In this document: one piece after another, positions 1-63,069 of the stretch | How the letters are laid out: every line of letters begins with the position of its first letter | Position numbering within the stretch: position 1 is the stretch's first letter | NCBI GenBank assembly: GCA_020353235.1 | Contig: CP070693.1 | Coordinates: forward strand, 347,153-410,221 | Direction of reading: 5' to 3' | DNA: 63,069 nt | Origin: Dehalococcoidia bacterium | GTDB taxonomy: Bacteria; Chloroflexota; Dehalococcoidia; Dehalococcoidales; JAUYDJ01 | The notes under the pieces: generated by a model | What the model was told of the DNA's origin: nothing | Seen by the model: only the letters and a program-made list of their open reading frames with translations | Database searches by the model: none | Translations under genes and position numbers: made by a program

Positions 1-275
1 CCGCCTAAGAGGCGGGCTACCTCATCCAGAGACGACTCAGCGCCAACCGGTTTGATTAACACCACCCGGTGGGGCGAACTGATAACCGTCGTGTCGCTGC
101 CGGCTTGAATGTGGTGCCAGCTGTCTTTCTCCGGCTCATCAAAACTTATATCCTGGGGGACATGCTTAACAGTAGCCACACGATAGCCCCTTGATTTTAA
201 CTCCGTAATCAGTTTCTGAATAAGAAAAGTCTTTCCCGACTTTGATTTACCCACAATCGAAACTAAAGGGGACAT
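1..275 (-). CDS. mobB: MobB, molybdopterin-guanine dinucleotide cofactor protein (3' part cut by window edge)
   Basis: The first 91 residues of a P-loop GTPase of the MobB family are present; the rest lies outside the window. The protein begins MSPLVSIVGKSKSGKT, with a Walker A motif GKSKSGKT at residues 9-16, followed by the family's typical LIQKLITELKSRGYRVATVK segment and a KHVPQD stretch. MobB helps MobA attach GMP to molybdopterin for molybdoenzymes. A GGAGGT ribosome-binding site lies just upstream of the ATG. The following gene on the same strand is transcribed toward it from 1353, 70 bases away, so the two may form one operon. The identification is firm for the family; whether it works with a local molybdoenzyme cannot be seen. 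Confidence 0.85.
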   Translation of the reverse strand, partial: MSPLVSIVGKSKSGKTFLIQKLITELKSRGYRVATVKHVPQDISFDEPEKDSWHHIQAGSDTTVISSPHRVVLIKPVGAESSLDEVARLLG

Positions 276-345
276 CCCTGACCTACCTCCTTCTTTCTCG
301 CCGACTCGTGCCATCCCACCCTGACCAGCGCTGACGGTAAGTCTT

Positions 346-1353
346 TCACTTAGCCGCCGCCTGAGACAGCATCTGAATGATACTTTGGGCCAGAAAAGCA
401 AACGACTCAGAGCTATAGCTTTCTATATTGCCTTCATCACAGAGCTTGGCCAACTCCGGATCAATGGGCAGCTGCCCCAGTAGCGGGGCGCCGGCCGTTT
501 GGGCCATCTTCTGCGCTTTACTCTTACCAAAGAGCTCAATCCGCTTATTTATCTCGGGTATATACAAAAAGCTCATATTCTCGACCACTCCCAGGACAGG
601 CTTGCTCATTTTCTGCGCCATGTTTACCGCTTTTCTAACTATCATCGCCGTCAAGTCCTGAGGAGTGAAAACGATGATTACCCCCGATACCGGGATTGAT
701 TGCAACACGGTAAGCGAGGCGTCCGCTGTGCCCGGCGGCACATCCACCACCAGGTAATCAAGCTTCCCCCAGACCACGTCCTGCCAGAACTGGGTAATCG
801 CTTTAGAAAGCAGCGGACCACGCCAGATAACCGCGGTATCATCCTCAGGCAAAAGCAGGTTCATTGATATAACCTCAATCCCCGTCCTTGATACTACGGG
901 GAGAATCCCGCTATGGCTACCACTCGCCCGAGTGGCGATACCGAACATCCGGGGGATACTGGGACCGGTAATATCGGCATCCAAGATACCCACTTCCAAA
1001 CCCTGACGCTTTAGGGCAATCGCCATCAGGCTGGACACCAGGGACTTACCCACTCCCCCCTTGCCGCTCATTATGGCCACGACATAGTTAATCTGGTTTA
1101 TCTCGGATGGTCTAACCTCGACAAACTCTATCTCCACCCTACCTACATCAGAGAGCTTAGCCACCGCCTCCTGCGTTCTGACTTTCACCTGAGCCTGGGC
1201 TTCGTTATTGAGAGCGGTTGACGCCAGTGTGATTTTAACCTTTTTCCCGGAGATGGTGACGCCACGCACCAGGCCCAGCTTTTCCAGATTACGCGTCGCC
1301 CCGGGCACCCCCACCTCTTGCAGGCACTTCCTCACCATCGCTTCAGTTACCAT
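346..1353 (-). CDS. mrp: Mrp/ApbC-type iron-sulfur carrier ATPase
   Basis: This 335-residue protein has an N-terminal MIP18/DUF59-like domain (about residues 1-80) and a ParA-like deviant-Walker ATPase domain with SGKGGVGKS at 96-104 and a DVPPGT switch motif. Members carry and transfer 4Fe-4S clusters to apo-enzymes. The odd point is in the segment after GVVENMS (about 263-278): most relatives have a CPxC or at least one Cys there, which binds the bridging cluster of the homodimer, whereas this protein reads FLYIPEINKRIELFG with no cysteine. It is otherwise full length, with an AGGGGG site before the ATG. A role in cluster delivery is therefore only presumed; it could act as a scaffold-less P-loop partner. 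Confidence 0.88.
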   Translation of the reverse strand: MVTEAMVRKCLQEVGVPGATRNLEKLGLVRGVTISGKKVKITLASTALNNEAQAQVKVRTQEAVAKLSDVGRVEIEFVEVRPSEINQINYVVAIMSGKGGVGKSLVSSLMAIALKRQGLEVGILDADITGPSIPRMFGIATRASGSHSGILPVVSRTGIEVISMNLLLPEDDTAVIWRGPLLSKAITQFWQDVVWGKLDYLVVDVPPGTADASLTVLQSIPVSGVIIVFTPQDLTAMIVRKAVNMAQKMSKPVLGVVENMSFLYIPEINKRIELFGKSKAQKMAQTAGAPLLGQLPIDPELAKLCDEGNIESYSSESFAFLAQSIIQMLSQAAAK

Positions 1354-1478
1354 GGCTTGCCCCCTATTTTAATGAAAGTTATCGGCTGATTATCATTATA
1401 ATGCCTAAAAGTGCCTCTGTCACTAAAACAGGGCGCCCAAAATAGCCAAGACACTTAATTAGTGTTAGAATATCTGCC

Positions 1479-2132
1479 GTGATAAAGCAAAATGTTACCA
1501 AGTTGCTGGGCGAGTTGCCGGCGGGGGTGACGTTGGAAGCGGCTGCCAAGACCAGAACCGCCGAGGAAATCGGGCAGGCGATTGAAGCCGGGGTAAAGAT
1601 TATCGGCGAAAATTACCTCCAAGAAGCGGAACGCGCCTATGAGATAGTCGGCAATAGCGCCGAGTGGCACTTCATCGGGCACCTGCAAAGCAACAAGGTG
1701 AAAAAGGCGGTCAACCTGTTTGACATGATCGAAACCGTTGATTCAGTAGCCATAGCCGGCGAGATTGATAAGAGATGCGCCCAGATTAATAAAGTGATGC
1801 CGGTGCTCATCGAAATAAACAGCGGTCGGGAAAAACAGAAATCGGGGGTATTTCCCGAAGAAGCCGAGCAGTTAATCCGGGATATCTCAGACTTAGCCCA
1901 CATAAAAATAATGGGGCTGATGACCATGGGACCTTTCTCGGGCGATCCTGAAGATGCCCGCCCCTATTTTGTCGCCACCCGAAAAATATTTGAAGAGCTG
2001 AAAAGGAAGCCCATACCCAATGTAGAGATGAAGTATCTATCTATGGGGATGACCAACTCTTATAAGGTCGCCATTGAAGAGGGTGCCAATATCGTCAGAA
2101 TCGGCAGCAAGATATTCGGCGAGCGGTATTAG
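1479..2132 (+). CDS. YggS/PROSC-family PLP homeostasis protein
   Basis: A 217-residue alanine-racemase-fold protein that binds pyridoxal phosphate and keeps its free level in balance. The PLP lysine is in the AAAKTRTAEEI segment near residue 24, and the family signatures GENYLQEA, WHFIGHLQSNK, INSGREKQKSG, GLMTMGP and LSMGMTNSYKVAIEEG are all present, ending in the phosphate-binding RIGSKIFG. It is slightly shorter at the N-terminus than the usual 225-235 residues, and the start is a GTG with little ribosome-binding sequence. Its end overlaps the end of the opposite-strand HAD gene by four bases. In many bacteria this gene sits near sepF and ftsZ; no such genes are near here. Confidence 0.92.
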   Translation: MIKQNVTKLLGELPAGVTLEAAAKTRTAEEIGQAIEAGVKIIGENYLQEAERAYEIVGNSAEWHFIGHLQSNKVKKAVNLFDMIETVDSVAIAGEIDKRCAQINKVMPVLIEINSGREKQKSGVFPEEAEQLIRDISDLAHIKIMGLMTMGPFSGDPEDARPYFVATRKIFEELKRKPIPNVEMKYLSMGMTNSYKVAIEEGANIVRIGSKIFGERY

Positions 2133-2797
2133 CTGGAGCTAATCCCATCCAGAAGCGCCATGCCCTTGATGATGTCAGCCAGGTCTTGAAAAGGGGTACA
2201 GTCAACCCTCGCCTGTCGACAGCTATCCAGCAGGTCATCGGTGGCGAAAATGTGATGAGCCTGCCGGGCGGGAGACAAATCAGAGACACCGTTACCGATA
2301 TAGATTATGCGGTAGCCCTGACTGAGGAACAGCCTGATATAGGCTTCCTTGAAATCGCTCTGCAACTGGTTACCATCCGGGCCGATATATCTGACCCTGA
2401 CACCTGCGGGGTCAAACTCGGTCCGGGCGGCGAATACCTCAATGTCGGGCACACCGAGCTCTTTTAAAACATCTTCAATATAGAAATCCAGCCCGTTACT
2501 GACAATAACGAACTTAAAACCGCGATGCTGACAGTAGTCCAGTAGCTGACTAAAGCCGGCCCTTACCTCTAACTTGCTCTTGATAAAGTCAAGCAGGGTT
2601 TTTTCATCGGCTTTAACCATGGCAAAAGCCCTGGTATTGAACTCACCGACGGTTATTCTGCCCGCCCGGTACTCAGCCAGCAATTTGCGCCAGCCCCCAT
2701 CAGCAAAAGTATCCAGCACCATATAACTGACATCGGCGTGGGTAATGGTGCCATCAAAGTCACACTGAACCAGGGTTTGCTTTACTTGCTGAGACAT
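2129..2797 (-). CDS. HAD-family phosphatase (HAD-IB, MtnX/SerB-like)
   Basis: A 222-residue haloacid-dehalogenase-superfamily phosphatase. Motif I is CDFDGT near residue 13 with both aspartates, motif II is VSNGLD, and motif IV is YIGNGVSDLSPA. The helical cap between motif I and II places it in the phosphoserine phosphatase/MtnX-like subgroup, so the substrate could be phosphoserine, a methionine-salvage sugar phosphate or another small phosphoester. No methionine-salvage genes are beside it, so the substrate is left open. The gene converges on the PLP-homeostasis gene with a four-base overlap. Confidence 0.85.
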   Translation of the reverse strand: MSQQVKQTLVQCDFDGTITHADVSYMVLDTFADGGWRKLLAEYRAGRITVGEFNTRAFAMVKADEKTLLDFIKSKLEVRAGFSQLLDYCQHRGFKFVIVSNGLDFYIEDVLKELGVPDIEVFAARTEFDPAGVRVRYIGPDGNQLQSDFKEAYIRLFLSQGYRIIYIGNGVSDLSPARQAHHIFATDDLLDSCRQARVDCTPFQDLADIIKGMALLDGISSS

Positions 2798-2915
2798 GTG
2801 TATCTAAAACTCCCTTCTGCCAAAGACTTAATGTAACATAATTTGAGAGGCGCCGTCTAATGGCTTGAGCGTCTTTAACTGCCCTTTGATTTATGCTAGT
2901 ATATTAGAGCTAAGA

Positions 2916-2992
2916 CGGGGTGTAGCGCAGCCAGGTAGCGCACCTGAATGGGGTTCAGGTGGTCGCCGGTTCAAATCCGGCCACCCCGACCA
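2916..2992 (+). tRNA. tRNA-Pro (anticodon GGG)
   Basis: Acceptor arm CGGGGTG pairs with CACCCCG, the anticodon loop reads ATGGGGT between CCTGA and TCAGG, and the T arm contains GGTTCAAATCC. The CCA end is encoded. It reads codons CCC and CCU. Confidence 0.95.
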
Positions 2993-3019
2993 TAGTCGTG
3001 AAACTCGGTATAATAGCCT

Positions 3020-3163
3020 ATGGGAAATTTACTTCTAGCCATTTTGGGCATTATTGGTTTACTCGGCATTATAATATTTATCAAGTCAACACCCTTAAAA
3101 GTTGTCCTGGCTTTTGGCTGGCTTGTAATCTGGCTCTGGATTTATGTCACTTTCGTTGCTTAA
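3020..3163 (+). CDS. Putative small membrane protein, 47 residues
   Basis: An ATG opens a 47-codon frame made almost wholly of two hydrophobic helices (about residues 3-22 and 27-46) separated by the short polar turn IKSTPLK, which fits a two-span membrane miniprotein. There is no clear ribosome-binding site, and the gene follows the tRNA-Pro by 27 bases, so it may be read from the tRNA transcript. No family is recognised. Coding is supported only by the composition and the clean stop, so this may be a chance frame. Confidence 0.4.
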   Translation: MGNLLLAILGIIGLLGIIIFIKSTPLKVVLAFGWLVIWLWIYVTFVA

Positions 3164-3239
3164 TTCCCGCCTGTTTCAAACCCGAAGGTTTTAACAAGAA
3201 CATTACTAATGGAACACTTTGCATAAAGGGAGGTATATT

Positions 3240-3440
3240 ATGGCAACAACCGTCGCCGAAGTAGCCCAGGCTCTAGCCATTGCCTATTTAAATCATGGCG
3301 CTCTCGTAGGTAACATCATCCCACCAGGGGTCCGCAAAGGGGACACGGCAACGATAGGTATGAAACTTGGCGAGCTGTATGTGGCTATTTACGAGGGAAT
3401 AGAAGGCAAAGTCAAACTTTCAGATGAGGAGTCAGGTTGA
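3240..3440 (+). CDS. Conserved-looking small protein, 66 residues
   Basis: The ATG at 3240 follows the strong site GGGAGG by seven bases, and this start is preferred over an earlier in-frame ATG that lacks one. The product is a 66-residue, soluble, Gly- and Ala-containing protein that begins MATTVAEVAQALAIAYLNHG and ends with an acidic tail. I do not recognise the family. The good start signal and biased composition suggest a real gene. It lies between a putative small membrane protein and an opposite-strand ribosomal-like peptide gene, and neither suggests a function. Confidence 0.6.
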   Translation: MATTVAEVAQALAIAYLNHGALVGNIIPPGVRKGDTATIGMKLGELYVAIYEGIEGKVKLSDEESG

Positions 3441-3474
3441 GTATTCCCTAAATTATTAATTCCCGCTTTTTACC

Positions 3475-3570
3475 CTATTTACGCCTTCTCTCCCGCCGGG
3501 TTTTGTCCAGCACTCGCCGGTGGTGCTTTTTGCTCATCTTCTTTTTACGCCACTTTTTGACATTGCCCAC
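3475..3570 (-). CDS. bS22-like (AURKAIP1/COX24-domain) ribosomal miniprotein
   Basis: This 31-codon gene encodes a very basic peptide, starting VGNVKKWRKKKMSKKHHRR and ending RRERRRK. The pattern (G-x-V-K-K-x-R-K-K-K-M-x-K-K-x-H-R, then a K-T-R run of arginines) matches the mycobacterial bS22 protein and the COX24/AURKAIP1 domain, small peptides bound to the small ribosomal subunit. The GTG start has an AGGTGG site seven bases upstream and is preceded by an in-frame stop, so both ends are fixed. Genes this short are usually left out of automatic annotation. The identification rests on my recall of the family's motif. Confidence 0.7.
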   Translation of the reverse strand: MGNVKKWRKKKMSKKHHRRVLDKTRRERRRK

Positions 3571-3759
3571 CGCTCAAACCACCTGGCGGACATTGCTAGC
3601 ACCGTCAATTAATTTTACCAATTATAACACGGATAACACATCGCCGGCTTTATTTAACCAGCCAATCATTCCCTATCCCCGACTAGCGGCTTATCAGCCG
3701 TACTTCAGTATGCTAGTATTATAACGCCGATAATTGCCATGAGTGAGAGAGGCTAAAAT

Positions 3760-4206
3760 ATGGCTCATAAAGGTGCCGCATACCACTATAAATTAGTCGA
3801 TAGTGAAAGTGAGCTAAAAGACGCCTTCCGGATAAGAAGACGGGTATTTATTATCGAGCAGAACATCCCGCCCAATTTAGAATACGACCAAGATGACCGG
3901 ACCGCGCTTCATATGCTGGCCCAGGAAGGGGGAAAAGCCATCGGCACCGCCAGGGCGCTATTTTTGAGTCATAACCAGGCTAAACTGGAGAGACTGGCGG
4001 TACTAAAACCGTTCCGGGGGCGGGGAATCGGGAGTGAAATCATTTTCTTTCTGGAGAAGGAATTAAAAAACCAGGGCGTTGAAAAGGTAATTCTACACGC
4101 CCAGTGCCGGGCAACTGCCTTCTATAAATCGTGTGGCTACCAGGAAACGGGCACGCCCTTCTGGGAGGTCGGCATCAAGCACATCAAGATGCAGAAGCAA
4201 CTCTGA
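3760..4206 (+). CDS. GNAT-family N-acetyltransferase
   Basis: A 148-residue single-domain GNAT enzyme of the ElaA-like group. The acetyl-CoA pyrophosphate loop is the RGRGIGSEI segment near residue 88, preceded by the beta-strand RLAVLKPF, and followed by the HAQCRATAFYKSCGY helix-strand that ends the fold. It transfers an acetyl group from acetyl-CoA to an unknown amine. The N-terminal RRRVFIIEQNIPP segment is typical of ElaA relatives. It is a single gene, convergent with the permease gene at 4255. Confidence 0.85.
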   Translation: MAHKGAAYHYKLVDSESELKDAFRIRRRVFIIEQNIPPNLEYDQDDRTALHMLAQEGGKAIGTARALFLSHNQAKLERLAVLKPFRGRGIGSEIIFFLEKELKNQGVEKVILHAQCRATAFYKSCGYQETGTPFWEVGIKHIKMQKQL

Positions 4207-4212
4207 CTCGTT

Positions 4213-4232
4213 TGGGGAAATTTTATTCCCCA
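4213..4232. terminator. Possible bidirectional terminator hairpin
   Basis: Seven-base inverted repeat TGGGGAA/TTCCCCA with a six-base loop, in the gap between the convergent acetyltransferase and permease genes. Neither side has a strong T run, so it may act weakly in both directions or not at all. Confidence 0.3.
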
Positions 4233-4254
4233 TTCTTGCCGGTCAGCCCAGCGA

Positions 4255-5115
4255 CTAAAAGCTGGGGCGTCGGGTGGAATTTACCTTACCAAAGGACTGC
4301 CCGATTCGGTCAATCATGATGGCGAGGATAACAATACCAATGCCTGCCAGAAAGCCACGTCCCACATCAAGCCGCTCAATACCGCGCAGAACTTCAAGGC
4401 CAAGTCCAGAGGCACCAATCATAGATGCAATAACCACCATAGCCAGCGCCATCATTATCGTCTGGTTGACACCAGCCATAATGCTGGGGCGAGCCAGCGG
4501 CAGCTGTATCTTGAACAGGAGCTGCATGCCAGTGCTGCCAAAGGCATTGCCGGCCTCAACTATTTCCCGGGGCACTTGACGGATACCCAGATTGGTAAGA
4601 CGAATGCAGGGTGGCACGGCGTAGATAAAAGTAGCCACCACCGCGGGCACCTTGCCCAAACCGAAGAAGAACACTGCCGGGATGAGATAGACAAAGCTGG
4701 GCATGGTCTGCATACCATCCAGAATGGGACGCATTATGGCTTCAAAGCGGTCACTCTTGGCCGCCAGAATGCCCAGTGGAATACCGATTAATACCGAGAC
4801 CACAACCGCGGTGACAATTATGGCCAGGGTGGTCATGGTGTGGTCCCAGAGCCCCATCACCCCGATGAACACCATACCAAACAGGGCAATCAGGGCTATC
4901 TTGTAGCCAGCAAACCTCCAGGCGGTACCCACCAGGATAATTATCATCGCCCACCAAGGTATCCACCACAGAAGATGCTCAATCTGGACCAAAGGCCATC
5001 TAATACCGATGGTAATGACGTTAAATAAAGCGGCCAGGTTAATTGTCAACCACTCCACGGCGGTGTTAATCCAGTCGCCCAAGGGGATAACAATTATCTC
5101 CGGGAAATCAAACAT
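4255..5115 (-). CDS. Glycine betaine/proline ABC transporter permease (OpuAB/ProW type)
   Basis: A 286-residue inner-membrane protein with about six hydrophobic helices and the binding-protein-dependent transport motif EAGNAFGSTGMQLLFKIQLP (the EAA loop) near residue 190, which docks on the ATPase. The N-terminal part (DWINTAVEWL) and the GIPLGILAAKSDR stretch are typical of glycine-betaine/choline permeases. It is downstream of the binding-protein gene on the same strand, separated by 117 bases that contain a hairpin. No ATP-binding gene is adjacent, which such systems normally need. Confidence 0.9.
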   Translation of the reverse strand: MFDFPEIIVIPLGDWINTAVEWLTINLAALFNVITIGIRWPLVQIEHLLWWIPWWAMIIILVGTAWRFAGYKIALIALFGMVFIGVMGLWDHTMTTLAIIVTAVVVSVLIGIPLGILAAKSDRFEAIMRPILDGMQTMPSFVYLIPAVFFFGLGKVPAVVATFIYAVPPCIRLTNLGIRQVPREIVEAGNAFGSTGMQLLFKIQLPLARPSIMAGVNQTIMMALAMVVIASMIGASGLGLEVLRGIERLDVGRGFLAGIGIVILAIMIDRIGQSFGKVNSTRRPSF

Positions 5116-5145
5116 ACCCCACCTCCTTACCTAACTAAATCTACA

Positions 5146-5195
5146 GATACCCCCGCTCTACCTGAAAAAGAGGGCGACGGTAAAGCGGGGATATC
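5146..5195 (-). other. Inverted repeat between binding-protein and permease genes
   Basis: GATACCCCCGCT (5146-5157) pairs with AGCGGGGATATC (5184-5195), leaving a 26-base loop in which ACC and GGT can also pair. Such hairpins after solute-binding-protein genes often stabilise the upstream mRNA and lower expression of the permease, so the binding protein is made in excess. There is no T run, so it is not a standard terminator. Confidence 0.5.
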
Positions 5196-5232
5196 AACCT
5201 CGCGCCTTATTCTACTTATCTGCTCAGCACCC

Positions 5233-6267
5233 TTATTCAGTACCCTGGGGCGCTACTATGCCGCTGTCTACCGCCTCTTTCACATTCTGGGCGATATCAT
5301 CGGGGACGAACTTGGTCCACACTTCCTCCCGTTCTTTGATGAACCAGAGGGCGGCATCAAACGGCTCAGCATCCTGTTCGTGCATATAGGCAAGCGCCTC
5401 ACCGAGAACGGGGGTATCCAACCACCATTTCTCAAGCATCTCAACTACTTCTGGCGCCCTGTCCGGGATGCTTTTGTTCACCGCAACGTGGAGGTTAGCA
5501 GATGGATAAGCGCAACCGTGATTCTCTTCCCAGACCGCCTCATCATAGGGCGGCTCCTCCAGAAGCGTCATATCAAGTATGCCGGAGATCCAGGTCGGGC
5601 CCCAGTAATAACCCAACCACGGCTCACCCTTTTCATAGGCACCCAGCATTGAAGCTTCCAGACCCGCCTGACTACCGGGATTGACCAAGTCATAGTCATC
5701 GTCCAGCCCGTAGGCGGCCACCTTGGCAATATTAATCTTTTCGCATTCCCAGCCTGGTACACATTGTACAATAGCACCCTTGCTCGGGTTCTCCGGGTTC
5801 TTGAAAATCTCCTTGTATTCGGGCTGGTCAAGCTGAGAGACGCTCTTTAGATTCGGCGTCATCGGCTCGATGCCTCGCTCCGGGTCACCCTCTATCATAT
5901 AGGTCGGCACGATAAACAGGCTCTGCCAGTTGTCATCATTCATAATACCTAGATCAAGGACATTCCCCGAAGCAATGGCTTTGTCCCATGCCTCCTGCTG
6001 GTTGGGCAGCCATATTTCGAGGGTCATATCAACTTCCCCGGCCTGTAGTGCCTGCAACAAGGGAATGGTTGCTCCCGGGACCAACTCGACCGGATAGCCA
6101 TAGCCATGCATCACGATTATCCGGGCCAGCTCTGCCTGGAAGTGAGCGCTGCCCCAGTTGAGGTCGGAAATCTTAATCAGCCCCCTTTCTTTGGGTTGAG
6201 CACAGCCGGCTACGCTTAAGCCCAGCACAATTACGACCAGCAATAGCACAATCAAGATTTTTTTCAT
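5233..6267 (-). CDS. Glycine betaine ABC transporter substrate-binding lipoprotein (OpuAC/ProX type)
   Basis: A 344-residue extracytoplasmic binding protein. The N-terminus is a lipoprotein signal with a hydrophobic core and lipobox VAGC at about residues 19-22, so Cys22 would carry the lipid. The mature part begins in ISDLNWGSAHFQAELARII and has the OpuAC-family arrangement with several tryptophans (WLPNQQEAW, GWECEK, WLGYYWGPTW) that would form the aromatic cage for quaternary ammonium compounds. It supports uptake of an osmoprotectant such as glycine betaine. It leads the permease gene; the ATG has an AAGGGGGAA site. Confidence 0.9.
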   Translation of the reverse strand: MKKILIVLLLVVIVLGLSVAGCAQPKERGLIKISDLNWGSAHFQAELARIIVMHGYGYPVELVPGATIPLLQALQAGEVDMTLEIWLPNQQEAWDKAIASGNVLDLGIMNDDNWQSLFIVPTYMIEGDPERGIEPMTPNLKSVSQLDQPEYKEIFKNPENPSKGAIVQCVPGWECEKINIAKVAAYGLDDDYDLVNPGSQAGLEASMLGAYEKGEPWLGYYWGPTWISGILDMTLLEEPPYDEAVWEENHGCAYPSANLHVAVNKSIPDRAPEVVEMLEKWWLDTPVLGEALAYMHEQDAEPFDAALWFIKEREEVWTKFVPDDIAQNVKEAVDSGIVAPQGTE

Positions 6268-6741
6268 ACGATTCCCCCTTTTCCAGTGGTTTTAACCTAA
6301 GCTAGTGGTATCCGTCAGATCTCTCCGCTAGTGCCGGCGTAAGATTTTAGCCTGCCTGGTGTGCCACTCACTACCGCCAGTTGCCGGCACTGCTGATATG
6401 AGATATCCAGTAAGGTGACGAGGAATTCTTGGTTGGCTCTCTTGCTTGTACTGATTGACCTACTACCTTTCGCAGCTACTCAATCTAACAAACAGGAAGT
6501 GATAAGTCAAAGTGATTTATTAAGAAAATGACCGCTATAATTTGTATTAAGTAACCAAGATTTACATTGAGGAAGCTTTTCTGTTCCCATACTGGCAACA
6601 GTATTCCCAAACTCTCTCCAATACTCACGTATTCTCCCCAAATCAAGGCTGGGCTACTAATTTTTAAAGATACTATCAAACTTTATTACTTTTAGACTTG
6701 ATGGCTTAAGAAAGAAGTTTTAATATATTGAATATATAACT
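6268..6741. other. Intergenic region, no gene seen
   Basis: About 470 bases between the binding-protein gene and the ArsR gene contain no supported coding frame. The half nearest the ArsR gene (about 6480-6741) is very AT-rich and must hold the promoter of that gene; the other half probably holds the promoter of the transporter. I see no RNA gene or long repeat here. Confidence 0.5.
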
Positions 6742-6757
6742 ATACGTATATACGTAT
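6742..6757. promoter_or_regulatory. Perfect 16-base palindrome, probable ArsR operator
   Basis: ATACGTATATACGTAT reads the same on both strands and lies 25 bases upstream of the TTG start of the ArsR-type gene, in its AT-rich promoter region. ArsR-family repressors bind AT-rich dyads of this kind and often regulate themselves, so an autoregulatory site is likely. Confidence 0.55.
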
Positions 6758-6781
6758 TATTGGGGGGAGGGGGAAAATCTT

Positions 6782-7106
6782 TTGGCGGATAAACCTAACT
6801 TAGAACTTTACAAGCTAAAGGCAGAACTATGCAAAACGCTCTCTGACCCGAAGAGGCTCATTATCATCAGCGAGTTGCGTAATGGGGAGAAACAGGTCAG
6901 AGACCTGGCAAATACCCCCGGCGGTTGTCTCTCGACATTTAACGCTTCTCCGCAACAGAGGGGTAATAAAGCCGCGCCGTAAAGGCACCAAGGTATATCA
7001 CAGCCTGACCGACCCTAAAATAGGTGAGGCCTGTGACATGGTTCACGAAGTATTGCTAAATCAGATAACCAAAAACAAGGAATTAGCCGAAAGATTAGTA
7101 TCTTAA
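6782..7106 (+). pseudogene. ArsR-family winged-helix regulator with a frameshift
   Basis: The gene codes for an ArsR-type repressor in two frames. The first (from the TTG at 6782, behind a GGGGGAGGGGG site) gives LYKLKAELCKTLSDPKRL and IISELRNGEKQVRDLANT, and the second continues with PAVVSRHLTLLRNRGVIKP, RKGTKVYHSLTDPKI and a C-terminal helix. Removing one C from the run of five at 6915-6919 joins them into about 107 residues with a normal helix-turn-helix. The frameshift may be a sequencing error, a real mutation or programmed slippage in the C run. The usual metal-binding cysteines of ArsR are not seen, so the ligand is unknown. The oxidoreductase gene follows 52 bases later and could be its target. 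Confidence 0.7.
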
Positions 7107-7158
7107 TCCCTACCCGCTTTATCTCGATAAAAGGCGAGGACAGCAGAGGGGGCTAAAA

Positions 7159-10100
7159 TTGGCTAAGCTAAATTCTCAACAGCGGGCGTATCTGGAACAG
7201 AAATTCGGCAATCGCGTCTCCTTTCATAAGACAGAAAGAAAACTCTACAGTCACGACATCGCCGCCATGCCCAGCCTTATCAAGCCGTTCATCGGCAACA
7301 CCACCCCAGAGGCAGTAGTCCAGCCGCAAACCGAGGCGGAACTGGTTGAGCTGGTGCGCTGGGCTACCGAACAGAATGTGCCGCTGACCCCGCGGGGCAA
7401 GGCATCAACGGGCTACGGTGGTGTACTCCCCGTCAAAAAGGGATTGGTTATAGATTTCTACCAAATGAGCCAGGTCAGCCACATTGATGCCAAAGCCATG
7501 ACGGCCACGGCACAGGCGGGGGTGGTCTGGGAGAAGCTGGATCAAAAATTACAGAAGCACGACTTGACGCTGCGGCTTTATCCCACCAGCTACCCGGCAG
7601 CTACCGTCGGCGGCTGGCTGGCGCAGGGGGGGGCCGGCATCGGCTCATTTGAATTCGGCTGGTTTCAGGATAATGTGGCCAGTGCCCGGGTGGTATTGCC
7701 CGATGGCAAGGTTCAGGAATTCAGCGGGGCAGAGCTTGACCTGATTTCCAGTGCCGAGGGCATTACCGGATTCATCACCGAGGTGACGCTACGCGTCCAG
7801 CCCCTGGAGGACATGAAGATAATAGCTATCGGCTGTCCCGACCCCCACGACCTGCAACAGCTGGTACAGGCCATCATTGACCAGAAACTGCCCATCTGGT
7901 CATTAATTTTTATCAACCCGCGCATGGCTGAACTCAAGAACAAGGCGCCGCTGATGGAACACTACGGCCACCCGGTTGAGAAACACGTGCTGCTGCCGGC
8001 GTCGTACATCCTCACCCTCGCCTTACGCCAGAAGGATGAAAAGGCAGTCATGGCTAAACTACCCCAGATTATGAAGCCCTGCCAGGCAGAGCTGCTCAGC
8101 GACAAGATTGCCGAGCACGAATGGGAGAACCGCTTCAAGCTGATGATTGTCAAACGGCTGGGGCCGAGCTTGATACCAGCCGAAGCGGTGGTCCCTCTGA
8201 CCAGTCTGGGCAATATGATGGCCGAGGTAGAGCGCAAGGTAAACCAGCCCATAGTAAAGGAAGGCGTCATCATCCCGAAAAGCCATAATGGCCAACCGGA
8301 GGTGATCCTTCTGGGGTTCATCCCCGGCGACCAGCGCAAGTTCAGCTACAACTTCGTCTTCCCGCTGTCGCTGAGCTTCATGAAAATCGCCGAGAAGCAT
8401 GGTGGTCGTGCCTATTCCACCGGGCTCTACTTCGCCCGGAAAGCACCCCAGGTACTGGGCAAGGAAAGACTGGCCCGCCTCAAGGCATTCAAGAAAAAGG
8501 TAGACCGCCAGGCAATTCTGAATCCGGGCAAGGTTATCGGTGGCGGCATGCTAAGCTTGGCCACATCCATTGCCCAGCTGTTTGAGCCCCTGCTCCGACC
8601 TTTCGGCAATCAGGTTATTACCCACATCGGGGAAAGACCCGCCAAACCGGTACGCAATATTCCCCCCGATGTCGTCTGGTACGCCTACGGCTGCTCCCAG
8701 TGTGGCTACTGCATTGATGAATGCGACCAGTTCTACGGGCGAAAATGGGAGAGCCAGAGCCCGAGAGGCAAGTGGTACTGGCTACGAGAGTATGTTGAGG
8801 GCAGAGAAAACTGGGACCAGTTCATGGTGGATACCATTCTGGTCTGCACCACCTGTGAACTATGTAACCTGCGTTGCTCAGCATCACTACCCATTGAGCC
8901 ATCATGGATGAAGCTGCGCGGTCAGCTGGTCACCGACGAGAAAAGAATGACCTTCCCGCCTTTTGAGATGATGGCCGCCTCACTACGCAAAGAGGGTGAT
9001 ATCTGGGCGGCTTACCGCAAAGACCGCACCGCCTGGTTCCCCAAAGACCTGAAGGCAAAGCATGGCCCGTCGCATAAGGCGAAGATAGCCTACTTTGCCG
9101 GCTGTACCGCCAGCCATGTGGAAAATGACATTGCCATGGCTGCGGTCAGGCTGCTTGATGCCGCCGGTGTTGACTTCACTTACATCGGGGAAAAGGAAAA
9201 CTGCTGCGGGACGCCAATGCTCGTCTGCGGCAAATGGGATGTCTTTGAAGAGACGCTGCAGTCAAATATCCAGAACATGAAGGACGCCGGTGTTGATACC
9301 GTGGTCACCTCCTGCCCAGCGTGTGACATGATGTGGCGCCAGGTCTATCCGATATGGGCAGAAAAGCTGGGCATAGATTACCCTATCACCGCCAAGCATT
9401 ACAGTGAGGTAGTCACCAAGAAAATCAAGAGCGGGGAATTCAAGTTCCCTGATACCGGTCAGAAGACGACGGTAACCCTGCATGATTCGTGCCATATCGG
9501 GCGGGTGTCCAGCGTGTATGATGCCCCCCGTGACCTGATTAAAGCCATCCCCGGGGTAGAGCTGGTCGAAATGGAACACAACCGCGAATGGGCACACTGC
9601 TGCGGCAGCGTGCTCACCCTCATTAAAGACCCGCCAGTCGCCGCCGATATCGGCAAGTTCCGCATGGATGAAGCCATAGATACCGGCGCCCAGAAGCTGC
9701 TGGCGCTGTGTCCCTGCTGCGAGTTCCAGTTCCGGGTCACCGCTAAAAAGAAGCAGCTACCCATTGAGACGGTAGACCTGGCCCGCTTCGCCACTTCGGT
9801 TCTCGGCTATGATTTCCCTGACCCCAACCCTGAGGTACAGAAGCAATGGGCTGTCTTTGAAGCTATGATTGCCCTGATGACACCCCAGGGCTTTGCCGAC
9901 CTGATGGGTAGCATGTGGCCCGAGTTGATTGATGCCATGCCCTTCGGTATGGGCAAGATGATGCGGGCCATGAGCAAGGTCCCAGGGGTATTAAACCTAA
10001 TGAAGCCGATGTTCCCCATTCTGTTCCCCCGACTGCTACCGATGATGATGCCTAAGGTGATGCCGGTAATGCTGCAGCGGGTGGCGGAGCGCATACCGAT

Positions 10101-10248
10101 GCCCGACTACATGCGGGAACAGATGCCGGAGTTAATGCCCAAGGTGATGGACAATCTCATGCCCCATATGATTGGTGATGTCGTCCCGCTGGTCACCCAG
10201 CCGATGATTGACTACCTCAGGGGCAAGAAGGATGCGACACAATATTAA
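7159..10248 (+). CDS. FAD-linked oxidase fused to iron-sulfur and CCG domains (GlcD-GlcF-like), Met-rich tail
   Basis: A 1029-residue fusion. Residues about 45-210 are an FAD-binding type-4 domain (QTEAELVELVRWA, TPRGKAS, PTSYPAATVGGWLAQGG) and the region to about 455 is the matching C-terminal oxidase part. Around 510-580 are two 4Fe-4S motifs, CSQCGYCIDEC and CTTCELCNLRC. Two CCG domains follow (FAGCTAS, ENCCGTP, TSCPACD; then HDSCHIGR, HCCGS, LCPCCEF), as in glycolate-oxidase GlcF and heterodisulfide-reductase HdrD subunits. The protein probably oxidises a 2-hydroxy acid such as glycolate or lactate and passes electrons through the clusters. The last ~125 residues are an unusual Met- and Pro-rich tail. 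The start is TTG with GAGGGGG upstream. Acceptor and substrate are not shown by the sequence. Confidence 0.88.
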   Translation: MAKLNSQQRAYLEQKFGNRVSFHKTERKLYSHDIAAMPSLIKPFIGNTTPEAVVQPQTEAELVELVRWATEQNVPLTPRGKASTGYGGVLPVKKGLVIDFYQMSQVSHIDAKAMTATAQAGVVWEKLDQKLQKHDLTLRLYPTSYPAATVGGWLAQGGAGIGSFEFGWFQDNVASARVVLPDGKVQEFSGAELDLISSAEGITGFITEVTLRVQPLEDMKIIAIGCPDPHDLQQLVQAIIDQKLPIWSLIFINPRMAELKNKAPLMEHYGHPVEKHVLLPASYILTLALRQKDEKAVMAKLPQIMKPCQAELLSDKIAEHEWENRFKLMIVKRLGPSLIPAEAVVPLTSLGNMMAEVERKVNQPIVKEGVIIPKSHNGQPEVILLGFIPGDQRKFSYNFVFPLSLSFMKIAEKHGGRAYSTGLYFARKAPQVLGKERLARLKAFKKKVDRQAILNPGKVIGGGMLSLATSIAQLFEPLLRPFGNQVITHIGERPAKPVRNIPPDVVWYAYGCSQCGYCIDECDQFYGRKWESQSPRGKWYWLREYVEGRENWDQFMVDTILVCTTCELCNLRCSASLPIEPSWMKLRGQLVTDEKRMTFPPFEMMAASLRKEGDIWAAYRKDRTAWFPKDLKAKHGPSHKAKIAYFAGCTASHVENDIAMAAVRLLDAAGVDFTYIGEKENCCGTPMLVCGKWDVFEETLQSNIQNMKDAGVDTVVTSCPACDMMWRQVYPIWAEKLGIDYPITAKHYSEVVTKKIKSGEFKFPDTGQKTTVTLHDSCHIGRVSSVYDAPRDLIKAIPGVELVEMEHNREWAHCCGSVLTLIKDPPVAADIGKFRMDEAIDTGAQKLLALCPCCEFQFRVTAKKKQLPIETVDLARFATSVLGYDFPDPNPEVQKQWAVFEAMIALMTPQGFADLMGSMWPELIDAMPFGMGKMMRAMSKVPGVLNLMKPMFPILFPRLLPMMMPKVMPVMLQRVAERIPMPDYMREQMPELMPKVMDNLMPHMIGDVVPLVTQPMIDYLRGKKDATQY

Positions 10249-10314
10249 CAGGCAATATGGGGCCGAAGATCAGAGTTGAACTGATGGTTTAAGACATTGC
10301 TCCTAGAAACTCCT

Positions 10315-11217
10315 TTAGTCGTTCACTTTTGACTTGGAACTGCCAGCACTAGGTACCAGCGTGTCCAGCATCTCGCCCATGTGTTCGAAAAGCCAGAAGT
10401 GCCCGGCATTTGGAATATAGGTTGCCTCACAGTTGGGCATTTTACCCGCCATGTAGCGGCCCATCCCTCCAACGCCACGGTCCTCCTCGGCTTGCCAGAG
10501 GTGTACCTTTGTCGTGATCTCCTCAAGTGGGATCGGCCAGCACCCGGCGAGGTTAATGTCATAGGCCGAAGCGCGTCCACCCTGCCGCATTCCCTCTGTA
10601 CGATCTGGACTCAGGCGCTCACGTAATCCCAGACGGACATAGAGGGCTTTATCTGTTTCGTTCATCTCGGTAAATACAAGCTTGAGGTAAAGACCGAGAA
10701 AGTTATTCACTAAGAATGACATTAAGCCCATTTGCATACGGGGTATCCACGGTGCTCTGGAGGACAGACGGAACAGCAGGCGGAGGCCCGGATTTATACC
10801 CTCTGAGGACTGTGGTGTGAACGGTCCCACGCTACCCCAGAGTCCCACTGCGGTCAACCGCTCTGGTATCTTCCAGGCACAAGCCAGGGTAGCGGGACCA
10901 CCCCCGGAAGCACCGAGCACAGCAAACTTGTCAATTCCCAGCGCATTAGCCAATGCCACGATGTCATCCGGGTAGTCGACGATGCCATAACCGGGTAGAT
11001 AGAAATCAGAAAAACCGTAGCCAGGCCGGTCTGGAGCAATGAGGTGTAGATTAGGTCGGAAGGGGCAGTCCGGCATGAGTCCGTATAGAAGCCGGGAGTT
11101 GGGATTACCGTGGAAAAGGATAACTGGCTTCCCATCGGGATCACCATATTCAGCGTAGCAGAGCTTACGCCCATCTTGCAACTGAAGAAAGTTTGTATCT
11201 CTCAGACTGTTTTTCAT
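10315..11217 (-). CDS. Alpha/beta hydrolase
   Basis: A 300-residue alpha/beta-hydrolase-fold enzyme. The oxyanion-region motif is LFHGNPNSR near residue 35, the nucleophile elbow is GASGGG (Ser about 105), and the C-terminal histidine is in PNAGHFW. It most resembles proline-iminopeptidase/epoxide-hydrolase-like members, but the substrate cannot be told. It is transcribed alone on the minus strand and converges on the large oxidoreductase gene; about 170 bases of AT-rich sequence separate it from DegV. Confidence 0.85.
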   Translation of the reverse strand: MKNSLRDTNFLQLQDGRKLCYAEYGDPDGKPVILFHGNPNSRLLYGLMPDCPFRPNLHLIAPDRPGYGFSDFYLPGYGIVDYPDDIVALANALGIDKFAVLGASGGGPATLACAWKIPERLTAVGLWGSVGPFTPQSSEGINPGLRLLFRLSSRAPWIPRMQMGLMSFLVNNFLGLYLKLVFTEMNETDKALYVRLGLRERLSPDRTEGMRQGGRASAYDINLAGCWPIPLEEITTKVHLWQAEEDRGVGGMGRYMAGKMPNCEATYIPNAGHFWLFEHMGEMLDTLVPSAGSSKSKVND

Positions 11218-11386
11218 TATGTTCTGGAATTTTGTGGAATTTGTAAGGATTGCCTGAAGTAAATCGCAGCACTTTAAGTCCGGGCAAAATATTACCTAAA
11301 TATGGCTTCTACTCGCTATTCAATAAAAATTTAGGTAAGGACTAACACTTTATTGACCATCTACCTGCTCCTGAATCTAAGTTGTG

Positions 11387-12223
11387 TTAAGAATGTCTGA
11401 GTGCAACGAAAATAGCATTCGGTCCACAGTGTGCTCCAAGTGCAGAACCAATTTGTTCAATGTATATTCTCTCCTCTGGGAATACAGAGCCTAATCGCCT
11501 CTTTAATCCTATAGCGGTGTCATAATTTGTACTGTATGCGATACCTAAGTCCTGAATCCCGGGAGTATTGTTTACAAATTTTAATAATTCCTCAATACCA
11601 CCTTCATATGTACGTGCAAGACCTTCGACGACAACTTCGCCATCCCTGAAGGTAAGTATAGGTTTTATTCGAAATATACTTGATAATTCCACAACGTTTT
11701 TTGTCACACGTCCTCCTCTAGCGGCATACTTCAGCGTATCGAATAATCCAAGCATATGAATCTGACTGATTGCTTTATTTGTTTCGTTAACGATATGTTG
11801 AATGCTCTCACCAGCATTAGCTAGCTTAGCAGCATTAATGACAATTAAACCTAAACCGATGGAAGCAACACTTGAGTCCATGACTTTAATAGCACAGCTA
11901 GCTTTTACCTTTTTACTTCCTCTACGAGCTGAATCATACATACGGCTTAACTTTGATGAAATATGTATAGAAACAATTCCATCGGAGGTATCTTGATACT
12001 TCGAATATGCTTCAACAAAATCTTCTACGCTTGCTTCATAAGTTACAGGAGGTAAAGGGTTTTCTAATAATTGTCTGTAGAATCCAGATTTATTAATATC
12101 AATACCGTCACGGTATAATGATTTACCGATTCGTATATATCCGGGAACTATTTGAATACCTAGTTCATTAGCTAGTTCCGGAGATATATCTGAAGTGCTA
12201 TCACTCACAATCTGAATTGCCAT
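11387..12223 (-). CDS. DegV-family fatty-acid-binding protein
   Basis: A 278-residue DegV protein. It begins with the family signature IVSDSTSDISPELA, has the SIHISSKLSR segment that contacts the fatty-acid carboxylate, and ends with IGSALGAHCGPNA. Members bind fatty acids and, in Firmicutes, act as FakB delivering them to the FakA kinase; no FakA gene is beside it. The gene and its flanks are clearly richer in A and T than the neighbours, and its codon use differs (many AAT, ATA, TTA codons), a sign of recent transfer. A GGAGGT site precedes the ATG. Confidence 0.9.
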   Translation of the reverse strand: MAIQIVSDSTSDISPELANELGIQIVPGYIRIGKSLYRDGIDINKSGFYRQLLENPLPPVTYEASVEDFVEAYSKYQDTSDGIVSIHISSKLSRMYDSARRGSKKVKASCAIKVMDSSVASIGLGLIVINAAKLANAGESIQHIVNETNKAISQIHMLGLFDTLKYAARGGRVTKNVVELSSIFRIKPILTFRDGEVVVEGLARTYEGGIEELLKFVNNTPGIQDLGIAYSTNYDTAIGLKRRLGSVFPEERIYIEQIGSALGAHCGPNAIFVALRHS

Positions 12224-12248
12224 AATACCTCCTTTATCTTGGCAACTA

Positions 12249-12278
12249 ATTATACTATCTACAACTCGGTTTAGTCAT
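12249..12278 (-). promoter_or_regulatory. Putative sigma-A-type promoter of the DegV gene
   Basis: On the minus strand a TATAAT -10 box (12249-12254) lies 18 bases from ATGACT (12273-12278), a moderate -35 box. Transcription would begin about 20 bases before the DegV ATG, leaving room only for the ribosome-binding site. Confidence 0.35.
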
Positions 12279-12447
12279 GGCAGAGGGATTCGCACCTACG
12301 GCCCACGAGTACGCATGGCTGGACAGACATCCCGATGTTTATGTAGGCGTATTTACTCGTATTCTAAACGGAAGGTAACTGTTGTTATTGATTCCCGTCC
12401 ACCAAGAGTCAGAAGTAGCCTGATAGCATACTTAACCTGCCCGGCTA

Positions 12448-12774
12448 TTAAACCTCAATGCCCAGGTCGGCACTGAGCTCATCTTTTACTTCATCCAGAG
12501 CATCCATCGCGGCGTGGACGTTGTCCAGGGTATGGGTGTAAGGGTTGCGCTGGTCGGTGAGCAGGGCAATCCAGTATTCAAGGACGCTGGACTTCAGGAT
12601 TTCAACCTTGGAAATTCCGACCAAATTATAGCGTAAATTGCCAAATTCCTCCCGGGTTGCCTTGGCATATTCGATAACTTTGGGGTTGGTTTCCAGCTTT
12701 TCTAATAGCTTTTGCAGGTTGATTATATTTTCTTTGATTTGTTTTTTTAACCGTTCAGTATCTTTAGACTGCAT
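12448..12774 (-). CDS. Hypothetical helical protein, 108 residues
   Basis: The product is a charged, mostly helical protein with a probable coiled coil in the first 35 residues (LKKQIKENIINLQKLLEKL) and an acidic end. It has no cysteine and no signal peptide. I do not recognise the family. It is followed by the small HNH-like gene upstream on the same strand (12851-13093), and both could share a promoter. The frame is of reasonable length and its composition fits coding sequence. Confidence 0.55.
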   Translation of the reverse strand: MQSKDTERLKKQIKENIINLQKLLEKLETNPKVIEYAKATREEFGNLRYNLVGISKVEILKSSVLEYWIALLTDQRNPYTHTLDNVHAAMDALDEVKDELSADLGIEV

Positions 12775-12850
12775 AATAGATCCTGATTCTAGTTACACCG
12801 GTATAAGTTGTCTGATGCTGAGTTAAATCGCCGAAGGAGAACTAAGATTA

Positions 12851-13093
12851 CTAGGGGGCATTCTGATAACACTCCCAGCAAAGAATCTCCAGATTCCACA
12901 ACGCATCATCATCACAAATCTTACTTCTACAATAAGCTTCCCAGCCATCCTGCGATTCTTTGCCCCGGTTCTCCCAGGTCAGAGTTCTACCACACCTACC
13001 CCCAAGGTGTTCATGAGGTACCAGCCGGCACTCACACCTTCCTCCTGCCCTCTGCCAGCCCTCTTTTATCGTTTTATCGGAAAATACTGTCAT
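12851..13093 (-). CDS. HNH-nuclease-like small protein lacking the catalytic histidine
   Basis: An 80-residue cysteine-rich protein with a GGAGGAGGGAGACA site before its ATG. It resembles the compact HNH family that reads W-RAGGRCECR, G-RCGRTLTWENRG, then WEAHH..., and N-EILCWECH: the cysteines GGRCEC, GGRCGR and ILCWECY are all kept and would bind zinc. In the place where relatives have an AHH pair, this protein has AYCRS, so the histidine general base appears lost. It could be a degraded nuclease or a non-cleaving DNA binder. My family match is from memory of the motif only. Confidence 0.6.
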   Translation of the reverse strand: MTVFSDKTIKEGWQRAGGRCECRLVPHEHLGGRCGRTLTWENRGKESQDGWEAYCRSKICDDDALWNLEILCWECYQNAP

Positions 13094-13256
13094 TGTCTCC
13101 CTCCTCCTCTAGCCTAACCCCATTTTTTAAAAAAAGCAACCGAAATCAAAGCCAAATAGCCAGAGTGAGCGGCCAAGAGATATAAAATAACCCCTTATTT
13201 GTGCTATAAAATAGAAAAGCCAGATAACGTGAAGGGTGATGAACAAGAGGGAATGA

Positions 13257-13504
13257 ACCACCGCTTTCGGACTGAGCTTCATACCGCTAGTGCTCTGGAT
13301 ACTGTTTATCGTGTACAACTTTGACGTATATTCGCCGGCATTTCCGTGGCCAGTGTTTCTTCTGCCCACTTTACTGTATAACTGTATATCAGTTTCCAAG
13401 GCTGTCTTGCCCTGCTTGCCTTTGGAGAGCAAATTGGCAAAATGACCTGGTGGTTAGGCTTAGCAGTTGGTGTTCTGGGGGAACAGATCAGGAAGTGGTT
13501 TTAG
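13257..13504 (+). pseudogene. Possible decayed small membrane protein gene
   Basis: Two successive open stretches in different frames make up this region. The first, from 13257, gives hydrophobic segments such as LSFIPLVLWILFIVYNF and PWPVFLLPTLLY; the second, ending at the stop 13502-13504, gives LALLAFGEQIGKMTWWLGL. Read together they suggest a two-span membrane protein broken near 13375-13390. There is no clear start for the first stretch. It may also be a chance pattern in non-coding sequence, so this is a weak call. Apart from this the 13094-13596 interval has no gene, and only the ribosome-binding site of the next gene near 13585. Confidence 0.25.
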
Positions 13505-13596
13505 TTTAGCCGCTAAAAAGACATCTCAGCAGAGCGTTGCCGTGTTCGTTGACATTCGCATTTAGCCTGCCTAGAATTAATTCAGGAGGGGTTTGA

Positions 13597-15039
13597 TTGC
13601 CGGTAGGCAAGGAGCGGTATTACTATAAAGCGGTTCGCCGGGCTAGCGCCGCGGTCAATTCGGGACTGGAACTGAAAGCGGTGCTAGCCACCATTGTGCG
13701 CGGTACTGCCCGGGCGATGAATGCTGGTGCCTCACTGGTATTACTTGACGCCACCAAGAAGAAACTGATTCACAGCGCCTCGTGGGGGCTGCCCCAGTCC
13801 TATCTCCGCAAGGGGATAATGGACGCCGACAGAAGCCTGACCGAGGTGCCTACCGGGCAGCCGGTGGCTATTTTAGATGTGGCTCAGGATAGCCGCGTCC
13901 AGTACCCCGATTTAGCCCGGAAAGCGGGTATCGTCTCCATGCTGGGCGTGCCGCTTACCATCGGTGCCACCGTGGCCGGCAGTATGAGGGTCTACACCCG
14001 GCAAACCGTCGAGTTCAGCAACCAGGACATTAATTTTGTGACCGCCATGGCTAACCTAGCCGCGGTAGCCATCAACAATGACGCCCTCCGCCAGCAAAAG
14101 ACACCCGCTGAGCCCGGCGGAGACCTCTCGGAAGCGGGCACGGCACCACTGAGGCAGGCGCGTTCGGCAAGCTTCGCCCACCCCAGCGAGGAAGAATTTG
14201 CCCAGATACTGGACTTCTATAATATCGAGTGGGCATACGAGCCGCAGTCCTTCCCCCTAGCCTGGGAAGGCGAGCGGGTAACCGAGATGTTCACCCCCGA
14301 TTTCTATCTGCCCGGTCTTGAACTCTATGTCGAACTGACTACCATGAAGCAGAGCCTGGTGACCGAAAAAAATCACAAACTGCGGTGTCTCCGAGAGCTG
14401 TATCCTGAAATCAATATCACCCTGCTCTACAAGAAGGACTTTGACCGCCTGCTAGCCAAGTTCGGCTATGGCCCGTTAGCTCAGGAGCGGGGGCAGGGTG
14501 TCGGTGAGATACTGCATTCCAGTGCTGAAATCCAGCGTAGAGTGCGCGAGATGGCCAAGAAGTTGTCCAAGGACTATGCCAACCGTCGCCCGGTCATGAT
14601 AGGCGTGCTGCGTGGCGTTTTTTGCTTTATGGCTGACCTGATACGCCAGATGACCATCCCGCTTGATGTCGACTTTATGGCCATATCCTACTATGGCGGT
14701 GAGGACAGCACCATCGTTAAGATAACCAAAGACATAGATATTAATGTGGACGGCCGGCTGGTTATTCTGGTTGAGGACATTGTGGACACCGGTTTCACAC
14801 TGAACTTTGTCATTAACCACCTCAAGGCTAAGGGAGTAGCCGAGCTGGTCGTCTGTACCCTGCTGGATAAGCGGACCCGACGTATTATTGATATACCGCT
14901 GGACTACGTGGGCTTTAAAGTACCCGATGAATTTGTCATCGGCTATGGTTTAGACTATCGGGAAGAGTACCGCAACCTGCCTTTTATCAGTCTACTCAGC
15001 AAGCCAAGCCCACTCAAAATCAGACGTGGCAAGCGCTAA
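13597..15039 (+). CDS. GAF / PD-(D/E)XK-like / hypoxanthine phosphoribosyltransferase fusion
   Basis: A 480-residue three-part protein. Residues about 20-168 form a GAF ligand-sensing domain (LVLLDATKKKLIHSASWGL, VSMLGVPLTIGATVAGS). Residues about 195-292 resemble a PD-(D/E)XK nuclease fold: E215 in AYEPQ, D235 in TPDFYLP and E246 in YVELTT occupy the usual active-site places, but the lysine expected two residues after E246 is threonine. Residues about 305-475 are a phosphoribosyltransferase with the PRPP loop VILVEDIVDTGFTL at 389-402, matching HPRT, which salvages hypoxanthine and guanine. The start is a TTG behind AGGAGGGG. The hairpin RNA at 15050 lies just downstream on the other strand. 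The middle domain call is by motif only. Confidence 0.75.
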   Translation: MPVGKERYYYKAVRRASAAVNSGLELKAVLATIVRGTARAMNAGASLVLLDATKKKLIHSASWGLPQSYLRKGIMDADRSLTEVPTGQPVAILDVAQDSRVQYPDLARKAGIVSMLGVPLTIGATVAGSMRVYTRQTVEFSNQDINFVTAMANLAAVAINNDALRQQKTPAEPGGDLSEAGTAPLRQARSASFAHPSEEEFAQILDFYNIEWAYEPQSFPLAWEGERVTEMFTPDFYLPGLELYVELTTMKQSLVTEKNHKLRCLRELYPEINITLLYKKDFDRLLAKFGYGPLAQERGQGVGEILHSSAEIQRRVREMAKKLSKDYANRRPVMIGVLRGVFCFMADLIRQMTIPLDVDFMAISYYGGEDSTIVKITKDIDINVDGRLVILVEDIVDTGFTLNFVINHLKAKGVAELVVCTLLDKRTRRIIDIPLDYVGFKVPDEFVIGYGLDYREEYRNLPFISLLSKPSPLKIRRGKR

Positions 15040-15049
15040 AGGGGAACCA

Positions 15050-15175
15050 GTAATAAAAAGAAGCGCTCCAGGTAGCCTTTGTCACCCGCACCTCCTGCTT
15101 CCGTTGCTCCTTTCGGTTGCCCTACTTGGCGGCTCCTTCGGCAGTCAGTGACAACAACTCCGGTTACCTGGAGCA
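15050..15175 (-). ncRNA. Strongly structured RNA hairpin, class unknown
   Basis: A 110-base near-perfect inverted repeat: the bases 15065-15077 and 15162-15174 pair over 13 positions with one G-U, and inside 15079-15085 pairs with 15048+100=15148-15154 over seven, separated by a seven-base asymmetric loop. A further CTGC/GCAG stem (15095-15098 with 15141-15144) holds an apical part with two copies of CCGAAAGGAGC-type sequence. On the minus strand the hairpin is followed by TTCTTTTTATT, as expected for a transcript end. The layout recalls signal-recognition-particle RNA, but the conserved GGAA tetraloop region is not matched, so I do not name it. The rest of the 15040-15371 gap shows no gene. 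Confidence 0.45.
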
Positions 15176-15371
15176 TTGAGCAGTATGCCACACCCTGGTC
15201 GGGTTGTCAAGAAAACTAGCGCCATTAAAGGACGGGCTAGAGCAACTGGGGTCTAAAAAATTGGCAACGCCATAGGTGAAAATTTGCTATTTTAGCCTTT
15301 TTTGACCCCCCCTATTCCTAGGGTTGGGACAGTTCCCAATTATTATCCTTTAACGATATAATTAGGGCAAA

Positions 15372-16727
15372 ATGGCTATTATCAAGAACAGAGACGCGCT
15401 GGCTAAGACCAGCTTGAGAAAACAAGCCCTGGACATTATCGAGGCGGGCATCAACCGGGTCCTGCCGCCAAACGTGATAAGGTCTACCGTGAGCTATGAC
15501 CCCACCCGGCAAGTCCTTACCGTTAGCGGTGACAGCTATCATCTTTCCAGGAGCAGAGTATTCGTTATCGGCGGGGGCAAGGCATCTGGCTTAATGGCGG
15601 AAACACTGGAGAGCATCCTGCTGCCAGCGAAAATCACCGCCGGCATAATTAACGTCAAGAGCGCCGATGCTAACACCCGCCGGATTAGACTGATAACCGC
15701 AGGGCACCCGATTCCGGATGAAAGGGGTATTAATGGCGTAAAGGAGATGCTAGCTCTAAAACAGCGCTATACCATAGGCGAAAGCGACTTGGTGCTATGT
15801 TTAATTTCGGGCGGAGGGTCGGCGTTAATGCCCTACCCCGCTTCCGGGGTTAGCCTGAAAGACAAACGGAAAATTACTGAGCTGCTGATAAGCTCGGGGG
15901 CGGAGATAGCTGAGATTAACACGGTCAGAAAGCACCTGTCCCAAGTTAAGGGAGGTCAATTAGGCGCCTACTTCGCGCCCACCAGAGTTGTTTCCCTGAT
16001 ATTATCCGATGTCATCGGCAATGACCTATCCGTAATTGCCTCCGGACCCACCTCCCCCGACCCTACCACCTTTGCCGACGCCCATAAAATCCTGGAACAG
16101 CACCAGCTGCTGACCAAAGCACCCCGGAGTGTCGCCAGCTTCTTAGAACAAGGCGGCCAGGGTAAGGTCGCCGAGACACCCAAAACCCTCAATAACTGCC
16201 ATAACTACATAATCGGCGATAACCGCTTAGCCCTGGAAGCGATGAAAAATAAAGCCCAGGAAATGGGTTTTACGCCCTATATTATCACCGCCCAGCAAAG
16301 CGGTGATACTACCACGGCGGCTCAATCCAGAGCCGAGGAGATACTGGGCGCCCGATATGCCGGCTATGATGCCCTGCTCATCGGTGGTGAAACCACGCCC
16401 AAACTGCCCACCCCAGCGGGCAGAGGCGGCCGGAACCAGCACTTCGCTACTGCATCCATACTGGCGATGGCGCCATATCCTGGTGAATGGGTGGTGGCCA
16501 GTGTCGGCAGCGACGGTTCGGATTTCCTGCCTGAAGTAGCCGGGGCCATCGTCGACCACAACTCTTTGGGCAAAGCCAAAAAGGAAAAAATAGATGTGAA
16601 AGCCTATCTGGATAGATATGACAGCAATACCCTGCTGGAGCAGCTGGGCGGTTCGCTCATAATCACCGGCGCTACCGGGACCAATGTCGGTGATATTATG
16701 CTGTATCTCTTCAGAACTTCACTTTAA
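15372..16727 (+). CDS. Glycerate 2-kinase (MOFRL/GckA-type, TtuD-like)
   Basis: A 451-residue protein with the two-domain DUF4147 and MOFRL architecture: GGGKASGLMAE and GHPIPDERG in the N-terminal part, SGGGSALMPYP, SGPTSPDP, then GGETTP, GRGGRNQHFA and SVGSDGSDF in the C-terminal MOFRL part. It phosphorylates D-glycerate at position 2, linking glyoxylate, serine or sugar-acid catabolism to glycolysis; older annotations call it hydroxypyruvate reductase. The gene overlaps the opposite-strand mannosidase gene end by 17 bases. Confidence 0.93.
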   Translation: MAIIKNRDALAKTSLRKQALDIIEAGINRVLPPNVIRSTVSYDPTRQVLTVSGDSYHLSRSRVFVIGGGKASGLMAETLESILLPAKITAGIINVKSADANTRRIRLITAGHPIPDERGINGVKEMLALKQRYTIGESDLVLCLISGGGSALMPYPASGVSLKDKRKITELLISSGAEIAEINTVRKHLSQVKGGQLGAYFAPTRVVSLILSDVIGNDLSVIASGPTSPDPTTFADAHKILEQHQLLTKAPRSVASFLEQGGQGKVAETPKTLNNCHNYIIGDNRLALEAMKNKAQEMGFTPYIITAQQSGDTTTAAQSRAEEILGARYAGYDALLIGGETTPKLPTPAGRGGRNQHFATASILAMAPYPGEWVVASVGSDGSDFLPEVAGAIVDHNSLGKAKKEKIDVKAYLDRYDSNTLLEQLGGSLIITGATGTNVGDIMLYLFRTSL

Positions 16728-19257
16728 GGCTTACGATTTCAAAGGGCTTTACCCGGAGCCTTATTTTTCGGCCCCGTATCTTAATTTCCCGCTCTGGCTC
16801 AGCCTCTTCTTCCAAGAGGTTGGCCATTTTTACCGAGCTGGGCTCCCGGAAGAGAGTGATTTCGCCGGTGGTCCTTTCCCCTTTGGTCTCAAAAAAGCGT
16901 AAGATTACCTCATCGCTATCTTCCGCCTTTTTGAATGCCACCAGAATAAGATTTTCTGGTTTTAGCTCGACAAAGGAAAAGCGGTAAGGAAGATTGCCCC
17001 TTCTCTTTTCTGGCGGTAACTGAAAACCGAATAAGCCGTAATTGAACTCGTAAGCCGGCTTGAAAGAATTAGCCCCTTTCCAGCCCTTTTGATGAGGGAA
17101 AAGGGAATATTCAAAGGTATAATTCTTGAATTCCTGGGCGTCGGGGGTGGGGATAGCCGGACCGGTAATCCCGTCGGAAGCGAGCATCAATATACTCCGC
17201 AGCAGGGTCAGGTAAATCTTGCCGTCCCTTACCTCGTGCTCGGGCAGCCCTTTATTGATCAGGGTTACCCCACCCTGCTTATCGGAATAGTCAACCCAGT
17301 TCAAGGCGGGGTAGAGTCCGGAGGGTTTCTCCACCCATTTGCTTTTGGGATTGAGGTAATACTGATTGACCGGGCGTGTTATTACCCCGAACTGGGTCTC
17401 AGACTGATAGCGGGGCGAGCTTACCCTGGTGGTAAACTTCGTCCTCAGACGCACTTGGGGGTGTTGATTGTCAACGTTGGTCACAAAATCGATGCGGGGT
17501 ATCTCGTTATAGATAATTATCTTCTTGTACAGGGAGAGGTACTTGTGACGCCACAAAAGGGGCCGGAGTTTATTTATAAGCCGGTAGGGCCACCGCAGGG
17601 AATAAAATTCGCTTTCAATATTAATCACTCTGCGCAGCGGTGTTTTGGTAATTCGGAAACTCTTCATTCTGAACTTGCCGAAGGTTATGCCTGACTCGCC
17701 GCCCTCGGTACCCAGAGGCTGGTCTAAATTCTGGCGGTGATAATAGAGGTCGCCGACCTCTTCATCCAGCACCAGCTCATTGCCCTTGACCAGCCATTCC
17801 CCATCCTGAAAAACGTCAATCAGACCATTGGAGGGATCCACCCTGACCCGGAAGAACTGATTCTGGATAGTATTACCGGTAATCTTGATTTTGGGGATAA
17901 CCTGACCACGCGGGTTTCGCCGCAAGATTTTATAGGTGCGGTAGCCAAAAGCGGGTACCGTAGCCACAAAACCGAGCTTGGCCGTCTGGTAGGAATCGTC
18001 AGCATAGCGGCTAAACTCCAGAATCTCAGCCTCTATTTCCTCTCTTCCCGTTCTCAGCCCACCGATTCGCTTTATTCTCCCCTTATCAAAGCCGACTTCA
18101 ACCTCCACCCAGTTTTTCACCTCCCAGGCGAGGGGGTTAAAGACAATAATATCCTCTTCAACCTGTAAATTTTGGGAAATGACCGAGGTGAAGTTATACA
18201 GAAATTGATAGAGGTGGGTTTGCAGATAATCAAAATTGTGGCTGGCTTCCTCGTAAGCCTCATCCATGCCCGTCCCGGGGGCAACGTCATGGAAAGCCCC
18301 CCACAGCACCTTGCGCCAGTTATCTTTCAATTCATAGGTAGGGTAAGGAATATCCAGTAACCAGGCAATGGTCGCCCACTTCTCGCAAACCAGCAGCATA
18401 TTCTCGTATTTTCTCAAGGCCTGCTTTATCCAGATTCGGCTGGAATTACTGCTGGGGAAAACCTGAGAGCACCTGCCTGAGTAGAGTTCGCCGCGCCTTG
18501 TTTCCAATTTGCCAGCATTCTGGGCCAACCCTTCAAAGAAATCGGATGCTTTGGCGATTAACATTCTTGAGTCTTGATGAGCCTTGTTCCACTTTTTTAC
18601 TACCCTTGGAGTTTCCGGCTGAGGCGGTATCGAGCCACTACCGCAGGCCATTAGAATGTGGTCAGTCACGGCCGCTTCCTTAAGAATCTGGAAGTTCTCT
18701 TCCAGCTTGGGGAAGTCCAGTCCGGCCCGATAGCCAAGGGGCATCCAGTGGGCCAAGATTTTGCTTCCGTCCAGCCCCTGCCACCAGAACTCAGATGGTT
18801 TATCCCGGTTTGCCCCGCGGCGAAAGGCAAAATATTTATAACCTGATTTTGTATAGACCTGGGGCATCTGGGCATTATAGCCGAAGCTGTCTGCCCCCCA
18901 CATAACCGGGATATCAACCCCGAATTTTTCCCGGGCGTACTGCTTGCCGGTAAATATTTCCCGGACCAAGGTTTCCCCGCTGGGAATCATGGTGTCCGCC
19001 ATTAAATACTCGCCGCCGGCGATTTCAATCTTACCCGCCTGGATACTGGCGGCGATTCGGTCATACAGGTACGGGTTTCTTCTCTCAATCTCTTCCAGCA
19101 GCGCCGTCTGCTCAATCAGAAACTTGTAATTCCGGCTTTCCGTCAGGTCCAGAGCTTGTTTTAAGATGATATCGATGTTGATGTAGAGGTAGTCTTCCTT
19201 ACTCAGCGCCCAGACGGCGTCATAATGGGTATGAGGAACCAGGTATATGGTGTACAC
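16711..19257 (-). CDS. Glycoside hydrolase family 38 alpha-mannosidase
   Basis: An 848-residue GH38-type enzyme without signal peptide, so cytoplasmic. Family features are the metal/substrate motif HTHYDAVW near residue 9 and the catalytic-nucleophile segment WGADSFGYNAQMPQ (Asp near 122), followed by the helical middle domain and a long C-terminal beta part. It would hydrolyse alpha-mannosidic bonds in imported or intracellular oligosaccharides or glycoconjugates. No sugar transporter is adjacent. It converges on the glycerate kinase gene with a 17-base overlap. Confidence 0.9.
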   Translation of the reverse strand: MYTIYLVPHTHYDAVWALSKEDYLYINIDIILKQALDLTESRNYKFLIEQTALLEEIERRNPYLYDRIAASIQAGKIEIAGGEYLMADTMIPSGETLVREIFTGKQYAREKFGVDIPVMWGADSFGYNAQMPQVYTKSGYKYFAFRRGANRDKPSEFWWQGLDGSKILAHWMPLGYRAGLDFPKLEENFQILKEAAVTDHILMACGSGSIPPQPETPRVVKKWNKAHQDSRMLIAKASDFFEGLAQNAGKLETRRGELYSGRCSQVFPSSNSSRIWIKQALRKYENMLLVCEKWATIAWLLDIPYPTYELKDNWRKVLWGAFHDVAPGTGMDEAYEEASHNFDYLQTHLYQFLYNFTSVISQNLQVEEDIIVFNPLAWEVKNWVEVEVGFDKGRIKRIGGLRTGREEIEAEILEFSRYADDSYQTAKLGFVATVPAFGYRTYKILRRNPRGQVIPKIKITGNTIQNQFFRVRVDPSNGLIDVFQDGEWLVKGNELVLDEEVGDLYYHRQNLDQPLGTEGGESGITFGKFRMKSFRITKTPLRRVINIESEFYSLRWPYRLINKLRPLLWRHKYLSLYKKIIIYNEIPRIDFVTNVDNQHPQVRLRTKFTTRVSSPRYQSETQFGVITRPVNQYYLNPKSKWVEKPSGLYPALNWVDYSDKQGGVTLINKGLPEHEVRDGKIYLTLLRSILMLASDGITGPAIPTPDAQEFKNYTFEYSLFPHQKGWKGANSFKPAYEFNYGLFGFQLPPEKRRGNLPYRFSFVELKPENLILVAFKKAEDSDEVILRFFETKGERTTGEITLFREPSSVKMANLLEEEAEPEREIKIRGRKIRLRVKPFEIVSLKVKF

Positions 19258-19423
19258 GGCTAACCTCCAGCCATATTTTAACCGGTTTACCGCGCTTATC
19301 TTGGTACCCGGTGGTAAATATATCCCGAGCTTTGAGGTATTATACTACGGGCTCTAACCCGAAAGCCAATGTTGCTTTTAGTTCCTGAGGTAAGTATTAT
19401 ATCTATAATTATTTTGCTGAAAG

Positions 19424-20350
19424 ATGCCCGGTTTTAATAGCTATCGGGAAACAATAAACGATATTGATGGGACTCAGAAGATGCTGGACCAGAAGATAAA
19501 AGATAAGCTTTTAGCGGCGCAAAAGAATGAAATCACCGAGCATTTCCTCTACCGCAAGCTGTCCCAGAGCATAAAAGACACCCACAACAGGGGCGTCCTG
19601 AAGCAGATTTCAGACGACGAGCTAAAACACTACCACACCTGGCAGAAATACACCGAAAAAGATATCGAGCCCGATAGGTTTAAGATATGGCTCTACTATT
19701 TCATCTCCAGAATACTGGGGCTGACCTTCGGCATAAAGCTGATGGAGCGGGGGGAAAGCAAAGCGGAAGCCAACTATGCGGAACTAGCTCGCTCAGTACC
19801 ACAGGCCATTGAGATCGCCCGGGATGAGGAAAAGCATGAAAAAGAGCTCATTGGTTTAATTGACGAAGAGCGGCTGAAGTACACCGGCGACATGGTCCGC
19901 GGCTTGAATGTAGCCCTGATTGAGCTTACCGGCGTGATGGCTGGATTGACCTTCGCCCTACAGGAGAAAACACTCATTATCATCGCCGGACTCATTACCG
20001 GCATCACCATGTCGCTTTCCGTAGCTGGCACCGAGTATATTGCCAGCAAGTCAGCCGGCGGTCCCCACAGCCCAATAAAAGCGGTATTCTACGGCGGGCT
20101 GACCAATTTAATCACGGCGCTGTTTTTAATATTCCCCTATTTCATTTTCGCAAACGTGTATTTGTCTCTCAGCTTCATGATTTTAAACGCCGTTATCGTA
20201 ATCTGGTTTTTCAGCTTCTATATCTCGGTAGCCAAGGAAATCTCCTTCCGAAAAAGGTTCACCGAGATGACGCTTATCGGCCTGGGCATAGCCGCTTTAT
20301 CTTTTGTTATCGGACTGCTGGTAAGAACATCCTTACACATTGAGATATAG
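19424..20350 (+). CDS. Ferritin-like domain fused to VIT1/CCC1-type iron/manganese transporter
   Basis: A 308-residue fusion. Residues about 20-150 form a four-helix ferritin-like domain with metal motifs NEITEHFLYRKL, DDELKHYH and ARDEEKHEKE. After that come about five membrane helices of the VIT1/CCC1 family, with the characteristic ELTGVMAGLTFAL and GTEYIASKSA segments. This resembles membrane-bound ferritin (MbfA) and rubrerythrin-VIT1 fusions, which export iron or sequester it under stress. The start is uncertain: there is no strong ribosome-binding site and a second in-frame ATG lies at residue 19. Expression may be low. Confidence 0.85.
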   Translation: MPGFNSYRETINDIDGTQKMLDQKIKDKLLAAQKNEITEHFLYRKLSQSIKDTHNRGVLKQISDDELKHYHTWQKYTEKDIEPDRFKIWLYYFISRILGLTFGIKLMERGESKAEANYAELARSVPQAIEIARDEEKHEKELIGLIDEERLKYTGDMVRGLNVALIELTGVMAGLTFALQEKTLIIIAGLITGITMSLSVAGTEYIASKSAGGPHSPIKAVFYGGLTNLITALFLIFPYFIFANVYLSLSFMILNAVIVIWFFSFYISVAKEISFRKRFTEMTLIGLGIAALSFVIGLLVRTSLHIEI

Positions 20351-20368
20351 CTAAGAAACCATCCGCCT

Positions 20369-21187
20369 ATGACGAGAAAACAAATTCCGAGCACCGGACT
20401 ACTCAGAGATTATGCCTCCCAAAACCCGGGCACCCTGCTTATCGGGAAGCATATCCTTCACTATGAAGAGGTTGCCTCAACCCAGGACATCGCCGGCAAA
20501 CTGGCCCGACAGGGGGCCGAGGAAGGCACGGTCGTCATTGCCGAGAAACAAACCGGGGGCCGGGGGCGGCAGGGAAGGAGCTGGATATCACCGGACGGTG
20601 GCCTGCAGCTTTCCATCATATTGCGCCCTAACCTGGAACCGGCCCAGGTCATTCCGCTTCCCCTGGTGGCCGGGGTGGCAGTAGCCAGGGCGATTAAAAA
20701 GGTAACCACCCTTCAGCCGAAGCTGAAATGGCCCAACGATATTATCATCGCCAGAAAGAAGGTGGGGGGGATACTAACCGAGACCAGCACCCGAAAGGGT
20801 AAAATAGACCACACCGTTGTCGGCATCGGCCTGAACGTGAACACGGCCCGGTCGCTTTTCCCGGAGGCAATAAGAGAGACGGCCACTTCTCTGGCCGAAG
20901 AAAGCGGGCGGAATATTGCGCCCCTAGAGCTGCTGCAGTGCCTCTTCGGCGAGTTTGAAGTACTCTACATCGAGTTTCTCGCCGGCGGGTTCGACAAAAT
21001 AAGGGAACAATGGAAGGCGATGAGCAACACCATTGGCTCCCAGGTGAAGGTGGACAGTGGCGGGGCTGAAATAGCGGGAGAAGCCCTAGATATAGATAGC
21101 GAGGGATTTTTACTGTTAAGAAGGGGGAATGGAAATGTAGAGCGGGTTATCAGCGGGGATGTATCCCCACCGACAACCAGATTATAA
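20369..21187 (+). CDS. birA: Biotin--[acetyl-CoA-carboxylase] ligase
   Basis: A 272-residue biotin protein ligase lacking the N-terminal DNA-binding domain of the E. coli BirA repressor. It contains the ATP/biotin-binding motifs GGRGRQGRSW (about residues 67-76), KWPNDI and KVGGIL, and a C-terminal SH3-like part. It attaches biotin to biotin carboxyl-carrier proteins. Without the HTH it cannot repress transcription. It is followed 22 bases after its stop by BioY in the same direction, so the two make one biotin unit. Confidence 0.93.
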   Translation: MTRKQIPSTGLLRDYASQNPGTLLIGKHILHYEEVASTQDIAGKLARQGAEEGTVVIAEKQTGGRGRQGRSWISPDGGLQLSIILRPNLEPAQVIPLPLVAGVAVARAIKKVTTLQPKLKWPNDIIIARKKVGGILTETSTRKGKIDHTVVGIGLNVNTARSLFPEAIRETATSLAEESGRNIAPLELLQCLFGEFEVLYIEFLAGGFDKIREQWKAMSNTIGSQVKVDSGGAEIAGEALDIDSEGFLLLRRGNGNVERVISGDVSPPTTRL

Positions 21188-21209
21188 AGTGATAAGAAGG
21201 GAGACAATA

Positions 21210-21836
21210 ATGGTAGTAAGTGCTTGGGAAAGATGGCAGATGACACGGTATAATGCCTACCGCTGGCGGGATGAGCTGAGCTTAATCAAGAAGATAGCGC
21301 TGGTAATGGGTATGGCGGCGATTACTGGACTGGCGGCTCAGGTCCGTATTCCACTACCCTGGACACCGGTGCCCATTACCGGGCAGACCCTGGCCGCCCT
21401 GCTAGCGGGCGTTCTCCTCGGGCGGTGGTACGGCGGGCTGAGCATGGCCCTTTACGCAGGGCTTGGCGCTGCCGGTCTGGCCTGGTTTAGCGGCTGGTCA
21501 GGTGGCATGGGCCACCTTGCCGGTCCCACCGGGGGTTATATCGTTGGCTTCATACTGGCTGCTCTGTTTCTGGGCTATGCCATTAATAAATACCCGAAGG
21601 CAAGAAGCCTGCCAGCTATGCTGGGCTTAATTCTCTTTGCCGACTTTGTTTTAATTTATGTTCCGGGACTACTGCAACTGCATCTATGGCTGAACCTGGT
21701 CATGGGGCAAACCACCAGTTTCTACCAGGTGCTGGGTATGGGGCTTTTCCCCTTTGTCGTCGGTGATTTAATCAAGGTGATTACCGCCGCCGGAATTGCC
21801 TGGCTGATAATCCCCAGGCCGGTTGAGTCTAGTTGA
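21210..21836 (+). CDS. bioY: BioY biotin transporter substrate-binding subunit
   Basis: A 208-residue S component of an energy-coupling-factor transporter, with about six membrane helices and family motifs GLAAQVRIPLPWTPVPITGQT and LAGPTGGYIVGFI. It captures biotin at the membrane. The ATG at 21210 has an AAGGGAGACA site and is chosen; the 17 codons before it, in frame, lack one and overlap the ligase gene. No EcfAAT genes are in this window, so they must be shared from elsewhere, or BioY works alone. Confidence 0.92.
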   Translation: MVVSAWERWQMTRYNAYRWRDELSLIKKIALVMGMAAITGLAAQVRIPLPWTPVPITGQTLAALLAGVLLGRWYGGLSMALYAGLGAAGLAWFSGWSGGMGHLAGPTGGYIVGFILAALFLGYAINKYPKARSLPAMLGLILFADFVLIYVPGLLQLHLWLNLVMGQTTSFYQVLGMGLFPFVVGDLIKVITAAGIAWLIIPRPVESS

Positions 21837-21857
21837 GTCTAAAGGAGGAACTTTGCC

Positions 21858-22049
21858 ATGCTGAAGAAGTATTTGTGGCTGATGGGTATCTCTGCCGGGG
21901 CTTTTGTGGTCAGTGTCCTCGCCCACAACCTGATAAGCGGCTGGTTCGGGATAGAAGAGCCTGTCTTTTTCGTCATCGCCGTTTTTATCTGCCCGGCTGC
22001 CTTTCTCGTGGGGGCAGTGGGCAGCATCATTGCCCTCATCAAACGGTAA
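21858..22049 (+). CDS. Small membrane protein, 63 residues
   Basis: A 63-residue protein with two hydrophobic helices (about residues 5-25 and 36-60), starting at an ATG behind AAAGGAGGAACTTTGCC, a strong site. It lies directly after BioY and its end overlaps the 3' end of the opposite-strand HtpX gene by 11 bases. I do not recognise it; it may belong to the membrane quality-control or biotin context, but nothing shows this. Confidence 0.75.
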   Translation: MLKKYLWLMGISAGAFVVSVLAHNLISGWFGIEEPVFFVIAVFICPAAFLVGAVGSIIALIKR

Positions 22050-23004
22050 GCGTGGACAGGTGCTTTATCCTCTTGAGCATATTGGGGTGGGTGGTGAAAA
22101 GCTCCATCAGCTTATGGGAACTGCCCAGCTTGACCTGCTTCTGGCGTAGCGCCTGAAGCTCGCTATAATTGATGGTGCCGCTCATATCCTGGTCAATCTG
22201 GGACAATTCCCTGATTTCATACCACGCCCGGGAGGGGTCGTTGATGAAGAAAGCCTTGACCCCCTCCACCCGTCTCAGTTCTTCCTTGTTTTTAACACGG
22301 GCGTTCCCGTAGACCAGCTTGTAGAGCGCCGTGGCTAGGTCATGGGGCATATTGCCCAGGCGGACACTGCCCATATCAGCGTAGTACTCCCGTATCCGCG
22401 AGCCGTAGAGCACCAACAGATTGGTAATGAAATAGAGGATAAAGGCACCCAGCCCAATCAGGGCGGCATAGCCACCCCCCCCACGGCGGCCCCCCCGGTC
22501 CCCACCCCCCATCATAAAGAAGGCAAGCCAGTAAAGCCACAGTGGGACTGCCGAAAGCAGGGTGATGATAGGCCTAACGCGGTGCTTGATGTGCGCCATT
22601 TCGTGCCCCAGAACTGCCTTGAGCTCCTCCCGGCTGAGCAGCCTTAAGATGCCGCGGGTAACACAGACGCGACCATCCCGTTGGGTCCGCCCGAAGGCAA
22701 AGGCGTTGGGTATGGAGAGCTGGGAGACGCCCACCTTGGGCTTGGGCAGGTGGGATGCCTCAGCCAGCTCCGCCACCATCCGGTGTAGCTCCGGCTCCTC
22801 TTTCTCCGAGACCCACTTTATCCGCATTGTCCAGCCCACTATCGCCGGGCCAATCAGGTACTGAAGGCCGATAAAACCAAAAGCGAGCACAACGTAGAAC
22901 ATGGCATTGCCCGCCCCCATATAGGTACCTAGACCAGTGATGACACCGTAGAGAATGGCAAACATAAGCGCCACCAAAAGATACATCCTGGTTTGAAGCC
23001 ACAT
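22039..23004 (-). CDS. htpX: HtpX membrane-bound zinc metalloprotease
   Basis: A 321-residue M48-family protease. The zinc-binding HEMAHIKHR is near residue 130, and two N-terminal membrane helices precede it, with another pair after it. A GGGDRGGRRGGGG insert separates helices, and the third zinc ligand is in REYYADMGSV. HtpX degrades damaged membrane proteins on the cytoplasmic side. The ATG has AAGGAGGGG upstream. Confidence 0.93.
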   Translation of the reverse strand: MWLQTRMYLLVALMFAILYGVITGLGTYMGAGNAMFYVVLAFGFIGLQYLIGPAIVGWTMRIKWVSEKEEPELHRMVAELAEASHLPKPKVGVSQLSIPNAFAFGRTQRDGRVCVTRGILRLLSREELKAVLGHEMAHIKHRVRPIITLLSAVPLWLYWLAFFMMGGGDRGGRRGGGGYAALIGLGAFILYFITNLLVLYGSRIREYYADMGSVRLGNMPHDLATALYKLVYGNARVKNKEELRRVEGVKAFFINDPSRAWYEIRELSQIDQDMSGTINYSELQALRQKQVKLGSSHKLMELFTTHPNMLKRIKHLSTLTV

Positions 23005-23132
23005 CTTACCCCTCCTTCAACGCCATTACTGCTCTTTAATTATAAGATAATAAGCAGAAGTGGGCAATGCGCTCCCTATTTGCCAGCCGGGGCCAGTTTG
23101 GGTAGAATTGGGCATAGAAGGAGAAGCGCAGT

Positions 23133-24110
23133 ATGGCCAAGACAAGAGAGAATAAGCTCCGCTATAAGTCAGCCGAATTACCCAAGCTGACCCGGGGCAT
23201 CGCCAGTAATGCCGCCGAGCTCATCGGCAATACCCCGCTGGTCAGGCTGAACCGAATCACCAAGGGGGCAAAGGCGGAGGTGGTTGCCAAGCTGGAGTCG
23301 TTTAACCCTACCGGCAGCGTCAAAGACCGCATCGGGGTCGCCATGATTCTGGATGCTGAGGAGAAGGGGCTCATTAACAAGAATACGGTCATTGTGGAGC
23401 CCACTAGCGGCAACACCGGCATCGGCCTCGCTTTTGTCTGCGCCGCCCGCGGCTATAGGCTTATTATCACCATGCCCGAAAACATGTCACTGGAGCGCCG
23501 CAAGCTTCTGTCCAGTCTGGGCGCCGAGCTGGTGCTCACCCCAGGGGCAGAGGGGATGCGGGGGGCAGTGAGCAGAGCTGAGGAGCTGGTCAAGCAAAAC
23601 TCGGGCTACTTTATGCCCCAGCAGTTTAAAAACCAGGCCAACCCGGAGATACACCGGCTGACCACCGCTGAGGAAATCTGGCGGGACACCGAGGGCAGAG
23701 TTGATATTGTGGTCGCCGGCGTCGGCACCGGCGGCACCATCACCGGGGTAGCCGAGGTATTAAAAAAGAGAAAGCCGGAATTCAAGGCGATTGCCGTTGA
23801 GCCGGCCGACTCCCCGGTTCTCTCCGGGGGAAAGCCGGGACCGCACAAGATTCAGGGCATCGGCGCCGGCTTTGTTCCCGATGTGCTGAGAACCGACCTG
23901 ATTGATGAAATCATCAAGGTCAGCTATGAAGATGCCCGGGCCACCGCCCGAAGACTGGCCAAAGAAGAGGGCATCCTAGTCGGTATCTCATCGGGGGCGG
24001 CTACCTGGGCAGCGCTGGAAGCTGCTAAAAGAAACGAAAATAAAGCCAAGCTAATCGTGGTCATCCTGCCTGATACCGGAGAGCGCTATCTCTCCACCGA
24101 ACTCTTCTAG
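23133..24110 (+). CDS. cysK: Cysteine synthase (O-acetylserine sulfhydrylase)
   Basis: A 325-residue PLP-dependent enzyme of the cysteine-synthase family. The PLP-lysine is in NPTGSVKDR, the phosphate/substrate-binding loop is [10 protein letters not shown], and the glycine-rich PLP phosphate cup is [10 protein letters not shown]. It makes cysteine from O-acetylserine and sulfide. An N-terminal extension of about 30 residues precedes the usual start, and an AGGAG site is placed before the ATG. Its relatives include cystathionine beta-synthases; the absence of a CBS domain favours CysK. Confidence 0.93.
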
Positions 24111-24133
24111 AATCTCGGCGGGAAAAGTCAATT

Positions 24134-24916
24134 ATGAAGATACTGGTAACCAATGATGACGGCATATCCGCCCGGGGGCTCTGGGTGCTGGCCAAGGCGC
24201 TGAGCCAGGTGGGCAAGGTAATCGTGGTCGCCCCGGATAAAGAGCAGAGCGGTATCGGCACTGCGGTCAGCCTGCACCAGCCGATAAAAATGCACCGCGT
24301 CCCGCCGGTGGTGCCGGAAGTAGAGGCCTACGCCATCGCCGGTACCCCCGCCGATAGCGTTATCCTGGCTTTAACCAGACTGGCTGACGACCGGCTCGAC
24401 CTGGTCGTTTCCGGAATAAACCATGGCCCCAATGTCGGTGAGAATGTACTCATCTCGGGAACGGTAGGTGCCGCCCTGCAGGGCTATCTCTACGGTTTCC
24501 CGGCTATCGCCATCTCGGTAGACTCCCTGGACAACCCCTATCTGGATACTGCCGCGGAACTGGCCGCTTTGCTCGCCCGAAGGGTTGAGTCCAAATCACT
24601 GCCCGCCCATTTTTTCTTAAACGTCAACCTGCCCAATGTAACCCCCGATCGGATAAAGGGCATTGAGATTACCCGGTTAGCCAACGTCAGCCACACCGAT
24701 TTGGTGAAAGAGGAAAATGAGAGCGGTGCCGGGTACTACCGGCTGATACGGCGCAAAATAGACAGGCCCAGCGAGCGAGGGACTGATGTATGGGCGATAG
24801 AGCAAAATATTATCTCAATTACCCCCCTCCACATCGGCCTGGCCGATAACTCCTCCCCCCACCTCCCCACCATCTTGGGTGCCGAACTAATGCGAGAGCT
24901 AATCAAAAAGGGATAG
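24134..24916 (+). CDS. surE: SurE 5'/3'-nucleotidase
   Basis: A 260-residue SurE-family phosphatase. The metal-binding NDDGIS is at residues 6-11, SGINHGPN near 94 contributes more ligands, and the nucleoside-contact segment TPADSV follows. It removes phosphate from nucleoside monophosphates and short oligonucleotides. It is 23 bases after the cysteine synthase gene, and both may be on one transcript that ends at the hairpin at 24966. Confidence 0.93.
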   Translation: MKILVTNDDGISARGLWVLAKALSQVGKVIVVAPDKEQSGIGTAVSLHQPIKMHRVPPVVPEVEAYAIAGTPADSVILALTRLADDRLDLVVSGINHGPNVGENVLISGTVGAALQGYLYGFPAIAISVDSLDNPYLDTAAELAALLARRVESKSLPAHFFLNVNLPNVTPDRIKGIEITRLANVSHTDLVKEENESGAGYYRLIRRKIDRPSERGTDVWAIEQNIISITPLHIGLADNSSPHLPTILGAELMRELIKKG

Positions 24917-24965
24917 TACTTGGCGTTGACAGCGCCATATTAGCCTGATATTATCTAATATTAGC

Positions 24966-24990
24966 CACCGACCATTTGGCGGTGAGTCTT
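24966..24990 (+). terminator. Probable terminator of the cysK-surE transcript
   Basis: CACCG and CGGTG (24966-24970 and 24980-24984) pair, with CC/GG inside and one bulged A, and are followed by AGTCTTTTAA. It lies 50 bases after surE and is the first of two hairpins before the pantothenate operon. Confidence 0.5.
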
Positions 24991-25091
24991 TTAAAAATTT
25001 TTAAATAGCCGCTTGGATCTGGTACGACCGAGACGGTAGAAGATTTCTTAAACCTTCTCTGGAGTATCAGAGAAGGTTTTTTATTGGCCAA
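24991..25091 (+). promoter_or_regulatory. Structured leader of the pantothenate operon, possible pan-type riboregulator
   Basis: The 100 bases before the DUF2520 gene hold a short hairpin in GGTACGACCGAGACGGTA (CCG/CGG with unpaired CGA on one side), then AGAAG, which can pair with CTTCT of the terminator's 5' arm, then a full terminator. This would let two states compete. A structured 'pan' RNA motif is known upstream of pantothenate genes in several phyla including Chloroflexota, and this could be one, but I cannot confirm the match. Confidence 0.4.
25051..25083 (+). terminator. Rho-independent terminator just before the pantothenate operon
   Basis: Ten-base stem AACCTTCTCT/AGAGAAGGTT (25051-25060 and 25069-25078), eight-base loop, followed by TTTTTTATT. 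It ends nine bases before the ATG of the first gene. The GAGAAGG of its 3' arm is also the best ribosome-binding sequence of that gene, so folding it would both end the transcript and hide the site. Confidence 0.85.
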
Positions 25092-25970
25092 ATGCTCAAA
25101 CTAGGCTTTATCGGTGCCGGAACGGTGGGTACTGCCCTCGCCACCAAGCTCAGTGGCCGAGGCTACCCGGTAGTTTGTGTCTCCAGCCGCAGCCAGAGCT
25201 CAGCCCAGAAGCTAGCCCGGATGGTTCGTGGCTGCAATGCCCTGGAAAGCAGCCAGGCGGTAGCCGACAACGCCGAACTGGTCTTTATCACCACCCCCGA
25301 TGGCGTTATCAGTCAGGTAGCCGCCGAAGTAAATTGGCACCCCAAGCAGAGCGTGGTTCACTGCAGCGGTGCCCTGGCCACCGATATTCTGGAGCCAGCC
25401 AAGAAATTAGGGGCTCAGGTGGGTGCTTTTCACCCCCTGCAGACCTTCGCCGGGGTAAAACAGGCCATGGAAAACATGCCCGGCTCCACTTTTGCCATTG
25501 AGGCGGAGAAGCCCCTGATTGACACCCTCAGGGAGATGGCCGGCGCCCTTGACGGCTACTGGATAGAGCTGGAGGCGGAAGACCGGGTAATCTACCATGC
25601 TGCCGCTGTTATTGCCTGCAACTACCTGGTCACCCTGGTCAAGCTGGCCACCGACCTGTGGCAGACCTTCGGCGTGCCCAGCCACAAGGCGACCCGCTCC
25701 CTGCTGCCCCTGCTAAACGGGACGGTAAACAACATTGACACCATCGGCATCCCCCAGTGCCTCACCGGACCCATCGCCCGCGGTGACACCGGCACCATCA
25801 AGAAGCACCTGGAAGCGCTGCAGAAGAAAGCCCCCGACCTGCTCTCCACCTACCGCGAGCTCGGGCTGAAGACCATCCCGGTGGCGCTGGCCAAGGGCAA
25901 AATCGACCCGAAGCAGGTGAAGGAATTAAAAAAGGTACTGACACAGAAACTACCCGGAGAAGCCAAATGA
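25092..25970 (+). CDS. Rossmann/DUF2520 oxidoreductase, candidate ketopantoate reductase (PanG-like)
   Basis: A 292-residue protein with a Rossmann fold at the very start ([14 protein letters not shown], residues 3-16) and a C-terminal DUF2520-type helical domain. It leads an operon with panD, panB and panC, with four-base overlap to panD. That operon has genes for every pantothenate step except ketopantoate reductase (PanE), which this gene could supply: DUF2520/COG5495 proteins have been linked to the alternative reductase PanG. The NADP-binding fold and position support that; the reaction itself is inferred. Confidence 0.7.
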
Positions 25971-26326
25971 GAGTAATGCTGAAAAGCAAAATCCACCGCG
26001 CCCGCGTTACCGGCGCCAATATTGACTATGAAGGCAGCATCACCGTTGACCGCCAGCTGATGGCGGCCGCCGATATTCTCCCCTTCGAGCAGGTGGAGGT
26101 GCTCAACATCAACAACGGCGCCCGCATCGCCACCTACGCCATTGAGGGCAAAAAGGGCGAAATCTGCCTAAACGGCGCTGCCGCCCGGTCGGGTACCATT
26201 GGCGATATCGTTCTCATCCTGTCCTACATCCATGTTGACGACAGGGCGGCGCAGAAAATCACCCCCCGAATAGTCTATGTTGATAAGAAAAATGCCCTCA
26301 CCGCCGTCAAAGAGGGCTTGAAGTAA
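25967..26326 (+). CDS. panD: Aspartate 1-decarboxylase
   Basis: A 119-residue pyruvoyl-dependent decarboxylase. The self-cleavage site is Gly-Ser in YEGSITVD (about residues 25-31), which makes the pyruvoyl group, and the [25 protein letters not shown] and GDIVLILSY segments are standard. It makes beta-alanine from aspartate for the pantothenate pathway. Its start overlaps the preceding stop by four bases, and a second ATG three codons in may be the usual one. Confidence 0.95.
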
Positions 26327-26348
26327 TAACTTAAGCAGGAGGCCGAAA

Positions 26349-27182
26349 ATGCGCGTTACGGTAAACCAGATAAGGGAAATGAAAGCCAAGGGAGAGAAAA
26401 TCTCCTGCCTCACCGCCTATGACTATGTTACCGCCAAGATAGTCGATGAGGCGGGTATACCTTTAATCCTGGTCGGCGACAGCCTGGGCATGGTGGTGCT
26501 GGGCTATGAATCAACCATCCCGGTCACCATTGGGGAGATGCTGCACCACACCAAGGCAGTGACCCGGGGTGCCAAGCAGGCGATGGTCATCGGCGATATG
26601 CCCTTTATGACCTATCACCTGAGCGTGGAGCAGGCACTGAGCAACGCCACCCGCTTTATCCAAGAGGCGGGGGCGCAGGCAGTGAAGCTGGAGGGAGGTG
26701 TCACCGTCGCCGAGAAGATAAAGCGGCTGGTAGAGTGCGGCATTCCGGTGATGGGCCACATCGGGCTCACCCCCCAGTCCGTCCACCAGTTCGGCGGCTA
26801 CAAGGTGCAGGGCAGAACTCCGGAGGCAGCCACCCGCCTGCTGGAGGACGCCAAAGCGGTGGATGAAGCCGGCGCCTTCAGCGTGGTTCTGGAAACGGTG
26901 CCGGCACCGCTGGCAGCGCTGATTACGGAAAAAATATCCATCCCGACCATCGGCATTGGAGCCGGCATCGGCTGCGATGGTCAGGTTCAGGTCATCAACG
27001 ATATTCTGGGCTCGTACACCGATTTTGTGCCCAAGCACGCCAAGCAGTACGTCAAGCTGACCGACATTGTCCGCCAGGCAGTTGACCAGTTCCACAGCGA
27101 GGTAATCGCCGGCACCTTCCCCACCGAGAAGCAGAGCTTCGCTATGGACGAAAGCATACTGGTGGAACTGAAGGCGAAGTGA
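26349..27182 (+). CDS. panB: 3-methyl-2-oxobutanoate hydroxymethyltransferase
   Basis: A 277-residue TIM-barrel enzyme. Motifs include CLTAYDYVTAKIVDEAGI, VGDSLGMVVLGYE (metal ligand Asp), MVIGDMPFMTYH and PVMGHIGLTPQ. It adds a hydroxymethyl group from methylene-tetrahydrofolate to ketoisovalerate, giving ketopantoate. GGAGG precedes the ATG; the stop overlaps the panC GTG start by four bases. Confidence 0.95.
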   Translation: MRVTVNQIREMKAKGEKISCLTAYDYVTAKIVDEAGIPLILVGDSLGMVVLGYESTIPVTIGEMLHHTKAVTRGAKQAMVIGDMPFMTYHLSVEQALSNATRFIQEAGAQAVKLEGGVTVAEKIKRLVECGIPVMGHIGLTPQSVHQFGGYKVQGRTPEAATRLLEDAKAVDEAGAFSVVLETVPAPLAALITEKISIPTIGIGAGIGCDGQVQVINDILGSYTDFVPKHAKQYVKLTDIVRQAVDQFHSEVIAGTFPTEKQSFAMDESILVELKAK

Positions 27183-28012
27183 AGGTTGTTACCACCATCG
27201 CCGATATGCAGGAAGCAAGGCAGCGGCTTACCGCGCCGGTAGGGCTGGTGCCGACGATGGGCTACCTCCACGAGGGGCACCTTTCACTGGTAAGTCAGGC
27301 GAGAGCCGAGAACCCATCGCTGGTGGTCACCATCTTCGTCAACCCCACCCAGTTCGGCCCCCGTGAGGACTTCAAAGCCTACCCCCGCGATACCGAACAC
27401 GACCTGGCGCTCCTGGAGAAAGAGAAGACCGACATCGTCTTCATCCCCCCCGCCAAGGAGATGTACCCACCCGGTTTTGACAGCTGGGTGGAGATAGCCG
27501 GGGTTACCGAACGCTTGGAGGGAGCCTGCCGCCCCGGTCACTTCCGCGGGGTGACCACCGTCTGCGCCAAGCTGTTCAATATCATCCAGCCCGATATCGC
27601 CTACTTCGGGCAGAAGGACGCCCAGCAGGCAATTGTCATCAAAAAGATGGTGGCTGACCTCAATATGAATCTGAAAGTAGTCACCCTGCCCACCGTCCGC
27701 GAGCCTGACGGGCTGGCGATGAGCAGCCGCAACACCTATTTAAACCCCGAAGAGCGCAAAGCAGCTTTAGTCCTCTATCAAGCGCTCACTCTAGCGCAGA
27801 AGCTGTGGGCAGCAGGCGATACCGACGCCGACAAGATACGCCGCGAGATGCTTGCCCTTATCAAAAGAGAGCCGCGGGCTAAAATTGACTATGTCAGCCT
27901 CGCTGACCCAGAGACTCTGGAAGAACTGGGCAGGGTAAAAACCCCCGCCCTCGCCTCCCTCGCCGTCAAAATCGGCACCACCCGCCTCATAGACAACGTG
28001 GTGCTGGAGTAA
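27179..28012 (+). CDS. panC: Pantothenate synthetase
   Basis: A 277-residue enzyme joining pantoate and beta-alanine with ATP. It has the nucleotidyltransferase signature PTMGYLHEGHLSL (HIGH-like) near residue 22, FVNPTQFGPREDF, FGQKDAQQA and SSRNTYL. It is the last gene of the panG-like, panD, panB, panC operon. The start is a GTG overlapping the panB stop. The tRNA cluster follows after 42 bases. Confidence 0.95.
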   Translation: MKVVTTIADMQEARQRLTAPVGLVPTMGYLHEGHLSLVSQARAENPSLVVTIFVNPTQFGPREDFKAYPRDTEHDLALLEKEKTDIVFIPPAKEMYPPGFDSWVEIAGVTERLEGACRPGHFRGVTTVCAKLFNIIQPDIAYFGQKDAQQAIVIKKMVADLNMNLKVVTLPTVREPDGLAMSSRNTYLNPEERKAALVLYQALTLAQKLWAAGDTDADKIRREMLALIKREPRAKIDYVSLADPETLEELGRVKTPALASLAVKIGTTRLIDNVVLE

Positions 28013-28054
28013 AAGGTTGATTTTGGCGCTGATACTAGATATAATTGTGCCCGT

Positions 28055-28130
<76 letters not shown>

Positions 28131-28134
28131 TATT

Positions 28135-28209
28135 GCGGAAGTAGTTCAGCGGTAGAATGCCTCCTTGCCAAGGAGGAGGTCGCGAGTTCGAATCTCGTCT
28201 TCCGCTCCA
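28135..28209 (+). tRNA. tRNA-Gly (anticodon GCC)
   Basis: Acceptor GCGGAAG pairs with CTTCCGC, then T and CCA. Anticodon loop TTGCCAA. Begins four bases after the tRNA-Phe. Confidence 0.96.
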
Positions 28210-28211
28210 GA

Positions 28212-28299
28212 GCCGAAGTGGCGGAATGGTAGACGCGGCAGTCTCAAAAACTGTTGGGGGGCAACCCCCATGTCGGTTCGACTCCGACCTTCGGCACCA
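28212..28299 (+). tRNA. tRNA-Leu (anticodon CAA)
   Basis: Acceptor GCCGAAG pairs with CTTCGGC, encoded CCA. Anticodon loop CTCAAAA between CAGT and ACTG. The long variable arm TTGGGGGGCAACCCCCAT is as expected for tRNA-Leu. The 166 bases to the next tRNA hold no gene. Confidence 0.95.
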
Positions 28300-28465
28300 C
28301 CCCACCTCCCCCTGACCACAAAGCACCCGCACTAAACTAAGCGCCCGCCTGAACAAAGCGCCCCGCTTTTTTTTCTAGACTATCCCTGAATCAAGCGGCG
28401 TTGTTAATAAATCAGCCGGCATTGCTGTTAAACTAGCCAGATGCTATAATTTTAACGCGTAATGG

Positions 28466-28539
28466 TGCCGAGTTGTGTAGCGGTAGCACGGGGGACTTTG
28501 AATCCCCTAGCCCTGGTTCGAATCCAGGCTCGGCAGCCA
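28466..28539 (+). tRNA. tRNA-Gln (anticodon TTG)
   Basis: Acceptor TGCCGAG pairs with CTCGGCA, then G and CCA. Anticodon loop CTTTGAA between GGGGA and TCCCC. T arm GGTTCGAATCC. Confidence 0.95.
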
Positions 28540-28545
28540 GTGAGT

Positions 28546-28620
28546 TCCCCGATAGCTCAATGGTAGAGCGGGCGGCTGTTAACCGCTAGGTTGTTGGTTC
28601 GAGTCCAGCTCGGGGAGCCA
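28546..28620 (+). tRNA. tRNA-Asn (anticodon GTT)
   Basis: Acceptor TCCCCGA pairs with TCGGGGA, then G and CCA. Anticodon loop CTGTTAA between GCGG and CCGC. The nuclease-like gene begins 17 bases after it. Confidence 0.96.
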
Positions 28621-28637
28621 AATTCTTGGGGAAGCCG

Positions 28638-29351
28638 ATGAGCCAGCAAATCCGGATATCCGCCAAGAACCTGGGGGAGGTTGCCCTGCCTGATTTCTGC
28701 CCGAGGTGCTTCTGGGTCAAGCTCCAGCTTAATAACAGGCTTCCCTTTCAGATTTTCCCGGGCATCTTCAGTTCCATCGACTCTTACACCAAACGCGTCG
28801 TCCACCGCTGGTTTGACAAATACGGCAGTCCGCCACCGTGGCTGAGAGACCTGGGAAACCTCACCGGATATATGGAACCGCCCCACTTCTCAAAGTACAA
28901 CATTCTAGACCATGAGACCAATATCCTGCTCACCGGCAGCCCCGATGCTATATTTATCCGACCGGATAACTCGCACCTTATTGTGGACTATAAGACCGCC
29001 AAATATACCGGCGCCCAGGACAAGCTCTTTCCCATGTACGAGGCTCAACTCAATGCCTATGCCCTGATAGGCAAACAATGCGGGCTGGAACCGATATCAG
29101 ACCTGGCACTGGTTTACATGGAGCCGGTGACCGATGAAGCCGCCGCCTCAAGCGATGAAGTTCATAATGCGGACGGTTTTGGCATGGGCTTTACGGCCAA
29201 TGTCCATAAGGTCAGCCTTAATCTGAATATCATACCACCCCTGCTCGCCAAAACAAGGGCAATTTATGACCTGGAGAGCCCCCCGGCCAGGCGCGAAGGA
29301 TGCAATAACTGCCAGCTCCTTGAGGGCTTACTGGAAGTTGCCCGGCACTGA
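28638..29351 (+). CDS. PD-(D/E)XK nuclease-like protein with two CxxC pairs (Cas4/RecB-like)
   Basis: A 237-residue protein with a PD-(D/E)XK active site: SPDAIF (D103), IVDYKTAK (D117 and K119) and the helix YEAQLNAY (Q137). It also carries cysteine pairs at both ends, CPRC (21-24) and CNNC (222-225), which could bind zinc or a 4Fe-4S cluster, as in Cas4 and AddB nucleases. No cas genes or CRISPR array are in the window. The ATG at 28638 is chosen because it follows a GGGGA site; an upstream TTG at 28626 is possible. It starts 17 bases after tRNA-Asn, so it may be co-transcribed with the tRNAs. Confidence 0.75.
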   Translation: MSQQIRISAKNLGEVALPDFCPRCFWVKLQLNNRLPFQIFPGIFSSIDSYTKRVVHRWFDKYGSPPPWLRDLGNLTGYMEPPHFSKYNILDHETNILLTGSPDAIFIRPDNSHLIVDYKTAKYTGAQDKLFPMYEAQLNAYALIGKQCGLEPISDLALVYMEPVTDEAAASSDEVHNADGFGMGFTANVHKVSLNLNIIPPLLAKTRAIYDLESPPARREGCNNCQLLEGLLEVARH

Positions 29352-29360
29352 GCCGCCTGC

Positions 29361-29894
29361 TTAGTATTCAATGCCACGTCTTGCCCTGATGCCCCGGGTA
29401 AAGGGGTGTTTAACGGCTACCATCTCGGTAACCAGGTCGGCGCGCTCAATAACCTCTCTGGGGGCGCCGCGCCCGGTCAAGACCAGCTCTACTTTGGCCG
29501 GCTTTTTAGCCATCAGGGCGACTATCTGGGGGGTGGTTATCAGCCCTTTGCCCAGGGCAATGAAAATCTCATCCAGGATGACCATATCATACTCGCCTTT
29601 TTTCAGCGTAATTTCGGCAAAGGCGAGTGTCTGCTCGGTTACCGGACGCAGCTCCGCCGCGGTCTGGGTAAAACTGTCCCCCTTGTTTAGACAGACAATT
29701 TCAAAGGGGTGGTGCTTCTGGACGAAGAGGTGCTCGCCGCAGCCGGAGTCTCCCTTGATAAACTGGATAACGATGACCTTCATCCCCTGCCCCACCGCCC
29801 GTAGCGCCAGCCCCAGAGCGGCGGTGGTCTTGCCCTTGCCCTCGCCGGTGTATACCTGAACCAGCCCCTTCGGCTTCTCTTGGCTAGTACTCAT
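29361..29894 (-). CDS. cobO: Cob(I)yrinic acid a,c-diamide adenosyltransferase
   Basis: A 177-residue CobO/CobA/BtuR-type enzyme with the P-loop GEGKGKTTAALG near residue 19, the conserved VIQFIKGD segment, and motifs ILDEIFIALGKG and VELVLTGRGAP. It transfers an adenosyl group to the cobalt of corrinoids, needed for B12-dependent enzymes such as the radical-SAM protein at 52337. It stands alone, convergent with the nuclease-like gene with a nine-base gap. Confidence 0.93.
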   Translation of the reverse strand: MSTSQEKPKGLVQVYTGEGKGKTTAALGLALRAVGQGMKVIVIQFIKGDSGCGEHLFVQKHHPFEIVCLNKGDSFTQTAAELRPVTEQTLAFAEITLKKGEYDMVILDEIFIALGKGLITTPQIVALMAKKPAKVELVLTGRGAPREVIERADLVTEMVAVKHPFTRGIRARRGIEY

Positions 29895-30000
29895 TATCTT
29901 CTCTCCCGAGCTAGAATTAGTCTAGATTATCGTGGTGGACTCGTCAACTGTCGACACCCAAGCCGGCATCTGCTATATTAAAAAACACCCAGAACCTAAA

Positions 30001-31179
30001 ATGAATAAGGATTTAGACCAGCTAAAAGCGGTTATCATCGCTGAGATAGACCAGCGCCGAAAGCAGCTTGGCAAGCTCAGCCAGCACATCCACGCCAATC
30101 CCGAGCTGGGCTTCGGTGAGGTTAAGGCGGCATCCTGGCTAACCGGCTATCTCAAGGAAAATGGCTTTAGCATCACCGAGGGCACCGGTGGACTACCCAC
30201 CGCATTCAGCGCCGACTATGGACAGGGGAAGCCGGTTATTGCCGTTCTGGCCGAGTATGATGCCCTGCCCAAACTGGGGCATGCCTGCGGTCACAACCTG
30301 ATTGCGACCGGGGCGGTTGGTGCCGGCATAGCCGTCAGGAAAGCCATTAACCACTTTGGCGGCAGTATTCGGGTAATCGGCACGCCGGGTGAAGAAATCC
30401 AGGGGGGCAAGGCGATAATGGCGGAGCGGGGTGCCTTTGACGGCATGGACATAGCCATGATGGTCCACCCCGGCGTAGATAATACGGTGACCACCCAGGC
30501 CCTTGCCTGCCAGACCGTGGATGTCGAGTTCTTCGGTAAAGCCGCCCATGCCGCCGCCTTTCCCGAAGAGGGCATTAACGCCCTGGAAGCCATGCTGCTA
30601 TCTTTTGCCGCCATTGACTCCCTGCGCCAGCACATAAAAGTGAGCGCCCGCATCCACGGCATTATTACCGACGGGGGCGAGGCCGCCAACATTGTCCCCG
30701 CTCACAGTGCCGGCACCTTCATGGTGCGGGCTGAAGATAGTCCCTACCTTGAAGAACTGAAGCAAAGAGTGCTAAACTGCTTTATCAGCGCGGCTACAGC
30801 TACCGGCGCCCGTCTGGAATACCGCTGGGGAAAGGTAAAATACGCTCCGATGCGTAATAATTTGACACTGGCCCGACTGTTCCGGCAGAATATGCAGTCC
30901 CTGGGACGCAAGGTCAGGCCGCCCCGCACCAGCCACGCCTTCGGCAGCACTGATATGGGTAATGTCAGCCAGCTACTACCCTGCATCCACCCCTTCGTCG
31001 CCATCGCCCCGGAAGAGGTACTGGTTCATTCCCCCCAGTTTGCCGCCGCCGCCGCCTCAGAAGCCGGTATCAAGGGAGCCCTTGACGCCGCCAAGGCGCT
31101 GGCGATGACGGTTGCCGACCTGGTCGCCAGCCCGGAGATAGTGAGTAATATCAAGAATGAGTTTGGGCGGAAGAGATGA
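30001..31179 (+). CDS. M20-family amidohydrolase (p-aminobenzoyl-glutamate hydrolase-like)
   Basis: A 392-residue metallo-amidohydrolase of the M20D type. HANPELGFGE opens the domain, AEYDALPKLGHACGHN near residue 90 carries metal ligands (His, His), and GTPGEEIQGGK holds the catalytic Glu. Family members cleave amide bonds of amino-acyl, indole-acyl or p-aminobenzoyl-glutamate substrates. The ATG at 30001 is chosen over an in-frame GTG 23 codons earlier because the extra residues look unlike the family. It overlaps plsX by four bases. Confidence 0.85.
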   Translation: MNKDLDQLKAVIIAEIDQRRKQLGKLSQHIHANPELGFGEVKAASWLTGYLKENGFSITEGTGGLPTAFSADYGQGKPVIAVLAEYDALPKLGHACGHNLIATGAVGAGIAVRKAINHFGGSIRVIGTPGEEIQGGKAIMAERGAFDGMDIAMMVHPGVDNTVTTQALACQTVDVEFFGKAAHAAAFPEEGINALEAMLLSFAAIDSLRQHIKVSARIHGIITDGGEAANIVPAHSAGTFMVRAEDSPYLEELKQRVLNCFISAATATGARLEYRWGKVKYAPMRNNLTLARLFRQNMQSLGRKVRPPRTSHAFGSTDMGNVSQLLPCIHPFVAIAPEEVLVHSPQFAAAAASEAGIKGALDAAKALAMTVADLVASPEIVSNIKNEFGRKR

Positions 31180-32186
31180 TAATTGCGGTTGATGCCACCG
31201 GTGGGGAGTATGCCCCTCACGAAATAGTTAAAGGCGCCATCAAGGCAGCCCAGGACTATAAGGTGAGCATTGCCCTGGTCGGCACCAGAAGCACGCTCCA
31301 TGTCCTAGCCAGCCGCCATTTAAAAAAACTGGACTTCTCTTTTATTGAAGCCAACCAGATTATCGGCCCCCAGGAATCGCCCATCAGAGCGGTCAACAAT
31401 AAACCACGCTCACCGATAGTGGTCGGTGTTAAGCTGGTCAAGGATGGCACGGCAGCTGCCTTTGTTTCCGCGGGTAACACCGGTGCCGTACTCTACGCCT
31501 CACTGCTGATTTTGGGGAAAATAAAGGGGGTTGAGCGCCCGGCCATCGCCAGCCCCATTAATATTGGCGCCGCCCCCAGCCTGCTCATTGATTCGGGCGC
31601 CAATGCCGATTGCCGACCCAGCCACCTAGTTCAGTTTGCCAACCTGGGGGCAGCCTACAGCCAGCATGTTCTAGGCATCCCGTCGCCTCGCGTCGGCTTG
31701 CTCAGCAACGGCGAAGAGGAAAGCAAGGGCAACCGTCTGGTTCAGGAAACCTACCAGCTGCTGAAAAAAGCCAATTTGAACTTTATCGGTAATATTGAAG
31801 GGCAGGACATCGCCGGCAGAAAGGCCGATGTTATCGTCACCGATGGTTTTACCGGAAATGTAGTCCTTAAGACCATAGAAGGGCTGGGCAGCACCTTCCA
31901 GAACCTACAGCAGCCGGTAGGACAAGCCCTGACCGGTACCTCTCGCCTGCAGGGACGGCTCCTGCTCAGCATCGCCGGCCTGGATTCCTGGATAAAAAGA
32001 ATCGACTACCGGGAATACGGCGGAGCCTGTCTGCTGGGGGTAAACGGCAATATCACCATCGCCCACGGCCGCAGCCGGGCTAAAGCGATTAAGAACGCCA
32101 TCGGTCTCGCCAAGCAAACCGCCGAGGGAGACCTCTGCCAGATAATCAAGGGGGGAAGCCTTGACCGAACCGTCCCAGAAGAATAG
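31176..32186 (+). CDS. plsX: Phosphate acyltransferase PlsX
   Basis: A 336-residue enzyme that makes acyl-phosphate from acyl-ACP for phospholipid synthesis. Signature segments are AVDATGGEYAPHEIVKGA at the N-terminus, SAGNTGAVLYASLL, LIDSGANADCRP and IVTDGFTGNVVLK. It starts in a four-base overlap with the M20 gene and ends in a 26-base overlap with thioredoxin reductase, an unusual compact arrangement; in most genomes plsX sits beside fabD and fabG, which here are at 56443 and 55685. Confidence 0.95.
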   Translation: MIIAVDATGGEYAPHEIVKGAIKAAQDYKVSIALVGTRSTLHVLASRHLKKLDFSFIEANQIIGPQESPIRAVNNKPRSPIVVGVKLVKDGTAAAFVSAGNTGAVLYASLLILGKIKGVERPAIASPINIGAAPSLLIDSGANADCRPSHLVQFANLGAAYSQHVLGIPSPRVGLLSNGEEESKGNRLVQETYQLLKKANLNFIGNIEGQDIAGRKADVIVTDGFTGNVVLKTIEGLGSTFQNLQQPVGQALTGTSRLQGRLLLSIAGLDSWIKRIDYREYGGACLLGVNGNITIAHGRSRAKAIKNAIGLAKQTAEGDLCQIIKGGSLDRTVPEE

Positions 32187-33093
32187 CTACGACCTAATCA
32201 TTATCGGGGGTGGCCCCGCCGGACTTACCGCCGGGATTTATACCGCCCGGGGCAAGCTGAGCAGTCTCCTCATCGAAAGGGGGCTGATGGGTGGCCTGAT
32301 AACCGAGACCGAGTCAGTGGAAAATTTCCCCGGCTTCCCCCAGGGTGTCAGCGGTCTGGAGCTGGGCGAATTAATGCACCAGCAGGCCCAGAAATACGGC
32401 CTGCCCATTCTGGTCGCCGAGGTCACCAGGCTCAAGCTGAAAGGCGAGCAAAAAATAGTTGAGACCACCGAGGGCAGTTACCGCGCCCGGGCGTTAATTA
32501 TCGCCAGCGGCTCTGAGCGAATTAAACTAAACATACCCAGCGAGGAGAAATTCGGCGGTCGCGGCGTCTCCTACTGTGCCACCTGTGACGGTGCCCTGTT
32601 CCAAGACGTGCCGGTAGCGGTTGCCGGGGGCGGTGATGTCGGGCTTACCGAAGCCTTCCACCTGGCCAAGTTTGCCCGCAAGGTTACCGTTATTGAGCTC
32701 ATGCCCAGACTGGGCGCCAGCCGCATCCTGCAGGACAGGGCGGCCGCCGAACCCAAAATTGAATTTCTTTTGAATACCCGGATTGAAGCCATTGAGGGCG
32801 AAGGCATGGTGCAAAGGCTCAGGCTCCTTCAGGTAAAAACCGGTCAGAAGTCCACCCTGGAGACATCCGCCCTTTTTGTCGCCATCGGGATTAAGCCCAA
32901 TACCAGCTTCCTGAAAAATATTTTACCCCTTGATGCCAGCGGCGCCATTGTGACCAATAACAGGCTGGAAACATCTATCCCCGGCATCTTTGCCGCCGGC
33001 GATGTCCGTGCCAACTCTGCGCGACAGGCGGTAGTCGCCGCCGGTGACGGCGCCACCGCTGCCATCTATGCCGAAAAGTTCCTCACTGAATAG
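32161..33093 (+). CDS. trxB: Thioredoxin reductase
   Basis: A 310-residue flavoprotein with the FAD-binding Rossmann GGGPAGLTAG near residue 17, the redox-active CATC disulfide in SYCATCDGALF, the NAD(P)H-binding AGGGDVGLTEA and the C-terminal GIFAAGDVRA. It keeps thioredoxin reduced. The TTG start lies inside plsX and a GGGGGAAG site precedes it. The usual HRRxxxR NADPH motif is not seen, so the cofactor could be NADH or ferredoxin. Confidence 0.92.
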   Translation: MTEPSQKNSYDLIIIGGGPAGLTAGIYTARGKLSSLLIERGLMGGLITETESVENFPGFPQGVSGLELGELMHQQAQKYGLPILVAEVTRLKLKGEQKIVETTEGSYRARALIIASGSERIKLNIPSEEKFGGRGVSYCATCDGALFQDVPVAVAGGGDVGLTEAFHLAKFARKVTVIELMPRLGASRILQDRAAAEPKIEFLLNTRIEAIEGEGMVQRLRLLQVKTGQKSTLETSALFVAIGIKPNTSFLKNILPLDASGAIVTNNRLETSIPGIFAAGDVRANSARQAVVAAGDGATAAIYAEKFLTE

Positions 33094-33199
33094 AAAAAAG
33101 AGAACGAAAGAGTAATGCCCCTACGAAAACCCCACTCTATTGGCAAGAACTACTGCCACCAAATTTTAACTAACCTCCCCACTAAAGTATAATAAGCCA

Positions 33200-33664
33200 A
33201 TGAAGGTCATCTTTCTGCAGGATGTACCCCGGGTAGCCAGGGCTGGTGAGGTAAAAGAGGTGGCCGATGGCTACGCACGGAATTTTCTGATTCCACAGAA
33301 GCTGGCCGTAATGGCTAATCCGGCAACGCTCAACACTCTGGAGGCACAAATCAAGAAAGAAGCCAGCAGCCAGGCCCAGACCGAGGAAGAGATGACTGAC
33401 CTGGCTCAGCAGCTGGATGGCAAGGAGATTACTCTGAAAGCCAAGGTCGGCGCCAAAGAGCACCTGTACGGCTCGATTACCAGCGCTGACATTGCTGCCG
33501 AGCTGCAAAATAACGGGCTGGTGGTAGACAAAAGGAAGATAGAGATAGCTGAGCCCATCCGTCAGCTCGGCAGCCATGAGGTCGCCATCAGACTAGCCAA
33601 GGATGCCATCCCCAAGGTAAAGGTTATCGTGATCGAAGAGGAGACGAGCCAGAGTGACCAGTGA
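33200..33664 (+). CDS. rplI: 50S ribosomal protein L9
   Basis: A 154-residue bL9 with the N-terminal [19 protein letters not shown] and the signature [14 protein letters not shown], a long connecting helix and a C-terminal domain ([11 protein letters not shown]). It heads the replication block and its last 11 bases overlap the dnaB GTG start, a common rplI-dnaB order. Confidence 0.96.
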
Positions 33665-35033
33665 GAAATTGCCACCTCATGATACCAGTGCTGAGGAAGC
33701 GGTAAACGGTTCTCTCCTGATTGATAGCGCCTCAATCTACAAGATTGCCGGCTTCCTGAAGCCAGCCGATTTCTACCATGAACCGAACAAATTAATCTAT
33801 GAAGCCTGCCTTTCCCTTTACCAACGCAATGAGGCGATAAACCAGATAACGGTCGCCCAGGAGCTTGACCGGCAACACAAACTGGAAGAATGTGGTGGTG
33901 CCGCCTACTTAAGCCACCTGATTGCTAACTGCCCCACCTCGCTTGACATTGAAACCTATGCCCAGATTGTCTACCGCCTGGGCATAATGCGACACCTCAT
34001 CGCGGCGGCAGGCCAAATTGCTGCTATCGGCTATGAAGCCGGCACCGATGTTGATGCCAGTTTGGATAGAGCCGAAGAGGTACTATTCCGGCTGCGCCAC
34101 GGGCAGAGCCCACGTGACCTCATTCACATCCGCCAGGTCCTGGACAAGTATTTTGAAGCTACCACTCCCGCCGGAATAGAAGTCCCCACCGAGCCAATCC
34201 CGGCAATTCGGTCCGGGTTTAATAAACTGGATGAATTTCTAGGTGGATTTCAGCGCTCCGATATGATTATCGTTGCCGGCCGACCCAGCATGGGCAAAAC
34301 CAGTCTGGCCCTCAGCATTGCCCGCAACGCCGCCGTAACCCTGGGCGCCTGCGTGGCGCTGTTCAGCCTGGAAATGGCCCGCGACCCGCTAGTGCTACGC
34401 CTGCTGTCCAGCGAGGCTGATGTCGATTCCCGGCGGGTGCGCTTTGGCCTCCATACCGAAGCCGAGGAAAAGCGGATTATGGAAGCTACCGGCCGGCTTT
34501 CTGAAGCCCCGATTTATATTGATGACTCCCCGCTGCTACGGATGGTAGAGGTGCGCAGTAAAGCCCGCCGCCTTCACTTTGAGCGTGGCATTGACCTGAT
34601 TATCGTTGACTACCTGCAGCTGCTACAGGGTGACGGGCGCTCAGAAAACCGAGTCCAAGAGATAAGCTTCATCTCCCGTTCTCTCAAGACACTGGCTCGT
34701 GAGCTTAATGTGCCCGTGCTCGCCGTGTCTCAGCTCAGCCGAGCCGTAGAATGGCGCGCCTCCCACCGACCGCAACTTTCTGATTTACGAGAGAGCGGCA
34801 GCATTGAGCAGGACGCCGACCTAGTTATCTTCATCTACCGCGATGACTACTACTATCCCACCCGGGAAGCCTGGGAAAAAGAGCGCCCCGGTGAAGAGTA
34901 CCCGCAGGGTATCGCCAATATCATTATCTCCAAACACCGCAATGGCCCTACCGGGGAAATTGACCTGCACTTCGCACCGAAAACCGCTAAATTTGAAGAT
35001 ATTACCACCAGCCAAGAGCCGAGCCTGTTATGA
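33654..35033 (+). CDS. dnaB: Replicative DNA helicase DnaB
   Basis: A 459-residue hexameric helicase with an N-terminal helical domain ([17 protein letters not shown], residues 4-20) and a RecA-like motor with Walker [10 protein letters not shown] near residue 208, [19 protein letters not shown] (Walker B) and the [13 protein letters not shown] segment. The start is GTG inside rplI. Its stop overlaps the DnaD-domain gene start by four bases, coupling helicase and loader. Confidence 0.96.
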
Positions 35034-35746
35034 AGCAGATTAATGGTTTCCCGGCCCGGATGCAGTTCACCTCCGTGCCCAACTTCTTCTTCTCCACCCT
35101 GCTCCCCCAGATCTGTGACATGGGAGAGTTAAAGACCACGCTCCATGTTCTGGCCTCCCTCTATCAAAAAAAAGGCTACCCCCGCTTTGTCACCTATGAG
35201 GAGCTTTTAGCCAGTAAGAGCCTGATGAGAAGCCTCAAGGATGAAGGCGGGTCAGCGGAAAAGGCACTGAAGAGTGCCCTGGAAATGGCCACCAAACGAG
35301 GGACCTTTCTTCATTTAGCACTAACGCAGCCGGGAACAACCGAGGACATCTACCTGCTCAACACCGCCACCGACCGAGAGGCTGTCGCTAAAATTAAGAG
35401 TGGCGAACTCGCTTTACCCGGCCTAAAAGCCAGGGGGCAGGCTTATACCGAGCTGGAGGAACCGCCCGATATCTTCACCCTCTACGAGCAGAACATCGGT
35501 ATGCTCACCCCGATGATTGCTGAAGAGCTGCGCGAGGCGGAGAAAGACTACCCGCTGGACTGGGTCAGGGACGCCATCAGGGAAGCGGTTGCCCTCAACA
35601 AGAGAAGCTGGCGCTATATTGCTACCATCTTGGAAAGATGGTCAGCCGAAGGTAAGAGTAATGGAACATATCGGGGACATCCTGCGCCGAAAAAGGGACC
35701 AGATAAATACATCAAGGGCAAATACGGACACATGGTCCGGCGCTAA
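35030..35746 (+). CDS. DnaD-domain replication initiation protein
   Basis: A 238-residue protein with a N-terminal winged-helix-like part and a C-terminal DnaD-type domain ending in the RSWRYIATILERW motif, which contacts DNA and DnaB in Bacillus. It sits between dnaB and a DnaI/DnaC-like gene and so probably helps load the helicase. Its end overlaps the next gene by 86 bases in another frame. Confidence 0.88.
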   Translation: MKQINGFPARMQFTSVPNFFFSTLLPQICDMGELKTTLHVLASLYQKKGYPRFVTYEELLASKSLMRSLKDEGGSAEKALKSALEMATKRGTFLHLALTQPGTTEDIYLLNTATDREAVAKIKSGELALPGLKARGQAYTELEEPPDIFTLYEQNIGMLTPMIAEELREAEKDYPLDWVRDAIREAVALNKRSWRYIATILERWSAEGKSNGTYRGHPAPKKGPDKYIKGKYGHMVRR

Positions 35747-37061
35747 CGCCGAAGAAGCACCATCAGGCCCGGTTTGCTCCCTCTGCGGGGGCTTCAGCTT
35801 TGTCTATGTTGACGTCCCGGTGGGGCACCCCGACTTTGGCAAGGCAGTTCCCTGCCGCTGCGCCCAGGAAGAGTTTGAGCGGGAACTCCAGGTCCGCCTG
35901 CAGCGATACAGCAACCTAGGTTCGCTGACCCGTTTTACCTTTGCCAGCCTGCTTCCCCAGGGCAGAAGCACCGAGCCCCAAAACCAGCAAAGGTTCAGCC
36001 TTGCCCTTGAGGCAGCTAGGGCATTCGCCATTGAGCCCAAGGGGTGGCTGGTCTTAATCGGCCCCGGTGGCAGCGGCAAGACCCACCTCGCCGCCGCTAT
36101 CGCCAACGAGCGCATCAATAACGGCTACCCCGCCTTCTTCCAGAGTGTCCCTGACTTATTAGACCACCTACGCGCCGCCTTCAGCCCCGATAGCGAAATA
36201 CCCTATGATGAACTATTCGAGAGAGTACGCAATGTCCCCCTGCTCGTTCTGGACGATCTAGGTGTCCAGACCAGCACTCCCTGGACGATGGAAAAGTTAG
36301 ACCAGCTACTCAACCACCGCTTCAATAACGAACTGCCCACTGTTATTACCACCAGCACGCCCGTTACCGAGCTTGAGGAGAGCTTGCGCTCCCGCCTGAC
36401 CGACCCCCAGTTGAGCCAGATATTTTTAATCGCGGAAAGGGCGACTCCCCTGCTGGAATACGGCTGGGGGGAGGGGTTTGAGCTCCAGAAAAGTATGACC
36501 TTTGACCGCTTTGACTGGAAGCGGATTAACCTACCCATAGAACAACGGGAGAACCTGAAAGAGTCATTCCGCATAGCTTTTGATTTTGCCAAGTCGCCGG
36601 AAGGCTGGCTGGTGCTGCTGGGTGAGACCGGCTGCGGTAAGACTCACCTGGCCGCCGCCATTGCCAACTACCGCTATCAGGCCGGTCAGCCAGCCCTGTT
36701 CATGGTGGTGCCTGACTTTCTGGATCACCTGCGCTCCACCTTCAGTCCAGAGAGTGAGGTTACCTATGACCAGCTCTTTGAAAGGGTGAAGACCACCCCC
36801 CTGCTCACCCTAGACGATTTCGGCGAGCACTCCACCACCCCCTGGGCCCGGGAGAAACTCTACCAGGTAATTAACTACCGTTACAATGCCCGGCTGGCCA
36901 CCGTGATTACCACCCGCTGCTCACTGGACGAAATTGACAGCCCGGTTAGCTCCCGGCTGACCGACCCCAAAATCAGCCTAGTCTGGAACATCACCGCCCC
37001 CGACTATCGCACCGACGCCACCGCCAGCCGGCGCAAAAGCGCCCGCCAGGGCAAGAAGTAA
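35661..37061 (+). CDS. DnaC/DnaI-like helicase loader with two AAA+ domains
   Basis: A 466-residue protein starting at the ATG 35661, inside the DnaD gene. An N-terminal cysteine cluster (CSLC at 39-42, CRC at 65-67) may bind zinc as in DnaI. Two ATPase modules follow: Walker A GPGGSGKTHL at 134 with LLVLDDLG, and GETGCGKTHL at 321 with LLTLDDFG. The modules match closely (KTHLAAAIAN, DLLDHLRAAFSP against DFLDHLRSTFSP, SRLTDPQ against SRLTDPK) and must stem from an internal duplication. Loaders of this family normally have one AAA+ domain. It probably loads DnaB onto DNA. Confidence 0.85.
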   Translation: MEHIGDILRRKRDQINTSRANTDTWSGANAEEAPSGPVCSLCGGFSFVYVDVPVGHPDFGKAVPCRCAQEEFERELQVRLQRYSNLGSLTRFTFASLLPQGRSTEPQNQQRFSLALEAARAFAIEPKGWLVLIGPGGSGKTHLAAAIANERINNGYPAFFQSVPDLLDHLRAAFSPDSEIPYDELFERVRNVPLLVLDDLGVQTSTPWTMEKLDQLLNHRFNNELPTVITTSTPVTELEESLRSRLTDPQLSQIFLIAERATPLLEYGWGEGFELQKSMTFDRFDWKRINLPIEQRENLKESFRIAFDFAKSPEGWLVLLGETGCGKTHLAAAIANYRYQAGQPALFMVVPDFLDHLRSTFSPESEVTYDQLFERVKTTPLLTLDDFGEHSTTPWAREKLYQVINYRYNARLATVITTRCSLDEIDSPVSSRLTDPKISLVWNITAPDYRTDATASRRKSARQGKK

Positions 37062-37151
37062 CCCCGGGCCGGGAAGTCCTGCCTGAGCAGAGTTTGCACC
37101 GCTGAAATGTTTCCGCTAAAATAAATAGACTTTAATGGAGAAAAATAGGCT

Positions 37152-37667
37152 ATGATAAACTTACCCGTTCTGGTACTGAACCAGAACTATCAGCCATGCA
37201 ATATCTGCCGGGTACGCCGGGCGGTGGTATTAATCTATCAGGGTAAAGCGGAAATGCTGGAAAACGGCTCTGGGTTTATCCACACCGCCAGCCACCTGTT
37301 CCCGGTGCCCTCGGTAATCCGGCTGGCCTATCTCATCAAACGCCCCTGGGCGCAGAGAAAGCTGACTCGCTTTGAGGTCTTCAACCGTGACCATTTCACC
37401 TGTCAGTATTGCGGGCAGGAAACGAAGCAACTGACCCTGGACCACGTTATCCCCCGCTACCGGGGCGGCGAACAGGCCTGGGAAAATGTGGTCAGCGCCT
37501 GTATACGCTGTAATCGGCACAAGGCGGGGAAAACCCCGGCCGAGGCGGGTATGAAATTAATTCGCCCGCCTCACCAGCCACGCGGTAATTTCCCCTTCCA
37601 CATCCCCTACCACTACCTGAAGAGCCAGCAGGAATGGCAGAAATACCTAGCCATAAAGGCTTACTAG
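37152..37667 (+). CDS. HNH endonuclease
   Basis: A 171-residue protein with a C-terminal HNH domain: CQYCGQ, LDHVIPRYRGG, WENVVSACIRCNRHKAGKTP. It has both zinc CxxC pairs and the His-Asn-His core, like the common single-gene HNH family of Chloroflexota and Cyanobacteria. GAGAAAAATAGGCT precedes the ATG. The target is unknown; it is not near phage genes. Confidence 0.9.
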   Translation: MINLPVLVLNQNYQPCNICRVRRAVVLIYQGKAEMLENGSGFIHTASHLFPVPSVIRLAYLIKRPWAQRKLTRFEVFNRDHFTCQYCGQETKQLTLDHVIPRYRGGEQAWENVVSACIRCNRHKAGKTPAEAGMKLIRPPHQPRGNFPFHIPYHYLKSQQEWQKYLAIKAY

Positions 37668-38467
37668 CTGCTCGCCGGCGAGACATCGCGGGAAGGTAGT
37701 TCCACTGTCGTCTCACTCTCCAAGGCAACCAGCACCGTTTCCTTCAGCGGGTTAACGCTAACCACGCTGGCGGCCCCCATCGGGGTGGTTACTTTCTGCC
37801 CCACCTTGGGCAATTTCTGCTTCAGGGCACGATAGAGTTCACTCTCATAGCTCAGGCAGCAGAGCAGGCGACCGCAAACACCGGATATCTTCAGGGGATT
37901 GAGGGGCAAGTCCTGCTCCTTGGCCATTCTAATCGAAATCGGGGCAAATTCACTGAGGAAACTGACACAGCACAGGGGGCGACCACAGCGGCCGAAGCCC
38001 CCAATCAACTTGGCTTCATCACGCGGACCGACCTGCCGCAGCTCTATCTTGGTCTTGAAATGCTTGTTTAACTCCCTTACCAACTCCCGAAAGTCAACCC
38101 TGCCCTCGGCACTAAAGCATAGGGTAAGGTGGCTGCCATCAAGGTTATACTCCGCCGAGAGCAGCTTCATGGGTAGATTCAGTTTAGTAATCAGCTTCCC
38201 GGTCTCGGTCAGAGCCTCCTCCTCCTGAGCCTTCAGCTTCTCCGCCTGCTCAACATCTTCCTCTTCCGCCCGGCGCACCACCGGCTTGAGCGGCTCGCTT
38301 ACCTCACTGCCCACCACCTGTTTGGGGGCAATAACCACCTGCCCCAATTCCAGACCGCGGGCGGTCTTGACCACCACCCAGTCGTTTACATCAAGCTCAA
38401 ATTCAGCCGGGTCAAAGTAATATACCTTGCCCGCCCTCCTAAAACGTACGCCAACAATATTAGCCAT
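37664..38467 (-). CDS. RicT/YaaT-type PSP1-domain protein
   Basis: A 267-residue protein with a PSP1 C-terminal domain. The cysteine-rich core includes GGFGRCGRPLCCVSFLSE and GVCGRLLCCLSYE, which in Bacillus RicT bind an iron-sulfur cluster in the RicAFT complex that aids RNA processing and phosphorelay. The N-terminus opens with VGVRFRRAGKVYYFDP. It follows the DNA polymerase III delta' gene and overlaps it by eight bases, an order common in Gram-positive bacteria. Confidence 0.9.
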   Translation of the reverse strand: MANIVGVRFRRAGKVYYFDPAEFELDVNDWVVVKTARGLELGQVVIAPKQVVGSEVSEPLKPVVRRAEEEDVEQAEKLKAQEEEALTETGKLITKLNLPMKLLSAEYNLDGSHLTLCFSAEGRVDFRELVRELNKHFKTKIELRQVGPRDEAKLIGGFGRCGRPLCCVSFLSEFAPISIRMAKEQDLPLNPLKISGVCGRLLCCLSYESELYRALKQKLPKVGQKVTTPMGAASVVSVNPLKETVLVALESETTVELPSRDVSPASS

Positions 38468-39488
38468 ACCGAGCTACCTTTCCCGCCGGGATATCAAGCA
38501 TCAACACCTCCAGCACCAGCCGGGGGTTAGCATTCTGCTTTAGCTGTGTCCCTGCCGCCTGGACATGATTAATAGCCGACCTTATCTGGGCCAGGCTATA
38601 ACCCTTGGCCATATCCACCAGCCGGGCCAAGCGGTCAACATTGGTAATGCGGTCACTCAAGCCCACTTTTACCAATAATAAATCTCGCCACCAGTCAAGC
38701 CATAAATCCAGTATCTGCTGCACCTCTCCCCGGTTCTGGCTAAACTGGGTCGCCAACTGAGCAGCATAGGCAAAGCGCTCATCAGCATCGCTGCCGATAA
38801 TATCCAGCATGCGGTCTAGCCTCTCGGCGCGCCGGGTGAGCAGACTCTCATCTGAAGCAGCTAATAGCGCCCAGCCTAGGCAGCCGCCGCAGAGCCTGGC
38901 CAGAAGTTTAGCCCTAGCTGGCTCAACATTATGGTCGTCACTGAGCACCTTCTCCACGGCATCAAGCGCCAGCGGGAATAACTCCAGCCGCTGGCAGCGC
39001 GAGACCACAGTGGCCGGCAAGAGCTGGTCATTGGTAGTCAGCAGGACAAAGACCACGCTGCCTGCCGGCTCCTCCAGAGTCTTCAGCAGGCAGTTGGCCG
39101 CTCCATTCGACATAAGCTCAACACCATCAATAATAAACACCTTGTATTTGCCCTCAAAGGGGGGCAGATTAGCCGAGTGCTGCATCTCCCTGATCTGATC
39201 AATGCCTATCTCCGCCCGGGATTTAGACTCCGCCGAATCATTATCAGCCAACAAACCGATAACCTGAACATCAGGGTGATTGGCCGAAGCTATCTTCTGG
39301 CAGGAAGCACACTCATTACAGGGAGACTCAGCCGACGCACAGTTCAGGGCTTGCGCCAGACTAATTGCCAGCTTCATCTTGCCGACGTGGGCGGGACCAA
39401 CCAGGAGATAGGCATGGGCTACACTTCCCTTCGCCAGGCCATGCTTCAGCAAAGCCACCGCTCTATCCTGTCCCACTACTGACCACAC
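38460..39488 (-). CDS. holB: DNA polymerase III subunit delta'
   Basis: A 342-residue clamp-loader subunit. It begins VVGQDRAVALLKHG and has a Walker-like LLVGPAHVGKMK in which the usual Ser/Thr is Met, as expected for an inactive delta' subunit. Four cysteines (CASAESPCNECASC) form the zinc site, and the sensor region is LLKTLEEPAG, followed by LLTTNDQLLPATVVSRCQR. The start codon is GTG. It partners with the RicT-like gene in one operon. Confidence 0.92.
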   Translation of the reverse strand: MWSVVGQDRAVALLKHGLAKGSVAHAYLLVGPAHVGKMKLAISLAQALNCASAESPCNECASCQKIASANHPDVQVIGLLADNDSAESKSRAEIGIDQIREMQHSANLPPFEGKYKVFIIDGVELMSNGAANCLLKTLEEPAGSVVFVLLTTNDQLLPATVVSRCQRLELFPLALDAVEKVLSDDHNVEPARAKLLARLCGGCLGWALLAASDESLLTRRAERLDRMLDIIGSDADERFAYAAQLATQFSQNRGEVQQILDLWLDWWRDLLLVKVGLSDRITNVDRLARLVDMAKGYSLAQIRSAINHVQAAGTQLKQNANPRLVLEVLMLDIPAGKVARYG

Positions 39489-39512
39489 TTAATCTCTCCG
39501 TTACCTAAGGCG

Positions 39513-40871
39513 TTAGAATAAGTCATCCCGGATTAAATCTTCAAATGTCTCCCGCTGCCGGATAAGGCGTGCCTTACCTTCCCTAATCATCGCCACCGCC
39601 GGTCGGGGCACCGCATTGTAGTTGCTGGCCATGGGCAGCGAGTAGGCACCACTGGCCGGGATGACAATTACATCACCCGGCGCAACCGCCGGCAGCTTTA
39701 TATCTCTAATCAAAATATCGCCTGATTCACAGAATCGACCGGCAATAGTTACCTTATCAGCATCTCTAGACGACATTTTATTGGCCACCACTGCCTCATA
39801 TTTGGCCTGGTAGAGGGCGGGACGGATATTGTCACCGATACCGCCGTCCACCGAGACATAGCGCCTCACATCCGGTACATCCTTCACCACCCCCACCCGG
39901 TAGAGGGCTACCCCAGCCTGCCCCACCACCGACCTCCCCGGCTCAATGACCAGTTGGGGTAAAGCCAGCTTAAGTTGCCGGCACTTATCTTTAATCTTAT
40001 TGGTTATCGCCTCAGCATAGGCGGCGATGGGTGGTGGTGGTGAATCAAGGGTATACTGAATAGCAAAGCCACCACCAGTATTTAGCTCCTTGAGCTCAAA
40101 GCCGTACTTTTTTTTAGCCTCGGCAGCAAAATCGAGCAGAAGCTCAATCGATTTCTGATATGGCTCAGTCCCGTAGATAAGCGAGCCGATATGAAAGTGC
40201 AGACCGACCAGATTCAGGTTGGGTGCCGCCTTCGCCTGACTCACCGCCTCATCCCACTGGGCGGGGGCAAAACCGAATTTACTGTCAATAGCGCCGGTAA
40301 CAATATACTCATGGGTGTTCGGCTCCACCCCGGGGGTAAGGCGAAGCAGTATATCCGGGGTAGAGCACAGCTCCTCAGCCATTTTGTCCAGCCGGGTAAG
40401 CTCGGCAAAGTTATCCACCACAATGCGGCCAATTTTAAACTCCAGGGCGAGGCTGAGTTCCTCAGCTGACTTATTGTTGCCGTGCAGATAAACCCTATCC
40501 AGCGGGAAACCGACCGAGCGGGCGATACCGAATTCGCCCGCCGAGACCACATCCAGCCCCAGCCCCTCCTCCATCAGCAGCATGGCCAGCGCCCGGGTGA
40601 TAAAAGCCTTGCCGGCATAGATGACCACAGTGTCGGCATAGCGCTGACCGAACTCTTTTTTGATTTCGGCACACTTCCGGCGCAGGGTAAACTCATCAAA
40701 GAGGTATAGCGGCGTGCCGAACTCGTCAGCCAGCGCCACGCAGTCACCGCCACCGATTACCAAGTGGCCCTGACTGTTTACCTCAGCGGTTAGCGGAAAC
40801 AGAGCCAGTCGGGAAACCATTTCCTCAATTCTAGCAACGCCCCTTGGTGAAGTCAATTTAAGGTTTGACAT
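39513..40871 (-). CDS. lysA: Diaminopimelate decarboxylase
   Basis: A 452-residue PLP enzyme of the alanine-racemase fold. The PLP lysine is in VVIYAGKAFITRAL, the LNTGGGFAIQ and EPGRSVVGQAG segments bind PLP phosphate, and CESGDILI is near the C-terminal active site. It makes lysine from meso-diaminopimelate. It is separated from holB by 24 bases on the same strand. Confidence 0.94.
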   Translation of the reverse strand: MSNLKLTSPRGVARIEEMVSRLALFPLTAEVNSQGHLVIGGGDCVALADEFGTPLYLFDEFTLRRKCAEIKKEFGQRYADTVVIYAGKAFITRALAMLLMEEGLGLDVVSAGEFGIARSVGFPLDRVYLHGNNKSAEELSLALEFKIGRIVVDNFAELTRLDKMAEELCSTPDILLRLTPGVEPNTHEYIVTGAIDSKFGFAPAQWDEAVSQAKAAPNLNLVGLHFHIGSLIYGTEPYQKSIELLLDFAAEAKKKYGFELKELNTGGGFAIQYTLDSPPPPIAAYAEAITNKIKDKCRQLKLALPQLVIEPGRSVVGQAGVALYRVGVVKDVPDVRRYVSVDGGIGDNIRPALYQAKYEAVVANKMSSRDADKVTIAGRFCESGDILIRDIKLPAVAPGDVIVIPASGAYSLPMASNYNAVPRPAVAMIREGKARLIRQRETFEDLIRDDLF

Positions 40872-40924
40872 TCTCCCCAGCCTGTTTCTATACTGGGCAA
40901 AAGCCCCCAGTTCGGGGAGGTTAT

Positions 40925-41176
40925 ATGCGCACCCTTCGCACTATCTTATACACCCTGGCCGGCCTGTATATAGTCTACTGGGTAATTATAATACAGGCGG
41001 AAAAGTTCCCCTACCTGCTCCGCCCCACCATTTTGATATTGATTATCGTGTTTGGTTATGTCCTCTATAAATATGTCTGGCCAAACTTAAGAAGAACCAG
41101 AACGCCGCCTCCCCCCAAAAGCAATAAGCCGGCCGGAAAGACCAAAACGGGTTCAAAAAGGAGCCAAAAATCATAA
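40925..41176 (+). CDS. Small membrane protein with basic proline-rich tail, 83 residues
   Basis: Two hydrophobic helices (about residues 5-22 and 30-47) are followed by a basic tail of prolines and lysines (TRTPPPPKSNKPAGKTKT). The ATG at 40925 has a GGGGAGG site, which fixes the start; an earlier in-frame ATG at 40865 has none. It overlaps the pyruvate-kinase-like gene by one base, so both are translated together. The family is unknown. Confidence 0.75.
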   Translation: MRTLRTILYTLAGLYIVYWVIIIQAEKFPYLLRPTILILIIVFGYVLYKYVWPNLRRTRTPPPPKSNKPAGKTKTGSKRSQKS

Positions 41177-41739
41177 TGGAAGTAAAGACCATCTATTTTG
41201 AAAAGCCGGGTGACCAGAATACGGATGAAGTGCTCCGCATCGCCTGTAAGCGGGCTGAGGAACTGGGTATCAAAACGATACTGGTCGCCTCCACCAGGGG
41301 CGACACCGCGGTCAAGGCGATGGAAGCGTTTAAAGGACTCCGGGTAATTGCCGTCAGCCACAGCACCGGTCTTCATGCCCCCGACAGTCAGGAATTCACT
41401 GAGGAGAACCGCAGGCTGGTGGAAAGTAAGGGAGGCACTGTCCTGACCACCACCCATGCCTTCGGTGGCATCAGCCGGGCGATGCGCAAGAAATTCAACA
41501 CCTATGTCATCGGCGACATCATCGCCAGCACGCTACGTATCTTCGGCGAGGGGATGAAGGTAACCTGTGAAATCGCCATGATGGCGGCTGACGGTGGTCT
41601 GGTGCGCACCGATGAGGATGTCATTGCCATCGCCGGCACCGACGCCGGCGCCGATACTGCCATCGTCTTAAGACCGGTACCTAGCCACCAGTTCTTTGAC
41701 CTTAAGGTCAGGGAGATTCTTTGCAAACCCCGCTTTTAA
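41176..41739 (+). CDS. Pyruvate kinase C-terminal-like (PK_C) protein
   Basis: A 187-residue solitary protein of the pyruvate-kinase alpha/beta C-terminal type: TILVASTRGDTAVKAMEAF, LRVIAVSHSTGLH and CEIAMMAADGGLVRT. In pyruvate kinase this domain binds allosteric effectors, and it lacks the catalytic TIM barrel. Stand-alone versions occur in many anaerobes and their function is not known. It is linked to the small membrane protein gene and is followed by a ferritin-like gene. Confidence 0.85.
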   Translation: MEVKTIYFEKPGDQNTDEVLRIACKRAEELGIKTILVASTRGDTAVKAMEAFKGLRVIAVSHSTGLHAPDSQEFTEENRRLVESKGGTVLTTTHAFGGISRAMRKKFNTYVIGDIIASTLRIFGEGMKVTCEIAMMAADGGLVRTDEDVIAIAGTDAGADTAIVLRPVPSHQFFDLKVREILCKPRF

Positions 41740-41772
41740 TCCCCTAAAATTAAACCAAAAAGGAGGTAAATC

Positions 41773-42081
41773 ATGCCTGATTTTGGCACACCTTTTGCTG
41801 GTCTAGCCCATGAACGCAAGCTTACCCATGAGGAGCTGATTCGGGCAATACGGTTCATGGTGGCCGCTGAGTATGAAGCGGTACAGCTCTATATTCAGCT
41901 CGCTGAATCAACCGATAACAAACTGGCCGAAGCCGTATTGAGGGATATTGCTGATGAAGAACTAGTCCACGCCGGTGAGTTCCTCAGAGTCCTGAAACAG
42001 CTTGCCCCCGGCGAAGAAAAATTCTACGCCGAAGGCGCTGACGAAGTAGAGGAAATAAAGAAGAACCTGGAAAAGGGCTGA
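41773..42081 (+). CDS. Encapsulin-cargo-like ferritin-like protein
   Basis: A 102-residue two-helix ferritin-like protein. Metal-site residues lie in RFMVAAEYEAVQLY (Glu) and DIADEELVHAGEF (Glu and His), and the sequence resembles the ferritin-like domain of archaeal ferritin-encapsulin fusions such as that of Pyrococcus. Such proteins oxidise iron inside encapsulin shells. No shell gene is nearby. AGGAGGTAAATC precedes the ATG. It could alternatively be a rubrerythrin-type peroxide protein. Confidence 0.8.
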   Translation: MPDFGTPFAGLAHERKLTHEELIRAIRFMVAAEYEAVQLYIQLAESTDNKLAEAVLRDIADEELVHAGEFLRVLKQLAPGEEKFYAEGADEVEEIKKNLEKG

Positions 42082-42088
42082 GGTAGCC

Positions 42089-42877
42089 CTACTCGTCCAG
42101 GAATCTTGTTAGCAACTGGGAGAACTCGGGGAGTTTTTCCCGGTAGACGCTGTGACCGCAGTCGTCAAAGACCACCACCTGGCAATGGGGGATGAGCCGG
42201 CCGGCATCATAAGCCTGCTTCGGCGGCACAATGTTGTCTTTCGCCCCCCACACCACCAGCGTGGGCACCATGATATCCGAAAGCCGGTTGGCCAGCACTA
42301 TCGTCTGTTCTTTGAGGGTGGTCAGGGGGATACCGAGGACGATGCTGGCCCTAGAGAAAGGCATCAGAAACTCAACACCGGCAAACGCTTTTTCCACCGC
42401 CCACTTAATTGCCCGGAAAAGACCGGTGAGCGCCAACCCCATAAATCGGGCTAGCCGCAGACGCGAGAGAAACCTGACCCACAGGGCAATCTCTTTCCCC
42501 AGGCACATACTGCTTACCAGCACTAGCTTGGTTATCTTATTGGGGAACTGGAGGACATAGTTGACCGCGATGGCGCCGCCCAGGGAATGACCGACCAGAT
42601 AGAAGCTCTTCAGCCCTATGGTACGGGCAAAATCATCCACGAACTTGACCAGTTCCGGTATATGGAAATCACCCTCTATCTCCTGACTGCGGCCAAAGCC
42701 GGGGAGGTCAGGGACATAGACCGTATAGTGTTTGGCCAGCTCGGCTAAATTCTTCCGCCAGGCACCGGCACCGTTGGCACCACCGTGGATTATGAGCAGC
42801 GGCTCACCTTCCCCACCGGTAACATAGTGGATTTTGAGTTCACCGACCTGTATCTTGCGGTTCTGTATTTTGTCCAT
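42089..42877 (-). CDS. Alpha/beta hydrolase
   Basis: A 262-residue alpha/beta hydrolase. LLIIHGGANGAGAW precedes the nucleophile elbow GHSLGG (Ser near 96), with a catalytic Asp in WGAKDNIVPP and His in DCGHSVYRE. It is close to meta-cleavage hydrolases and lipases, but the substrate is unknown. It is convergent with the ferritin-like gene, 7 bases apart, and its upstream side holds the terminator of the MMPL gene. Confidence 0.88.
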   Translation of the reverse strand: MDKIQNRKIQVGELKIHYVTGGEGEPLLIIHGGANGAGAWRKNLAELAKHYTVYVPDLPGFGRSQEIEGDFHIPELVKFVDDFARTIGLKSFYLVGHSLGGAIAVNYVLQFPNKITKLVLVSSMCLGKEIALWVRFLSRLRLARFMGLALTGLFRAIKWAVEKAFAGVEFLMPFSRASIVLGIPLTTLKEQTIVLANRLSDIMVPTLVVWGAKDNIVPPKQAYDAGRLIPHCQVVVFDDCGHSVYREKLPEFSQLLTRFLDE

Positions 42878-42904
42878 CAGGCTGCTGCTTAAAATCTCCG
42901 AGCA

Positions 42905-42940
42905 TAAAAAAACACCCTGCCGGCTACTTGACAGGGTGTA
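42905..42940 (-). terminator. Rho-independent terminator after the MMPL gene
   Basis: On the minus strand ACACCCTG pairs with CAGGGTGT across a 12-base loop and is followed by TTTTTTA. It separates the exporter gene from the alpha/beta hydrolase gene. Confidence 0.8.
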
Positions 42941-43018
42941 ATCAAGTTGCGGCGCTATCTTTTATATTATAGCAATAACGATTACTAATTGCAAATTTTA
43001 AAGTAGCGTTTTTGCCTT

Positions 43019-45202
43019 TTATTCCTTTGATTTTGGGGAATTTCTTTTGGCATAGAAAATGGGAATCAGGAGCAGAGCGGCCATTGAGGAGACCACCATG
43101 GCCACCCACATCACCGACGCTGCCTGCATATGAATCCGGAGCGGGGAAAAGAAGAGTACGGAAAGCCCGATGGCTAGGCCAAAGGCGTTAGCCAGCACCG
43201 GCTTGGAGAGGACAATCAGGGCAGAGTCCACCGACTCACTGCGCCCCAGGCTCTGCCGACGGAAATAATAGATGCCGGATATTAAATGAATGGCGTAGTC
43301 CACCCCCACCCCGACCGCGATGGCGGACAGATTGGCGGTCAGCACATTGAGGTGGAAGCCGGTCATGGTCAGCATCCCCATAATGGCAATGATAGTAATC
43401 ACTATCGGTAGCAGGGCGATAAATGCCGCCCGCAATCTCCTTATGGTCAGCAGCAGCATAATGAAAATGAGAAACAGGGCTAAACCTAGGCTCTGGGCCT
43501 GGCTCCGCACCACCAGCCGGTTCATCTCATCAAAAAGCACCGGCATGCCGGTAATAGTTCTGATTGCAGGGTGCTCGGCGACAAAAGCCTCCAGCCGGGC
43601 CATATCCAGGGACTCAAGCTTTTCCGTCCTAATCATCATCCTCAAGCCGTCAGCGGAAGCCCAAGTAGCCAGGTCTTCCTCATCTATCTGCGTCAGCAGC
43701 CTCTGGATAAAGCGCGGGCTTTCGGGATAATCCACCCGGCCGGTCATCATCTCGTTGATACTGCGCACCATATCAAAGAGGGAGACGGCGCTCTCTATGC
43801 CCGGCAGCCTCTCCAGCTCCCGCTCGGCATCCAAAACATCCTCGGCGAGGTTATAATCCCGCAGGGTGTCGATACCCCGCTCGGCAACTATCTCGGCGGT
43901 AAGGGGCAAGGCGCCGCCGAAGTGTTCCTCCACCCGGTTGAAGGTCTGCCTTATCTCCGACCCCTCCCGGAAGAACATCAGTTGGTTGGATACCACCTCA
44001 AGCTTGGGGATATAGGCAGCGGAAACAACCACCAGAACCACAAAGGAGGCAATAATCCACATTCGCCGCCGCGATGCCATCAGCACCAGCCGGGCTAGGT
44101 GGCTTTCCTCAGCGGGGCGGTGGGCGTGGGGTAGTTCGGTTCGGGACAGTATCGCCGGCAGAAAGAAGAGGGAGAGAAAGCCGGCATAGCCAATGCCCAC
44201 GGTGACGAATATCCCCATATGCTGCATCGGTAACAGCTCCGACCAGGTCAGCGAGGCAAAACCGGCCATAGTGGTGATGGTGGTCAGAAAGATGGGCATA
44301 CCCACCAGGCGCAGGGTTTCTATGGTTAGCTGACGGCGGTCGCTGAATTTGGTTGTATTGTCCATATAATGGGTAACATAGTGCAGCCCGTCTGCCGAGC
44401 CCATGACAATGATAAAAATGGGGCTGATGACGGTTACCAGGTTCAGCTTGTAGCCGCACCAGAAGATGGTGCCGAAGGTCCACAGGGCAGCCAGGCCGGC
44501 CGGAATAATTGCCATCAGGGTGAACTTACGGCTACGGATGACGAGATAGAAAACGAACAAAACCAGGATAATGGCGCAGGGCGGTAGTATCCAGAGTATG
44601 CGGACCAGATAGCTCAAGAGGGTATCCTTGATGATTTCGTTACCGGCTAGGGACAGGTTTAAATTTTGTTCACTCCCCACTCGCTCCTTCAGCGCCGCCA
44701 GTACCCGGCCGGTATCAGCCTCTGGCTCCAGGGTAACCACAATGGTTCCCTTGCTATCATCAGTCGACAGAAACTGCTCAGTCAAAAAATACTCGTCGCG
44801 GATGTAGTCCTCTAGGATATCCTGATGGCGGGTGATAAATGTCTCAGTGACCGGCATAACGTTGGTCCGCAGGGGATAGTCATCGGGAATGAAGCTCTCC
44901 ACATTGAGGACGCCGTCAATCCATTCAATATCCTGCTGGAGGCGGAAGACGCCGAGCAGGTTCTCTTCTTCCAGGAGAGAGCTCTCCTGCTCAATGAGCA
45001 CCATAACCGTCTCGCCGACCTGATACTTGGCATTCAACTGGTCATACTCTACCGCCTTGGGGTTGCCGGCGGTAAAGAAGCTGATAAAGTCGGTATCCAG
45101 ACCGAAGCGGAAGAAAGAAGCCAGGGCAACCACATTCACCACAGCCACAAAGATGATAATCAGTCTGGCTCTTCGGTAGACAAAATCACCTATTCTCTCC
45201 AC
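43019..45202 (-). CDS. MMPL/RND-superfamily membrane transporter
   Basis: A 727-residue exporter with the twofold RND layout: a first membrane helix, a large extracytoplasmic loop, a cluster of helices, a second loop and a second cluster (about 12 helices). Motifs include VKLDGADGLHYVTHY-like IVMGSADGLHYVTHYMD and the matching AVGVGVDYAIHLISGIYY in the second half, both holding the charged residues that carry protons. Such proteins export lipids or hopanoids. It starts with GTG and follows mutS by 14 bases; the link to mismatch repair is likely chance. Confidence 0.9.
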   Translation of the reverse strand: MERIGDFVYRRARLIIIFVAVVNVVALASFFRFGLDTDFISFFTAGNPKAVEYDQLNAKYQVGETVMVLIEQESSLLEEENLLGVFRLQQDIEWIDGVLNVESFIPDDYPLRTNVMPVTETFITRHQDILEDYIRDEYFLTEQFLSTDDSKGTIVVTLEPEADTGRVLAALKERVGSEQNLNLSLAGNEIIKDTLLSYLVRILWILPPCAIILVLFVFYLVIRSRKFTLMAIIPAGLAALWTFGTIFWCGYKLNLVTVISPIFIIVMGSADGLHYVTHYMDNTTKFSDRRQLTIETLRLVGMPIFLTTITTMAGFASLTWSELLPMQHMGIFVTVGIGYAGFLSLFFLPAILSRTELPHAHRPAEESHLARLVLMASRRRMWIIASFVVLVVVSAAYIPKLEVVSNQLMFFREGSEIRQTFNRVEEHFGGALPLTAEIVAERGIDTLRDYNLAEDVLDAERELERLPGIESAVSLFDMVRSINEMMTGRVDYPESPRFIQRLLTQIDEEDLATWASADGLRMMIRTEKLESLDMARLEAFVAEHPAIRTITGMPVLFDEMNRLVVRSQAQSLGLALFLIFIMLLLTIRRLRAAFIALLPIVITIIAIMGMLTMTGFHLNVLTANLSAIAVGVGVDYAIHLISGIYYFRRQSLGRSESVDSALIVLSKPVLANAFGLAIGLSVLFFSPLRIHMQAASVMWVAMVVSSMAALLLIPIFYAKRNSPKSKE

Positions 45203-45216
45203 CGTAATAAACCCTT

Positions 45217-47796
45217 TCAGTCCCCGCCCTCTTTCGCCTTCTTCTGCAGCTCATAGAGCTTGTTGATGGCTTCCAGAGGGGAGAGGGAGTCAATATCCAG
45301 CTTCCCAAGCTCTTCAATAAGCGGTGATTTGGGCACGAAGAGCGGCAACTGCGGGGACACCGCCGCCGGGCGCCGGCCCCGGGCCGGGCGTTTTAGTGGT
45401 GCCTTGGTGCTGTCCTCCAGCTCGGCGAGTACCGCCTGGGCCCGCTGCACCACCGACTTGGGCAGTCCGGCCAGCTGAGCCACGTGGATGCCGTAGCTTC
45501 TATCTACCCCGCCGGGCACAATCTTATACAGAAAGATAACCTTGCCCCTTTCCTCAACTACGGACACATTGAAGTTCTTGACCCGGGGCAGGAAGCCAGC
45601 CATCTCGATGAGCTCATGATAGTGGGTGGCAAAGAGGGTCTTGGCCCCCAGTTTAGAGTAGTTGTGGATATACTCCACCACCGCCCGGGCGATCGCCAGA
45701 CCATCGTAGGTGCTGGTGCCCCGCCCGATTTCATCCAGAATGATTAACGAGCGCGGGGTAGCGTTATTCAGGATATTGGCCGTCTCCACCATCTCCACCA
45801 TAAAGGTAGACTGACCGGCGGCAATATCCTCCCCAGCCCCGATGCGGGTAAAGACGCGGTCCACCAGCCCGATGGTGGCTGAATTGGCCGGGACAAAGCT
45901 CCCCATCTGTGCCAGCAGCACAATCAAAGCAACCTGCCTGAGGTAGGTTGACTTCCCCGACATATTGGGGCCGGTGAGCACAATAAGCTGGGTATCATCG
46001 TTGGCCAGATAGGCGTCATTGGGCACAAAGCTGATGTCTGGATTTCTCTCCACCACCGGGTGGCGCCCCTGGCTGATGATTATCTTATTATCATTATTGA
46101 GCTCGGGGCTGACATAGTTGTAGCGCACCGCTACCTCAGCCAGACTGGCCAAGACGTCCAGAGCGGCTAAAGCCTGCGCCACCGCCAAAATACGCTCGCT
46201 GACGGTGGCTACCTGTCGGCACACCCGCTGAAAGATACTGGCTTCAAGCTGGCTCATTCTCTCCTGGGCGTTGAGAATCAATGATTCATACTCTTTCAGC
46301 TCCGGGGTGAAGAAGCGCTCGCCGCCGACCAGGGTCTGCTTCCGGATATAGTGCGCGGGCACCTGAGGCAGGTTGGGCTTGGAGACCTCAATATAGTAGC
46401 CGAAAACACGGTTATAGCCGACCTTGAGCGACTTAATCCCGGTCCGTTCCCGCTCGTCACGCTCCAGATTGGCTAGATACTGCCGGGCATTCTTGGTCAC
46501 CAGGCGCAGCTTGTCCAGCTCCTCATCAAAGCCAGGCCTGATTACCCCACCCTCATCCAGGCTGGACGGGGGCGATTCCACCAGCGCATCGCTGATTAAA
46601 TCAACTACATCCTGACGCGGCTTGAGTTCTTCTTTGAGCCAGGCCAGAACCTTAGTGTCAAGCAAAACCGTCAGCCTGGGGATAGCCTCCAGGCCATGCT
46701 TCAGGCTGATCAGCTCGCGGGGGGTGGCCATATTGCTCCGCACCCGGTTAATCAGCCGCTCCAGGTCAGCCACCTCCCCCAGCCGGGAGATGACCTCACT
46801 GCGGGGCATGGTGTTCGCCACCAGCCAACCAATGGCATCCTGCCGGCGCTTTAGCTCTGTTATGTCAAGTAATGGCTGGCTCAGCCACCGCTTGAGCAGC
46901 CTGCCCCCCATGGCCGTCTTGGTCAGGTCAATCACCGACAGGAGCGAGCCACCGGCTGCCCCCGAGCGACCTCCCCTAAATAGCTCTAGGTTGCGCTGGG
47001 TCTGCTCGTCAAGAGCCATAAAATTATCCGCCGAATAAGTAGTGAGGCGGGTCAGCTGGCCCAGCACTGCTTTTTGCGTTTCCCGAATATAATGAATAAC
47101 GCCCCCGGCCGCCCCTACCGCCAGCGGCCGGTTAGCACAGCCGTAGCCGTCAAGGGTAGCCACCCCAAAGTGGTCAAGCAGGGCTTGCCCGGCAAATTCA
47201 GGCTCAAAGTGGTAATCGTCAAGGCGGGTTACCGGCACGGCGATATTAAAAGCCGATAGCTCGGCGCTATCGGCGGTGATAATCTCGGTCGGCTTGAGCC
47301 GCTCTATTTCTGAAATGGCCCGCTCCAGAGGCAACTGGGTGGTGGCAAACTCACTAGTGGTGATGTCAACATAGGCCATCCCCACCTCCCCTTCCCCCGG
47401 GACCAGGCTGAGCAGGTAGTTATTCGCCTTGCTGTCGAGCAGGCTGGGCTCAACCACCGTGCCCGGGGTGACCACCCGCACCACATCCCGCTCCACCAGC
47501 CCCTTGGTCTCACCGGGTCGGGTTACCTGCTCGCAGATAGCCACCTTATAGCCCCGGTTAATTAATCTGGCCAGGTAGTTGTCCAGAGCATGGTACGGGA
47601 TGCCGGCCAGAGGCACCCGGTGACCCTTCCCCATTTCCCTAGAGGTGAGCACAATCTCCAGCTCGCGGGAGGTAATCTTGGCATCGTCATCAAAGGTCTC
47701 GTAGAAGTCGCCCAAACGAAAGAGGACAATTGCCTGGGGATACTGGCGTTTAATCCTGAGGTACTGCTGACGTATCGGGGTCATACCGGTGCTCAT
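45217..47796 (-). CDS. mutS: DNA mismatch repair protein MutS
   Basis: An 859-residue MutS with all domains in order: mismatch-binding domain (FRLGDFYETF, with the Phe-x-Glu that stacks on the mismatch), connector, core and lever, clamp, and the ATPase with Walker A TGPNMSGKSTYLRQ and a LDEIGRGTST Walker B. Length is normal. No MutL gene is beside it. The gene precedes the MMPL gene on the same strand. Confidence 0.96.
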   Translation of the reverse strand: MSTGMTPIRQQYLRIKRQYPQAIVLFRLGDFYETFDDDAKITSRELEIVLTSREMGKGHRVPLAGIPYHALDNYLARLINRGYKVAICEQVTRPGETKGLVERDVVRVVTPGTVVEPSLLDSKANNYLLSLVPGEGEVGMAYVDITTSEFATTQLPLERAISEIERLKPTEIITADSAELSAFNIAVPVTRLDDYHFEPEFAGQALLDHFGVATLDGYGCANRPLAVGAAGGVIHYIRETQKAVLGQLTRLTTYSADNFMALDEQTQRNLELFRGGRSGAAGGSLLSVIDLTKTAMGGRLLKRWLSQPLLDITELKRRQDAIGWLVANTMPRSEVISRLGEVADLERLINRVRSNMATPRELISLKHGLEAIPRLTVLLDTKVLAWLKEELKPRQDVVDLISDALVESPPSSLDEGGVIRPGFDEELDKLRLVTKNARQYLANLERDERERTGIKSLKVGYNRVFGYYIEVSKPNLPQVPAHYIRKQTLVGGERFFTPELKEYESLILNAQERMSQLEASIFQRVCRQVATVSERILAVAQALAALDVLASLAEVAVRYNYVSPELNNDNKIIISQGRHPVVERNPDISFVPNDAYLANDDTQLIVLTGPNMSGKSTYLRQVALIVLLAQMGSFVPANSATIGLVDRVFTRIGAGEDIAAGQSTFMVEMVETANILNNATPRSLIILDEIGRGTSTYDGLAIARAVVEYIHNYSKLGAKTLFATHYHELIEMAGFLPRVKNFNVSVVEERGKVIFLYKIVPGGVDRSYGIHVAQLAGLPKSVVQRAQAVLAELEDSTKAPLKRPARGRRPAAVSPQLPLFVPKSPLIEELGKLDIDSLSPLEAINKLYELQKKAKEGGD

Positions 47797-47904
47797 TTCA
47801 AGCCCATTCTACTAGAGTTTTAGGGCAAAGAAAAGGAGTCTGTAATCTATTAAACTATATTGCCCTGCTTCGCTTAGCGTGCTAAAATCAGCCCAATAGC
47901 CATC

Positions 47905-48174
47905 ATGAACAAGCATAACACCACCCCTCCCAACGAGCTGAGCCTGCGCCACCTGACGGTGGATGAGGCGCTGTTCCGACTGGACAGATACCTGAATGAC
48001 GCCTTTATGGCCGGCCTGTATCAGGTCAGGATTGTCCACGGCAAAGGGACGGGGACACTGCGGCAGGCAGTGCACCGGGTGCTTCGCCGCCATTCGCTGG
48101 TCAAGTCCTTCCGGCTGGGTGTCTACGGCGAGGGGGAGGCGGGAGTGACCGTGGTCAAGCTGGTCCGGAGGTAG
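47905..48174 (+). CDS. Stand-alone Smr domain protein
   Basis: An 89-residue Smr (small MutS-related) protein: LSLRHLTVDEALFRLDRYLN, QVRIVHGKGTGTLRQAVH and VVKLV. The HGKGTG motif is the signature of the nicking/DNA-binding Smr fold, normally found at the C-terminus of MutS2. Here it is an independent gene divergent from mutS. It may act in recombination or ribosome rescue. It leads into the tRNA-His gene. Confidence 0.85.
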   Translation: MNKHNTTPPNELSLRHLTVDEALFRLDRYLNDAFMAGLYQVRIVHGKGTGTLRQAVHRVLRRHSLVKSFRLGVYGEGEAGVTVVKLVRR

Positions 48175-48227
48175 CCGGTTTCATTGAACAAGCCAAGCCT
48201 TTTAAGATATAATTATTTTAATATTGT

Positions 48228-48305
48228 GGTGAGTGTAGCCCAGTGGTTTAAGGCGCCAGGTTGTGGCCCTGGAGAACGAGGGTTCGAATCCCTCCACTCA
48301 CCCCA
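48228..48305 (+). tRNA. tRNA-His (anticodon GTG)
   Basis: Acceptor GTGAGTG pairs with CACTCAC, and the extra G at -1 pairs with C73, the mark of histidine tRNA. Anticodon loop TTGTGGC. CCA is encoded. Confidence 0.95.
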
Positions 48306-48313
48306 TTTATTTA

Positions 48314-48389
48314 GCGCCTATAGCTCAGCGGACAGAGCATCGGTCTTCGGAACCGAGGGTCGTGGGTTCGAATCCCTCTAGGCGCGCCA
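48314..48389 (+). tRNA. tRNA-Arg (anticodon TCG)
   Basis: Acceptor GCGCCTA pairs with TAGGCGC, then G and CCA. Anticodon loop CTTCGGA between TCGGT and ACCGA. Eight bases after tRNA-His and directly before the diaphorase operon. Confidence 0.95.
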
Positions 48390-48396
48390 TATTGAA

Positions 48397-49086
48397 ATGA
48401 AAAAGGTAAATATTACCCTAAATGGTCGCCGGCTAAGCGGCCCCGAGGGCATGACCATCCTTGAGCTCGCCCAGGAAAACGGCATTGATATCCCCACCCT
48501 TTGCTATCGACCAGAACTGACCCCTATCGGGGCCTGCCGTATCTGTGTGGTTGAAGTAGCCGGCGTCCCGACCCTGGTCGGTGCCTGCCACACCCCGATA
48601 AGTGAGGGCATGGTCATTCACACCCACTCGCCCAAGGTCCGGGCAGCGCGCCGGGCGATAGTCGAGCTACTGCTAGCGAGCCACCCTGACTCCTGCCTTA
48701 TCTGTGACCAGGCCAACATCTGCGAACTGCGCCAGATTGCCGCTGACCTGGAGGTGGGGCTGTCCCGCTTCAGGTCAAGAAAGCGCTACTACCCGATAGA
48801 GGACGTCAGCCCCGATATTGTCCGCGATTTGTCCAAGTGTATTCTATGCCGGCGCTGCGTCAGAGCCTGCCGTGAAATCGCCGGGCAGGACGTATTGAGC
48901 GTCGCCCACCGCGGCTTTGGCGCCAAGATAGTGGTCGATACCGACCAGCCGTTAAACAAAGATGTCTGCCGGGACTGCGATGTATGCATCTCCATATGCC
49001 CCACCGGGGCGCTAAGGCGACCAAAACGAATCACCGAAGAAAAGAAGGGCAAGCCTTTAGTTATCAGCGAGGAGAAAGGTGAGTAA
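48397..49086 (+). CDS. NuoG/HoxU-like iron-sulfur subunit
   Basis: A 229-residue protein: a plant-type 2Fe-2S domain with CYRPELTPIGACRICVVEV, then the His-Cys 4Fe-4S motif (HPDSCLICDQANIC), then two 4Fe-4S motifs (CILCRRCVRAC and CRDCDVCISICPTG). This is the N-terminal module of NuoG, also found as HoxU in bidirectional hydrogenases; there is no molybdopterin part. It would pass electrons from the NuoF-like NADH site to the MetV/MetF reductase encoded downstream. It follows tRNA-Arg by seven bases and overlaps the next gene by eight. Confidence 0.9.
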   Translation: MKKVNITLNGRRLSGPEGMTILELAQENGIDIPTLCYRPELTPIGACRICVVEVAGVPTLVGACHTPISEGMVIHTHSPKVRAARRAIVELLLASHPDSCLICDQANICELRQIAADLEVGLSRFRSRKRYYPIEDVSPDIVRDLSKCILCRRCVRACREIAGQDVLSVAHRGFGAKIVVDTDQPLNKDVCRDCDVCISICPTGALRRPKRITEEKKGKPLVISEEKGE

Positions 49087-49507
49087 AGTTCAAGAGACCA
49101 AGCAGACAGACCTGCTTGAGCGCCTGAAGCAGGCACAGCACAGATACGGCTACCTATCTGAGAAAACCATCGCCCGCATCGCCAAAGCCCTGGATATGCC
49201 GATTGGTGAGGCCTACGGCGTCGCCACCTTCTATTCTTTCCTGGACACCAAACCACAGGGCAGGAACATAATCCGGGTCTGCAAGAGCCTGCCCTGCTTT
49301 CTGAAAGACTACCAGATGATAACAGATAGCATTGAAGGCGAGATAGGCATCAAGCCGGGTGAGACCACCCCCGATGGGCGGTTTTCTTTTCAGCTGACCA
49401 ACTGCATCGGTGCCTGCGATAAGGCGCCGGCGATAATGATAAACAGCGATGTCCATTCTGATCTAACACCGGATAAAATAGCCCAGATTCTGCGGGCATA
49501 TAAGTAG
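49079..49507 (+). CDS. NuoE-like 2Fe-2S subunit
   Basis: A 142-residue thioredoxin-fold protein with the four ligands of a 2Fe-2S cluster: CKSLPC and CIGAC. It matches NuoE/HoxE. The start is a GTG overlapping the previous gene, and the gene is 11 bases from the NuoF-like gene. It forms the diaphorase heterotrimer with its neighbours. Confidence 0.92.
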   Translation: MSKVQETKQTDLLERLKQAQHRYGYLSEKTIARIAKALDMPIGEAYGVATFYSFLDTKPQGRNIIRVCKSLPCFLKDYQMITDSIEGEIGIKPGETTPDGRFSFQLTNCIGACDKAPAIMINSDVHSDLTPDKIAQILRAYK

Positions 49508-49518
49508 GAGAAAGTTAC

Positions 49519-50730
49519 TTGCCGGAGAAGAAAGTAGTCTTAAGAAATTGCCGGGTTATTGACCCCAGGCAGATAGATAGCTACCTCGCCCGGGACGGGT
49601 TCCAAGCGCTGAAAAAAGCCCGCGATGAGATGACCCCGGAGCAGGTAATCGCCGAGGTGAAAGCGTCCGGCCTGCGCGGGCGGGGCGGGGCCGGCTTTCC
49701 CTGCGGCTTGAAGTGGGAGCTGGCTCGAAAATCCCAAGAGGCTGAGAAGTATATTATCGCCAACGCCGACGAGGGAGAGATGGGTACTTTTAAGGACCGC
49801 TATATACTAGAAAACGACCCCTTCAGCCTCATTGAAGCCCTGGCTATTGCCGGCTATGCCGTTGGCGCCGAGAAAGGCTACATCTATCTCCGCGCCGAGT
49901 ATCATAATCTGCTTGATTTGCTAACCAACGCCATTAAACAGGCGAAACAAAAGGGGCGGCTGGACTTTGATATTGAGCTCCGAGAAGGGGCCGGCGCCTA
50001 TGTCTGCGGTGAGGAAACGGCGCTAATGGATTCTATCGAAGGTAAGCGGGGCGAGATTCGCTACCGTCCCCCCTACCCCCCGACTAAAGGGCTATGGCAG
50101 CGACCGACCGTCATCAATAATGTGGAAACGCTGATGAATATTCCCCCCATTATCCTCAACGGCGCCGGGTGGTTCTCTAAGATGGGCACCGCCGAAAGCA
50201 AGGGCACCAAGGTCTTCTCGGTAAGCGGTGATGTCAACAAACCGGGGGTATATGAACTGGTCATGGGCAGCTCGCTGCGGGAACTGGTGGCAGCACTGGC
50301 TCAGGCGGAAAGAGTCAGGATGGTTCAGGTGGGCGGGGCTGGCGGACGGATTCTACCCTATGCTATGATAGATACTTCGCTTGCTTATGAAAGCGTTCTC
50401 GGTGCCGGGGCGGTTATCGTGCTGGATGAAAGCCGGGACGCTATTGATGTTGTTTATAAGAGCCTAGAGTTTATGGCTGAAGAAAGCTGCGGCAAGTGTG
50501 CTCCCTGCCGTGAGGGAACGGAAGTGATGATGGAAATAATAGGCAGATTTTGGCGAGGCGAAGGCGAGGCAAGAGACCTCAAGATACTACCCGAGCTGGC
50601 TGAGGTGATGAGGCTCGCCTCCCTCTGCGGTCTGGGGCAGACCACCCCCACCCCGGTGATAGACAGCCTGCAGTACTTCAGCGGCGATTATCAGAATAAA
50701 ATCGGCGCCAAAGGCGGTGCCAGAGTATGA
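49519..50730 (+). CDS. NuoF-like flavoprotein (NADH-binding) subunit
   Basis: A 403-residue NuoF homologue with NAD-binding GRGGAGFPCGLKWE, FMN-binding ANADEGEMGTFKDR and EGAGAYVCGEETALMDSIEGKRG, and the C-terminal 4Fe-4S motif SCGKCAPCREGT with a fourth Cys further on. It lacks the N-terminal NuoE-like and C-terminal ferredoxin domains present in bifurcating hydrogenase subunits such as HydB. It would oxidise NADH (or NADPH). The start is TTG. Four-base overlap with MetV. Confidence 0.93.
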   Translation: MPEKKVVLRNCRVIDPRQIDSYLARDGFQALKKARDEMTPEQVIAEVKASGLRGRGGAGFPCGLKWELARKSQEAEKYIIANADEGEMGTFKDRYILENDPFSLIEALAIAGYAVGAEKGYIYLRAEYHNLLDLLTNAIKQAKQKGRLDFDIELREGAGAYVCGEETALMDSIEGKRGEIRYRPPYPPTKGLWQRPTVINNVETLMNIPPIILNGAGWFSKMGTAESKGTKVFSVSGDVNKPGVYELVMGSSLRELVAALAQAERVRMVQVGGAGGRILPYAMIDTSLAYESVLGAGAVIVLDESRDAIDVVYKSLEFMAEESCGKCAPCREGTEVMMEIIGRFWRGEGEARDLKILPELAEVMRLASLCGLGQTTPTPVIDSLQYFSGDYQNKIGAKGGARV

Positions 50731-51407
50731 AATCGATTACCCGGTCAAAACCACTGGAAGAGATCAAGCAGCGCCTGGCTAAATGCCGGCAGGTCTATCT
50801 CATTGGCTGTGGTACCTGCGCCACCATGTGCCGCACCGGGGGCAAGTCCGAGGTACTGGATATGAAGCAGAAACTGGCAGCCGCCGGCAAGAAGGTCACC
50901 GGCTGGATGGTAATCCCAACCGCCTGCGATGTGCTTACCCGGGACGCCCTGAAAGAGAACGCTAAAGAAATTGCCGCCGCTGACTGTATTCTGGTGATGA
51001 CCTGTGCCTTCGGCGTGCAAACGGTAGCCCGCTATGCCGAAAAGTCAGTCTATGCAGCAGTGGACACCCTATTTATCGGCACCGAGGAGACACCGGGTGA
51101 ATTCATTGAAGCCTGCCTGCAGTGCGGCGGTTGTGTTCTGGGACAGACGGCGGGCATATGCCCCCTGGTCAGGTGTGCCAAGGGCTTGCTCAACGGGCCC
51201 TGTGGCGGATCAGTGGACGGCAAGTGCGAGGTATCACCCGATATTGCCTGTGCCTGGCAGATGATTTACGACCGTCTGGCAGCTACAGGGCGGCTGGACG
51301 AACTGGAGGAGATTGAGCCAGCCAAAGACTGGAGCACCAGCCTCAGCGGTGGGCCACGCCAGATAACCATAGAGGATACTGAAGAGAAGACGGAATCTCA
51401 GGATTAG
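50727..51407 (+). CDS. metV: MetV, methylenetetrahydrofolate reductase partner subunit
   Basis: A 226-residue iron-sulfur/zinc subunit of the acetogen-type reductase. Cysteine motifs are GCGTCATMC, TACD, MTCAFG and CLQCGGCVLGQTAGICPLVRCAKG, with NGPCGG near the end. MetV sits with MetF in Wood-Ljungdahl bacteria and links it to an electron-donating module. It is next to the NuoF-like gene (four-base overlap) and the MetF gene (12-base gap), which supports a shared complex. Confidence 0.9.
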   Translation: MKSITRSKPLEEIKQRLAKCRQVYLIGCGTCATMCRTGGKSEVLDMKQKLAAAGKKVTGWMVIPTACDVLTRDALKENAKEIAAADCILVMTCAFGVQTVARYAEKSVYAAVDTLFIGTEETPGEFIEACLQCGGCVLGQTAGICPLVRCAKGLLNGPCGGSVDGKCEVSPDIACAWQMIYDRLAATGRLDELEEIEPAKDWSTSLSGGPRQITIEDTEEKTESQD

Positions 51408-51419
51408 TCGGCAAGAAAG

Positions 51420-52337
51420 ATGAAAGCAGGCACTAATTTAGAAAAAATATTAGCCAGCGGTAAGTTCGCCGTTACCGTTGAGGCTGGTCCCCCCAAGGGG
51501 ACCAATCCCGAGGTTATTCAGAAGAAGGGTAACCTGCTCTGCCAGTACTGCGACGCGGTCAATGTCACCGATAATCAGACTGCCATCGTGCGTATGTCCA
51601 GCCTAGCCAGCTGCCTGCTTTTGAAGCAGATGGGGGTTGAGCCGGTAATGCAGATGGCCACCCGGGATAGAAACAGAATCGCCCTGCAAAGTGATGTGCT
51701 CGGGGCGGTAGCCTGGGGCATCGGCAATATTCTCTGCCTCTCCGGTGACCACCCCAAGCTGGGCAACCACCCCCAGTCCAAGGCAGTCTTTGATATTGAC
51801 TCGGTACAGTTAATTCAGGTTCTAAAAAACATGCGCGATGAGCATAAATTTATCAATGGTGATGAGATATCGGGGGAGGTGCCCCTGTTTATCGGCGCGG
51901 TGGCTAATCCCTTTGCCGACCCCTTTGAAGTAAGGGTGCCCCGGCTCGCCAAAAAGATTAAGGCCGGCGCTGATTTTATCCAGACCCAAGCGGTGTTTGA
52001 TGTCAGCCGGTTTGCCCAATGGATGAAAATAATTACCGAGCGCGGCCTGGATGAAGAAACCCACATTCTGGCCGGCATAATCCCCATCCGCTCAGCCGGC
52101 ATGGTGCGCTATATGAAAAACAACGTTTCCGGGGTAAATATCCCCGATGATATCATCACCCGCATGGAAAAGGCTGAGGATGCCGAGGCAGAAGGGGTTA
52201 AAATCGCCCTGGAGCTTATCGCTAAAGTAAAGGAAATCCCCGGCGTGCACGGCATTCATGTTATGGCGGTTGGCTGGGAGAAAAAGGTACCCGAAATCAT
52301 TGAGCGGGCTGGATTATTACCCCGGCCTGTATTATAA
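51420..52337 (+). CDS. metF: 5,10-methylenetetrahydrofolate reductase
   Basis: A 305-residue TIM-barrel flavoenzyme. Conserved segments include TVEAGPPKGTN (Glu acid), NVTDNQTAIVRMSS, GVEPVMQMATRDRN, ILCLSGDHP and AGADFIQTQAVFD. It reduces methylene- to methyl-tetrahydrofolate. Its start is ATG. Its stop overlaps the radical-SAM gene by one base. Confidence 0.93.
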   Translation: MKAGTNLEKILASGKFAVTVEAGPPKGTNPEVIQKKGNLLCQYCDAVNVTDNQTAIVRMSSLASCLLLKQMGVEPVMQMATRDRNRIALQSDVLGAVAWGIGNILCLSGDHPKLGNHPQSKAVFDIDSVQLIQVLKNMRDEHKFINGDEISGEVPLFIGAVANPFADPFEVRVPRLAKKIKAGADFIQTQAVFDVSRFAQWMKIITERGLDEETHILAGIIPIRSAGMVRYMKNNVSGVNIPDDIITRMEKAEDAEAEGVKIALELIAKVKEIPGVHGIHVMAVGWEKKVPEIIERAGLLPRPVL

Positions 52338-53914
52338 TGGCGATTAATAAGAATAAAATTATAAGAGAGGCTAATTTGAAAATCCTGCTGGTCTATCCGG
52401 AATACCCTGATACCTTCTGGAGCTTCCGGTATGCCCTAAAACTAATATCAAAGAAGGCGCCCTTCCCACCCCTAGGGCTGGTCACGGTGGCAGCCATGTT
52501 CCCCGACTCCTGGGAGAAGAAGCTGGTGGACATGAATATCACCACGCTGACCGATAGAGACCTCATGTGGGCCGATTATGTCTTTATCAGCGCCATGGAC
52601 GTGCAACGGAAATCGGTAGATGAAGTTGTCGCCCGCTGCCAGAAGCTGGGGGTCAAGACGGTGGCCGGCGGCCCCCTCTTTACCACTGGCTACGACGAAT
52701 TTGACCATATTGACCACCTAGTACTTGGTGAGGGTGAAGTCACCTTTCCCGCCTTCCTCAAGGATATAGAGCAGGGGTGTGCCCAGCACATCTACCACGC
52801 TCATGAATGGCCCGACATCAGCCAGACCGTAATCCCGCTCTGGTCGCTGCTGGATATGAAAAAGTATTCTTCAATGAATGTCCAGTACTCCCGGGGCTGC
52901 CCCTATAACTGTGAATTCTGCGATATCATCATCCTCAACGGGCACAAGCCACGCACCAAGGATACCGAGCAGCTGCTCGCCGAACTGGACACCCTGTACA
53001 ATCTGGGCTGGCGCGGCGGGGTTTTTATCGTTGATGATAACTTCATCGGCAATAAGCGGAAGCTGAAGACGGAAGTCCTGCCCACCTTGATTGAATGGCA
53101 GCAGAAGCGAAAACACCCCTTTGCCCTTTCCGCCGAGGCTACAGTAAATCTAGCCGCTGACCCCGCATTAATGAAACAGATGGTTAGGGCCGGGTTTAAC
53201 ACCGTTTTTATCGGCATTGAGACCCCCAACGAAGAGAGCCTGGCCGAGTGCAACAAGCAATGCAATCGGGGGCGCGACCTGGTCGCTTACGTTAAAGAGA
53301 TGCAGAGACACGGCCTGGAGGTTCAGGGTGGGTTCATTGTCGGCTTTGACAATGACCCGCTCTCCATCTTCAAAAACCAGATTAACTTTATCCAGAATAG
53401 CGGTATTGTTACCGCCATGGTTGGCTTGCTGAATGCCCCCCGCGGCACCAGACTCTACCAGCGCCTGAAGCGAGAGAACCGCCTCCTCAGCAATAGCTCC
53501 GGGGATAACACTGACTGCTCCCTTAACTTCATCCCCAAAATGGACTACAGCACGCTTATTGATGGCTACAAGCATATTCTGGACACCATCTACTCCCCCC
53601 GGCAGTATTACGAGCGAATCAAGACCTTTCTGCGCGACTACCGGCCGGTAAAAAGAAAGCAGAAGCTCCAGCTCAAGTCTCACCACTTTGAGGCATTTTT
53701 TAAATCGATGTGGTATTTGGGGATTAAAGAAAGGGGCCGAAGGTATTACTGGAAGCTCTTTGCCTCCACGCTACTGAAACGACCGCGGGTCTTCCCGTTA
53801 TCAATCAGTCTCAGTGTCTACGGTTTCCATTTCCGCAAGATGGTTGAAAAATACATCAACCAGCCAATTGGGGAAACGCTGGAACGGCGGGCATCTCAGA
53901 AATCCAGTGGCTAA
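52337..53914 (+). CDS. B12-binding radical SAM protein (HpnP-like, DUF4070 type)
   Basis: A 525-residue protein. The first ~145 residues form a cobalamin-binding Rossmann domain (ILLVYPEYP at 14-22, then WADYVFISAMDVQR and KTVAGGPLFT). The radical-SAM motif CPYNCEFCD (CxxxCxxC) is near residue 191, followed by VDDNFIGN, GIETPNEES, and a C-terminal DUF4070-like part. The closest memory match is HpnP, which methylates hopanoids, but the class also includes other C-methylases. The gene overlaps metF by one base, so the methyl-folate step and this enzyme may be linked. Product is not established. Confidence 0.85.
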   Translation: MAINKNKIIREANLKILLVYPEYPDTFWSFRYALKLISKKAPFPPLGLVTVAAMFPDSWEKKLVDMNITTLTDRDLMWADYVFISAMDVQRKSVDEVVARCQKLGVKTVAGGPLFTTGYDEFDHIDHLVLGEGEVTFPAFLKDIEQGCAQHIYHAHEWPDISQTVIPLWSLLDMKKYSSMNVQYSRGCPYNCEFCDIIILNGHKPRTKDTEQLLAELDTLYNLGWRGGVFIVDDNFIGNKRKLKTEVLPTLIEWQQKRKHPFALSAEATVNLAADPALMKQMVRAGFNTVFIGIETPNEESLAECNKQCNRGRDLVAYVKEMQRHGLEVQGGFIVGFDNDPLSIFKNQINFIQNSGIVTAMVGLLNAPRGTRLYQRLKRENRLLSNSSGDNTDCSLNFIPKMDYSTLIDGYKHILDTIYSPRQYYERIKTFLRDYRPVKRKQKLQLKSHHFEAFFKSMWYLGIKERGRRYYWKLFASTLLKRPRVFPLSISLSVYGFHFRKMVEKYINQPIGETLERRASQKSSG

Positions 53915-53915
53915 A

Positions 53916-55303
<1,388 letters not shown>

Positions 55304-55346
55304 AAGCTTACTACCATAATATTAATCATGGATAACTGCCCTCAGT

Positions 55347-55691
55347 TTAACAGGTGAGATGAAAAGCGGCGACCACCTTCCGGGCAGAACAAAGCTGGTT
55401 ATAGGTCTGACAGGCCTGGCCAGTCGGTTCCACAATAAGCTCGATACCCGCTTCTTTAGCTTTCTGACATACTTCAGGTGGCACCCGCATCACTCCGATG
55501 GCACCGGTGCCGAGTATCAGCACCTCCGGGTTTTCCGCTAGAACCTCAGCGATATCCTCAAGACGTAAATTGTGGCCTGATTTCCTCTCCCAGTTATCCC
55601 TGACTCTATCCGGGAAGATAATCACATCCGAGTCATACTGTCTGCCATTAATGACGATAGACCCAAACCGGTATGAATCAATACTCACCAC
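55347..55691 (-). CDS. Mth938-like (DUF498/NDUFAF3-type) protein
   Basis: A 114-residue protein of the Mth938/NDUFAF3 fold: YRFGSIVINGRQY, LEDIAEVLAENPEVLILGTGA and VEPTGQACQTYNQL. In mitochondria the homologue assists complex I assembly; the bacterial role is unknown. The GTG start overlaps the fabG stop by seven bases, so it is translated in the fatty-acid operon. Confidence 0.85.
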   Translation of the reverse strand: MVSIDSYRFGSIVINGRQYDSDVIIFPDRVRDNWERKSGHNLRLEDIAEVLAENPEVLILGTGAIGVMRVPPEVCQKAKEAGIELIVEPTGQACQTYNQLCSARKVVAAFHLTC

Positions 55692-56437
55692 CAGGCTCCC
55701 AGCAAACCTCCGTCCACACTGAGCACCTGCCCGGTAATATACTTGGCTTCATCCGAAGTTAAAAAGGCAACTGTCTCGGCGACATCACGGGGGGTACCCA
55801 GACAGCCGGCCGGAATGCGCCCGACTATCTCCTGCCGGTGCTTTTCATCCAGCCGCTGTGTCATCTCAGTATCAATAAAACCGGGGGCAATGGCGTTAAC
55901 GGTAATACCCCGCGAAGCTACCTCTTTGGCTACGGTGCGGCTAAAGCCGATTATACCGGCTTTAGCCGAAGCGTAGTTAGCCTGCCCCGGATTACCGGCG
56001 ATACCGACCACGCTGGTAATACTAATGATTCTGCCCCAGCGCTGTTTCATCATATGCCTCAGTACCGCGGCAGTACAGAGAAAGACGCTTTTCAGGTCAA
56101 CCTCAATTACCCGGTCCCAGTCTGCTTCCGACATACGCACCAGAAGCTGGTCGCGGACAATGCCGGCATTATTCACCAGAATATCAACCTGCCCGTATTT
56201 TGATACGGTGGTTTCCACCAGCTTGCTCACCTCTGGTGCCGAACTCACGTCAGCCAGAACCGCCAGGCTCTGTCTTTTCATCGCCCTGATTTCCGCGGCG
56301 ACGCCTTCTATTGGCTCCGGTGAGCCGATATCATTGACCACCACCGTCGCCCCGTCCTCAGCCAGTTTCAGGGCAATGGCCCGACCGATACCCCGCCCAC
56401 TCCCGGTGACAATAGCTACTCTACCCGAAAGGTCCAC
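55685..56437 (-). CDS. fabG: 3-oxoacyl-ACP reductase FabG
   Basis: A 250-residue short-chain dehydrogenase. NADPH binding is TGSGRGIGRAI near residue 11, the NNAG motif is present, and the catalytic triad is in SITSVVG, with Tyr and Lys in ANYASAKAGI. It reduces 3-oxoacyl-ACP in fatty-acid elongation. The start is GTG, five bases from fabD. Confidence 0.95.
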   Translation of the reverse strand: MDLSGRVAIVTGSGRGIGRAIALKLAEDGATVVVNDIGSPEPIEGVAAEIRAMKRQSLAVLADVSSAPEVSKLVETTVSKYGQVDILVNNAGIVRDQLLVRMSEADWDRVIEVDLKSVFLCTAAVLRHMMKQRWGRIISITSVVGIAGNPGQANYASAKAGIIGFSRTVAKEVASRGITVNAIAPGFIDTEMTQRLDEKHRQEIVGRIPAGCLGTPRDVAETVAFLTSDEAKYITGQVLSVDGGLLGAWW

Positions 56438-56442
56438 CGTTT

Positions 56443-57387
56443 CTACTCCTCAGACTGCGCTAAAGCAGTCTTGATATTTTTAACCGCCTCGGCATCACCC
56501 AGGTTCAGGGTTTGTGCCTTTTTATCTATCCGTTTGATGAGACCGCTGAGCACTTTACCCGGTCCGATCTCAATAAAAGTGGTCACGCCTTTATTCAACA
56601 TATACTGGATTGAGGACTGCCAGTCAATACGGTTACACAACTGATTCAGCAGTTCTTCCTTCACCGCTTCGGCGCTGGTCAACGGTTGAGCCGTGGTATT
56701 GCCAATAATCGGAATGGCCGGGTCATTAAAAGAAAGCCTAGCGATAACCTCCGCCATACCTTCCACCGCCGACTGCATAAGCGGGGTATGAAAGGCACCG
56801 CTTACCGCCAAGGGAACAACACGATAGGCGCCCTTAGCACTAGCCAATTCGGCAGCCTTATCCAGCTTCTCTTTTTCCCCGCTGATAACCAGCTGACCGG
56901 GACAGTTAATATTGGCAATCTGGATATCAGTCTGCTGGCAGATATCAGCCAGCAAAGGCTGGCTGAGCCCAATTACAGCGACCATGCCCCCCGGATTCTT
57001 CAGCCCGGCTTCATGCATCAGCCGCCCCCTCTCCCGGGCCAGATAAATGGCATCAGCTAGGTCAAGTATCCCGGCAGCGGCCAGCGCGCTATACTCGCCT
57101 AGGCTGTGCCCAGCAACATAGGCGGGGGGAGGTAATACATCAGCGGTGTTTACTTCCTCCAGCGCCCTCAGGCAGGCGAGACTGACGGTGACCACAGCCG
57201 GCTGGGTATTAACTGTCCGGCGGAGTTCATCTTCCGGTCCCTCAAAGCACAAACTCGAAATAGCCAACCCCAGAGCCTGCTCGGCCTGGTCAAAGACTGC
57301 CTTGGCTGAGGCAAACTGGTCATAAAGATTGCGCCCCATACCTATCCACTGAGAGCCCTGCCCCGGGAAGACATAGGCTACCTTCAT
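56443..57387 (-). CDS. fabD: Malonyl-CoA:ACP transacylase FabD
   Basis: A 314-residue acyltransferase with FPGQGSQW near the start, the catalytic serine in GHSLGEYSA and the active His in SGAFHTPLM. The ATG of MKVAYVFPGQGSQ at 57387 is used; an earlier ATG in frame lies inside the L32 gene. It charges ACP with malonate. It follows L32 by four bases. Confidence 0.95.
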   Translation of the reverse strand: MKVAYVFPGQGSQWIGMGRNLYDQFASAKAVFDQAEQALGLAISSLCFEGPEDELRRTVNTQPAVVTVSLACLRALEEVNTADVLPPPAYVAGHSLGEYSALAAAGILDLADAIYLARERGRLMHEAGLKNPGGMVAVIGLSQPLLADICQQTDIQIANINCPGQLVISGEKEKLDKAAELASAKGAYRVVPLAVSGAFHTPLMQSAVEGMAEVIARLSFNDPAIPIIGNTTAQPLTSAEAVKEELLNQLCNRIDWQSSIQYMLNKGVTTFIEIGPGKVLSGLIKRIDKKAQTLNLGDAEAVKNIKTALAQSEE

Positions 57388-57391
57388 CGGT

Positions 57392-57589
57392 TTAGCCTCC
57401 CTTCTTCTTCGGTGGCTTGATCTCGATGACCTCCCTGCCCCCATAGTTGCCACAGACCGGGCAGACACGGTGCGACGGCTTCGGGTTATGGCATTGCGGA
57501 CAGTAGTCCAGCTGGGACAGCGTCAAGCCAATATTGCACTTATTCCCCTGACGCGGCCTGGCGCGCCTTCGTTTAGGTAAAGCTCCCAT
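57392..57589 (-). CDS. rpmF: 50S ribosomal protein L32
   Basis: A 65-residue protein, starting MGALPKRRRARPRQG, with a zinc ribbon (CPQCHNPKPSHRVCPVCGNY) as in CxxC-type L32 proteins. It lies between the YceD-like and fabD genes, the typical yceD-rpmF-fab order. Confidence 0.95.
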   Translation of the reverse strand: MGALPKRRRARPRQGNKCNIGLTLSQLDYCPQCHNPKPSHRVCPVCGNYGGREVIEIKPPKKKGG

Positions 57590-57592
57590 AAT

Positions 57593-58036
57593 CTAACCCC
57601 TTCCTTCCAGTTTGGGTAACAACCCGGTACAATCTTCACGGCATAGCGGCTTCATCGGCATAGTCAACAGAGCATACTGGCGTATCGCCTCAGTTAAATC
57701 GAGAATATGGTGCTCATCAATGGTGAAAGAGCCCGGCTCATCGGGCGGCGATAGTGGCGTCCCACTATTTACCTCTATTACCGGGAAATATTCCTCTTCT
57801 ATGGTGAAGGTTAGCGGACAGCGGGACCGGCTGAGGCAACGGCTACAGGTAACTTCAACCCCGGTGCTTACCATACCCCTAACCAGAATGCCCCGGTTGG
57901 TGCGCGTCAGCCTGACCTTGCCCTTGACCTGACCGCCAATCCCATTGCCGGTAACGTCAACTGGCTCATCCAGCTCATAATCTCGCGTTGAGCCTACCGG
58001 CTCTTTCAGCAATTGGGCTACATTTTCCTGTATCAC
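57593..58036 (-). CDS. YceD/DUF177-family protein
   Basis: A 147-residue protein with a central CSRCLSRSRC metal-binding pair and a second CREDC pair, as expected for the YceD (DUF177) family, which is co-transcribed with rpmF and may help 23S rRNA maturation. The start is GTG. The gene leads the rpmF-fabD-fabG block. Confidence 0.88.
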   Translation of the reverse strand: MIQENVAQLLKEPVGSTRDYELDEPVDVTGNGIGGQVKGKVRLTRTNRGILVRGMVSTGVEVTCSRCLSRSRCPLTFTIEEEYFPVIEVNSGTPLSPPDEPGSFTIDEHHILDLTEAIRQYALLTMPMKPLCREDCTGLLPKLEGRG

Positions 58037-58117
58037 TATTAGCTCCGGCTAGAACTAATCATTTATTATACTCAGAGCCTTGTAATCAGTTCAAGCTTGA
58101 TACCGGCGCTAAACCGG

Positions 58118-58726
58118 CTAGGTATTGCTGGCTTTTATAATTACCATAAGTCCGTTTTTCAGGTAATCTCTCTTTTCTTCACCAAGCTGGTTTATCTTTA
58201 GTATTTCGGTCATCCCACCCTGGGCAATATAATCTCTAAAATACCTAAAATGGTCTCGGCCACCAATAAATTCTATGGTTTTGGTCAGATAAGCAATGGG
58301 GCGCTGGGGTAAAGGGACCTGAAAATCAGTAAAAACCAGGGCGCCGCCTTTCCTGACCACCCTCTTCATCTCCGAAATTATTATGTTGCGGGCTACCCTC
58401 TCTTTCTCATGCAGGCCCAGACAGATAGATGCATAGTCGAAGAGGCTATCATGGAAGGGCAAATCTAAGGCATCGGCTATCTGGAATGAGACATTGCTCA
58501 AACCCAGCTTGCTCTTTTTTATTTCGGCTATTTTAATCATATTGGGGCTGCGGTCTACACCGGTGGCGGTAATATTTTTTTGGGCATAATAGACTGCTTG
58601 GTCTCCAGTCCCGCAGCAAACATCCAGCACCCTGTCCCCGGCTTTCATCCCGGCAAACCCTGGAGTATAAAGCCTAATGTCACGAAATAGAGGGTCTAAC
58701 AGCGAGTTCCAGTTGATAGCCAGCAT
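58118..58726 (-). CDS. SAM-dependent methyltransferase (UbiE-like)
   Basis: A 202-residue class I methyltransferase. VLDVCCGTGDQAVYYA is the SAM-binding motif I, followed by ATGVDRSPNM and FDYASICLGLH. It is like UbiE/COQ5 and similar small-molecule methyltransferases; the substrate is unknown. It is 55 bases from the acyl-CoA dehydrogenase gene on the same strand. The start is ATG. Confidence 0.8.
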   Translation of the reverse strand: MLAINWNSLLDPLFRDIRLYTPGFAGMKAGDRVLDVCCGTGDQAVYYAQKNITATGVDRSPNMIKIAEIKKSKLGLSNVSFQIADALDLPFHDSLFDYASICLGLHEKERVARNIIISEMKRVVRKGGALVFTDFQVPLPQRPIAYLTKTIEFIGGRDHFRYFRDYIAQGGMTEILKINQLGEEKRDYLKNGLMVIIKASNT

Positions 58727-58781
58727 AACTTCACTATATTGAAACGAATATCAAGAAGGTGAGCGATTACAGTAATTAGGG

Positions 58782-59939
58782 CTATCCTGAAATCGTTTTG
58801 CTCTTCCTGAGTTCAGCGGCAATTTCATTTCTCAGCACCTGATTGGTGCCCTCATAAATCTGGGTTATTTTGGCATCCCGCATCATTTTCTCTACGGGAT
58901 AATCACGCATATAGCCGACCCCGCCCAGAATCTGCACCGCATCCGTGGTAATTCTCATAGCCACATCGGAGGCAAAAACTTTGGCCATGGCTGCCTCTTT
59001 GCCAAAATTCTTGGCCCCGCTGTCAATGGTGCGGGCGGTAGCGTAAACCAGTGACCGGGCGGCTTCTACCTGAGTGGCCATGTCGGCCAGCATGTGCTGG
59101 ACTGCCTGAAGCGCAATAATGGGGTGCCCGAACTGGATGCGCTGGCGGGCATAGTCCACCGCCGCCTCCAGAGCCCCCTGAGCCAGCCCGACGGCCTGAG
59201 CCCCTATCACCGGGCGGGAGCCGTCCAGAAGCCTTAGCGCCATAATAAACCCCATCCCCTCCCGGCCAATCAGGTTCTCCCCGGGAATGAGGCAGTCCTC
59301 AAAGACCAGCTCCCGGGTGGCGGAGGTGCGAATGCCCATCTTTTTCTCTTTCCGTCCAAAGGAAAAGCCGGGGGTCTCTTTTTCCACCAAAAAGGCGCTG
59401 GCACCACGGGCTCCCTTCTCTTTATCGGTCAGGGCAATAATGGTGTATATTTCGGCCTCACCACCGTTAGTAATGAAGCGCTTGGTTCCATTGAGGCGGT
59501 AGCCTTCTTTTTCCCTAATAGCGGTGGTTTTAATGGCGCTGGCATCACTGCCGGCGGTCTCCTCGGTCAGGGCAAAGGCAGCCAGCCTCTGGCCACTGGC
59601 GATAGCGGGGAGGTACTTCTGCCTCTGCGCATCACTGCCATATTCCAGTAAAGTCAGACTGCCCAGAGCACTGGCGGCATAGCTTACTGCCACCCCACTA
59701 CACAGTCGGCTCAGCTCCTCCATAACCAGACATAGCTCAAGACAGCCCCCACCCACGCCGCCGTACTCTTTGGGGATAAAGACACCGAACATGTCAGTAT
59801 CGGCCAGGTCTTTCATTATCGCCCAGGGGAACTCTTCACTCTCGTCAAGCTCAGCGCGAAGCGGCTTAATCTTCTCCTCAGCAATCTTACGAGCCAGGTC
59901 CCGAATTACCTGCTGCTGTTCGGTTAAGAAATATTCCAC
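58782..59939 (-). CDS. Acyl-CoA dehydrogenase
   Basis: A 385-residue FAD enzyme of the short/branched-chain type. FALTEETAGSD and RFITNGGEAEIYTI bind substrate and FAD, RIQFGHPI lies in the C-terminal helical domain, and the catalytic base is the Glu of IYEGTNQV near 365. It removes hydrogens at the alpha-beta bond of acyl-CoA, feeding electrons to electron-transfer flavoprotein. No ETF gene is in this window. The start is GTG. Confidence 0.92.
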   Translation of the reverse strand: MEYFLTEQQQVIRDLARKIAEEKIKPLRAELDESEEFPWAIMKDLADTDMFGVFIPKEYGGVGGGCLELCLVMEELSRLCSGVAVSYAASALGSLTLLEYGSDAQRQKYLPAIASGQRLAAFALTEETAGSDASAIKTTAIREKEGYRLNGTKRFITNGGEAEIYTIIALTDKEKGARGASAFLVEKETPGFSFGRKEKKMGIRTSATRELVFEDCLIPGENLIGREGMGFIMALRLLDGSRPVIGAQAVGLAQGALEAAVDYARQRIQFGHPIIALQAVQHMLADMATQVEAARSLVYATARTIDSGAKNFGKEAAMAKVFASDVAMRITTDAVQILGGVGYMRDYPVEKMMRDAKITQIYEGTNQVLRNEIAAELRKSKTISG

Positions 59940-60111
59940 GCTAGCTTCTCCTTCAGACTCCGGAAATAAGTCAGTCTATTATAGCCAGGGCAATTCGCTG
60001 GCGTCAAACCATTAAATAATGCTTCACCCCCAAACACCCTCAAGGTTGACAGCACCACCCAGTAAAACTATAATAAGCCAGCCTAGATTTTAGCTGGAGG
60101 AGGTGAGTTCA

Positions 60112-60342
60112 GTGGCAGCTAAAGCCTTTGTCCTGATTGAAGCCGATGTCGGCAAAAGCAAAGAGGTTGTTGATGCCATCGGACGACAAAAGGGAGTGAA
60201 GTCGGTTGATATCGTTACCGGGCCATACGATGTTATCGCCATAGTTGAAGGTGAAAGCCTAACCAACATTGGTGACCTGGTAACCACCAAAATTCACCCC
60301 ATACCCGGCATTTCCCGAACGGTAACCTGCCTAGCAATTTAG
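60112..60342 (+). CDS. Stand-alone Lrp/AsnC ligand-binding (RAM) domain protein
   Basis: A 76-residue RAM domain without the DNA-binding half of Lrp: AAKAFVLIEADVGKSKEVV, GVKSVDIVTGPYDVIAIVEG, and a ligand-binding dimer interface. Such proteins sense amino acids. The GTG at 60112 has GGAGGAGGTG seven bases upstream and is chosen over another GTG nine bases earlier. It converges on ispH with a four-base overlap. Confidence 0.85.
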   Translation: MAAKAFVLIEADVGKSKEVVDAIGRQKGVKSVDIVTGPYDVIAIVEGESLTNIGDLVTTKIHPIPGISRTVTCLAI

Positions 60343-61193
60343 CCCCGAATCTCTTCCAGCTTCGTGATTACCTCGTTAATGATCTGTTCATCAGTTGAAG
60401 CGCCTGAGGTTATGCCGACGTGTTCCTCGTTCTGCAGCCAGGTAGGCTGAATCTCGGCGGCAGTTTCCACCAGATATGTCCTGGTTGCCTGGGCACACAG
60501 CTCAGCCAAGTGCTTGGTATTGGCGCTATTATGCCCGCCAATAACCAGCATTAAGCCCACCCGACTGGCCAGCTCCAAGGCATTTGCCTGACGCTCGATA
60601 ATCTCGTGACAGATAGTATCAATAATGCGCAGCTCAGAGTCCTTAACGAAGGCACGGTCAATGAGCCTCTTGACAAACTCGGTAAAGTGAGCCGGCACCT
60701 GGGTTGTCTGCGACAGGATGCCCAAGCGGCGCGGCAGAGGGTCAAAATTGAGAATGAATTTATCATCCAGGGTGGCTACCCCCTTGCCTTGAGCCCAGCC
60801 CAGAATGCCCTTGACCTCAGAGTGACCGGCATCACCGTATATCACCACGAAAAAGCCGGCTTCAGCCAATCTCCGCGCCGCCACCTGGGCGCGGTGGACA
60901 AAGGGACAGGTGGTATTGACGATGTTAATGTTTCGTGCCTCAATCTCGCTCTCTATCTGCGGGCTAACGCCGTGGGAGCTAATCGCCACCGCATCACCCT
61001 GTATCTCAGGCACATTGTTAACCACCTTGACCCCGAGCTCAGCCAGCCGTTTCAGGACCGGGCGGTTATGCACCACTGGACCCAGTGTTTCCACCCCACC
61101 CTGCTCGCGGGCGACCTTCTCAATGATATTGATGGCGCGCCGGACACCGTAGCAAAAGCCTATCTTGTCTGCCTTCTCAATCTTCAGAGCCAT
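60339..61193 (-). CDS. ispH: 4-hydroxy-3-methylbut-2-enyl diphosphate reductase
   Basis: A 284-residue iron-sulfur enzyme, with the cluster cysteines in GFCYGVRRA (residue 13), TTCPFVHRAQ and DTICHEIIERQ. It performs the last step of the MEP isoprenoid pathway. It sits next to PlsC (one base apart). No other MEP genes are in the window. Confidence 0.95.
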   Translation of the reverse strand: MALKIEKADKIGFCYGVRRAINIIEKVAREQGGVETLGPVVHNRPVLKRLAELGVKVVNNVPEIQGDAVAISSHGVSPQIESEIEARNINIVNTTCPFVHRAQVAARRLAEAGFFVVIYGDAGHSEVKGILGWAQGKGVATLDDKFILNFDPLPRRLGILSQTTQVPAHFTEFVKRLIDRAFVKDSELRIIDTICHEIIERQANALELASRVGLMLVIGGHNSANTKHLAELCAQATRTYLVETAAEIQPTWLQNEEHVGITSGASTDEQIINEVITKLEEIRG

Positions 61194-61835
61194 TTAGTCC
61201 CTCCGCTCGGCATAGTTCCCCTGATACTCCACCGGCAGCAGCCAGGCGATGTGTGACATTATGGCATCGGTCAGTTCCCGGCGCCTGGCTCTGGTCAGGC
61301 TACCCTCAACCGAGGGCAGCTGAAAGGGACGACCGATATTGACCACTATTTTGGGACGGCGCAAAAACCAGCCGACACCCCTGATTTTCTCGGTGCCGGT
61401 AATGCCCACCGGCAGGACCGGGATGTTACTGCGCTGCGCAATCAGCGCCGAGCCAGGCAGGGCGGTCTGTAATTTAGCACTTCGGCTTCGGCTCCCCTCA
61501 GGGAAGATAATCAGGGCCAGCCCCCGGGCCAGAACCTGGTCTGCCTGACGCAATGCCTGCCGGTTCAGTTCCCCCCGCTGCACCGGGAAGGCGCCAAAGC
61601 TGCGGATTAGAAAACTCAAGAAGCGAGAGCGGAACAGCTCCTTCTTAGCCATAAATACCGCCCTCCGCCCCAGGCTGGCCCCCAGTACCGGCGGGTCAGC
61701 CAGATTAAGGTGGTTGGCGACCACAATTACGCCGCCGTTAGCGGGCATGTTCTCCCTGCCCCTGACCTGCCAGTCAGTCAGCAGAAACAGCAGCACCCGG
61801 ACCAGCACCCCAGCCACATCATAAAGCCTAGGCAT
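61194..61835 (-). CDS. 1-acyl-sn-glycerol-3-phosphate acyltransferase (PlsC-like)
   Basis: A 213-residue membrane-anchored acyltransferase with the catalytic NHLNLADPP (HX4D, residues about 41-49) and FPEGSRSR. It adds the second acyl chain to lysophosphatidate. An N-terminal hydrophobic helix is present. It is directly upstream of ispH in the same direction; the two may be co-transcribed. Confidence 0.88.
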
Positions 61836-61960
61836 TCTACCTCACCGGAAAAGAGTTAGCCCTTATTATAGCCCATAGTCAGAAGCAAGCCAAACCCCGC
61901 CGGCAGCGATTGCCTCTTGAATCGTCGGGTGCTAAAATAGCCAGCACAGGAGGGATAGCG

Positions 61961-62362
61961 GTGGACAAATATACCTCAAGGCGGTTTGACACCCAGTCGG
62001 AAGAAGCCATTGACCAGGATGTGCTGGAGACCGTCCCCTATGACTACCCCGATTCGGCAACCGAGGTGGTCTACGAGACGGACGAGTTCACCTTCGTCTG
62101 CCCCTGGACGGGGCTACCCGATTTCGCCCAGCTGGTGATTCGCTACCTCCCCCACCGCTCCCTGGTTGAGCTTAAATCGCTGAAATACTACCTCACTTCC
62201 TACCGCAATGTGGGCATCCTGCAGGAGCACGCCGTCAACCGTATCCGTAATGATTTAGTCGGGTTGCTCGACCCGGTCTCAATGGTAGTGGAGGCAAACT
62301 TCAAAGAGCGGGGCGGGCTGAAGACCAGAGCCGTCGCCCGCTACCCCCAAGAAAAGCCCTAA
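61961..62362 (+). CDS. queF: NADPH-dependent preQ1 synthase QueF
   Basis: A 133-residue single-domain QueF with the active Cys in [13 protein letters not shown] near residue 40, the [14 protein letters not shown] helix and the HAVNRI segment. It reduces preQ0 to preQ1 for queuosine modification of tRNA. The GTG at 61961 follows AGGAGGG. The tRNA-Val gene lies 50 bases downstream. No other queuosine gene is in the window. Confidence 0.9.
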
Positions 62363-62412
62363 GCAGAGGTTTTACAAAGCCAAAGTTTGGCGTTAAAATA
62401 GAGATACTTTCT

Positions 62413-62488
62413 GGGCGGTTAGCTCAGTGGTTAGAGCGCTTGCTTCACACGCAAGAGGTCACAAGTTCAAGTCTTGTACCGCCCACCA
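62413..62488 (+). tRNA. tRNA-Val (anticodon CAC)
   Basis: Acceptor GGGCGGT pairs with ACCGCCC, then A and CCA. Anticodon loop TTCACAC between CTTGC and GCAAG. T arm AGTTCAAGTCT. Confidence 0.95.
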
Positions 62489-62497
62489 TTAAATAAT

Positions 62498-62520
62498 CGC
62501 CACACAAGGATTTTGTGGCG
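62498..62520. terminator. Possible terminator hairpin after tRNA-Val
   Basis: CGCCACA (62498-62504) pairs with TGTGGCG (62514-62520) over seven bases with a nine-base loop; the tail TTAG on the plus side and ATTTAAT on the minus side are weak T runs. It could end the tRNA transcript or that of the opposite-strand gene at 62578. Confidence 0.35.
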
Positions 62521-62577
62521 TTAGTCCCCGCCCCACAACCACTTAGCCAGCCGACAGATTATGTTAGTGCTTCCCGC

Positions 62578-62865
62578 CTAGAGCATGGACAGGAATTCTT
62601 TCCACGGTGTCGCCACCAGCGTCTCCGTGGATGACCGCCCATAGGCGCGGATAATCATGGCCGCTCTCTCCACCTGCTTCAGGTCTTCCGACTCCACAAT
62701 GTCAACCACATCGAAGCGCCCGGTAACGGCATAGCTGTCCTTCCACTTCACCTTGGGACAGTCGCTCTTGATTTTGGCTGACACCGCCGCCGCTATTTCC
62801 TTGAATTCGGCGGGGTCTGAAAATGCCCGTGGGGAAATACGGCTGAGGATGACATAGGTCGCCAT
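62578..62865 (-). CDS. GYD-domain-like small protein
   Basis: A 95-residue protein beginning MATYVILSRISPRAFSD, with a central GRFDVVDIVESEDLKQ segment as in GYD-domain proteins, a ferredoxin-like fold that may bind small ligands. The ATG at 62865 has an AAAGGGAGGTGTC site; a longer frame to 62970 has no signal. The remaining 204 bases to the window end hold no supported gene. Confidence 0.75.
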   Translation of the reverse strand: MATYVILSRISPRAFSDPAEFKEIAAAVSAKIKSDCPKVKWKDSYAVTGRFDVVDIVESEDLKQVERAAMIIRAYGRSSTETLVATPWKEFLSML

Positions 62866-63069
62866 ATGACACCTCCCTTTTCCCTCATTCTGCCTCAAGT
62901 CATATATTTTCCGGCTTAACCTAGTCTGCCAAGATGACCGAATATTAGCACCCACCAGAATGGCTGTCAAGCGCCCACAGCCTCTGGTATGACCTTTTCT
63001 GGCTAGCGCTAGCTGCTAAGCCCCCGAGGGCATTAATATTGCCCATTAGCTGATTTGACGCCGCCAAGG

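Follow-up and report, generated by a model that had tools for sequence, protein, structure and literature searches.

The pan RNA leader of a Dehalococcoidia pantothenate operon as a probable transcription attenuator

In the 63,069-nucleotide stretch of DNA from a Dehalococcoidia bacterium analysed here (hereafter, the window), the pantothenate operon is preceded by a leader that ends in a terminator, and the locus raises the question of what decides whether the polymerase passes this terminator. We consider the following alternatives: a conserved RNA in the leader could compete with the terminator and respond either to a protein or to a metabolite; the terminator could be an ordinary one of the upstream gene or a constitutive attenuator; or the competitor could be a short AGAAG element upstream of the terminator, as had been proposed in the original prediction.

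Features of the leader and of the operon

The features of the locus, in window coordinates, are the following.

24926..24954, plus strand: sigma-70-type promoter, TTGACA-17-TATTAT, with TG before the -10 element (11/12 consensus matches)
24963..25040, plus strand: pan RNA motif RF01749, two tandem hairpins (cmscan, 40.9 bits; gathering score, 36.2)
24963..24988, plus strand: pan hairpin 1, bulged As at 24971 and 24985 (Rfam alignment and sequence)
25009..25036, plus strand: pan hairpin 2, bulged As at 25017 and 25033; putative anti-antiterminator (Rfam alignment)
25028..25037, plus strand: 3' strand of hairpin 2, CCGAGACGGU, with 25052-25062 as its alternative partner in the putative antiterminator (sequence comparison)
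25038..25042, plus strand: the AGAAG of the original prediction, able to pair with 25054-25058, not conserved in same-class leaders
25050..25082, plus strand: intrinsic terminator with a perfect 12-bp stem (25050-25061/25068-25079) and a T-run (25077-25082)
25092..25970, plus strand: DUF2520/Rossmann reductase (Pfam PF10728, 2.8e-36; PF10727, 3.1e-15)
25967..26326, plus strand: panD, aspartate 1-decarboxylase (TIGR00223, above cut-off)
26349..27182, plus strand: panB, ketopantoate hydroxymethyltransferase (TIGR00222, above cut-off)
27179..28012, plus strand: panC, pantoate-beta-alanine ligase (TIGR00018, above cut-off)

The match to RF01749 spans the whole Rfam covariance model (positions 1-92 of 92), has an E-value of 5.2e-6 in the whole-genome search, and is the sole one in the 1.12-Mb genome by both the covariance model and a pattern search. 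Each hairpin contains the two bulged As that are highly conserved in the pan motif, those of hairpin 2 being invariant in 78 relatives, and the DUF2520-panD-panB-panC operon lies immediately downstream, as is characteristic of the motif. Judged by its sequence, the leader is a member of the known pan family, and the expectation of a pan motif at this position is confirmed by the Rfam search. Two other identities were dropped as sub-threshold: the PyrR binding site RF00515 (24.2 bits against a gathering score of 54) and the L10 leader RF00557 (20.0 bits against 44).

The leader folds with z = -4.75, none of 200 shuffles being equally good. In the minimum-energy fold of the full-length leader, the linker GUCUUUUA (24985-24992) pairs with UAGAAGAU (25037-25045), enclosing hairpin 2; in this model the linker would be a third possible partner for AGAAG.

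Transcription is predicted, from the position of the promoter, to start at approximately the first base of the pan motif; the upstream gene surE has the same direction and ends at 24916. The interval originally delineated, starting at 24985, contained real features but omitted the promoter and the first pan hairpin. The terminator had been described correctly, with nine bases between the end of its T-run and the first-gene ATG at 25092, its perfect stem being of 12 bp rather than of ten. The first gene probably encodes ketopantoate reductase, given its operon context.

The ribosome-binding sequence had been placed in the 3' arm of the terminator, and this holds weakly: the Shine-Dalgarno-like AGAAGG (25071-25076) is there, with none better after it, but its distance to the ATG, 15 nt, is long. 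In a minority of loci, 11 of 58 with a measurable start within 16 nt, this arm is near enough to serve as the ribosome-binding site, e.g. in L017 and L029. An in-frame ATT at 25083 (25083-25091), 6 nt past AGAAGG and thus better spaced, could serve as the start instead; the ATG at 25092 is favoured, since the N-terminus with this ATG is conserved in relatives. Elsewhere in the window, the minus strand carries a zinc-metalloprotease-like ORF (HEMAH) at 22039-23004; close to its C terminus is an EF-hand-like segment, DQDMSGTINYSEL.

Distribution and architecture of pan loci

The RF01749 search yielded matches in 37 of 61 genomes when applied to 60 relatives and the genome itself, in 75 of the 294 genomes of the window's class (panB being present in 245), in 89 of 151 genomes of the class of a Bacillus, in 4 of 154 clostridial-class genomes, and in 27 of the 247 genomes from the phylum of a deltaproteobacterial MAG. 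The comparative sample comprises 194 pan loci from three phyla; its counts include related, non-independent genomes and hence are inflated by kinship. A pattern scan of genome contigs for the hairpin-2 consensus gave mostly chance matches, with a pan-model match in two of the seven genomes checked.

By one fixed criterion, an intrinsic terminator follows 184 of the 194 pan motifs in the three phyla (window's class, 84/93; Bacilli, 69/70; deltaproteobacterial phylum, 27/27; clostridial, 4/4). A promoter with at least 9 of 12 consensus matches was found in 85 of the 93 same-class loci, compared with 5% in shuffled sequence, and these promoters mostly end 4-9 nt upstream of the pan motif. Thus, the order promoter, pan motif, terminator, operon is a conserved architecture.

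The genes following the motif vary in several lineages. The first gene is Peptidase_S58 (DmpA/BapA family) in 18 pan loci of the class (e.g. L228, L229, L230, L231, L232, L236, L237), followed by the DUF2520 reductase and then by the other pan genes, with panD in most. Beta-aminopeptidases of the DmpA/BapA family release beta-alanine, a pantothenate precursor, and the Peptidase_S58 protein may feed the pathway in this way. In two clostridial genomes (L152 and L153, also L222 and L223), the motif precedes a PanT-like ECF substrate-binding component, whose best solved relatives are 4rfs_S and 6zg3_C, which we take to be pantothenate ECF transporters. The presence of a transporter component among the targets fits repression by pantothenate or CoA sufficiency. 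Three loci of the deltaproteobacterial phylum (L224, L225, L226) have an extra gene between the pan motif and panB, encoding a ThiS/MoaD-like protein in two loci and, judged by resemblance only, an aldehyde ferredoxin oxidoreductase in one. Genome G110 contains a second well-formed pan motif (L113/L227), located before a molybdopterin oxidoreductase-like gene rather than pan genes.

Pairing between hairpin 2 and the terminator

Positions 25028-25036, CCGAGACGG, in the 3' strand of hairpin 2 are complementary to the 5' arm of the terminator, CCUUCUCUGG. The putative antiterminator pairs 5'-CCGAGA(C)GGU-3' (25028-25037) with 5'-ACC(U)UCUC(U)GG-3' (25052-25062), and the invariant bulged A of hairpin 2 (25033) finds in it a partner, the invariant U at 25056. 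Taken by itself, the leader in the window shows modest complementarity: shuffling gives p 0.026, and of 143 generic hairpins in the window, which is the background used, 6 pair equally well.

For 84 same-class loci, the mean pairing energy between the pan strand and the terminator arm of the same leader is -11.9 kcal/mol, compared with -7.5 for shuffled arms; when combined with arms from Bacilli, the same strands pair more weakly (-8.1 kcal/mol). When 78 leaders are aligned, 95-100% of them have standard pairs at the core positions, GAGA/UCUC and GG/CC, and the helix as a whole is 87% paired, versus 43-56% with the partner slid.

The terminator stem covaries at 9 of 10 pairs in the 78 relatives, hence the terminator sequence is free to change, and yet its 5' arm is fixed opposite the pan strand. 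The arm bases facing an A of the pan strand are T in 78/78 and 75/78 leaders; those facing G are C with T as the main alternative, so that G-U pairs are retained; and opposite the unpaired C the arm varies (T in 55, C in 23). Two-sided changes were observed at two of eight antiterminator pairs within the class, no more than in shuffles, as the pan strand is nearly invariant there. For the same reason covariation within the class cannot prove the antiterminator, and the case for it is a comparative one, built on how unevenly the terminator arm is constrained and on differences between clades.

These differences are as follows. Bacilli have GACAGAGGG or GACGGAGGA as the strand and CCUUCUGUC as the arm, the mean pairing energy being -11.1 kcal/mol against -8.4 for shuffles (n = 64). 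In the deltaproteobacterial phylum ACGGAAGG pairs with CCUUCUGG (-11.3 against -6.5 kcal/mol; n = 27). The core alignment of these two clades is 84% paired and has four two-sided changes, exceeding shuffles on the latter count, while the register partly shifts. Both partners are altered in some leaders, namely CGAAAGG/CCUUUCG (L162), GACCAGAA/UUCUGGUC (L163) and GACAGGC/GCCUGU (L152); strand and terminator arm are altered together in both clostridial loci with the ECF component. In some Paenibacillus-like Bacilli the pairing comprises 5-6 bp only, hence its strength varies. The pairing also accounts for the 3'-terminal tail GAaGG, conserved but unpaired in the Rfam consensus.

Thus, an intrinsic terminator is accompanied by a conserved, mutually exclusive antiterminator, as in attenuators, and the two, together with the promoter, make cis-regulation of the operon probable. 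The original suggestion of attenuation is well supported by this comparison. We consider it likely (a probability of roughly 0.75) that the pan leader attenuates transcription of the pantothenate operon, with hairpin 2 as the anti-antiterminator. The motif, the promoter, the terminator and the conserved exclusive pairing are shown by comparing sequences; the switching, its direction in the cell and the identity of the effector are what we infer from them.

The proposed sequence of events is as follows. The RNA would begin at the first base of the pan motif. If hairpin 2 is held folded by an effector signalling enough pantothenate or CoA, its 3' strand would be locked away, the terminator would form, and the operon would be OFF. 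Vice versa, if hairpin 2 is not stabilised, the 3' strand CCGAGACGGU would invade the emerging 5' arm of the terminator, ACCUUCUCUGG, forming the antiterminator, and the polymerase would continue into the operon. Minimum-energy folding of the growing transcript of the window predicts hairpin 2 alone up to approximately 25060; at 3' ends of 25066-25074, hairpin 2 and the antiterminator have near-equal energies, with an antiterminator probability of 0.59-0.97; from 25076, the terminator is predicted together with hairpin 2. By this folding model the leader is a kinetic switch poised between two outcomes, and a more stable hairpin 2 tips it towards termination.

A different design is seen in one family of the class (L233, L234, L235), which has no terminator and in which a TTG within hairpin 2, in frame in all three genomes, appears to be the start codon of the reductase (CGC-TTG-GAT-CGG at L233:188, L234, reverse complement, :167, and L235:152). 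AGGAG is situated five bases upstream of this TTG, and no other in-frame start was found ahead of the Rossmann motif. As the TTG is inside hairpin 2, folding of the latter should block initiation. We predict that the two designs, with the terminator and with the TTG start, share the same sign: stabilised hairpin 2 is OFF.

Candidate effectors, alternatives and known systems

The effector may be a protein that recognises the tandem bulged-A hairpins under conditions of ample pantothenate or CoA and keeps hairpin 2 folded, similarly to PyrR in pyr attenuation; it could be an RNA-binding regulator, probably a dimer, or a pathway enzyme with a moonlighting role. The conserved letters are in the stems and the bulged As, while the loops and the linker vary, and this pattern of conservation favours a protein; such an effector is also compatible with an attenuator based on hairpin 2. 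On the other hand, tandem simple hairpins can form riboswitches too, as in the case of guanidine-II. Dimeric protein binding has been proposed from the same pattern of conservation (Weinberg et al. 2010, PMC2864571). Overall, we regard a protein effector as plausible, at slightly below even odds.

Alternatively, a metabolite could be bound directly, the leader being an OFF riboswitch with tandem sites for pantothenate, pantoate, 4'-phosphopantetheine or CoA. This would agree with the set of targets, which are pathway genes and, in two genomes, the ECF substrate-binding component, and with an expression platform typical of riboswitches; at the same time, there is very little conserved unpaired sequence for a pocket, and CoA riboswitches are listed as missing in a 2022 review (PMC9971707). 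We thus treat direct binding as a tentative option. The fuller version, in which a metabolite from the pantothenate/CoA pathway is the direct ligand of the pan RNA and the latter is the missing riboswitch class for this cofactor branch, with an aptamer pair read by termination in most lineages and, in one, by masking of a start codon that the aptamer contains, seems to us rather unlikely.

It is improbable that there is no switch at all, with the terminator either being an ordinary one that belongs to surE or attenuating constitutively, and the complementarity arising incidentally from sequence similarity. The position of surE, with the same direction and its end at 24916, and the weak complementarity at the single locus would be consistent with this, but the promoter is situated between surE and the terminator, 184 of the 194 pan motifs, drawn from three phyla, are followed by a terminator, and it is precisely opposite the pan strand that the terminator arm is constrained.

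The AGAAG element (25038-25042) can indeed pair with CUUCU in the terminator 5' arm (25054-25058), with a predicted probability of 0.70-0.71 at transcript ends 25058-25060, and Bacilli use the adjacent GAAGG tail comparably, but a functional competitor in the species of the window it is very unlikely to be, as an RGAAG tail is present in just 4 of 84 same-class leaders, the pairing probability is already down to 0 with the terminator 3' arm still incomplete, and the pairing does not compete with hairpin 2 and hence would sense nothing. In our judgement, a five-base complementarity on its own is at about chance level in such a purine/pyrimidine-rich leader. Hence the pairing originally proposed is feasible but does not stand as a conserved switch; by the comparison of leaders, the conserved competitor of the terminator is the 3' strand of hairpin 2, not AGAAG.

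The proposed attenuator resembles several known systems. As in guanidine-II (mini-ykkC) RNAs, tandem small hairpins would act as one regulatory unit, but the conserved letters of mini-ykkC are in the loops, whereas those of pan are in the stems and bulges. In PyrR-dependent pyr attenuation (RF00515), the binding hairpin is likewise an anti-antiterminator whose 3' strand competes with the 5' arm of the terminator; the two are not homologous (24.2 bits versus 54), the pan hairpins having bulged As instead of the PyrR loop and serving another pathway. With the published pan motif the leader shares the tandem stems, the bulged As and the location upstream of pantothenate biosynthesis genes; the main text of Weinberg et al. 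2010 (PMC2864571) covers just the stems, their arrangement in tandem and the genomic context; the antiterminator/terminator platform, like the OFF logic, comes from the present comparison, although the 2010 supplement may already draw terminators. Transcription of pan leaders is documented in Bacillus species (PMC4634765, PMC4342826), and a listing exists for Paenibacillus (PMC5670726), in both cases with no mechanism given. The laboratory strain B. subtilis 168 has a pan motif of its own, and a 2024 study of CoA metabolism in B. subtilis (PMC11487621) does not mention a riboswitch or RNA motif. A search of freely readable papers, the main text of 2010 included, retrieved no ligand or expression platform for the motif.

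The pan motif, described in 2010, is still an orphan, and CoA is among the cofactors without a known riboswitch (PMC9971707). The platform proposed here for three phyla would provide the sign of regulation, stabilised hairpin 2 being OFF; it names the bases to mutate, and would turn the search for the effector into a termination read-out at approximately 25082.
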